Under the pieces are notes generated by a model. It ran no database searches. It had not been told where the DNA came from and worked only from the letters and a program-made list of their open reading frames with translations. A DNA stretch of 26,704 bases from a virus. This document shows positions 1-26,704 of this stretch, piece by piece. The position numbers were made by a program, and so were the translations under genes. The stretch lies in IMG/VR virus record IMGVR_UViG_3300025369_000827, positions 1-26,704 of that record; one strand, written 5' to 3'. Every line of letters starts with the position of its first letter. The stretch's first letter is position 1.

Positions 1-282
1 TTGCTGTACGCAATCGCCTGCTTCAACTAAGTGGATTTTGTCCTCATACATAAACTTAGCCCAACCTTTTAACATATAAACGATTTGGAACTCAGCTACG
101 TGAATGTGCCAGCCTGTACCGCCCGAATTTTCCGGAGGTAAGTTAGCTTTGGTAATGTGTGCTAGGACACGCCCGTTAGTAGCATCTGCTACTCCTAGAT
201 CTTTATACAAGAAAAAATCTCTCAAGCCGCCTCCTTTGAATTCGGCTTCAGAACCTTTGACGTGTGAAAATTTTGTAGTCAT
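1..282 (-). CDS. Cupin-domain protein, cut by window edge
   Basis: Reading the minus strand from an ATG at 282 gives 94 open codons running off the left edge. The segment TGWHIHVAEFQIVYMLKGWAK has the cupin metal-motif layout (H-x-H, then E, then a hydrophobic beta strand), followed by a second strand ending in VEAGD. Cupins are small beta-barrel proteins that bind metals or small ligands; the substrate cannot be named here. A strong Shine-Dalgarno GGAGG (minus strand of 291-295) lies 8 bases before the start and fixes it. It is the last gene of a minus-strand block that begins with four micro-ORFs. The C-terminus is missing. Confidence 0.75.
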   Translation of the reverse strand, partial: MTTKFSHVKGSEAEFKGGGLRDFFLYKDLGVADATNGRVLAHITKANLPPENSGGTGWHIHVAEFQIVYMLKGWAKFMYEDKIHLVEAGDCVQQ

Positions 283-311
283 CTATAAGACCTCCTGTGT
301 GTATGTATTTA

Positions 312-329
312 GTGCGCCTGGCGGCGCAC
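312..329. repeat. Perfect hairpin between micro-ORFs and cupin gene
   Basis: GTGCGCC / TGGC / GGCGCAC is a 7-bp GC-rich stem with a 4-base loop, just after the stop codon of the 25-aa micro-ORF and about 17 bases before the cupin Shine-Dalgarno. No run of T follows on either strand, so it is not a classical terminator. It may be an mRNA processing or stability element. Confidence 0.55.
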
Positions 330-331
330 AA

Positions 332-409
332 TTATGCCTTAGTGGGCTGTTTAGTTGGGTTGTTTACCCAATCGACATCTTCGTCGGTCATTGGTTGCCA
401 TGTATTCAT
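332..409 (-). CDS. Micro-ORF, 25 aa, hypothetical
   Basis: Open frame starting MNTWQPMTDEDVDW and ending in PTKA. Its ATG overlaps the stop codon of the preceding cistron (ATGA), so translation is probably coupled. It is acidic and soluble with no recognisable family. Support comes only from the unbroken chain of ATGA overlaps 599/602, 501/504 and 406/409. It could be chance, but four in a row make that unlikely. Confidence 0.5.
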   Translation of the reverse strand: MNTWQPMTDEDVDWVNNPTKQPTKA

Positions 410-504
410 TGCGCTATTAACAAATAGGTAACAATAGCAACAATGGCTACTACAGCAATTTGCTGTCCGTATTTGGCTTCAAATTGTTCAAGCGTTCTAA
501 TCAT
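406..504 (-). CDS. Micro-ORF, 32 aa, single membrane segment
   Basis: Starts MIRTLEQFEAKYGQQ and ends with a hydrophobic stretch (IAVVAIVAIVTYLLI) long enough to cross a membrane, followed by AQ and stop. A small membrane peptide is therefore likely. The ATG overlaps the stop of the upstream cistron (ATGA). Function is unknown; small phage membrane peptides of this kind can be lysis, exclusion or host-takeover factors, but nothing here selects among these. Confidence 0.5.
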   Translation of the reverse strand: MIRTLEQFEAKYGQQIAVVAIVAIVTYLLIAQ

Positions 505-602
505 ATCCAATGCTGTCCTTTGAGCACAGCTTCAGCACGAGCAGACTGAACTGCTTTGATGATTTCGTAAAAATCAACAAAAAATTGTTGGATAGTTTTC
601 AT
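501..602 (-). CDS. Micro-ORF, 33 aa, hypothetical
   Basis: Encodes MKTIQQFFVDFYEIIKAVQ followed by SARAEAVLKGQHWI. It looks like a single amphipathic helix. It overlaps the previous stop by ATGA and ends in the same kind of overlap with the next cistron. No family recognised. Confidence 0.5.
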   Translation of the reverse strand: MKTIQQFFVDFYEIIKAVQSARAEAVLKGQHWI

Positions 603-757
603 AGTCCACGGCCCCATACAAATTTCTGTGTGTATTCACGCTGTAAACGATCTACGTCTGCGGCGTTTTGTGGTTTGTGACTGACGATATAAGCTTCTAA
701 GCCGCTCATTTGGCTTTGTTTAAAGAACTTTTTGAGTCCTTGAATGATTTTTGACAT
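599..757 (-). CDS. Small protein, 52 aa, first gene of minus-strand micro-ORF chain
   Basis: Starts MSKIIQGLKKFFKQSQ and contains SGLEAYIVSHKPQNAADVDR, a helix-rich segment of a type seen in small proteobacterial and phage proteins (DUF3563-like in general look; the family assignment is uncertain). A good Shine-Dalgarno AAAGGAGA on the minus strand (762-771) supports the start. It heads the cistron chain that ends in the cupin gene. Function unknown. Confidence 0.6.
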   Translation of the reverse strand: MSKIIQGLKKFFKQSQMSGLEAYIVSHKPQNAADVDRLQREYTQKFVWGRGL

Positions 758-788
758 TTTGTGTCTCCTTTAAGTGTGTGTAAATGAA

Positions 789-834
789 ACTCAGTGTTTC
801 TACTGAGTATTTAGCATATTAGTGTTTCTACTGA
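789..834. repeat. Tandem operator-like repeat in divergent promoter region
   Basis: The 14-mer AGTGTTTCTACTGA occurs at 793-806 and again at 821-834, 28 bases apart. The first copy lies in a perfect inverted repeat (ACTCAGT, 6 bases, ACTGAGT, 789-808). The second has one mismatch in matching arms. It sits between the minus-strand micro-ORFs and the plus-strand gene at 912, where a repressor or activator could control one or both directions. Confidence 0.55.
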
Positions 835-844
835 TATAAATCAA
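816..844 (-). promoter_or_regulatory. Possible sigma70-like promoter for minus-strand block
   Basis: On the minus strand TTGATT, 17 bases, TAATAT (4/6 matches in each box). It overlaps the second operator-like repeat. A TAAATA late-type motif is also present on this strand at 808-813. Confidence 0.3.
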
Positions 845-849
845 GACGA

Positions 850-888
850 TTGATTATATTACAAATGTTCTGTATAATACCATAAATA
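850..888 (+). promoter_or_regulatory. Promoter region for gene at 912: sigma70-like plus late-type motif
   Basis: TTGATT (850-855), 17-base spacer, TATAAT (873-878), followed directly by CATAAATA (881-888), close to the T4 late consensus TATAAATA. Either or both could be used. The start codon at 912 follows a run of 11 A residues, with no Shine-Dalgarno. Confidence 0.5.
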
Positions 889-911
889 TACTAGAGATAT
901 CAAAAAAAAAA

Positions 912-1163
912 ATGCGTAAAACAACCAGAAGTATATTACAAGAATTAAACGACATCGGCATCAAACGAGATACCGATTTGATAATTGAGAGCCGCGGTTC
1001 AAATATTATTCAAAGCGCCGTTAATCTGTTAGAACAAATACGTTCAAATTACGATCTGGAAACAGCCGCAGAATTAGAACGCAGGTTTATTAACAGTATT
1101 AAAACTGCTGATATTAATAAATTCAAACGTGGAATCAAGCGCATACAGGAAGATAAAGAATGA
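912..1163 (+). CDS. Hypothetical protein, 83 aa
   Basis: A short, charged, helix-rich protein beginning MRKTTRSILQELNDIGIKRD, with no signal peptide or membrane segment. The start follows a poly-A run instead of a Shine-Dalgarno. Its stop overlaps the start of the next gene by 4 bases (ATGA, 1160-1163), so the two are probably co-translated. Similar small proteins occur beside virion genes in marine T4-like phages, but I cannot assign a function. Confidence 0.65.
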   Translation: MRKTTRSILQELNDIGIKRDTDLIIESRGSNIIQSAVNLLEQIRSNYDLETAAELERRFINSIKTADINKFKRGIKRIQEDKE

Positions 1164-2083
1164 GTGGATACGCATTAGAACCAGCTGGTATATACGGACT
1201 AGAAGAAATACAAAAACGTATTAACTTGCCTGCCGGTAATAAAAAACTAATAAACCCAGAATTTGTCAAGGGTGTTATTGTGCGTGTAACTAAAGAAGCT
1301 TATCCAGATATTGTAAGTAAGATCGAACCTTTATTAAATCAGTTAGGGCATGCCGGACACTGGACTACTGGGTCAGCAGGTAGTTGGCATCCTAAGCATC
1401 CGTGGTATCAAATGGGTAGTATTAAAACTAGTGCTGGCGATATTGATGTGCATGTTAATGCTGATGCTATTAGACAAAAACTAGGGCAGCCAAAAGGCGC
1501 AGATGAAAAAGCTATTCGTTCAGCTTTTGCAGAATACCTAAAGAAAACATTCCCAGCAGTTACACAAACTGGCGAACAAGTGCATGTAGCATATCCTAGC
1601 GGAAATAGTGTAATGGTACCAGAACTTGGCCGTGAACTTCCATCTTACTATCAATTAGATTTTCCAACAACTATGCATGCTGATACTACCTATAAGCATC
1701 ACGAGCATGAATATGCTAAAGACTACAAATGGGATGGACAGGATCAGCAGTTTGCCATGGCTAGCCTAGCTAATAGCATACCTGGACACGCTGAAAAAAC
1801 ACACTTGTATTATGGCATGGGCGGTGCATTAAAACATCGTGGCACTGGTGAAGTACAAGAACGTGATATTAATGCTATTGCCAAACGATTGTTTAATGAT
1901 CCTAATGCTACGCAAGACTGGCTAGCTACAGTAGATCGTATTCTAAGTCATTTGCCTGGCGGACTTGATAACCCACGTTTAGCACAGTTTAAAGGCGATA
2001 TGCAGAAAAAATACCCAGATCGCTTTATCAAAGAAGGCACTGCGGATTGGTTCAAAGTAATATCTCAAAAAATAGCCATTTAA
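1160..2083 (+). CDS. Nucleotidyltransferase-fold protein, putative, 307 aa
   Basis: No close family is named with confidence. Around residue 85-105 the protein has M-G-S-I-K-T-S-A-G-D-I-D-V-H-V, matching the G-S...D-x-D core of the polymerase-beta nucleotidyltransferase superfamily. A later YYQLDF could supply the third carboxylate. Such enzymes transfer nucleotides to proteins, RNA or small molecules. The C-terminal half is rich in His and Trp and ends in a helical region. It overlaps the upstream gene by 4 bases and is followed by a late-type promoter. A second, unrelated-looking nucleotidyltransferase lies at 3698. The fold call is from motifs only. Confidence 0.5.
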   Translation: MSGYALEPAGIYGLEEIQKRINLPAGNKKLINPEFVKGVIVRVTKEAYPDIVSKIEPLLNQLGHAGHWTTGSAGSWHPKHPWYQMGSIKTSAGDIDVHVNADAIRQKLGQPKGADEKAIRSAFAEYLKKTFPAVTQTGEQVHVAYPSGNSVMVPELGRELPSYYQLDFPTTMHADTTYKHHEHEYAKDYKWDGQDQQFAMASLANSIPGHAEKTHLYYGMGGALKHRGTGEVQERDINAIAKRLFNDPNATQDWLATVDRILSHLPGGLDNPRLAQFKGDMQKKYPDRFIKEGTADWFKVISQKIAI

Positions 2084-2105
2084 AGCTGATTTTTACCAAA
2101 AGTGG

Positions 2106-2155
2106 TAAATAATATTACAAAGGCCTTTTAAGAAGGTCGCTTGCAGAGTGCAAGC
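2106..2155 (+). promoter_or_regulatory. Late-type promoter motif and leader hairpin before gene at 2181
   Basis: GGTAAATA (2104-2111) resembles the T4 late -10 element. Downstream, GCTTGCA / GAG / TGCAAGC (2139-2155) forms a perfect 7-bp hairpin in the leader, followed by a strong Shine-Dalgarno GAGGAG before ATG 2181. Leader hairpins of this sort stabilise abundant phage mRNAs. Confidence 0.5.
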
Positions 2156-2180
2156 AGTATGGTAAAAGAGGAGAAATATT

Positions 2181-2639
2181 ATGCCATCATTATACGGAAC
2201 AACAGTCGCTACCAACTATGGTAAGATGACTGCACAACAAACATACGGTACAGACAATAACTTTAGTAACTTTGGTACACGTAACCTACGTTTCTTAAAA
2301 GTAACAGCTACATCAAACGGTTCAGCCGCAATTGACTTCAGCTCAACAACAGCTAGTACATATACAGGTTTTACTAACTTTGCTGGTTGCGTTCGCACAC
2401 TACAAACTATCGGTGAATTATACCTAGTTGGTCCTGGCGGTTCAGTTGGTTTCTTAGTTGCTGTTTCTGGCGATACATTAGCTGACGGTACAAGCGTTGC
2501 TTCAAGCTCACCAAGCTACACAGCTATTCAAACAGCTTTAGTAGCATACTTAAATGCACATTTGAACCAAGGTTCAGGTGCTACAGCAACAGTTACATTG
2601 TTAACCGTTGGTGCAGGTAACGGTGTTACAATCGCTTAA
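2181..2639 (+). CDS. Probable virion structural protein, 152 aa
   Basis: Composition is typical of a phage structural protein: rich in Thr, Ser, Gly and Ala, beta-prone, no cysteine clusters, only one Cys. It starts MPSLYGTTVATNYGKMTAQQ and contains FGTRNLRFLKV, a type of segment I associate with small virion proteins of marine T4-like phages. Several features suggest high expression: a strong Shine-Dalgarno, a leader hairpin, a late-type promoter and a strong terminator of its own. It may be a decoration or tail-associated protein; no enzymatic motif is visible. Confidence 0.6.
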   Translation: MPSLYGTTVATNYGKMTAQQTYGTDNNFSNFGTRNLRFLKVTATSNGSAAIDFSSTTASTYTGFTNFAGCVRTLQTIGELYLVGPGGSVGFLVAVSGDTLADGTSVASSSPSYTAIQTALVAYLNAHLNQGSGATATVTLLTVGAGNGVTIA

Positions 2640-2662
2640 TTAAGTTTATTCCTGTTCGGGAT

Positions 2663-2680
2663 TACAGAGCTTGCTCTGTA
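2663..2680. repeat. Palindromic hairpin after gene at 2181
   Basis: TACAGAGCTTGCTCTGTA is a perfect inverted repeat. It has no T-run and lies 14 bases before a true terminator hairpin. It may protect the 3' end of the transcript. Confidence 0.5.
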
Positions 2681-2693
2681 TTATGGGAAGACT

Positions 2694-2720
2694 AAGCCTA
2701 CTTTTATAGTAGGCTTTTTT
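2694..2720 (+). terminator. Rho-independent terminator
   Basis: AAGCCTACT (2694-2702), a 5-base loop and AGTAGGCTT (2708-2716) form a perfect 9-bp stem that runs into TTTTTT (2715-2720). This is the clearest intrinsic terminator in the window. It ends the transcript of the structural gene at 2181. Confidence 0.88.
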
Positions 2721-2726
2721 ACGACT

Positions 2727-2734
2727 GTTAAATA
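2727..2734 (+). promoter_or_regulatory. Late-type promoter motif GTTAAATA
   Basis: Lies right after the terminator and only 4 bases before the ATG at 2739. If used as a T4 late -10 box, transcription would start at or within the first codons, giving a leaderless or nearly leaderless mRNA. Confidence 0.45.
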
Positions 2735-2738
2735 GTGC

Positions 2739-3140
2739 ATGGAATATAAATTATACACTCTTGTTGATATAACACATACCAAGAAGTATCGGGCCGAACC
2801 GGGTAAACAAAAAGAATTTTGGCAAGAACAAAATTTCAATACAGTAATCCAGACATTAAATATTCGTAGTAACATCAGTTTTGATTACGGACCTGAAGTA
2901 TTTGAAGTAGGCGGCCGCGCCATCGGGTTTGATACAGATGATATTATTAGAGTGTGGCGATTTGACTTCCGTACACAGGCAGATAATATCTATGCTACAA
3001 CGGATGATCCTGTGGGACGTCTTAAAGAAGACTTTATGGCAGTGCCTTATATTAAAGGGCTTAATGAAGCCATGGAACAACAGTATGCAGTATTCAATAC
3101 AGAACTTCCAGGTAACAACATTACGTTCTTTAGAAAATAA
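2739..3140 (+). CDS. Hypothetical protein, 133 aa
   Basis: Starts MEYKLYTLVDITHTKKYRAE. It is soluble and aromatic-rich, with a segment RAIGFDTDDIIRVWRFDFRT. Proteins with this look occur in T4-like marine phage structural regions, but I know no function. There is no Shine-Dalgarno; a late-type motif lies 4 bases upstream. It ends with a TAATG overlap into a tiny possible ORF. Confidence 0.7.
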   Translation: MEYKLYTLVDITHTKKYRAEPGKQKEFWQEQNFNTVIQTLNIRSNISFDYGPEVFEVGGRAIGFDTDDIIRVWRFDFRTQADNIYATTDDPVGRLKEDFMAVPYIKGLNEAMEQQYAVFNTELPGNNITFFRK

Positions 3141-3226
3141 TGTACAAACATTATGTTTTGGCAGTTTCAATAAATAAAGTTGTAGGCAAACAATCATTAT
3201 CTAGGCACATTATAAACCAATCATAG
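3140..3226 (+). CDS. Possible micro-ORF, 28 aa
   Basis: A 28-codon frame starting MYKHYVLAVSINKVVGKQS shares one base with the previous stop (TAATG) and so could be translated by coupling. No Shine-Dalgarno of its own and no similarity recognised. It may be fortuitous. Confidence 0.25.
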   Translation: MYKHYVLAVSINKVVGKQSLSRHIINQS

Positions 3227-3249
3227 AATAGGCCCGGCTCGGAGCGAGC
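3169..3249 (+). promoter_or_regulatory. Late-type motif and small hairpin before gene at 3280
   Basis: AATAAATA (3169-3176) matches the late -10 pattern, and GCTCG/GAG/CGAGC (3237-3249) forms a 5-bp hairpin in the following leader. Confidence 0.35.
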
Positions 3250-3279
3250 ACAAGACTTATAACATTGGAGAGCCTGGAG

Positions 3280-3681
3280 ATGGCCACTAAAGAAGCACAA
3301 GCACAATTAGCTTTACTACCAGAACGTGTAGGCATATTAGAAATTAAAGTTGAGAATATCAACGAAAAAATCGGCGAAGTCAAAGAAGACATCAAAGATA
3401 TGCACGACTGTTTAGATCGCACTCGCGATACTGTCATGGAAGAATTAAAAACCATGCAGTCAGCTTATTGGCAAAATGCAGACAAATACTATCAACATGC
3501 AGAAGATCTCAATGCTCAGCAGTCTGCACAGCATGCCGAATTAGCCGGCAAAATCAAAGAATTACATTTACTCAAAGATAAATGGGTCAAGTATGCCATA
3601 GGTGCATTGGCATTTGCCGCAGGCGCTGGTTGGATCCATGCTATGAATCTTCAAACAATATTCAAGTTCTTAGGACTCTAA
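3280..3681 (+). CDS. Coiled-coil protein with C-terminal membrane anchor, 133 aa
   Basis: The N-terminal two thirds is heptad-like and charged (for example ILEIKVENINEKIGEVKEDI), indicating a coiled coil. It is followed by a hydrophobic segment near the C-terminus (YAIGALAFAAGAGWIHAM). This plan resembles XhlA-type lysis helper proteins and other phage membrane-anchored coiled coils, but identity is not established. The start is the ATG at 3280, preceded by GGAG at 3267-3270; an in-frame TTG at 3265 lies upstream but has no better site. Confidence 0.65.
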   Translation: MATKEAQAQLALLPERVGILEIKVENINEKIGEVKEDIKDMHDCLDRTRDTVMEELKTMQSAYWQNADKYYQHAEDLNAQQSAQHAELAGKIKELHLLKDKWVKYAIGALAFAAGAGWIHAMNLQTIFKFLGL

Positions 3682-3685
3682 TTCA

Positions 3686-3693
3686 GTTAAATA
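3686..3693 (+). promoter_or_regulatory. Late-type promoter motif GTTAAATA
   Basis: Ends 4 bases before the ATG at 3698, the same unusual spacing as at 2727-2734. This again implies a leaderless or nearly leaderless late mRNA. Confidence 0.45.
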
Positions 3694-3697
3694 CTGG

Positions 3698-4399
3698 ATG
3701 CAGATTCAAGAACTATCAATTGATCCAAATCCTCATCACCACGAACTAAATCCAGTTCTTTGGGAAAATAATAGCCTACGTATAGAAATACGTGTTAAAC
3801 TATTGCAAATTGCCCGACACTTTGCAGACTATCTAAATGTATCTAAACTAAACTTAAAAGATGTAACTATCAGCGGATCCAGCGCTGGCTATAATTATAG
3901 TCCATACAGTGATATAGATTTACACCTTGTAGTTACTAAGACCAATGGCAACGATGAGTTATTTACTGCTAAAAAGAATCTTTATAACAACGAACACAAT
4001 CTAGCTATCAAAGGTATTCCTGTAGAACTATATGTACAGCCAGCAAATCAAATACATCACAGTGCAGGCATTTATAGTGTTTTGCATAATGAATGGATCA
4101 ATGAACCTGAACATGTAGAACCTACCGTTGATAGCAGGGATATCAAAGCAAAAGCTCGCAATTATGCGGCTAAAATCAATCTAGCTATGCGAAGCCAGGA
4201 CTTAGATAAATGCCGACAAGCCATGGACGAACTAAAAAGATTACGCAGAGCTGGGTTAGAATCTGATGGCGAACAAAGTGTAGAAAACTTAGCTTTCAAA
4301 TTACTCAGAGCTCGTGGACAAATTGAAAAATTGCGTAAATACATAACTAAACTAGAAAGTGCTCAGTTGAGCATTGGAGAAAATAATGAAAATAGATGA
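3698..4399 (+). CDS. Nucleotidyltransferase-domain protein, 233 aa
   Basis: Residues about 58-80 read TISGSSAGYNYSPYSDIDLH, the G-S...D-x-D core of the polymerase-beta-type (MJ0435/DUF4269-like) nucleotidyltransferases. A following PVELYV strand could hold the third acidic residue. The C-terminal third is helical and basic. It probably transfers a nucleotide; the target is unknown. The protein begins MQIQELSIDP, similar to the starts of several neighbours (5585, 6260, 26441). This may be an N-terminal capsid-targeting peptide, which would make it an internal virion protein. It overlaps the next gene by 14 bases and has no Shine-Dalgarno. Confidence 0.7.
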   Translation: MQIQELSIDPNPHHHELNPVLWENNSLRIEIRVKLLQIARHFADYLNVSKLNLKDVTISGSSAGYNYSPYSDIDLHLVVTKTNGNDELFTAKKNLYNNEHNLAIKGIPVELYVQPANQIHHSAGIYSVLHNEWINEPEHVEPTVDSRDIKAKARNYAAKINLAMRSQDLDKCRQAMDELKRLRRAGLESDGEQSVENLAFKLLRARGQIEKLRKYITKLESAQLSIGENNENR

Positions 4400-5588
4400 C
4401 ATTGTCGAACACGCTAAAGGCCGCAGAGCTAAGATTTATACTCGTAAGCCTAAACACACTATTGAGCCACATAAACCGCAAGCTCCAGTAGGACCAATGT
4501 CAGAAACTGAAGTTACTTTAAAACCAATGCCAGGCGCACAGGAAGTGGATGTAGACGGTAAATCAGTCGGTACAGCTACTACACCGCAAGCCGCAACAGC
4601 CATTAGCGATTTGGCTAAGAAAGGCGAATTTACTCCGAACACAAGTGATAGCCAACAACCTGCTCCAATGGAAGAAGAACATGACGAGCATCCAGAAACT
4701 GCTAAACATTACAATGATTGGATGAATAGCGAGCATGCTCCGCACGACAGTGATAGCGGAGATGATAATACAGTATTTCACAAAGCCTTACATTTTTTAT
4801 CAGGTAAAGTGCATCCAGGCGATATGGAATATCACGCACATCACATGGCTAAAAAGTTTCATAGCGGCCTAGATGAAAAACACAACCATCACGGTGTCGA
4901 CTCTCACGGTGATGTAGGCGGAGACGCCACAGACAGTTTGTTAAGTCAAATCAAAGCAGAGCCAGAAGATGCAATAGGACATGGATACAAAATGTACGAA
5001 ATGAATAGAATTAAACAATTAGCTGGATTAAATGAAGCAGAACAACCTGCTCCAGCTCCAACAACAACTGCTATTGTTCCAGCAGCCGATGTTGATCCAG
5101 CTAAAACTGCCTTGCAATCTACACAAATAGATCCAGAAATGATGCAACAAGTCGAAGACAACACAGTACATGATGCAGAAGGTGATGTAGATCTTTCAGC
5201 AACATTTCAAAAAATAGCAGATCAAATACCTGCTGAACCACAGATCCGTGCAGAGTGGGCAGAAGCATTCAAAAAGTTTGACGAGCGATTCAGTCACATT
5301 GAACAAGACCCTGAGTTTATGAAAATGAGTCCGGAAGATCAAGTCAAATGTAAACAAGACGTTCAAGAAGTTAGAGCTTTGTTCCAACAGTTTATGGAAT
5401 TTGCAGTGCAAATGTCTAACGGAATGAAAACAGCGGCAACTGATATTAACAAGGCTACACAGCAACCTGGGTACCAAAATCCATTAAAAGGTGTGAAGAC
5501 TTTGGCTCCACAACAAACACCACCGGTACAAGAAACTGCCGATGATCGTTTATTAAAACAAATGTTGTCAATTGCTGGCTTAAGATGA
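4386..5588 (+). CDS. Probable internal/head-associated protein, 400 aa
   Basis: Low-complexity protein rich in Glu, Pro, Gln and His. It begins MKIDDIVEHAKGRRAKIYTR, has a His/Asp-rich middle (around residues 95-180), the segment MNRIKQLAGLNEAEQ near residue 208, a Pro/Ala linker, and a C-terminal helix ending LLKQMLSIAGLR. LNE|A fits the L/I-x-E cleavage pattern of the T4 prohead protease gp21, and the N-terminus resembles a capsid-targeting peptide. I infer a scaffold-associated or packaged internal protein. The ATG at 4386 has GGAG at 4376-4379; the upstream TTG in frame is rejected. It overlaps neighbours on both sides. Confidence 0.6.
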   Translation: MKIDDIVEHAKGRRAKIYTRKPKHTIEPHKPQAPVGPMSETEVTLKPMPGAQEVDVDGKSVGTATTPQAATAISDLAKKGEFTPNTSDSQQPAPMEEEHDEHPETAKHYNDWMNSEHAPHDSDSGDDNTVFHKALHFLSGKVHPGDMEYHAHHMAKKFHSGLDEKHNHHGVDSHGDVGGDATDSLLSQIKAEPEDAIGHGYKMYEMNRIKQLAGLNEAEQPAPAPTTTAIVPAADVDPAKTALQSTQIDPEMMQQVEDNTVHDAEGDVDLSATFQKIADQIPAEPQIRAEWAEAFKKFDERFSHIEQDPEFMKMSPEDQVKCKQDVQEVRALFQQFMEFAVQMSNGMKTAATDINKATQQPGYQNPLKGVKTLAPQQTPPVQETADDRLLKQMLSIAGLR

Positions 5589-5791
5589 AAATAAATGAAC
5601 TATTGGGCGAGTTTGGTATTTACACTACCAACGAAGAAGGCGAGTTGCTAAAAAAACTACAACGCCCTGTTAAGCTAAGACAGCTTAGTGAGCATGATCA
5701 ATTCATAGTTCAGGCCATGATCCGCAAGAGTTTGATAACTAAAATAGGACACAATGATCCTACAGTAGTTGCCAATGAAAAAACAATCTAA
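5585..5791 (+). CDS. Hypothetical protein, 68 aa, capsid-targeting-like start
   Basis: Starts MKINELLGEFGIYTTNEEGE; the LLGE at residues 6-9 fits a T4 gp21-type cleavage site. The remainder is a short helical, charged protein. The ATG overlaps the upstream stop (ATGA), so expression is likely coupled to the 400-aa gene. No family recognised. Confidence 0.6.
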   Translation: MKINELLGEFGIYTTNEEGELLKKLQRPVKLRQLSEHDQFIVQAMIRKSLITKIGHNDPTVVANEKTI

Positions 5792-6230
5792 AAAACCACA
5801 AGCCAAAGTAGTAAAAGAACTAGCGGCAGATCTTGAAGCTGACCTAAATCGCTCAATGCCCTTGTCTATACAGCCGGATGGTAGTGTAGTGTATAAAGAC
5901 TATGTAGTTCGACTGATGAAGAACGAAAACTGGGGCGTTTATAGTATTCATAGCAAGGACTTAATTGCACAGTTTTTCTTAAAATCTTGTGCATTGTTAG
6001 CGGCTAAAGCATATAACCATAATCATATACAACAGTTTAAAGACATCAAACAACTAGACACACGCTACTGGACCAACTATACTGAAAACTTAGTACACAG
6101 TAAAAACATTAAAATTATTAAAGAAAACGATAGATTTATGATATCGTTAAACAAATTAGAGCATACAAGGGACAAAGCTGAATATTATAAGGAAGAAATT
6201 TCTAATATGTTTAAGCGGGCTTTCGTATAA
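5775..6230 (+). CDS. Hypothetical protein, 151 aa
   Basis: Begins MKKQSKKPQAKVVKELAADL and overlaps the preceding gene by 17 bases. It is a soluble, mixed alpha/beta protein with a lysine-rich start and helical C-terminus. The ATG at 5775 is chosen over an in-frame TTG at 5769; neither has a clear Shine-Dalgarno. The stop codon TAA lies inside a perfect TATAAATA late promoter for the next gene. Function unknown, probably virion assembly from context. Confidence 0.65.
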   Translation: MKKQSKKPQAKVVKELAADLEADLNRSMPLSIQPDGSVVYKDYVVRLMKNENWGVYSIHSKDLIAQFFLKSCALLAAKAYNHNHIQQFKDIKQLDTRYWTNYTENLVHSKNIKIIKENDRFMISLNKLEHTRDKAEYYKEEISNMFKRAFV

Positions 6231-6233
6231 ATA
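6226..6233 (+). promoter_or_regulatory. Consensus T4-type late promoter TATAAATA
   Basis: Perfect match to the T4 late -10 element recognised by the gp55 sigma factor. It overlaps the stop codon of the gene before it and lies 26 bases before ATG 6260, which has a GGAAAG Shine-Dalgarno. Confidence 0.7.
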
Positions 6234-6259
6234 CACAATAAGATATCTAGGAAAGAATC

Positions 6260-7255
6260 ATGCAAATTAGAGAACTATCAAAGCCTGTTACAAGTAAAAA
6301 GCTAAACGAAAGCCTAGCTAAGAAATTTGGCTACCAGTTAAATCTAGCAAAGTTTACAGAAGCTCAGTTAGAAGATGTACGTAACAAACTACGTACTGAT
6401 ATGAGCCAACTTGAAGTAAATGAAAGTTTTGACAATTTGCAAGAACACCCAGCATATCAAAAGACTCGTGCATTGCTAGATGTTATCAATCAGGAAATTA
6501 TGGAACGTGAAGAAGGCAAGTGTCCAACATGCCATTGCGAACCATGCGAGTGCAAAGATGAAGAGCACGATCATAAGGCAGAGAAAAAAGAAGCTATGCG
6601 TAAAAAACTACAAGCTAGTAAAATGAAAGAAAAGGCTATGGAGCACAGCGTTCCAGCTAACTGGATTCGTAGTGCTATTCAACGTATTGAACTAGGCGAA
6701 TCAGACGAAGAAGAATTAACAGCAGAACTAACTACACGTTACGATCTAAACGAAAATACAGCAAACTATATTGTATACCTAGCAGAAGGCGAACAAGATA
6801 AAGCCGAAATTATTATGGCAACAAAAGATATGGTCGACCGTATCACAGGCTGGCTAGAAGATACTGCTCAATTGAAGACAGAAAACTTACTAGAACTTAC
6901 AGACTCTATAAGAGAAGCACTAGGCAGCGATGTTGCGCAACAATATTCAGAACAAGTTAAATCAGCACTAGAGGCAGTGTTCTCAGCATTAGAACAAAGT
7001 CGTGGCGGATTGCAAGGCGCATTGGCATTAGTATCAGGCGGTGAAGCTCCTACTATGGGAGCACCAGCTGGCGGTATGGGTGCAGAGCCTGCAATGGGTG
7101 GAGCACCAGCAATGGGTGGAGCACCTGAGGAAGCTGGACTTCCTCCAGAGGAAGAAGAAGTTCCTATGGCAGGCGGTGCCGCTGGCCGTGAAAAACGTGA
7201 AAGCGTTGATTACAGCCGCAGACTAGGCATTTTGTTAAACTCAAAAAAAAAGTAA
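6260..7255 (+). CDS. Putative prohead core/virion-associated protein, 331 aa, zero-frame product
   Basis: Starts MQIRELSKPVTSKKLNESLA. It has a small Cys/His cluster near residue 90-100 (CPTCHCEPCEC) that could bind zinc, a helical acidic middle, a long helical segment (about 190-255), a Met/Gly/Ala/Pro-rich repeat region (about 265-305, GGAPAMGGAP type) and a basic end. This resembles internal scaffold-like proteins of marine T4-like phages; the assignment is inference. The zero frame stops at TAA 7253-7255 directly after A AAA AAG. A -1 shift there would add 113 residues (see 7252-7593), giving a 444-aa product. Confidence 0.65.
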   Translation: MQIRELSKPVTSKKLNESLAKKFGYQLNLAKFTEAQLEDVRNKLRTDMSQLEVNESFDNLQEHPAYQKTRALLDVINQEIMEREEGKCPTCHCEPCECKDEEHDHKAEKKEAMRKKLQASKMKEKAMEHSVPANWIRSAIQRIELGESDEEELTAELTTRYDLNENTANYIVYLAEGEQDKAEIIMATKDMVDRITGWLEDTAQLKTENLLELTDSIREALGSDVAQQYSEQVKSALEAVFSALEQSRGGLQGALALVSGGEAPTMGAPAGGMGAEPAMGGAPAMGGAPEEAGLPPEEEEVPMAGGAAGREKRESVDYSRRLGILLNSKKK

Positions 7256-7303
7256 TCCTTGAAGCGTTAGGCACAGAGCCCTTAGAAGATGTTCTTTGGG
7301 CTC
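7246..7303 (+). promoter_or_regulatory. Candidate -1 ribosomal frameshift signal
   Basis: A AAA AAG (7246-7252), the best-known bacterial -1 slippery heptamer (as in E. coli dnaX), sits within a run of nine A and is followed at once by the zero-frame TAA. Downstream, GAGCCC (7276-7281) pairs with GGGCTC (7298-7303) and the inner AGAA with TTCT around a GATG loop. The 23-base spacer is longer than in typical stimulators. Confidence 0.6.
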
Positions 7304-7593
7304 TTCAAAGTGATGCCAACAACCAACACATTCCTACAGAATTAGACTGGCGAGCACTTGCAGTTGAACTACAGTCACGACAAGCGCCTGTAGTTGGATA
7401 TGATCAGTTCGACGCTCGTTGGAACGATCCAGAGGAAGGTCCTATCCTAAAGAAATATGTTCAGCGTTATGACGGCCATGGTCTGGTATTGAAGACAGAT
7501 GCTAACAGCGATGAAATGGGAGACGGCGAAGAACAAGGTCCAGACTTAGTAGCCAAAATGGCTAAAAGTGCAACTGATAAAGCAATGAAATAG
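7252..7593 (+). CDS. -1 frame extension of the 6260 gene, 113 aa, no start codon
   Basis: From GTA at 7252 the -1 frame is open for 113 codons to TAG 7591-7593. It begins VILEALGTEPLEDVLWALQS and contains QAPVVGYDQFDARWNDPEEG and an acidic, Lys-containing tail. The frame is open back to a TGA at about 7205-7210, and between that and the codons for DEMGDG near 7515 there is no ATG, GTG or TTG apart from a TTG near 7490. It is clearly protein-like, so it is probably reached from the 6260 gene by frameshifting. Alternatively the A9 tract has lost one base in this assembly, because ten A residues would join the frames. Confidence 0.7.
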   Translation, partial: VILEALGTEPLEDVLWALQSDANNQHIPTELDWRALAVELQSRQAPVVGYDQFDARWNDPEEGPILKKYVQRYDGHGLVLKTDANSDEMGDGEEQGPDLVAKMAKSATDKAMK

Positions 7594-7622
7594 TTGACAA
7601 AGTCATAAAGTTAGCGTATACT
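7594..7622 (+). promoter_or_regulatory. Strong sigma70 promoter for nuclease gene
   Basis: TTGACA (7594-7599), 17-base spacer, TATACT (7617-7622). The ATG at 7630 lies 7 bases past the -10 box, where transcription should begin, so the mRNA is expected to be leaderless. Confidence 0.85.
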
Positions 7623-7629
7623 AATTAAT

Positions 7630-8346
7630 ATGACTTTACTAAAAGAACGGTATAACTACACACCTATCAGCAGAGAAAGTGTAGAAGGCAAACGCTTATA
7701 TGCGACACCGGATGGCTCTAAAGTTCCTAGCGTAACTACCATCTTAGATAAAACAAAACCTAAAGAAAAAATCGAAGCATTGATGGCCTGGAAACGTCGT
7801 GTAGGAGAAGCTAAGGCACAAGAAATTGTAACTGAGGCGGCGGGTCGTGGTACTCGTATGCATAAATTTCTCGAAGACTATGTTAAAACAGGAGTAATTA
7901 ATGCTCCGGGTACTAATCCTTATAGTAAACAAAGCCATGCTATGGCTAATGTAGTTATTTCACAAGGATTGTGTAATGTAAACGAAATTTGGGGAGTAGA
8001 AGTTCCGTTGTATTTTCCAGGACTTTACGCAGGAACTACGGACGGTTGCGGTTTGCATCTAAATGAAGAAGCAATTATCGACTATAAGCAAACTAATAAA
8101 CCTAAAAAAGAAGAGTGGATTGAAGACTATTATCTACAGCTAACAGCCTATGCTCTAGCACATAACGAAGTACACGGAACTAACATTCGCAAAGGTGTAG
8201 TTTTAATGTGCGTAAGTCCTAAAATGAACGAACAACTAGAAATGATAGATGTACCCGTTTATCAGGAATTTATACTAAAACCTGAAGATTTTGCCTATTG
8301 GGAAGGCAAATGGTGGGACCGGGTGGAGCAGTACTACGCTTTGTGA
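7630..8346 (+). CDS. PD-(D/E)XK (RecB/Cas4-like) exonuclease, 238 aa
   Basis: Shows the motif order of RecB/Cas4-family nucleases: a conserved G-T-R-M-H-K-F-L-E helix (about residues 74-82, with the His typical of these enzymes), E-V-P-L-Y, then AGTTDG (Asp of motif II), then AIIDYKQT (D-x-K, motif III) and the trailing QLTAYA helix. Such enzymes use Mg2+ to cut DNA ends and act in phage recombination or host DNA breakdown. There is no cysteine cluster, so no Fe-S domain as in true Cas4. It has its own sigma70 promoter, without a leader or Shine-Dalgarno, which suggests early expression. Confidence 0.8.
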   Translation: MTLLKERYNYTPISRESVEGKRLYATPDGSKVPSVTTILDKTKPKEKIEALMAWKRRVGEAKAQEIVTEAAGRGTRMHKFLEDYVKTGVINAPGTNPYSKQSHAMANVVISQGLCNVNEIWGVEVPLYFPGLYAGTTDGCGLHLNEEAIIDYKQTNKPKKEEWIEDYYLQLTAYALAHNEVHGTNIRKGVVLMCVSPKMNEQLEMIDVPVYQEFILKPEDFAYWEGKWWDRVEQYYAL

Positions 8347-8352
8347 TAAATA
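8345..8352 (+). promoter_or_regulatory. Late-type promoter GATAAATA
   Basis: Overlaps the TGA stop of the nuclease gene and precedes the tail spike ATG at 8374, which has a GAGGG Shine-Dalgarno. One mismatch from TATAAATA. Confidence 0.6.
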
Positions 8353-8373
8353 TTCCATAAGAGGGATAATTTC

Positions 8374-10275
8374 ATGGCCGTTGTACAGATAAGCAGAATA
8401 CAAGTTAGACGTGGCAAAATTAATAGTGGTACTGGATTACCACAGTTAGCCAGCGGCGAATTAGCATGGTCCGTAGACAGTCAAGAATTGTTTATTGGCA
8501 ATGGTGCAGTAAGTGAAGGTGCACCTGCTGTTGGCAATACTAAAATTATTACAGTTAACGATTTAAATTTCAACAATAATTTGTTGAATATTATACAGTA
8601 TTTGTATAAGGCTAACGATACAACAATACAAACTGGCCCAACAGCTAACAATCCAGTATTACGCCAATTACAAGATTGGATGGATGATCACACTAATGCT
8701 AAAGCATTTGGCGCAGCCGCCGATGGCATCACTGATGACACTTCAGCATTGCAAAGAGCAGTTAATCAACTATTTCTAAACCCAGCTACTAAAGCTAGTG
8801 CCAACACTGCCGCTGGATATACAAATCGCCGTGTCTTAGAATTACCTGCTGGAAAATACTATACATCTAGTCCTATATTTTTACCGAGCTTTACAACAAT
8901 AGTTGGAGCTGGTGTAGATAAAACTTTGATTTATTACGATCCGGTTAGTACAATAACAGCAACTACTTTGTCTTTAAATAAAACAGTTGTTACAACTTCA
9001 GCTACTACATCAATGATAGGAGCAACTATTACTGGTACTGGAATTCCTGCAGGAACTACTGTAGTATCTGTAGTAGCAGGTACAAGTTTGTATCTTAGTG
9101 CGTATACTACAAGCGGAGTAACTGCCGGTTCATTCACCATTACTTTATCAGGCGCGGCATTTCAAACTGTAAATGATTATAGCACTATAGGATCTCCTAG
9201 TCCATTAAGCGCAACTGACAGCGGTACGCAAACACGTGGTATAAGTGTTAGCAATTTATCAATAACTACACCTACAGGTATCAATGCATGTTTACAACTG
9301 GATGCAGTACGTGATAGTACATTTGAAAATTTACATTTAGTTGGAACTTGGGGAACTGTGTTCAACGCTTCTAGTTCAGGTATTGTTTTAAATGCACTAA
9401 GTTCTTTAATAACATGCGAACACAACATTTTTAAAAATATTAAGTTTGAAAGTTTTACCTATGGTGTATTTTCAAATCAAGACATTCTTAATAACCTATT
9501 TGAAGATTGTTTAGTAACTGATACATATCAAGGATTCAGTTTGGGAACAGGATCTAACGGTAGTAGTGTTGGACAACAATATGGTCCTAGAGAAACTACT
9601 ATAACTACAACAAAATTTATTAATATAAAACGACATGCAGTTTACATAGAGTTTGGCACAGGAAATACTACTGACAATTGTAGATATTACAATGTAGGAT
9701 GTAACGGAGGTGGTAATGCATTATACGCTACTTATCCGCAAGTATACTTTGCAACTTATGGCAATACTAGTATAAATGATAGGTCAGATAGAGTTGACGA
9801 TTTATCCACACTTAACTTAACTACTTTATATAAACCTGAAATATCAGGACACGCAATTTATACATTACATGGTTGGAAGGAAATTACACTAGGATATATT
9901 ACTACTCCGGTACTAGCTTTTAGATTACCGGTGGGCACTGATTTGGCTGGAGTACCAACTGGGTCTATTACACATACTATCGATTATGTGTATACTAGTA
10001 CAACAAATAATTTTAGTCGTAAAGGTGTAATGACTATCACTGGAAATATTGCTAATGGCTTAATACAATTAAGCGATGAGTTTGATTTTGTTGGAACTGA
10101 TATTGATGGATCTAAACAATTACTATTAGATTTTACAGCCAGCTATATCGATGCTAGCGGAGCGCCATACACAGGTGCCGCCGGCCAAGTACCAAATACT
10201 ATTACAGTATACTATACCAATAATTATTCTGCCGATACCGGCACGTTTAACTATCGTCGTACCACTTCATTATAA
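8374..10275 (+). CDS. Tail spike/fibre with Mtd-like N-terminus and pectate-lyase-type beta-helix, 633 aa
   Basis: Residues about 1-55 (ISRIQVRRG...LASGELAWSVDSQELFIGNG) match the pattern of the major-tropism-determinant N-terminal attachment domain. From about residue 108, AKAFGAAADGITDDTSALQR is the signature start of a pectate-lyase-3/right-handed beta-helix, followed by LELPAGKYY. The beta-helix probably binds or cleaves surface polysaccharide. At about residues 193-260 a Thr/Ser-rich Ig-like segment with GTGIPAGTTVVSV interrupts the helix. The C-terminus is beta-rich and may trimerise. It is preceded by a late-type promoter, consistent with a structural role. Confidence 0.82.
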   Translation: MAVVQISRIQVRRGKINSGTGLPQLASGELAWSVDSQELFIGNGAVSEGAPAVGNTKIITVNDLNFNNNLLNIIQYLYKANDTTIQTGPTANNPVLRQLQDWMDDHTNAKAFGAAADGITDDTSALQRAVNQLFLNPATKASANTAAGYTNRRVLELPAGKYYTSSPIFLPSFTTIVGAGVDKTLIYYDPVSTITATTLSLNKTVVTTSATTSMIGATITGTGIPAGTTVVSVVAGTSLYLSAYTTSGVTAGSFTITLSGAAFQTVNDYSTIGSPSPLSATDSGTQTRGISVSNLSITTPTGINACLQLDAVRDSTFENLHLVGTWGTVFNASSSGIVLNALSSLITCEHNIFKNIKFESFTYGVFSNQDILNNLFEDCLVTDTYQGFSLGTGSNGSSVGQQYGPRETTITTTKFINIKRHAVYIEFGTGNTTDNCRYYNVGCNGGGNALYATYPQVYFATYGNTSINDRSDRVDDLSTLNLTTLYKPEISGHAIYTLHGWKEITLGYITTPVLAFRLPVGTDLAGVPTGSITHTIDYVYTSTTNNFSRKGVMTITGNIANGLIQLSDEFDFVGTDIDGSKQLLLDFTASYIDASGAPYTGAAGQVPNTITVYYTNNYSADTGTFNYRRTTSL

Positions 10276-10484
10276 TTGCCGTTTTGGTAGACGGCAACTA
10301 TAAATGCGTATATTATTATGATTGTAGAAGAGATATTTCTCTTCTCGATTCAAAAATCATATATAAATCCCTTAAAACCCCATATAAATTGTTGACTATG
10401 AAGAAGTTTTGTCTCTGTTTTTTACATCACTAAATACTTCCTAAAACACATAAAATATAAGATATAACCTTCATAAAGTAGAGA
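10276..10484 (+). promoter_or_regulatory. Intergenic region before nrdA: two hairpins and repeated late-type motifs
   Basis: No gene seen here. TTGCCGT (10276-10282) pairs with ACGGCAA (10291-10297), and GAAGAGA / TATT / TCTCTTC (10327-10344) is a perfect hairpin. Neither is followed by a long T-run, so termination is uncertain. TATAAAT-type boxes occur near 10299, 10361 and 10383, and TAAATA at 10431-10436. No convincing sigma70 promoter was found. The nrdA start has only a weak site (TAGAGA). Confidence 0.5.
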
Positions 10485-12800
10485 ATGACAAAGATAACAG
10501 TAATTAAAAGAAACGGTAACAAAGAGCCGTTGACTATTGAAAAGTGGCAAGCTCAAATTGCCAAAGTTTGCCAAGGCATTGCCGATGTTAGTCAGAGTAT
10601 GATTGAAATTAAAAGTCAACCACACTTCTACGATGGCATTACAACTAACGAAATCGATAATATTACTTTACGTGCGATAGTTGATTTGATTGATGTCGAA
10701 TCAAATCCAGACATTGGCCATACCAATTATCAATACGTAGCAGGTAAGCAACGTTTATCAATGCTACGCAAAGATGTCTATGGTAGTTACGATGTTCCGC
10801 ATCTTTATACTATTGTAAAGAAAAATGTCGAAGTAGGTTTATATAGTCCAGAGTTGCTTGAGTGGTACACTGAGGAAGATTGGAACAAAATGAATGACAT
10901 GCTGGATCATGAAAAAGATGAACAGTATGGATACGCAAGCATTGAACAATTGATAGAAAAATATTTGGTACGCAATCGTGCGACAAAGGAAATTTATGAA
11001 ACTCCACAAATTAGATATATTGTGGCAGCGGCTACTGTCTTCCACAAAGAAGAACCGAATACTGCAAGAATGCGTTACATTAAAGAATATTATAACGCGG
11101 CATCCGATGGGTTGTTTACTCTTGCTACACCTGTCCTGGCTGGGCTTGGCACTCCTACTAAACAGTTTTCTAGTTGTGTGCTTATCCGCAGTGACGACGA
11201 TTTGGATAGCATCTTTGCTAGTGGAGAGATGATGGCTAAGTATGCCAGTAAACGTGCGGGGATCGGATTGGAAATCGGTCGACTACGCCCATTGGGCTCC
11301 CCAATTCGCGGTGGCGAAATCATGCATACTGGTATGATACCATTCTTAAAGAAATGGTTCGGAGATTTACGCTCATGCAGTCAAGGAGGTATTCGTAATG
11401 CAAGTGCTACAGTATTTTATCCCATTTGGCATCATCAGTTTGATGATCTTATTGTTCTTAAGAACAACCAAGGCACAGAGGAAACAAGAGTTAGACACAT
11501 GGACTACGGAGTTGTCCTTAGCAAGTTCTTTTGGCGCCGCTTCAAGAACAAAGAAAACATTACCTTCTTTGATCCGAATGAAGTACCCGACTTATATGAA
11601 GCCTTTTATCGTAATACAGAGAAATTTGAAGAACTGTATGTAAAATATGAAAAGCGTACAGACTTACGTAAGAAAGTTATGAACGCAGAGGATGTATTCA
11701 AAGGTGGCATTCTAAAAGAGCGTACAGACACAGGACGTATCTATCTTGTGTTTATCGACAATGTGCAAAATCAAGGCCCATTTGATCCTGAGTATCATAC
11801 TATCTATCAAAGTAACTTGTGTTGTGAAATCCTATTGCCTACAAAATCTTTCAAACGTCTGGATGACATCGAAGGTCGCATAGCGTTATGTACGTTAGGA
11901 TCAATCAACTGGGGAGCTTTCCGTAATCCAGAAGACATGCGTCGGGCTTGTCGTATTTTACAACGTAGCCTATGCAACATTCTAGATTATCAAGACTTCT
12001 TATCTATACAAAGTAAACTAAGTAATGATGAAATACAGCCATTAGGCATTGGTGTTACTAACCTGGCCTACTGGCATGCAAAGCGTGGTCTTAAGTATGG
12101 CGATAAAGATGCCTTACAAGATGTTAAATCCTGGATGGAACATCAAGCCTTCTACTTGACAGAAGCTACAGTAGAATTGGCGAAAGAACGCGGATCGTGT
12201 ACACATAGTGATAAGACACGATATGGTCAAGGCATATTCCCTTGGGAATTACGAGCAGAGGGTGTTAATGAGTTAGCAAACTTTGCCCCAGAACTTGACT
12301 GGGAAACACTACGTACTAATATGAAGCAGTACGGAGTACGCAATGCAACCTTAATGGCTATTGCACCAGTTGAAAGCAGTAGTGTTGTTATAAACAGCAC
12401 TAATGGAATTGAGTTACCCATGAGTTTGATCAGCGTTAAGGAAAGTAAAGCAGGATCATTTATTCAAGTTGTTCCTGAATATCATAAACTTAAAAACAAA
12501 TATCAACTCATGTGGGATCAAAAGGATTGCGATGGATATCTTAAAACAGCCGCAATACTTGCCGCCTATGTTGACCAGAGTATAAGTACTAACACATTTT
12601 ACAATCCAGCACATTGGGCAGATCGTAAAGTGCCAACTACATTGATTATTAAAAATCTAATGCAGGCACATATTTGGGGGTTGAAGACATTCTACTACAG
12701 TTTAATTAACAAAGCTGGTAGTAAGGCTGTTGAAGATATACAACCGTTAGAAGTAATAGACTTTGATAACGAAGAAGATTGCGAGGCTTGTAAACTATAA
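10485..12800 (+). CDS. nrdA: Ribonucleoside-diphosphate reductase class Ia, alpha (large) subunit
   Basis: Catalyses reduction of NDPs to dNDPs with the NrdB radical subunit. All key parts are visible: an N-terminal ATP-cone (residues about 3-95), the redox pair Cys231 (QFSSC) and Cys469 (ALCTLGS), the active site N-L-C-C-E with Asn444, radical Cys446 and Glu448, the radical-transfer tyrosines Tyr737-Tyr738 (FYYSLIN) and the C-terminal redox pair in CEACKL. At 771 aa it is full length and should be active. It starts an operon with a dioxygenase gene, nrdB and glutaredoxin, supplying dNTPs for phage DNA synthesis. Its stop overlaps the next start by one base. Confidence 0.97.
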   Translation: MTKITVIKRNGNKEPLTIEKWQAQIAKVCQGIADVSQSMIEIKSQPHFYDGITTNEIDNITLRAIVDLIDVESNPDIGHTNYQYVAGKQRLSMLRKDVYGSYDVPHLYTIVKKNVEVGLYSPELLEWYTEEDWNKMNDMLDHEKDEQYGYASIEQLIEKYLVRNRATKEIYETPQIRYIVAAATVFHKEEPNTARMRYIKEYYNAASDGLFTLATPVLAGLGTPTKQFSSCVLIRSDDDLDSIFASGEMMAKYASKRAGIGLEIGRLRPLGSPIRGGEIMHTGMIPFLKKWFGDLRSCSQGGIRNASATVFYPIWHHQFDDLIVLKNNQGTEETRVRHMDYGVVLSKFFWRRFKNKENITFFDPNEVPDLYEAFYRNTEKFEELYVKYEKRTDLRKKVMNAEDVFKGGILKERTDTGRIYLVFIDNVQNQGPFDPEYHTIYQSNLCCEILLPTKSFKRLDDIEGRIALCTLGSINWGAFRNPEDMRRACRILQRSLCNILDYQDFLSIQSKLSNDEIQPLGIGVTNLAYWHAKRGLKYGDKDALQDVKSWMEHQAFYLTEATVELAKERGSCTHSDKTRYGQGIFPWELRAEGVNELANFAPELDWETLRTNMKQYGVRNATLMAIAPVESSSVVINSTNGIELPMSLISVKESKAGSFIQVVPEYHKLKNKYQLMWDQKDCDGYLKTAAILAAYVDQSISTNTFYNPAHWADRKVPTTLIIKNLMQAHIWGLKTFYYSLINKAGSKAVEDIQPLEVIDFDNEEDCEACKL

Positions 12801-13402
12801 TGCATCTAAATCCAGTATTTTCGATACCTCTTTGGTCGGACATTTTATACGAAATATCTGATCAAAACTTATCCGATGCAGAAACTTATTTGCATCAATT
12901 GAATCGTCAAGATAATTTTGGAAGAAATATTTCCAATCGAGGAAAATCTTTTCAAAGTAAGACTAAGTTCACAGAAGATTTTGTCGACACACCTTTAGAA
13001 AATATTTTAGAAATTATTCTTACACGTTTACAAAATTGCATGGCAGACTTAGATTCTCCAAAAGAATTAGAATTCGAATCATTATGGTTTAATATTAATT
13101 CCGAATCTGGTTACAATGTTGTCCATACTCATAGCGGAATTTTATCCGGCACATTTTATATTAGTATACCCGAACCTGCGGCACCATTGAAAATTACTAG
13201 AGAATTTGATATGATAAATCATTTTTGGGGATCTATCGAAAGTCGTCATCGTACACCGATAACTTCTACGGTTGCTACTCTAGTACCAGAACCTAAATTG
13301 TTAGTAGCCTTTCCTAGTTTTATGCCTCACGGTGTAGAACAGAATATGGCAAAAGAAGATAGAATAAGTCTATCATTTAACACAAGAATAAAACGAACAT
13401 GA
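12800..13402 (+). CDS. 2-oxoglutarate/Fe(II) oxygenase-like protein (TIGR02466 type), 200 aa
   Basis: The body has the pattern of the TIGR02466 putative 2OG-Fe(II) oxygenases common in aquatic phages: LWFNINSESGYNVVHTHSG with the HxH metal site, SGTFYISIP, then LVAFPSFMPHGVEQN with the distal His, and a final RISLSFNTRI strand with the Arg expected to bind 2-oxoglutarate. Substrate is unknown; relatives hydroxylate proteins or small molecules. It lies between nrdA and nrdB, overlapping one base with the first and 4 bases (ATGA) with the second, so it is surely co-expressed with the reductase. Confidence 0.8.
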   Translation: MHLNPVFSIPLWSDILYEISDQNLSDAETYLHQLNRQDNFGRNISNRGKSFQSKTKFTEDFVDTPLENILEIILTRLQNCMADLDSPKELEFESLWFNINSESGYNVVHTHSGILSGTFYISIPEPAAPLKITREFDMINHFWGSIESRHRTPITSTVATLVPEPKLLVAFPSFMPHGVEQNMAKEDRISLSFNTRIKRT

Positions 13403-14499
13403 GCCAAGCACAATATAATTTAAACACAAAGACAGACTATCTCAATCGAAAGATGTTCTTGGATCCTGCAGGTCCAGTGACCATTCAAAGATTTGAGGAA
13501 GTAAAATATAAAAAGATTGCAGACTTTGATGCAACAGCACGTGGATTCTTTTGGCAACCAGAAGAAATTAGTTTGAGTAAAGATGCTAATGACTTTAAAG
13601 ATGCCAGCGAAGCTATCAAACACATCTTTACAAGCAATCTATTACGACAGACTGCGTTAGATAGTTTACAAGGACGCGGCCCAACACAAGTGTTTACACC
13701 AGTATGCAGTATTCCTGAGCTAGAAGCATTAATGTATAATTGGGGATTTTTTGAAACAAACATTCATAGCAAAAGCTATAGTCATATAATCCGTAACATT
13801 TATAATGTGCCTAAGGATATATTCAACACTATTCACGACACACAAGAAATTGTTAGTATGGCATCAAGTGTTGGCAAATATTATGATGCACTTCATCTTA
13901 TCAATTGCCGTAAAGAAGCCGGAGAAAAGATCAATGAACAAACACATATTAAAGCCATTTGGATGGCTCTTAATGCTAGTTACGCCCTCGAAGCCTTCCG
14001 CTTCATGGTATCATTTGCAACTTCTCTTGCAATGGTAGAGAATAAGATTTTTATTGGTAATGGCAACATTATCAGTTTGATTCTACAGGATGAACTACTA
14101 CACAAAGGTTGGACTGCTTATATTATCAATCAAGTAGTCAAAGAAGATCCACGTTTTGTAGAAGCCAAAGAAGAATGTGAGCAGGAAGTTTATCAAATGT
14201 ACATGGATGTTATCCGTGAAGAAAAAGATTGGGCAGTCTATTTGTTTAAGAAAGGTCCGGTAATCGGCCTTAATGCAAATATTCTAATTGATTTTGTCGA
14301 TTATACCGCGGTCAGTGCTTTAAAGGATATCGGTATTAAGTATCAACAGACTGCTCCAAAATCAACTCCGATTCCTTGGTTCAATAAACATTCAGATACA
14401 AGTAAAAAACAAACTGCACTACAAGAAAACGAATCGACTAATTATGTAATTGGTATTATGGGAGAAGGTATTGACTACGATGCCTTGCCTGCGCTATAA
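13399..14499 (+). CDS. nrdB: Ribonucleoside-diphosphate reductase class Ia, beta (radical) subunit
   Basis: Holds the diiron-tyrosyl radical that starts NrdA catalysis. Visible ligands: Asp88 (LDSLQGRG), Glu119, His123, radical Tyr127 (IHSKSYSHI), the Glu in LEAFRFMVSF, and Glu/His in QDELLHKG. 366 aa is the normal length. By my count Glu119 and His123 are four residues apart (ETNIH), whereas E. coli NrdB has three (ETIH), so one residue is inserted inside the ligand helix. The C-terminus ends YDALPAL, the tail that docks to NrdA. It is coupled to the oxygenase gene by ATGA. Confidence 0.96.
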   Translation: MSQAQYNLNTKTDYLNRKMFLDPAGPVTIQRFEEVKYKKIADFDATARGFFWQPEEISLSKDANDFKDASEAIKHIFTSNLLRQTALDSLQGRGPTQVFTPVCSIPELEALMYNWGFFETNIHSKSYSHIIRNIYNVPKDIFNTIHDTQEIVSMASSVGKYYDALHLINCRKEAGEKINEQTHIKAIWMALNASYALEAFRFMVSFATSLAMVENKIFIGNGNIISLILQDELLHKGWTAYIINQVVKEDPRFVEAKEECEQEVYQMYMDVIREEKDWAVYLFKKGPVIGLNANILIDFVDYTAVSALKDIGIKYQQTAPKSTPIPWFNKHSDTSKKQTALQENESTNYVIGIMGEGIDYDALPAL

Positions 14500-14517
14500 T
14501 AACACAAAGGAAATATT

Positions 14518-14742
14518 ATGACAGCTATTGTATGGAGTAAAAATCAATGTCCTTATTGCGATCAAGCAAAGGCATTGTTAAAAATGAAAGGTATTGAATT
14601 CGAAGAACGCAATATTAATAAAGATTACACACGTGAACAATTACTGGAAGCAGTACCCAATGCCAGAACTGTGCCGCAGATATTTTTAGACGATAAATTA
14701 ATAGGCGGGTTTACAGAACTCAAAAAACATTTCGAAGGATAA
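14518..14742 (+). CDS. Glutaredoxin, 74 aa
   Basis: Thioredoxin-fold redox protein with the CPYC active site (Cys11, Cys14), the TVPQIF cis-proline loop and the GGFTEL glutathione-binding segment. It regenerates the NrdA C-terminal cysteines, which fits its place directly after nrdB (functional equivalent of T4 nrdC). Length is typical. A GGAAA Shine-Dalgarno precedes the ATG. Confidence 0.95.
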   Translation: MTAIVWSKNQCPYCDQAKALLKMKGIEFEERNINKDYTREQLLEAVPNARTVPQIFLDDKLIGGFTELKKHFEG

Positions 14743-14744
14743 AC

Positions 14745-15041
14745 ATGTTAATCAATAAAGGTATTGCAGAAGGCGAAATCGTAACAATCAAAACCACAGC
14801 AGGTGAAGAAATTGTCGCCAAGCTAGTGTCGGATGGCCCATTAGGTGTTACTGTTAAGAAACCACTTTGCTTAACGGCAACTAAGGATGGAGTAGGCCTT
14901 GTTCCATTTTTGTTTACTACAAGTTCGGATATCGATATTACTATTAATAAGAATAGTATTATGGTATTGGCTCCAACTATGAAAGATGCGGCTGACACAT
15001 ATATCCAGCAGACTACCGGCATTAAATTGGCAACAGCATAA
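14745..15041 (+). CDS. Small beta-rich protein, possible Sm-like (LSm) fold, 98 aa
   Basis: Contains GEIVTIKTTAGEEIVAKLVS, then a strand GVTVKKPLCL, then GLVPFL and ITINKNSIMVLAPT. Successive strands with a glycine-acidic turn resemble Sm/Hfq-type RNA-binding proteins, and I recall related proteins in T4-like marine phages. The fold is inference. It starts 3 bases after the glutaredoxin stop and shares one base with the PAAR gene start. Confidence 0.5.
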   Translation: MLINKGIAEGEIVTIKTTAGEEIVAKLVSDGPLGVTVKKPLCLTATKDGVGLVPFLFTTSSDIDITINKNSIMVLAPTMKDAADTYIQQTTGIKLATA

Positions 15042-15349
15042 TGGGATCTGTTTCATTAGCAGGCGATACAAATGCACATGGCGGCGCACCTTTTGATAAA
15101 GGGCTGTCGACTAATGTATTGATCAACGGCAAAGGAGTAGTTCTTGTCGGCCAAACCGGCAGTAATGAAAATGATGATCTTTATAATAGAAATCCTCGTG
15201 GCCACTCACAAGGTATTGCGGCTAACCAAACAGCGGCCGCCGGTAGCGGAACTGTTTTCATAAACGGTAAATCCGTACATAGAGTAGGCGATGCAAGAAT
15301 CGACGGAACAACCGCAGGCCCTGGATCGGGCGATACCAATTGCGGTTGA
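15041..15349 (+). CDS. PAAR-repeat tail spike-tip protein, 102 aa
   Basis: Shows the PAAR pattern: AGDTNAHGGAP near the start, NVLINGKGVVLVGQTGS, then TVFINGKSVHRVGDARIDG and a C-terminal GDTNCG. His and Cys at these places bind the single metal at the sharp tip of contractile tail spikes. The length is typical. It is placed at the end of the nucleotide-metabolism operon instead of among baseplate genes. Its 3' end overlaps the -35 box of the next promoter. Confidence 0.88.
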   Translation: MGSVSLAGDTNAHGGAPFDKGLSTNVLINGKGVVLVGQTGSNENDDLYNRNPRGHSQGIAANQTAAAGSGTVFINGKSVHRVGDARIDGTTAGPGSGDTNCG

Positions 15350-15374
15350 CAAACATTTTTTAGTGTGTTAAACT
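15346..15374 (+). promoter_or_regulatory. Sigma70 promoter for Hc1-like gene
   Basis: TTGACA (15346-15351), 17-base spacer, TAAACT (15369-15374). The predicted start of transcription is about 15381. Confidence 0.82.
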
Positions 15375-15380
15375 AGATAT

Positions 15381-15406
15381 AAGTACTCTGTACTTGCCTA
15401 AAGGAG
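15381..15406 (+). promoter_or_regulatory. 5'-terminal leader hairpin and strong RBS
   Basis: AAGTAC / TCT / GTACTT (15381-15395) forms a 6-bp hairpin at the predicted first base of the mRNA. It is followed by CTTGCCTAAAGGAG, which resembles the leaders of dnaK and hsp20 (CTTGCTTAA...AAGGAG). Confidence 0.6.
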
Positions 15407-15412
15407 AATTAA

Positions 15413-15607
15413 ATGGCTACAAATAAATTTGCAGAATTCACTGCAATCATCGAAGCAATGGAATCAGATTTTGAAAAGTTTTACGATAAAGAAGTAGGTG
15501 CCGCAGGCACTCGCGTTCGTAAGCATTGTCAAGATTTGGCTAAATTGTGCAAAGAAACACGTAACGATGTTACGGCAGTCAAAAACGCACGTAAAGAGTC
15601 AAAATAA
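15413..15607 (+). CDS. Histone H1-like (Hc1-type) DNA-binding protein, 64 aa
   Basis: The core FEKFYDKEVGAAGTRVRKHC followed by QDLAKLCKETRNDV matches the pattern of bacterial Hc1/histone-H1-like proteins (AA-x-RVR then a Lys-rich helix). Family members coat and compact DNA. Net charge is modest because of acidic residues at the N-terminus. A strong sigma70 promoter, leader hairpin and AAGGAG site suggest high expression, possibly early, for host nucleoid takeover or genome packing. The function is inferred from the family. Confidence 0.65.
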   Translation: MATNKFAEFTAIIEAMESDFEKFYDKEVGAAGTRVRKHCQDLAKLCKETRNDVTAVKNARKESK

Positions 15608-15611
15608 GTCA

Positions 15612-15619
15612 ACTAAATA
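15612..15619 (+). promoter_or_regulatory. Late-type motif ACTAAATA
   Basis: TAAATA lies 43 bases before the ATG of the secreted protein at 15662, which has an AAGGAG site. Two mismatches from the TATAAATA consensus. Confidence 0.35.
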
Positions 15620-15661
15620 TTAGTCTAAGGCGTTATTATATTATACGCTAAGGAGTATATT

Positions 15662-15985
15662 ATGAAAAAGATAGTTTTTGCTTTATCATTATTGGCATTA
15701 GTCGGATCAGCAAGTGCCCATGAAGGTTTTTATCATCGTGGTGGTTGTTGCTATCGTGGCGGCTACGGCTTAGGGTGGGTTGCACCGGCAGTAGTAGGTG
15801 GAGTAATTGGATACGAATTAAGTCGTCCAAATACAGTGGTTGTTGAACAGCCTCCAGTTGTTTATACACAGCCTTCAGTTGTTTATACACAACCAACTGT
15901 TCAAGCACCTCCAGCAGGTATGCATTGGCAAGAAATGATTGACCCCACATCCGGTGTACATAAAATTGTAGCGGTGCCAAACTAA
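15662..15985 (+). CDS. Secreted small protein, 107 aa
   Basis: A clear Sec signal peptide (MKKIVFALSLLALVGSASA, cut before HEG). The mature part starts with a His/Gly/Cys/Tyr patch (HRGGCCYRGG), then a short hydrophobic Gly/Val/Ala segment, then a repeated VVYTQP motif (two near-identical copies plus flanks) and a C-terminal MHWQEMIDPTSG. It looks like a bacterial periplasmic or envelope protein. It ends 1 base before iscU, so it may be part of the same transcript. Function unknown; the His/Cys patch could bind a metal. Confidence 0.7.
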   Translation: MKKIVFALSLLALVGSASAHEGFYHRGGCCYRGGYGLGWVAPAVVGGVIGYELSRPNTVVVEQPPVVYTQPSVVYTQPTVQAPPAGMHWQEMIDPTSGVHKIVAVPN

Positions 15986-15986
15986 T

Positions 15987-16367
15987 ATGGCATATAGCGA
16001 CAAAGTAATCGATCATTACGAGAACCCACGTAATGTAGGATCTTTTGATAAGAATGATCCTACAGTGGGTACTGGTATGGTCGGTGCACCTGCTTGCGGT
16101 GATGTCATGAAACTACAAATAAAGGTAGATGAAGATGGTATTATTAGAGATGCTCGTTTCAAGACATACGGATGTGGAAGTGCAATCGCCAGTTCTAGCT
16201 TGGTCACAGAATGGCTCAAAGGAAAAACGTTGGACGAGGCGGGAAGTATTAAAAACAGCGACATCGCCGAAGAGTTGGCTCTTCCACCTGTTAAAATTCA
16301 CTGCTCAATCCTCGCAGAAGACGCAGTAAAGGCCGCAATCAATGATTACCGTAACCGACAAAGCTAA
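15987..16367 (+). CDS. iscU: Iron-sulfur cluster scaffold protein IscU
   Basis: Scaffold on which the cysteine desulfurase builds [2Fe-2S] clusters before transfer. All functional residues are present: Cys37 and Asp39 (PACGD), Cys63 (YGCGSA), His105 and Cys106 (KIHCS), and the HscA-recognition motif LPPVK (99-103). The sequence is very close to proteobacterial IscU along its full length, and its length (126 aa) is nearly the same as E. coli IscU. It has no desulfurase or HscAB partner in the window, so it would plug into the host ISC system. It overlaps iscA by 26 bases. Recent acquisition from a host is likely. Confidence 0.96.
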   Translation: MAYSDKVIDHYENPRNVGSFDKNDPTVGTGMVGAPACGDVMKLQIKVDEDGIIRDARFKTYGCGSAIASSSLVTEWLKGKTLDEAGSIKNSDIAEELALPPVKIHCSILAEDAVKAAINDYRNRQS

Positions 16368-16668
16368 GGCTAAGATTAAAGAAAATCTTACCAAACGCGG
16401 CAAGGGCGTCGGTATTCGTATAGGTGTAAGAACTACAGGTTGTAGTGGATTAGCGTATGTGTTAGAGTATGTGGACCAGTACGAAGGAACAGAAGGCATA
16501 ATCAATTATGCTCAAAATGATTTCTGTGTGCTAGTTAGTTTGAAAGATGAACCATACTTAACAGGGCTAACAATGGATTGGGTCCGCAATGGACTCAACG
16601 AAGGATTTGATTTTCAAAATCCAAACGAGCGTGACCGTTGTGGTTGCGGAGAAAGTTTTCGAGTATAA
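16342..16668 (+). CDS. iscA: A-type iron-sulfur carrier protein (IscA/HesB family)
   Basis: Carries Fe-S clusters or iron from the scaffold to target proteins. The three ligand cysteines are present: Cys34 (TTGCSGLAY) and the C-terminal pair Cys100/Cys102 (RCGCGESF). 108 aa is typical. The order iscU-iscA with a 26-base overlap follows bacterial isc operons. It may keep Fe-S supply going during infection for phage or host ferredoxin-dependent enzymes, including the bilin reductase at 25744. Confidence 0.93.
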   Translation: MITVTDKAKAKIKENLTKRGKGVGIRIGVRTTGCSGLAYVLEYVDQYEGTEGIINYAQNDFCVLVSLKDEPYLTGLTMDWVRNGLNEGFDFQNPNERDRCGCGESFRV

Positions 16669-16674
16669 ACTCCG

Positions 16675-16709
16675 TTGACATAATTTGAACAAACTAGTAT
16701 AATACTAGT
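16675..16709 (+). promoter_or_regulatory. Consensus sigma70 promoter with palindromic operator over -10
   Basis: TTGACA (16675-16680), 17 bases, TATAAT (16698-16703), a perfect consensus. The -10 box sits inside ACTAGTAT-A-ATACTAGT (16693-16709), a perfect inverted repeat that could be a repressor site. Confidence 0.85.
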
Positions 16710-16734
16710 ATTGTTATAACTTTTGGAGTTAAAA

Positions 16735-17046
16735 TTGACACCAGATCAGCAAGATTTTTGGAATTGTTTAAAATTTGATGCACAATACTTTGCTCATAGT
16801 TGCGGCAAAGATATGAAGGGAAAGTCAGAAAACAAAGTGAATAAAGAAGCTCAAAATTATCTTGATTTGGCCATGGGGCATTTGTCAGTAGAAGATCTAA
16901 CTGGGGTAGTTAAAACCTGGCTTAGTTATTATCATTTACCATTGGATCCTAACAAGTTAGGTGAGCCATATGATAAATTTCACAAAAAGTACGGTGCTTG
17001 GATTGCCAACAATGCTAAAAATATTACAATGATTGGATGTTACTAA
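16735..17046 (+). CDS. Hypothetical protein, 103 aa, TTG start
   Basis: The protein reads MTPDQQDFWNCLKFDAQYFA onwards, is soluble and helical, and contains two Cys near the N-terminus. The TTG at 16735 has GGAG 6 bases upstream and no ATG is available; an earlier in-frame TTG at 16723 overlaps that site and is less likely. It has a consensus sigma70 promoter, so early expression is probable. No family recognised. Confidence 0.65.
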   Translation: MTPDQQDFWNCLKFDAQYFAHSCGKDMKGKSENKVNKEAQNYLDLAMGHLSVEDLTGVVKTWLSYYHLPLDPNKLGEPYDKFHKKYGAWIANNAKNITMIGCY

Positions 17047-17444
17047 TGAGTATGCATCTATTACCGCCCATGTATTCAACTACAGGCAAAAAGAAAGGCA
17101 AAAAGAAATTCGCTTCAGCAGAACACGCAAGGAAAGCTAGAGAATTGGACGAGTCATGGAAGGAACTTCAGAAAAAATGGGGTATCGAAGCAGAAGAAAA
17201 GAAACGCAGTCGTGCGTTATCTGCTCCTAATTTGAATACAGCATACAAATTAACTATTCCAGAAGGTCGTAATACAACAGCGCACATCAAAAGTTTGGGT
17301 ACAAATTCGGGTGTTGCAACATTATCACCAGCTAAGGTTTATACTGGTGATAAGGTAAAGGGCATTGCAACCATGCATAAAAGCAACGCAGTGCCGGTTT
17401 TTAGTGATGAACAAGCAGTTGACATTTCTCGTATGAGGCGTTAG
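17046..17444 (+). CDS. Conserved phage protein, 132 aa, function unknown
   Basis: Starts MSMHLLPPMYSTTGKKKGKK, basic at the N-terminus, then a helical charged segment, then a basic C-terminal portion with KGIATMHKSNAVPVFSDEQA. The C-terminal motif is one I associate with a widely shared T4-like marine phage protein without known function. The start at 17046 shares one base with the previous stop (TAATG). It could bind nucleic acid given its charge. Confidence 0.65.
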   Translation: MSMHLLPPMYSTTGKKKGKKKFASAEHARKARELDESWKELQKKWGIEAEEKKRSRALSAPNLNTAYKLTIPEGRNTTAHIKSLGTNSGVATLSPAKVYTGDKVKGIATMHKSNAVPVFSDEQAVDISRMRR

Positions 17445-17447
17445 ACT
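17419..17447 (+). promoter_or_regulatory. Sigma70-like promoter for wall hydrolase
   Basis: TTGACA (17419-17424), 17 bases, TAGACT (17442-17447; 4/6). It lies at the end of the preceding gene. Confidence 0.6.
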
Positions 17448-17474
17448 GTGTATAAGTATAAACATAGTACTTTT

Positions 17475-17523
17475 CCTCTAGAAACAGAGGATAACTATAT
17501 ATTGTCCCCAAAAGGTTTTGGGG
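17475..17523 (+). promoter_or_regulatory. Structured leader of the wall hydrolase gene
   Basis: The roughly 160-base leader contains CCTCT/6 bases/AGAGG (17475-17490) and CCCCAAAAGGTTTTGGGG (17506-17523), a perfect 8-bp inverted repeat. They could delay or regulate translation of the lytic enzyme. There is no T-run, so the second is not a standard terminator. Confidence 0.5.
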
Positions 17524-17615
17524 CAACGGCTATTAACTTTAGGAGAAATAGATACAGCCAAACATTAACCAATGACGGTAGTAGCGATACCTCATCCAGC
17601 GTAAAGGAGACAAAA

Positions 17616-18149
17616 ATGATACGCATTATCAAAATAGGAATCAATATACTAGTGGCAATGTCAATAGTATTTGTAGCACAATTAGCAGTTTCAAAGAAAT
17701 TTGAACATCTCAAACAAGCTCGAGAAACAGCGAGTCCGATTACAGCACAAATGAGACAAGCACAATTAGATTGTCTAGCTCGTAATATATACCATGAAGC
17801 AGGCAGTGAGCCGTTTGAAGGCAAAGTAGCTGTCGCACAAGTTACAATCAACCGTGCAGAAAGTAGCCAATTTCCCGGCGATATCTGTAAGGTAGTATAT
17901 CAAAAGAATATAGTATACGAAAAAGTTTTTTGCCAATTTAGTTGGTATTGTGAAAATCCAGGTGCCAGCTTAAAACCAATGAATGGCCCAGTTTACACAG
18001 AATCAATGGAAGTGGCCAAAAAAGTATTACTGGAAGGTTTTAGACTTCCAGATTTGAAAAATGCTTTATATTTTCACGGTGACTATGTACAGCCCGGCTG
18101 GAACAAAAAACCCGTAGCCAAGATTGGCCATCACATATTCTATAATTAA
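17616..18149 (+). CDS. SleB-type cell-wall hydrolase with membrane anchor, 177 aa
   Basis: Residues 1-25 form a membrane segment or uncleaved signal anchor (IRIIKIGINILVAMSIVFVA). The catalytic domain starts near residue 50 with LDCLARNIYHEAGSEPFEGK (the Glu in YHEAG is the expected catalytic acid), then VAVAQVTINRAES, and GLNAL-like ALYFHGDYVQPGW, all typical of the SleB/hydrolase_2 family. It cuts peptidoglycan glycan strands, so it is a lysis enzyme or a virion-entry muramidase. ATG 17616 is chosen for its AAAGGAGA site; the frame is open upstream to 17448 but without good signals. Confidence 0.85.
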   Translation: MIRIIKIGINILVAMSIVFVAQLAVSKKFEHLKQARETASPITAQMRQAQLDCLARNIYHEAGSEPFEGKVAVAQVTINRAESSQFPGDICKVVYQKNIVYEKVFCQFSWYCENPGASLKPMNGPVYTESMEVAKKVLLEGFRLPDLKNALYFHGDYVQPGWNKKPVAKIGHHIFYN

Positions 18150-18157
18150 GGATTAAC

Positions 18158-18505
18158 ATGAACACACAAGCATTTGTAGCAACTTTTAAATCAAAAATTC
18201 ATGATTTGTTTGATTTAGATTTATGGGTCAAGAACATCAAAGAACATGCTCCGCACGTAAGCGCAGAAACTATGGGTTGGGTAGCAGTAATATTATTGCA
18301 TCTAGCTACCGTCCCTACTTTACTAGCAGTTTTGACAGGATTAACCGAAAAAATGCCTCCTGTAGACTTAGTACTTTTTAGTTGGGCAGGATTGTTTTGC
18401 TTTTTTATCAAGGCCGCAATTCAAAAAGATTTTTTGAATATTGTAACCATTGGTTTTGGCTTTTTCTGCCAAGCGGCTATGCTTGCTTTAATTGTGTTTA
18501 AGTAA
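18158..18505 (+). CDS. Membrane protein, 115 aa, possible holin
   Basis: After a charged N-terminus there are three hydrophobic segments (about residues 38-60, 68-86 and 92-113). It follows the wall hydrolase by 8 bases and has its own TAAGGA site. Size, topology and position fit a holin that lets the hydrolase through the inner membrane, but no family signature is recognised. Confidence 0.6.
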   Translation: MNTQAFVATFKSKIHDLFDLDLWVKNIKEHAPHVSAETMGWVAVILLHLATVPTLLAVLTGLTEKMPPVDLVLFSWAGLFCFFIKAAIQKDFLNIVTIGFGFFCQAAMLALIVFK

Positions 18506-18512
18506 TTCTGTG

Positions 18513-18520
18513 GCTAAATA
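18513..18520 (+). promoter_or_regulatory. Late-type motif GCTAAATA
   Basis: Located 27 bases before the structural gene ATG at 18548, which has an AGGAG site. Confidence 0.45.
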
Positions 18521-18547
18521 TAACTAATAAACTAGGAGTAGGCAATT

Positions 18548-19240
18548 ATGGCCGGATCAGGATACCAACAAGACAGTAATCAAATAACACCAGGGTTGTA
18601 CCGCGTGGTGTTAACTATGACAAATACAACATATTACCCAAATGCGTCAGGAACAGTTGCGCAAAACGGTAGTGTAAACCCATACGATTGGAGTAACTCA
18701 GCATACACCAATGCTACTACAATGACAGCCGCTCAAGCTACATACCTAGCACAAGGAAATGTACGTTGGAATAACATTCTAAACGGATTGGACAATGTAG
18801 CCGACTGCCGCATTTTGAACGTGGTCGTAGGTGGTAACACAAACGGTACAGATGCTACCACTCAGCCAACCAGTGTTGCTTTCACTGTAGAATTCTTCAG
18901 AGATGAATTTGTATTAGGTGAGTGGAACAATTATTTAAAATCAATTGGACAATCAACAAGTGGTACATACACTAATGCAGACGGACTAGCTGGTAATACA
19001 GCCTATGTTGGCATTGGCGGAACAGCAGTTACTACTATTCCGTTAGCAATACAAGACATTGTTACTAACGCAATTATGCAGTCTACTAGCCGTACATACA
19101 GAACATTTAATCCACCAACAAGTGGCGACAGTCAACAAAAGATTTCTGTCGTTGCTCCAAGTGCTACAGCATCAAATATTTTTGGTACTGTAGGTGTCAC
19201 ACAAGTATCGGGCACAACATTGTCTGGAACTCCTGTTTAA
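18548..19240 (+). CDS. Probable virion structural protein, 230 aa
   Basis: Begins MAGSGYQQDSNQITPGLYRV. Thr/Asn/Ser/Gly-rich and beta-prone, with one Cys and no membrane segment. This composition and a late-type promoter point to a tail or capsid-associated structural protein. The middle segment VAFTVEFFRDEFVLGEWNNY is more conserved-looking. No known domain recognised. Confidence 0.6.
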   Translation: MAGSGYQQDSNQITPGLYRVVLTMTNTTYYPNASGTVAQNGSVNPYDWSNSAYTNATTMTAAQATYLAQGNVRWNNILNGLDNVADCRILNVVVGGNTNGTDATTQPTSVAFTVEFFRDEFVLGEWNNYLKSIGQSTSGTYTNADGLAGNTAYVGIGGTAVTTIPLAIQDIVTNAIMQSTSRTYRTFNPPTSGDSQQKISVVAPSATASNIFGTVGVTQVSGTTLSGTPV

Positions 19241-19263
19241 TCTAATTTAGAAAACGCTACTGG

Positions 19264-20427
19264 ATGATATTAGCTTACTTACTCCTTTTAACTGGTCTAA
19301 CAATTTCAGCAGTGGCGATTTACTATAGTGTAGTAGGTCTCACCGCAATATTCTCTGCGGCAGTAATTCCAATTATAATTATGGGGTCGGCTTTAGAAGT
19401 CGGCAAACTTGTCTGCGCCTCTTGGCTAAAAGCCAACTGGGAACGTGCTCCACGTTTCATGAGATACTATATGACCATTGCGGTTGTAGTACTAATGCTC
19501 ATTACCTCAATGGGTATTTTTGGATTCCTTTCGAAAGCACATAATGACCAAAACCTTGTATCGGGCGACGTTCAAAGCAAAATCGCTATTTTTGATGAAA
19601 AGATCAAAACTGCCAAAGAAAATATCGAAGCCGACCGTAAACAACTTAAACAGATGGATGAGGCAGTGGACCAGATCATGGGTCGTTCGTCGGATGAAAA
19701 AGGTGCCGACAAAGCCAACGCTGTACGTAAGAGTCAGCAGAAGGACAGGGTTTCGCTTGCCAAAGACATTGAATCCCAACAGAAACTTATTGCTAGTCTT
19801 AACGACGAAGCGGCTCCAATACGTGCAGAAGTACGCAAGGTCGATGCCGAAGTTGGCCCTATTAAGTATATCGCTGCCTTTATCTATGGTACCACACCAG
19901 ATGCCTCCATGCTCGAACGAGCCGTTACTTGGATCATCATCTTAATTGTTATTGTATTTGATCCGCTAGCAGTTATCATGTTATTGGGTGCTCAAATGAC
20001 ATTTGGATGGGCTCGAGAACAAAAAGAAGAACAAGCACATCCTACTATTGCAGAATTGGATACGTTTGTTGGTGAAAAGCCGACAGCCGAAGAACTGGAG
20101 ACTACTCCAGTGGACAATACTATTGTAGAAGTATCTAGAGATATTGGGCCATTACCTCCATTATTTCCAGATCCTGTGCCAGAGCCAACTGCTGACAGTG
20201 AACGTTCGATTCCGATGACAGACGAAAGCGAATTGGAAAAATGGAATAAAATGATCGAAGAAGCAGAACGTCAAGTGGCAGAAGAATCTACTCTAGAAGA
20301 AAGATTAGCTTCGGGTGAAACATACATCAATGAACAAGGTGTAGAAGTGCCTTTAGATGAAGAATCAAAAAAAAAGACTTACATGATCAAGAACGAGCAG
20401 GGACAGATGGAAATCAAGAATCGGTAG
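19264..20427 (+). CDS. Multi-membrane-span coiled-coil protein, 387 aa, zero-frame product
   Basis: Two or three N-terminal hydrophobic segments (residues about 1-45 and 68-90) are followed by a long charged coiled coil (about 100-210), a further hydrophobic pair (about 220-250, WIIILIVIVFDPLAVIMLLG) and a Glu/Pro-rich tail. I know this architecture from conserved, unassigned T4-like marine phage proteins; a membrane-associated injection or superinfection role is possible. Near the end is TCAAAAAAAAAG (20365-20376), and a -1 shift would replace the last residues with a 107-aa tail (20376-20699). Confidence 0.7.
   Translation: MILAYLLLLTGLTISAVAIYYSVVGLTAIFSAAVIPIIIMGSALEVGKLVCASWLKANWERAPRFMRYYMTIAVVVLMLITSMGIFGFLSKAHNDQNLVSGDVQSKIAIFDEKIKTAKENIEADRKQLKQMDEAVDQIMGRSSDEKGADKANAVRKSQQKDRVSLAKDIESQQKLIASLNDEAAPIRAEVRKVDAEVGPIKYIAAFIYGTTPDASMLERAVTWIIILIVIVFDPLAVIMLLGAQMTFGWAREQKEEQAHPTIAELDTFVGEKPTAEELETTPVDNTIVEVSRDIGPLPPLFPDPVPEPTADSERSIPMTDESELEKWNKMIEEAERQVAEESTLEERLASGETYINEQGVEVPLDEESKKKTYMIKNEQGQMEIKNR
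20370..20376 (+). promoter_or_regulatory. Second candidate -1 slippery site A AAA AAG
   Basis: In the zero frame the codons are AAA AAG, in the same TCAAAAAAAAAG context as at 7241-7252. The zero frame goes on 16 codons to TAG 20425-20427; the -1 frame is open from about 20360 to 20699. The shift could occur anywhere in the overlap, and no strong downstream hairpin was seen. Confidence 0.5.
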
Positions 20428-20699
20428 GCTATGTACAAAATCAAGAACAAAAACCAAACAGTTTATGGGCAAGAGTAATAGGCATAAATCCAATAGATCA
20501 ATTATATAAAGAGTACAGTGACCATAAATTTACAGACTTTACAGTAGATGCTACAACAGAACCTGAATTGGCTGCATTTGTGGAAGAAACCAAACAGTAT
20601 GGTCCACGCTTTAGTGACTATCCTTTAGAAAAAATAACATACTTTGAAGAGCGAATACATGAACTTAGGTCGAATAACACTGATAACACCGCCGGATAA
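20376..20699 (+). CDS. -1 frame extension of the 19264 gene, 107 aa, no ATG
   Basis: The -1 frame runs 107 codons to TAA 20697-20699 without an ATG; the only possible starts are an internal TTG near 20572 and a GTG near 20580. It encodes a protein-like tail with ESVGYVQNQEQKPNSLWARV, then DQLYKEYSDHKFTDF and EPELAAFVEETKQYG. The phrase GYVQN...SLW resembles C-terminal parts of related phage proteins as I remember them, so a joined product is likely. The cause may be programmed frameshifting or a one-base loss in the A9 tract. It overlaps the start of the gene at 20659. Confidence 0.65.
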   Translation, partial: DLHDQERAGTDGNQESVGYVQNQEQKPNSLWARVIGINPIDQLYKEYSDHKFTDFTVDATTEPELAAFVEETKQYGPRFSDYPLEKITYFEERIHELRSNNTDNTAG

Positions 20700-21081
20700 A
20701 CTATTCAATATGAGTTTAAGTTATCTATTAGTCAAACCATCTAATACAGTTAAAGAACAATTTCAATCAATTCTAAGTCATTTAGTTGAAGATGTAAATG
20801 TTTTTATGTTTGACCAAGATGATTACGATATTGATTGGTTATTAAGCATTGCACAGCAAGTAGAAGTTTTAATTATTGATATCGATAATTGCGATCCAAT
20901 AACCAAATTGTTTGTAACATGTTTACTTGCTCATCCGAACAGCCATTACATAACAATGGACGACTTAGTTCCTTATAAATTGATAAGTAAAAATCGCATA
21001 TATAATTTAGATTGGCTAGCCGAACAAATTAAAAATGCAACTGAACAACAAGACGAAGACGATGATACACAAGAAGAATAA
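20659..21081 (+). CDS. Hypothetical protein, 140 aa
   Basis: Starts [20 protein letters not shown]; a soluble alpha/beta protein with alternating hydrophobic strands ([31 protein letters not shown]) and a very acidic tail. The strand pattern suggests a Rossmann- or receiver-like fold. The ATG at 20659 is chosen over an in-frame TTG at 20644; GAAGAG lies upstream. It begins inside the -1 extension of the previous gene and ends inside bS21, so it belongs to a tightly packed operon. Function unknown. Confidence 0.7.
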
Positions 21082-21295
21082 AGGTACTGGCATTACTGTA
21101 AAGGATGGTGAAAATATTAATGTTTCTCTACGACGATTTAAACGAAAAATTGAAGAAGCTGGAACTTTAGAAACCTTACGTGCCAAAGAATTCTACGAAA
21201 AACCAACAACTGAACGCAAACGTAAAAAAGGTGCCGCCAAAGCACGTTGGAATAAAAAACTTCGCGATCAACAATTACCACCAAAACTCTATTGA
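21062..21295 (+). CDS. rpsU: Ribosomal protein bS21, phage-encoded
   Basis: The body [40 protein letters not shown] and [17 protein letters not shown] is an unmistakable bS21 match (RRFKR...AG...[15 protein letters not shown]). bS21 sits on the small subunit near the anti-Shine-Dalgarno region and helps start translation. A phage copy may replace the host protein and favour phage mRNAs. bS21 is the ribosomal protein most often found in phages. ATG 21062 gives 77 aa; an earlier ATG at 21035 would add 9 residues. It overlaps the preceding gene by 20 bases. Confidence 0.93.
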
Positions 21296-21320
21296 CACAT
21301 TGAATTGAAGGTGTTATAAT
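21292..21320 (+). promoter_or_regulatory. Consensus sigma70 promoter for dexA-like gene
   Basis: TTGACA (21292-21297), 17 bases, TATAAT (21315-21320): perfect boxes and spacing. ATG 21327 is 6 bases downstream, so the mRNA is expected to be leaderless. Confidence 0.9.
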
Positions 21321-21326
21321 GTTAGT

Positions 21327-21908
21327 ATGAATACCGACATTATGATAGATTTGGAGACTCTAAATACAACTCCCGACGCGGCTATCTTAACAATTGGTGC
21401 TGTAAAATTCGATCCATTTGGTTCCGAAGTTAAAGAACCAAAAATGGATAGTTTTTATTGTAAAGTAGATTTAGATAGTTGTGATCGTATTGGATTAACT
21501 ACTAACGATGATACAATCGCTTGGTGGGCTAATCAAAGCAAAGAGGCACAAGAAGCTGCCTTTGACCCCGAAGGAAGAATTGATATAGAAGATGCATTTG
21601 CACAACTATACAAATTCTGCTGGGGTGCTAAACGTGTTTGGTCAAATGGTAGTTGTTTTGATATTATCATTTGCGAACATGTATTCCGTAAAATTAATCG
21701 TGCTATCCCTTGGAAGTTTTGGGAAGTGCGAGATGTACGTACAGCATTTGATTTAGGAATTAATCCACAACGCCCGCCAGTTACGGCCCACCATGCTTTA
21801 GAGGATGCGTGGAACCAGGCAGTAGGCATTCAAAATGTCTATAACACACTACGTACTAGTACAACAACAGAAGGCAAATATATTGCCCCATTTGCAAATC
21901 AGAGGTAA
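21327..21908 (+). CDS. DexA-like 3'-5' exonuclease (DEDDh), 193 aa
   Basis: DnaQ-fold nuclease. Motif I D-x-E is in MIDLETLN (Asp8, Glu10), motif II Asp in WSNGSCFDI, and motif III H-x5-D is AHHALEDAWNQA. The pattern is that of T4 DexA and related phage exonucleases (PF16473-type), which degrade DNA or RNA 3' ends. Leaderless expression from a consensus sigma70 promoter suggests early synthesis. Two small genes follow in the same operon: a 56-aa unknown and MazG. Confidence 0.85.
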   Translation: MNTDIMIDLETLNTTPDAAILTIGAVKFDPFGSEVKEPKMDSFYCKVDLDSCDRIGLTTNDDTIAWWANQSKEAQEAAFDPEGRIDIEDAFAQLYKFCWGAKRVWSNGSCFDIIICEHVFRKINRAIPWKFWEVRDVRTAFDLGINPQRPPVTAHHALEDAWNQAVGIQNVYNTLRTSTTTEGKYIAPFANQR

Positions 21909-21909
21909 T

Positions 21910-22080
21910 ATGATTAAAATTAAAAAATCCAACGATATTTGGTGGGAAATAACTGAATGGAATTGCAACAACAACTACATCGTTGAAATGGAGGATGGCG
22001 AAAAATGGTTCACAGCTACTCCTTGTAATTCTAAAGCCCAATTTTTATTTTCATTAACATTCTCAGAATATATTTTATGA
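21910..22080 (+). CDS. Hypothetical protein, 56 aa
   Basis: Starts MIKIKKSNDIWWEITEWNCN; Trp-rich and small, probably beta. The ATG is 1 base after the exonuclease stop, with AGAGG just upstream. It overlaps the MazG start by ATGA. Position between two nucleotide-processing genes is the only clue to function. Confidence 0.6.
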   Translation: MIKIKKSNDIWWEITEWNCNNNYIVEMEDGEKWFTATPCNSKAQFLFSLTFSEYIL

Positions 22081-22361
22081 ACAGTCAAACTAAAGAAGTA
22101 ATGGACATTCTCCAAGAAGAGTGCGCAGAAGTTATACAAGCGATAAGTAAAATCAGCCGCTTTGGACTTGATAATTTTAAACCAGGAAAACCCAAAACTA
22201 ATAGGGAACACTTGGAAGAAGAGTTAGGCGATTTAATGGCTATGATAGATATTCTACAACAACTGGACATTGTTAGCTATACTAATATTGAACTAGCTAG
22301 TCAGGCTAAAGTAGAAAAACTTAAAAAATGGTCAAATATTTTCAACGAAAATATTTCTTGA
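22077..22361 (+). CDS. MazG-like nucleoside triphosphate pyrophosphohydrolase, 94 aa
   Basis: All-alpha NTP pyrophosphatase with the metal-binding pattern EECAEV (E-E-x-x-E) and EELGDLMAM (E-x-x-D). Such phage enzymes hydrolyse dNTPs or alter the (p)ppGpp-linked stress response. 94 aa corresponds to the single-domain MazG/DUF550 type. It starts at an ATGA overlap. A late-type GATAAATA motif begins 3 bases after its stop. Confidence 0.8.
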   Translation: MNSQTKEVMDILQEECAEVIQAISKISRFGLDNFKPGKPKTNREHLEEELGDLMAMIDILQQLDIVSYTNIELASQAKVEKLKKWSNIFNENIS

Positions 22362-22363
22362 GA

Positions 22364-22371
22364 GATAAATA
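22364..22371 (+). promoter_or_regulatory. Late-type promoter GATAAATA for dnaK
   Basis: One mismatch from TATAAATA, 80 bases before the dnaK ATG. Transcription would start close to the base of the leader hairpin at 22377. Confidence 0.6.
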
Positions 22372-22376
22372 ATTAC

Positions 22377-22447
22377 GTGCTGAAACGCCGTAAGGGTTTA
22401 GTACATAGGGCATGGTGCCCGAATTTACTTGCTTAATTAAGGAGAAA
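22377..22447 (+). promoter_or_regulatory. Structured dnaK leader, possible translational control element
   Basis: A long hairpin (22377-22404) pairs GTGCT with AGTAC, AAAC with GTTT and CC with GG around a GTAA (GNRA) tetraloop, with two one-base bulges. A second hairpin GGGCA/TGG/TGCCC follows (22408-22420). Then CTTGCTTAATTAAGGAGA holds the Shine-Dalgarno next to a palindrome. The CTTGCTTAA...AAGGAGA end is shared with hsp20. Confidence 0.6.
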
Positions 22448-22450
22448 ATT

Positions 22451-24346
22451 ATGAGCAAAATCATCGGTATCGATTTAGGTACAACAAATAGCTGTGTGGC
22501 AATCTTAGAAAACGGAGTTGCTAAAGTAATTGAAAACAGCGAGGGTGCTAGAACAACACCATCAATCATTGCGTATACAGATAAAGAAATTTTAGTAGGC
22601 GCAACAGCAAAACGACAAGCAGTCACAAACCCAAAGAATACAATTTACGCAAGTAAGCGTTTAATCGGACGTAAGTTCGAAGAACAAGCTGTGCAAAAAG
22701 ACATCGACTTGATGCCATACACTATTATCAAAGCTGATAACGGTGATGCATGGATCGAAGCTAACGGCGAAAAGCTAGCACCACAACAAGTGTCAGCAGA
22801 AGTTCTACGCAAGATGAAAAAGACTGCCGAAGACTATCTAGGCGAAACAGTAACACAAGCGGTTATTACTGTACCAGCTTACTTTAACGATAGCCAACGT
22901 CAAGCAACTAAAGATGCAGGACAAATTGCTGGTTTAGAAGTTCTACGTATTATTAATGAACCAACAGCGGCCGCACTAGCATACGGTGTTGATAAGGCAG
23001 ATAAACGTGATCGTAAGATTGCTGTATATGACTTAGGTGGTGGTACATTTGATATTTCAATTATTGAAATTGCCAACATCGATGGTGATAAACAAATCGA
23101 AGTACTTGCTACTAACGGTGATACATTCCTAGGCGGTGAAGATTTTGACCAAGCTATTATGGATCACTTGGTAGCAGAATTTAAGAAAGAAAATGGTATT
23201 GATCTTAAGACAGACGTACTGGCATTGCAACGTTTAAAAGAAGCCGCAGAAAAGGCCAAGATTGAATTGTCCAGCGCCGCAAGCACTACAGTTAATCTGC
23301 CATACGTTACAGCAGATGCAACCGGTCCTAAGCACATGAACGTAACAATTAGCCGTAGCAAGTTTGAAGCTATGGTCGAAGCATTGATTCAACGTTCAAT
23401 TGAGCCATGCAAAACATGTATGTCCGATGCTAAAGTTACAGCCGCAGACATTGACGAAGTTATCCTAGTTGGTGGACAAACACGTATGCCAGCAGTACAA
23501 GCCGCAGTTGAAAAATTGTTTGGCAAGGCTCCACGTAAGGATGTTAATCCAGATGAAGCGGTTGCCGCAGGTGCCGCAGTACAAGGTGCTGTTCTAGCAG
23601 GCGACAAGACAGACGTATTGTTGTTAGACGTTACACCATTGACCTTGGGTATTGAAACAATGGGCGGTGTGTTTACCAAGTTGATTGCTAAGAACACAAC
23701 TATCCCAACTAAACACAGCCAAACATTTAGTACAGCAGATGATAATCAACCAGCTGTTACAATTAAAGTAGCACAAGGTGAACGTGATTTGTTCAAGTAC
23801 AATAAATTGCTTGGCGAATTCAATCTAGAAGGTATTGATCCTGCTCCACGCGGCATGCCACAAATTGAAGTTACACTTGACATCGATGCTAACGGCATTT
23901 TGAATGTTAGTGCAACTGATAAGAAAACTGGTAAGGCTAACAAGATTACCATTAAGAGTGATTCAGGACTAAGCAAAGAAGATATCGAGCGTATGATTGC
24001 AGAAGCGGAAGCCAATGCTGAATCGGATAAGAAAGCCGCAGAATTAATCAACGCACGTAATAGCGCAGAAAGTCAATTGCACTCAATGGGCAAAGATTTT
24101 GATACGTACAAGGATCAAATCACCGACGAAGAAAAGACTGCATATGAAACAGCAGTCACTAGCGCACGTGATGCGATTGCAGGAGAAGATATCGAAGCTA
24201 TCAATTCTAGCATGAGCAAATTGTTTGAATCAGCAGGCCCAATCTTAACTAAGAAACAAGCCGCTGAAACAGCGCAAGCAACTGATACAACCGGTGCACA
24301 ACCTGCAGAAGGCCAAACAGTTGATGCGGCGTTCAAAGAAGTTTGA
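22451..24346 (+). CDS. dnaK: Chaperone DnaK (Hsp70), full length
   Basis: ATP-driven Hsp70 that folds proteins and releases them on nucleotide exchange. All signatures are present: [10 protein letters not shown] at the N-terminus, [57 protein letters not shown], the linker [16 protein letters not shown], the substrate-binding domain and a C-terminal FKEV end. At 631 aa it is the normal bacterial length, so nothing suggests decay. It has no dnaJ or grpE partner here and must use those of the host. It could also assist IscU (LPPVK motif), which HscA normally serves. The upstream frame extension before ATG 22451 is rejected because of the AAGGAG site. Confidence 0.97.
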
Positions 24347-24371
24347 CACACAGACAGACTAGTAGTATAAT
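24343..24371 (+). promoter_or_regulatory. Consensus sigma70 promoter for hsp20
   Basis: TTGACA (24343-24348, overlapping the dnaK stop), 17 bases, TATAAT (24366-24371). Hsp20 thus can be made independently of dnaK. Confidence 0.88.
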
Positions 24372-24377
24372 AAACGT

Positions 24378-24431
24378 GTAGGGTGCCCATGGTGGGGCCC
24401 TACAGAGTTCTTGCTTAATATAAGGAGACCA
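24378..24431 (+). promoter_or_regulatory. hsp20 leader hairpin and RBS-pairing element, candidate RNA thermometer
   Basis: GTAGGG (24378-24383) pairs with CCCTAC (24398-24403), with an inner CCC/GGG, at the expected mRNA start. Further down, TTCTT (24408-24412) can pair with AAGGA of the Shine-Dalgarno across a 9-base loop, including one G-U pair. This would hide the ribosome site at low temperature. Confidence 0.55.
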
Positions 24432-24433
24432 AA

Positions 24434-24862
24434 ATGTCACAAATGCAACTAAGAACTATTAACCCAGCTGACTTAGCACAGATCAGCAGAGCCCTTGTAG
24501 GATTTGATCAATATTTCAATAATCCTCGATTACAAAACAGCAACTATCCTCCACACAATATTGTGAAGTTTAGTGATAGTGAATATGCTATCGAAGTAGC
24601 AGTAGCAGGGTTCAGTAAAGAAGAAATCACAGTAGAAGTAGACCAAGACCAACTTGTTGTTCGCGGTACTCAAAAAGTTTCAGATGAAACTACTAAAGAG
24701 TATTTGCACAAAGGTCTAGCTAGCCGTGATTTTGAACAAACATGGACTTTAGCAGAGTACATGGAAGTCAAGGATGCAGAAGTCAAGGATGGTATGTTGA
24801 TTATTAATATTCAACGAATCATTCCAGATTCACTAAAGCCAAGACAAATCGAAATTAAATAA
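24434..24862 (+). CDS. Small heat-shock protein Hsp20 (IbpA-like), 142 aa
   Basis: Contains the alpha-crystallin domain from about residue 35: NIVKFSDSEYAIEVAVAGFS, KEEITVEVDQDQLVVRG, then EYLHKGLASRDFEQTWTLAE and the closing GMLIINIQRIIPDSLKPRQI. It holds unfolded proteins for DnaK. Length and domain layout match bacterial IbpA. Its own sigma70 promoter, leader structure and terminator-like hairpin make it an independent unit. Hsp20 genes are known in cyanophages and other marine phages. Confidence 0.93.
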   Translation: MSQMQLRTINPADLAQISRALVGFDQYFNNPRLQNSNYPPHNIVKFSDSEYAIEVAVAGFSKEEITVEVDQDQLVVRGTQKVSDETTKEYLHKGLASRDFEQTWTLAEYMEVKDAEVKDGMLIINIQRIIPDSLKPRQIEIK

Positions 24863-24868
24863 TCAACC

Positions 24869-24886
24869 GGGGGAGGAAACTCCCCC
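24869..24886 (+). terminator. Strong hairpin after hsp20
   Basis: GGGGGAG / GAAA / CTCCCCC is a perfect 7-bp GC-rich stem with a GNRA tetraloop, followed by TCTT only. It may be a partial terminator or an mRNA-stabilising element before clpS. Confidence 0.55.
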
Positions 24887-24906
24887 TCTTAATAGAAAGA
24901 GAAAAC

Positions 24907-25209
24907 ATGTCGACAACTGATATCCAATTAGAAGAAAAGATTAAAGTAGTAATCAGTGAACCTAAGCGTTGGAAAGTAATCCTATTGAACGATGATTCCA
25001 CCCCAATGGAATTTGTAATATCATTGTTGATGGAAGTTTTTAGACATAACGAAAACACAGCCCGAGATATCATGCTTCAAATACACGAGCAAGGTAGCGG
25101 TGTTGCTGGAACATATAGTTTTGAAATTGCCGAAGCTAAAGCAGTAGAAGCTACAAATGCGGCAAGAACTAACAACCATCCTTTACAAATTAAATTGGAA
25201 GAAGAATGA
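24907..25209 (+). CDS. clpS: ClpS-like adaptor of the ClpAP protease, 100 aa
   Basis: Residues about 20-95 have the ClpS fold pattern: WKVILLNDDSTPMEFVISLL (Asn-Asp-Asp and Met lining the N-degron pocket), FRHNENTARDIMLQIHEQGS with the His, and a basic/Ala-rich helix AEAKAVEATNAARTNNHPLQ. ClpS delivers proteins with Leu/Phe/Tyr/Trp N-termini to ClpAP. A phage copy could direct host or phage proteins to the host protease. It overlaps the heme oxygenase gene by 4 bases (ATGA). No separate promoter was identified; it may be read through from hsp20. Confidence 0.88.
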   Translation: MSTTDIQLEEKIKVVISEPKRWKVILLNDDSTPMEFVISLLMEVFRHNENTARDIMLQIHEQGSGVAGTYSFEIAEAKAVEATNAARTNNHPLQIKLEEE

Positions 25210-25757
25210 GTTTACGTGATCTCACTAAAGAAGCACATACTAATGCTGAACGTCAGGAATTTGTAAAAATTCTGTTTTCCGGTAACATGGATCCAAAACT
25301 CTATGCTACATTTTTAAAGAATCAACATCCGTGCTATGAGTTATTAGAAGTATGCGCAATGACACATGGACTACTAAGTGATATGCCCGATGTTCGTAGA
25401 GCTCCTTATATTTTAAGTGACTTTATGGAACTATGGGGATCCGATAGTACTGAAGCACCAAAGATTTGTCCAGTTGTTCAAGAATACTTAGATCACATAA
25501 TGAGTATTAAGCATGATCCCCATAAATTAATGGCACACTTATATGTACGCCATATGGGAGATTTAGCTGGAGGCCAAATGATTGCTAAACGAGTACCTGG
25601 TAGTGGTCGTATGTATCAATTTGAAAATCCTGAAGAAATTAAAACAGCGATTCGTGCTAAAATTAGTGATGATATGGCAGATGAAGCAAATATATGCTTT
25701 GGATTTGCTACCCAACTGTTTAAAGAAATGTTAGAAATTGCCGATGAACTCAAGTAA
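25206..25757 (+). CDS. Heme oxygenase, biliverdin-forming, 183 aa
   Basis: Opens heme to biliverdin, iron and CO using reductant such as ferredoxin. The proximal heme ligand is His11 in LTKEAHTNAER, and the distal helix contains GDLAGGQ. Length is a little below the 200-240 aa of bacterial/cyanobacterial HO-1 because of a short C-terminus. It overlaps clpS (4 bases) and the bilin reductase (14 bases), so its product is passed directly to that enzyme. Similar gene pairs are known in cyanophages and in uncultured marine phages. Confidence 0.92.
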   Translation: MSLRDLTKEAHTNAERQEFVKILFSGNMDPKLYATFLKNQHPCYELLEVCAMTHGLLSDMPDVRRAPYILSDFMELWGSDSTEAPKICPVVQEYLDHIMSIKHDPHKLMAHLYVRHMGDLAGGQMIAKRVPGSGRMYQFENPEEIKTAIRAKISDDMADEANICFGFATQLFKEMLEIADELK

Positions 25758-26430
25758 AGTTTGGGATACTCTAATAAATATTCAACATTTATTGGAGACT
25801 GAGTTTGGCAGGACTGGCACTGAAATCTTTGAGCCTGGAATGGATCGCTTCAATCAGCCTGGCTGGATTAATCGTGTATGGAGTTCTGATCTTTATCGCC
25901 GTGCTCACGTTGACGTGGTTGATGCGAGAGATTCAAAAGGACTCTGGATGATGCATTGTTGCATCTTCCCACATACTCACAACCCTGCTCCTATATTTGG
26001 CTTTGATGTAATAGCTGGCAAGAACAAAATAACTGGTTGTTTTCACGATTTCAGTCCAGCAGGCGATACATTCCATCCTATGATTGAATGGTTTGGTTCT
26101 GAAGTTGCCAAACTAGAATGGCGTAAATCACGTGCTTTGCCTGATTGGGCACAGCGTATTTTTACAGAACACATGGTGGCCGCAGGCAATGTTAGCGATG
26201 AAGCAGAGTTAGATCAGATTACAGAAATGGCTAGAACTACCCTAGCGCATTATTTGGACTCTGTGGGTGAAACTAACCATACTGTAGCAGATACTACCAG
26301 TTTCCAAAACTATTATTGCGATAATCAAAAACAAAATCCACATACTCCCCGAGTTATGGCTAGCTTGGGTTTAAATGAGGACGATGTACACGCATTCATA
26401 CAGGAATGTCTCTTCCCTGAAATAGTATAA
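25744..26430 (+). CDS. Ferredoxin-dependent bilin reductase (PcyX/PebS/PcyA family), 228 aa
   Basis: Reduces biliverdin to a coloured phycobilin with electrons from ferredoxin. The family core is visible: MHCCIFPHTHNPAPIFGFDV (about residues 70-89), with the Asp after FGF, then ITGCFHDFSPAGD, and the C-terminal SFQNYYCDNQKQNPHTPRVM. 228 aa is normal. The host context looks non-cyanobacterial, which fits the PcyX class described from uncultured marine phages that make phycoerythrobilin in one enzyme. PcyX versus PebS or PcyA cannot be settled by eye. ATG 25744 lies inside the heme oxygenase gene. Confidence 0.9.
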   Translation: MNSSKVWDTLINIQHLLETEFGRTGTEIFEPGMDRFNQPGWINRVWSSDLYRRAHVDVVDARDSKGLWMMHCCIFPHTHNPAPIFGFDVIAGKNKITGCFHDFSPAGDTFHPMIEWFGSEVAKLEWRKSRALPDWAQRIFTEHMVAAGNVSDEAELDQITEMARTTLAHYLDSVGETNHTVADTTSFQNYYCDNQKQNPHTPRVMASLGLNEDDVHAFIQECLFPEIV

Positions 26431-26433
26431 ATA
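26426..26433 (+). promoter_or_regulatory. Consensus T4-type late promoter TATAAATA
   Basis: Perfect match. The stop codon of the bilin reductase lies inside it, and the next ATG (26441) is only 7 bases beyond, so the mRNA would be nearly leaderless. Confidence 0.7.
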
Positions 26434-26440
26434 TTGTACT

Positions 26441-26704
26441 ATGCATATTTTAGACATTTTATCAGAAGCCAGCCTAGTTTCAGGTGCAAAAAGTTACAGC
26501 TACGGCCATGCTGTTCGTCTCAAGGACAGCCCTACCGCTATGAAAGGCGGAGTACAAAAAATATTAGATGCTGTACCTGGTTTGGAAAACGATGAAAAAT
26601 TAGAATGGATTGATCCCAAATCCGTTAACAAAAAAACAGATGAAATTTATCCAGTAATACTTGGCAGAGGCGGTGATTCATTGTTTTTTAGACGAGCAGA
26701 CAAC
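26441..26704 (+). CDS. Putative internal virion protein with capsid-targeting-like N-terminus, partial
   Basis: The first 88 codons are in the window, with no stop. It begins MHILDILSEASLVSGAKSYS. The first ten residues closely resemble the T4 internal-protein targeting peptide (MKTYQEFIAE|A), with SE|A at the place of the prohead protease cut. The rest is basic and globular. No family recognised. It is preceded by a perfect late promoter and has no Shine-Dalgarno. Confidence 0.65.
   Translation, partial: MHILDILSEASLVSGAKSYSYGHAVRLKDSPTAMKGGVQKILDAVPGLENDEKLEWIDPKSVNKKTDEIYPVILGRGGDSLFFRRADN

Follow-up and report, generated by a model that had tools for sequence, protein, structure and literature searches.

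A deeply conserved candidate −1 frameshift site in a virion-protein gene family of uncultured jumbo phages

Results

Organization of the gene at 6260 to 7593

The window is the whole stretch of viral DNA that was analyzed, 26,704 nucleotides in length (IMG/VR virus record IMGVR_UViG_3300025369_000827, positions 1 to 26,704). It contains a gene whose zero-frame ORF ends directly after a run of A residues and whose −1 frame stays open beyond it (Table 1). The nine A residues lie at 7243 to 7251 and are followed by G7252, the last zero-frame codons being TCA (from 7241) AAA AAA AAG TAA. Two in-phase heptamers overlap here, A AAA AAA at 7243 to 7249 and A AAA AAG at 7246 to 7252, and an initial annotation of the sequence had correctly placed the second of these within the nine A residues. 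The −1 frame opens at 7252 (GTA ATC CTT...) and runs to a TAG stop at 7591 to 7593. A shift at either heptamer would give the same product of 444 amino acids (331 + 113), ...SKKK-VILEALG..., which agrees with the length and the 113 protein-like codons proposed in that annotation; the codons encode a conserved domain. The further claim that the −1 frame has no ATG holds for its first 60 codons, but Met codons do occur late, the first at codon 89. A TTG is found at codon 80, with no possible start earlier; in the window, ATG, GTG, and TTG are all absent from the first 60 −1 codons and from the sequence just upstream. The stem that had been described 23 nt past the heptamer is also present.

Table 1. 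Features of the gene, with coordinates in the window
Feature	Coordinates	Strand	Remarks
Zero-frame ORF, 331 aa	6260..7255	+	Ends TCA AAA AAA AAG TAA
Zero-frame protein	6260..7255	+	Helical virion protein, homologous to RaK2-like virion proteins, phrog_14154
Parts of the zero-frame protein			Long coiled helices, residues 165-258; Gly/Ala/Pro-rich linker, residues ~266-308; C-terminal helix, RESVDYSRRLGILLNSKKK
Leu-Asn-Glu, residues 15-17	6302..6310	+	[LI]NE in every member inspected
Slippery run A9-G	7243..7252	+	Kept in all intact relatives
−1 frame extension, 113 codons + TAG	7252..7593	+	Predicted winged helix and disordered tail
Zero-frame TAA stop abutting the heptamer	7253..7255	+	Position constant across relatives (TAG once)
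Putative stimulatory hairpin	7276..7303	+	GAGCCC 7276-7281 with GGGCTC 7298-7303; inner stem AGAA 7284-7287 with TTCT 7292-7295

Elsewhere in the window, 8374 to 10275 encodes a 633-amino-acid tail-fibre-like protein with an Mtd_N-like start (below the cutoff) and a pectate-lyase-type domain. A bilin-making pair is found at 25206 to 26430, heme oxygenase (PF01126) followed by ferredoxin-dependent bilin reductase (PF05996, 4.6e-16). By reading, 15987 to 16668 and 22412 to 25209 contain apparent host-like chaperone and iron-sulphur genes, with IscU-like, IscA-like, DnaK, Hsp20-like, and ClpS-like ORFs.

The site is retained in more than 100 contigs

Using patterns from the 331-amino-acid protein, none of which spanned the site, we retrieved 80 IMG/VR loci; later IMG/VR searches used the −1 domain alone and then divergent members as seeds. 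In all loci with an intact 3′ end, the zero frame ends (T/C)CA AAA AAA AA(G/A/C) TAA and the −1 frame is open for 100 to 122 codons. The divergent seeds led to a second clade, in which every member carries the site; its zero-frame identity is about 42%, and one of its contigs is 364 kb long. Thus, all intact members of the two clades have an X XXY YYZ heptamer of the type A AAA AA(G/A/C) in zero-frame phase, and every intact relative found keeps this phase, with an A9 or A10 run followed by a stop (TAA; TAG in one case). Relatives are encoded on more than 100 IMG/VR contigs, and 102 distinct 150-nt contexts carry the site. The loci carrying it number 290; many of these come from contigs that were fetched repeatedly, so that distinct contigs are fewer, yet more than 100. 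Two members are incomplete: L065 is truncated by its contig end, and L082 has a frame break upstream but an intact site.

Homopolymers are generally error-prone, and the initial annotation had allowed that the true run might be ten A residues and the homologues a single ORF. The contigs added by the −1-domain search all have the site except one, L162 (positions 1 to 20), where eight A residues instead of nine stand at the very end of the contig, probably as an assembly-edge error. Because many metagenomes, in more than 100 contigs altogether, show the same run and phase, with the stop abutting the run in all, we rejected a sequencing or assembly error and assign it next to no probability. Moreover, the members with ten A residues are AAA-codon variants (AAA-TAA) that still require a shift.

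Both frames are coding, and the run is constrained as nucleotides

Frame statistics were computed on 44 nonredundant members (<90% identity). Across 4,840 codons, not one stop interrupts the −1 frame, whereas the two other frames of this DNA contain 381 and 488; median pN/pS values are about 0.39 (zero-frame part) and about 0.57 (−1 part). In these members, the −1 frame encodes a single conserved domain whose conservation starts at the A run; it is under protein-level selection directly after the site, without a start of its own. On this comparative evidence, both products are almost certainly made and selected.

A separate gene, with the downstream ORF starting alone or by termination-reinitiation, would resemble the situation in cultured RaK2-like phages, which are distant relatives and in which the domain's probable counterpart is its own gene with an ATG. 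The initial annotation had named a close relative with a true start as evidence against a shift; such a start was found solely in those distant phages, which has no bearing on the shift here. No start codon occurs at a conserved place in the −1 frame across relatives, and L013, L041, L050, L054, and L058, like the window, are without ATG, GTG, or TTG in the first 60 −1 codons or just upstream. Separate initiation therefore could not make the domain, whose conservation already begins at the run, and we rejected this very improbable reading for want of an early start codon.

The site is also constrained at the level of its codons. In the 44 members, the codon preceding the run is TCA in 42 of 42 cases of Ser and CCA in both cases of Pro, and the next two Lys codons are AAA in 44 of 44. 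The third codon is AAG in 38, AAC in 4, and AAA in 2; it is mostly AAG, yet AAA is twice as common as AAG among the Lys codons of these genes. AAT never appears there, although replacing AAC by AAT would change no amino acid in either frame. The run is present in all 44; outside it, no A or T run of 9 or more occurs in the remaining 298.5 kb of these loci, against about 18 expected from a first-order chain.

Selection for a downstream hairpin in two clades whose stems are unrelated

We folded the 66 nt after the stop and compared them with a null in which the protein was kept and synonymous codons were redrawn. The 70-nt region of the window folds at −23.1 kcal/mol, and L003, which is identical to the window here, has a z of −3.4 against the synonymous-codon shuffles. 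In the window's clade (clade 1), z is below −2 in 38 of 44 members (mean z, −3.38), whereas control segments upstream or further down the gene, the overlapping segment excepted, have mean z values between 0 and −1. The second clade (clade 2) has z below −2 in 22 of 24 nonredundant members (mean z, −3.5), but related sequences are not independent, and these counts are therefore not probabilities. That unrelated stems recur at one place is a stronger argument than the counts.

The commonest stem of clade 1 is CCCUUAG...CUAAGGG, within the codons for DPLVxTLRAL; other members, including the window, use another register. The common register is 75.7% paired, versus 28 to 48% when it is slid, and the covariation score exceeds that of all 500 shuffles. 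RNAalifold applied to all 44 clade 1 members found no common structure, because the stems lie in different registers. The clade 2 stem, GGUGCGGAU/AUCCGCAUC, is unrelated in sequence to the clade 1 stem, is 97% paired, and shows compensatory double-sided changes, U-A to C-G and G-C to A-U. By these folding and covariation comparisons, the downstream hairpin is selected at the nucleotide level in both clades. It starts 8 nt past the heptamer in clade 2 but at variable distances in clade 1 (23 nt in the window), against a bacterial-type expectation of about 5 to 9 nt.

Six clade 1 members of one subclade (L059, L067, L070, L071, L079, and L080) are without the near hairpin and have one about 82 nt away. 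In L070 (2320 to 2356), this is an 11-bp hairpin, UUGGGGUGCCC/GGGCAUCCCAA, about 82 nt past the stop, and those of L067, L071, L079, and L080 are similar. We found no Shine-Dalgarno-like stimulator upstream of the site.

Ribosomal versus transcriptional slippage

The invariant site, the conserved −1 domain, and the selected and covarying hairpin strongly support the programmed −1 frameshift with 331- and 444-amino-acid products that was first proposed from the window. The proven frameshift motifs of bacteria include A_AAA_AAG, A_AAA_AAA, and A_AAA_AAC (PMC4066793). We consider it highly likely that the gene is decoded by programmed −1 ribosomal frameshifting. The ribosome would reach the tandem heptamers A AAA AAA / A AAA AAG with tRNA-Lys occupying both its P and its A site and would be delayed by the downstream hairpin, perhaps also by slow termination at the abutting UAA. 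The majority of ribosomes would terminate to give the 331-amino-acid protein, and a fraction would slip back one base, read GTA ATC CTT..., and give the 444-amino-acid protein with the winged-helix domain.

The same extension could come from RNA polymerase slipping on A9, so that some mRNAs would have ten (or eight) A residues. Such slippage calls for a homopolymer of at least 8 to 9, which the A9 or A10 of all members provides; a run of nine is long enough, as established, for example, in Thermus thermophilus dnaX (PMC3711429). Also in favor of this reading, the length is always 9 or 10, because the preceding codon always ends in A, and so exceeds by a full codon what one heptamer requires. 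However, the conserved phase, the abutting stop, and the choice of AAG, AAA, or AAC would be needless for a slipping polymerase. Moreover, the hairpin is still untranscribed when the polymerase crosses the run; therefore, that both clades, with their unrelated stems, show selection for it speaks for a ribosomal event. Against the ribosomal reading, the hairpin spacing varies in clade 1 and, at 23 nt in the window, is longer than usual for −1 frameshifting, the hairpin of one subclade lies far from the site, and the upstream Shine-Dalgarno-like stimulator is absent; speculatively, a ribosome stalled while UAA occupies the A site could account for variable spacing. Comparison among relatives establishes that both frames are coding, that the site and stop are invariant, and that the downstream hairpin is selected, and we infer that it is the ribosome rather than RNA polymerase that slips. 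We regard ribosomal slippage as very probably the main route and programmed transcriptional slippage as a distinctly unlikely one; both could contribute together.

Identity and predicted structure of the two parts

The zero-frame protein matches phrog_14154 (PHROGs, E = 7.6e-7; hhalign, P = 96%, E = 4e-9), and its structure model is helical with a disordered linker. Pfam has no match for either part, nor does PHROGs for the window's −1 domain. When both parts were compared directly by tblastn with 50,697 cultured phages, no match came up, and a contig search with a single protein gave just an 11-residue chance match; a divergent member gave a weak lead to XaC1 among the cultured phages.

For the −1 domain, AlphaFold predicted a winged-helix arrangement (115-amino-acid model; pLDDT of about 90 over residues 11 to 85), followed by a disordered tail that ends in a short conserved Ala/Lys motif. 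Comparison with solved structures gave generic winged-helix matches (Z up to 5.5), which are too low for a family name. A BFVD match, A0A2I7S9L4 (118 amino acids, prob 0.90), has the same length as the split-gene protein of Vibrio phage 2.275.O and is a candidate for it.

The Leu-Asn-Glu at residues 15 to 17 fits [LI]xE, the motif cut by the T4-type prohead protease, which suggests, from the sequence motif, a processed head protein. Peptidase_S77 is present in three related large genomes. Among related large contigs, matches to PF07230 (portal), PF07068 (gp23), and PF03420 (prohead protease) assign these phages to the T4-like superfamily of jumbo phages. In the window, the ORFs at 3698 to 4399, 4389 to 5588, 6260 to 7255, and 26441 to 26704 have similar N termini (MQIxEL, MKIDDIVE, MHILDILSE) with an early [LI]xE, and [LI]xE occurs within residues 4 to 20 in 13 of 35 window ORFs versus 15% of internal windows. 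These shared short N termini are possibly head-targeting peptides cut by the prohead protease.

RaK2-like phages probably carry the parts as two genes

The RaK2-like phages share the gene order seen here: a zero-frame homologue, a gene of about 110 amino acids, and a phrog_298-type exonuclease gene. Unlike the single frameshifted gene here, their zero-frame homologue and the probable counterpart of the −1 domain are separate genes, each with a start codon. The phrog_14154 and phrog_15050 pairs are CBB_298/CBB_299, GAP32_293/294, RaK2 ORF135/136, and XaC1_379/380, the second gene encoding a 107- to 118-amino-acid phrog_15050 virion protein with its own ATG. In CBB virions, mass spectrometry detected 10 unique peptides of CBB_298 and 2 of CBB_299 (PMC5259590, Table 4). 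Gene order, length, and a similar C-terminal motif hint that the −1 domain is homologous to the 107-amino-acid phrog_15050 protein, for which the hhalign probabilities (13% and 22%) are weak. In Agrobacterium phage Atu_ph07 (L173, 3402 to 5717), the N-terminal part of a 771-amino-acid virion protein matches the zero-frame family, and the 128-amino-acid ORF that follows might be a counterpart of the −1 domain.

Discussion

Other phage and bacterial systems resemble this gene in part. In the lambda G/GT tail-assembly chaperone, a −1 frameshift near the end of a morphogenesis gene likewise adds a C-terminal domain to a minority of the protein (PMC5009743). Unlike G/GT, the gene here is unrelated in sequence and is not beside tape-measure or major-tail genes, its neighbors being structural-like ORFs, an exonuclease, and RNR; mature virions also lack lambda G and GT, but those of CBB contain the zero-frame homologue. 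We therefore rejected a tail-assembly chaperone identity. Phage A2, going by the citation of Garcia 2004 in PMC10885494, extends its major head protein by frameshifting and, as here, would obtain two virion proteins with a shared N terminus. Unlike the A2 gene as cited there, the present one is not a gp23-type capsid gene, which in the related genome G001 lies at 79.5 to 80.5 kb versus about 305 to 312 kb for the frameshift gene. The A AAA AAG cassettes of IS elements and dnaX have the same heptamer and a downstream stem-loop, and clade 2 has an 8-nt spacer; unlike in those cassettes, there is no Shine-Dalgarno-like stimulator here, the stop abuts the heptamer, and the spacing is longer in the window's clade.

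The initial annotation had suggested that the shift sets a fixed ratio of the two products in a virion or prohead. Homology and the mass spectrometry of phage CBB (PMC5259590) support a virion protein, while the prohead, the product ratio and its being fixed, and the role are what we infer. The likeliest role is that of a processed internal or structural virion protein, a minority of whose copies would carry a winged helix that binds nucleic acid or protein. More tentatively, and with considerable doubt, the frameshift may set the share of an internal head protein that bears a DNA-binding winged helix, giving a few genome-contacting subunits among a larger plain population. Slipping would then occur partly while the A site contains the abutting UAA, so that the ratio would depend on the supply of release factor, and the RaK2-like phages would have met the same need with two genes.

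This is a known kind of recoding; in the literature searched, we found no earlier report of the site and apparently none of frameshifting in this gene family. The finding points to a site of recoding, deeply conserved in a family of virion proteins from uncultured freshwater jumbo phages, outside the tail-chaperone gene in which most annotated phage frameshifts occur. The 113-amino-acid domain would escape ordinary gene callers. About 100 natural variants of the heptamer's third base, the spacer, and the hairpin are available for studies of stimulator evolution. Finally, since relatives probably have the two parts as two genes, the family offers a natural comparison of frameshifted and separate genes in how protein ratios are set in a giant phage.
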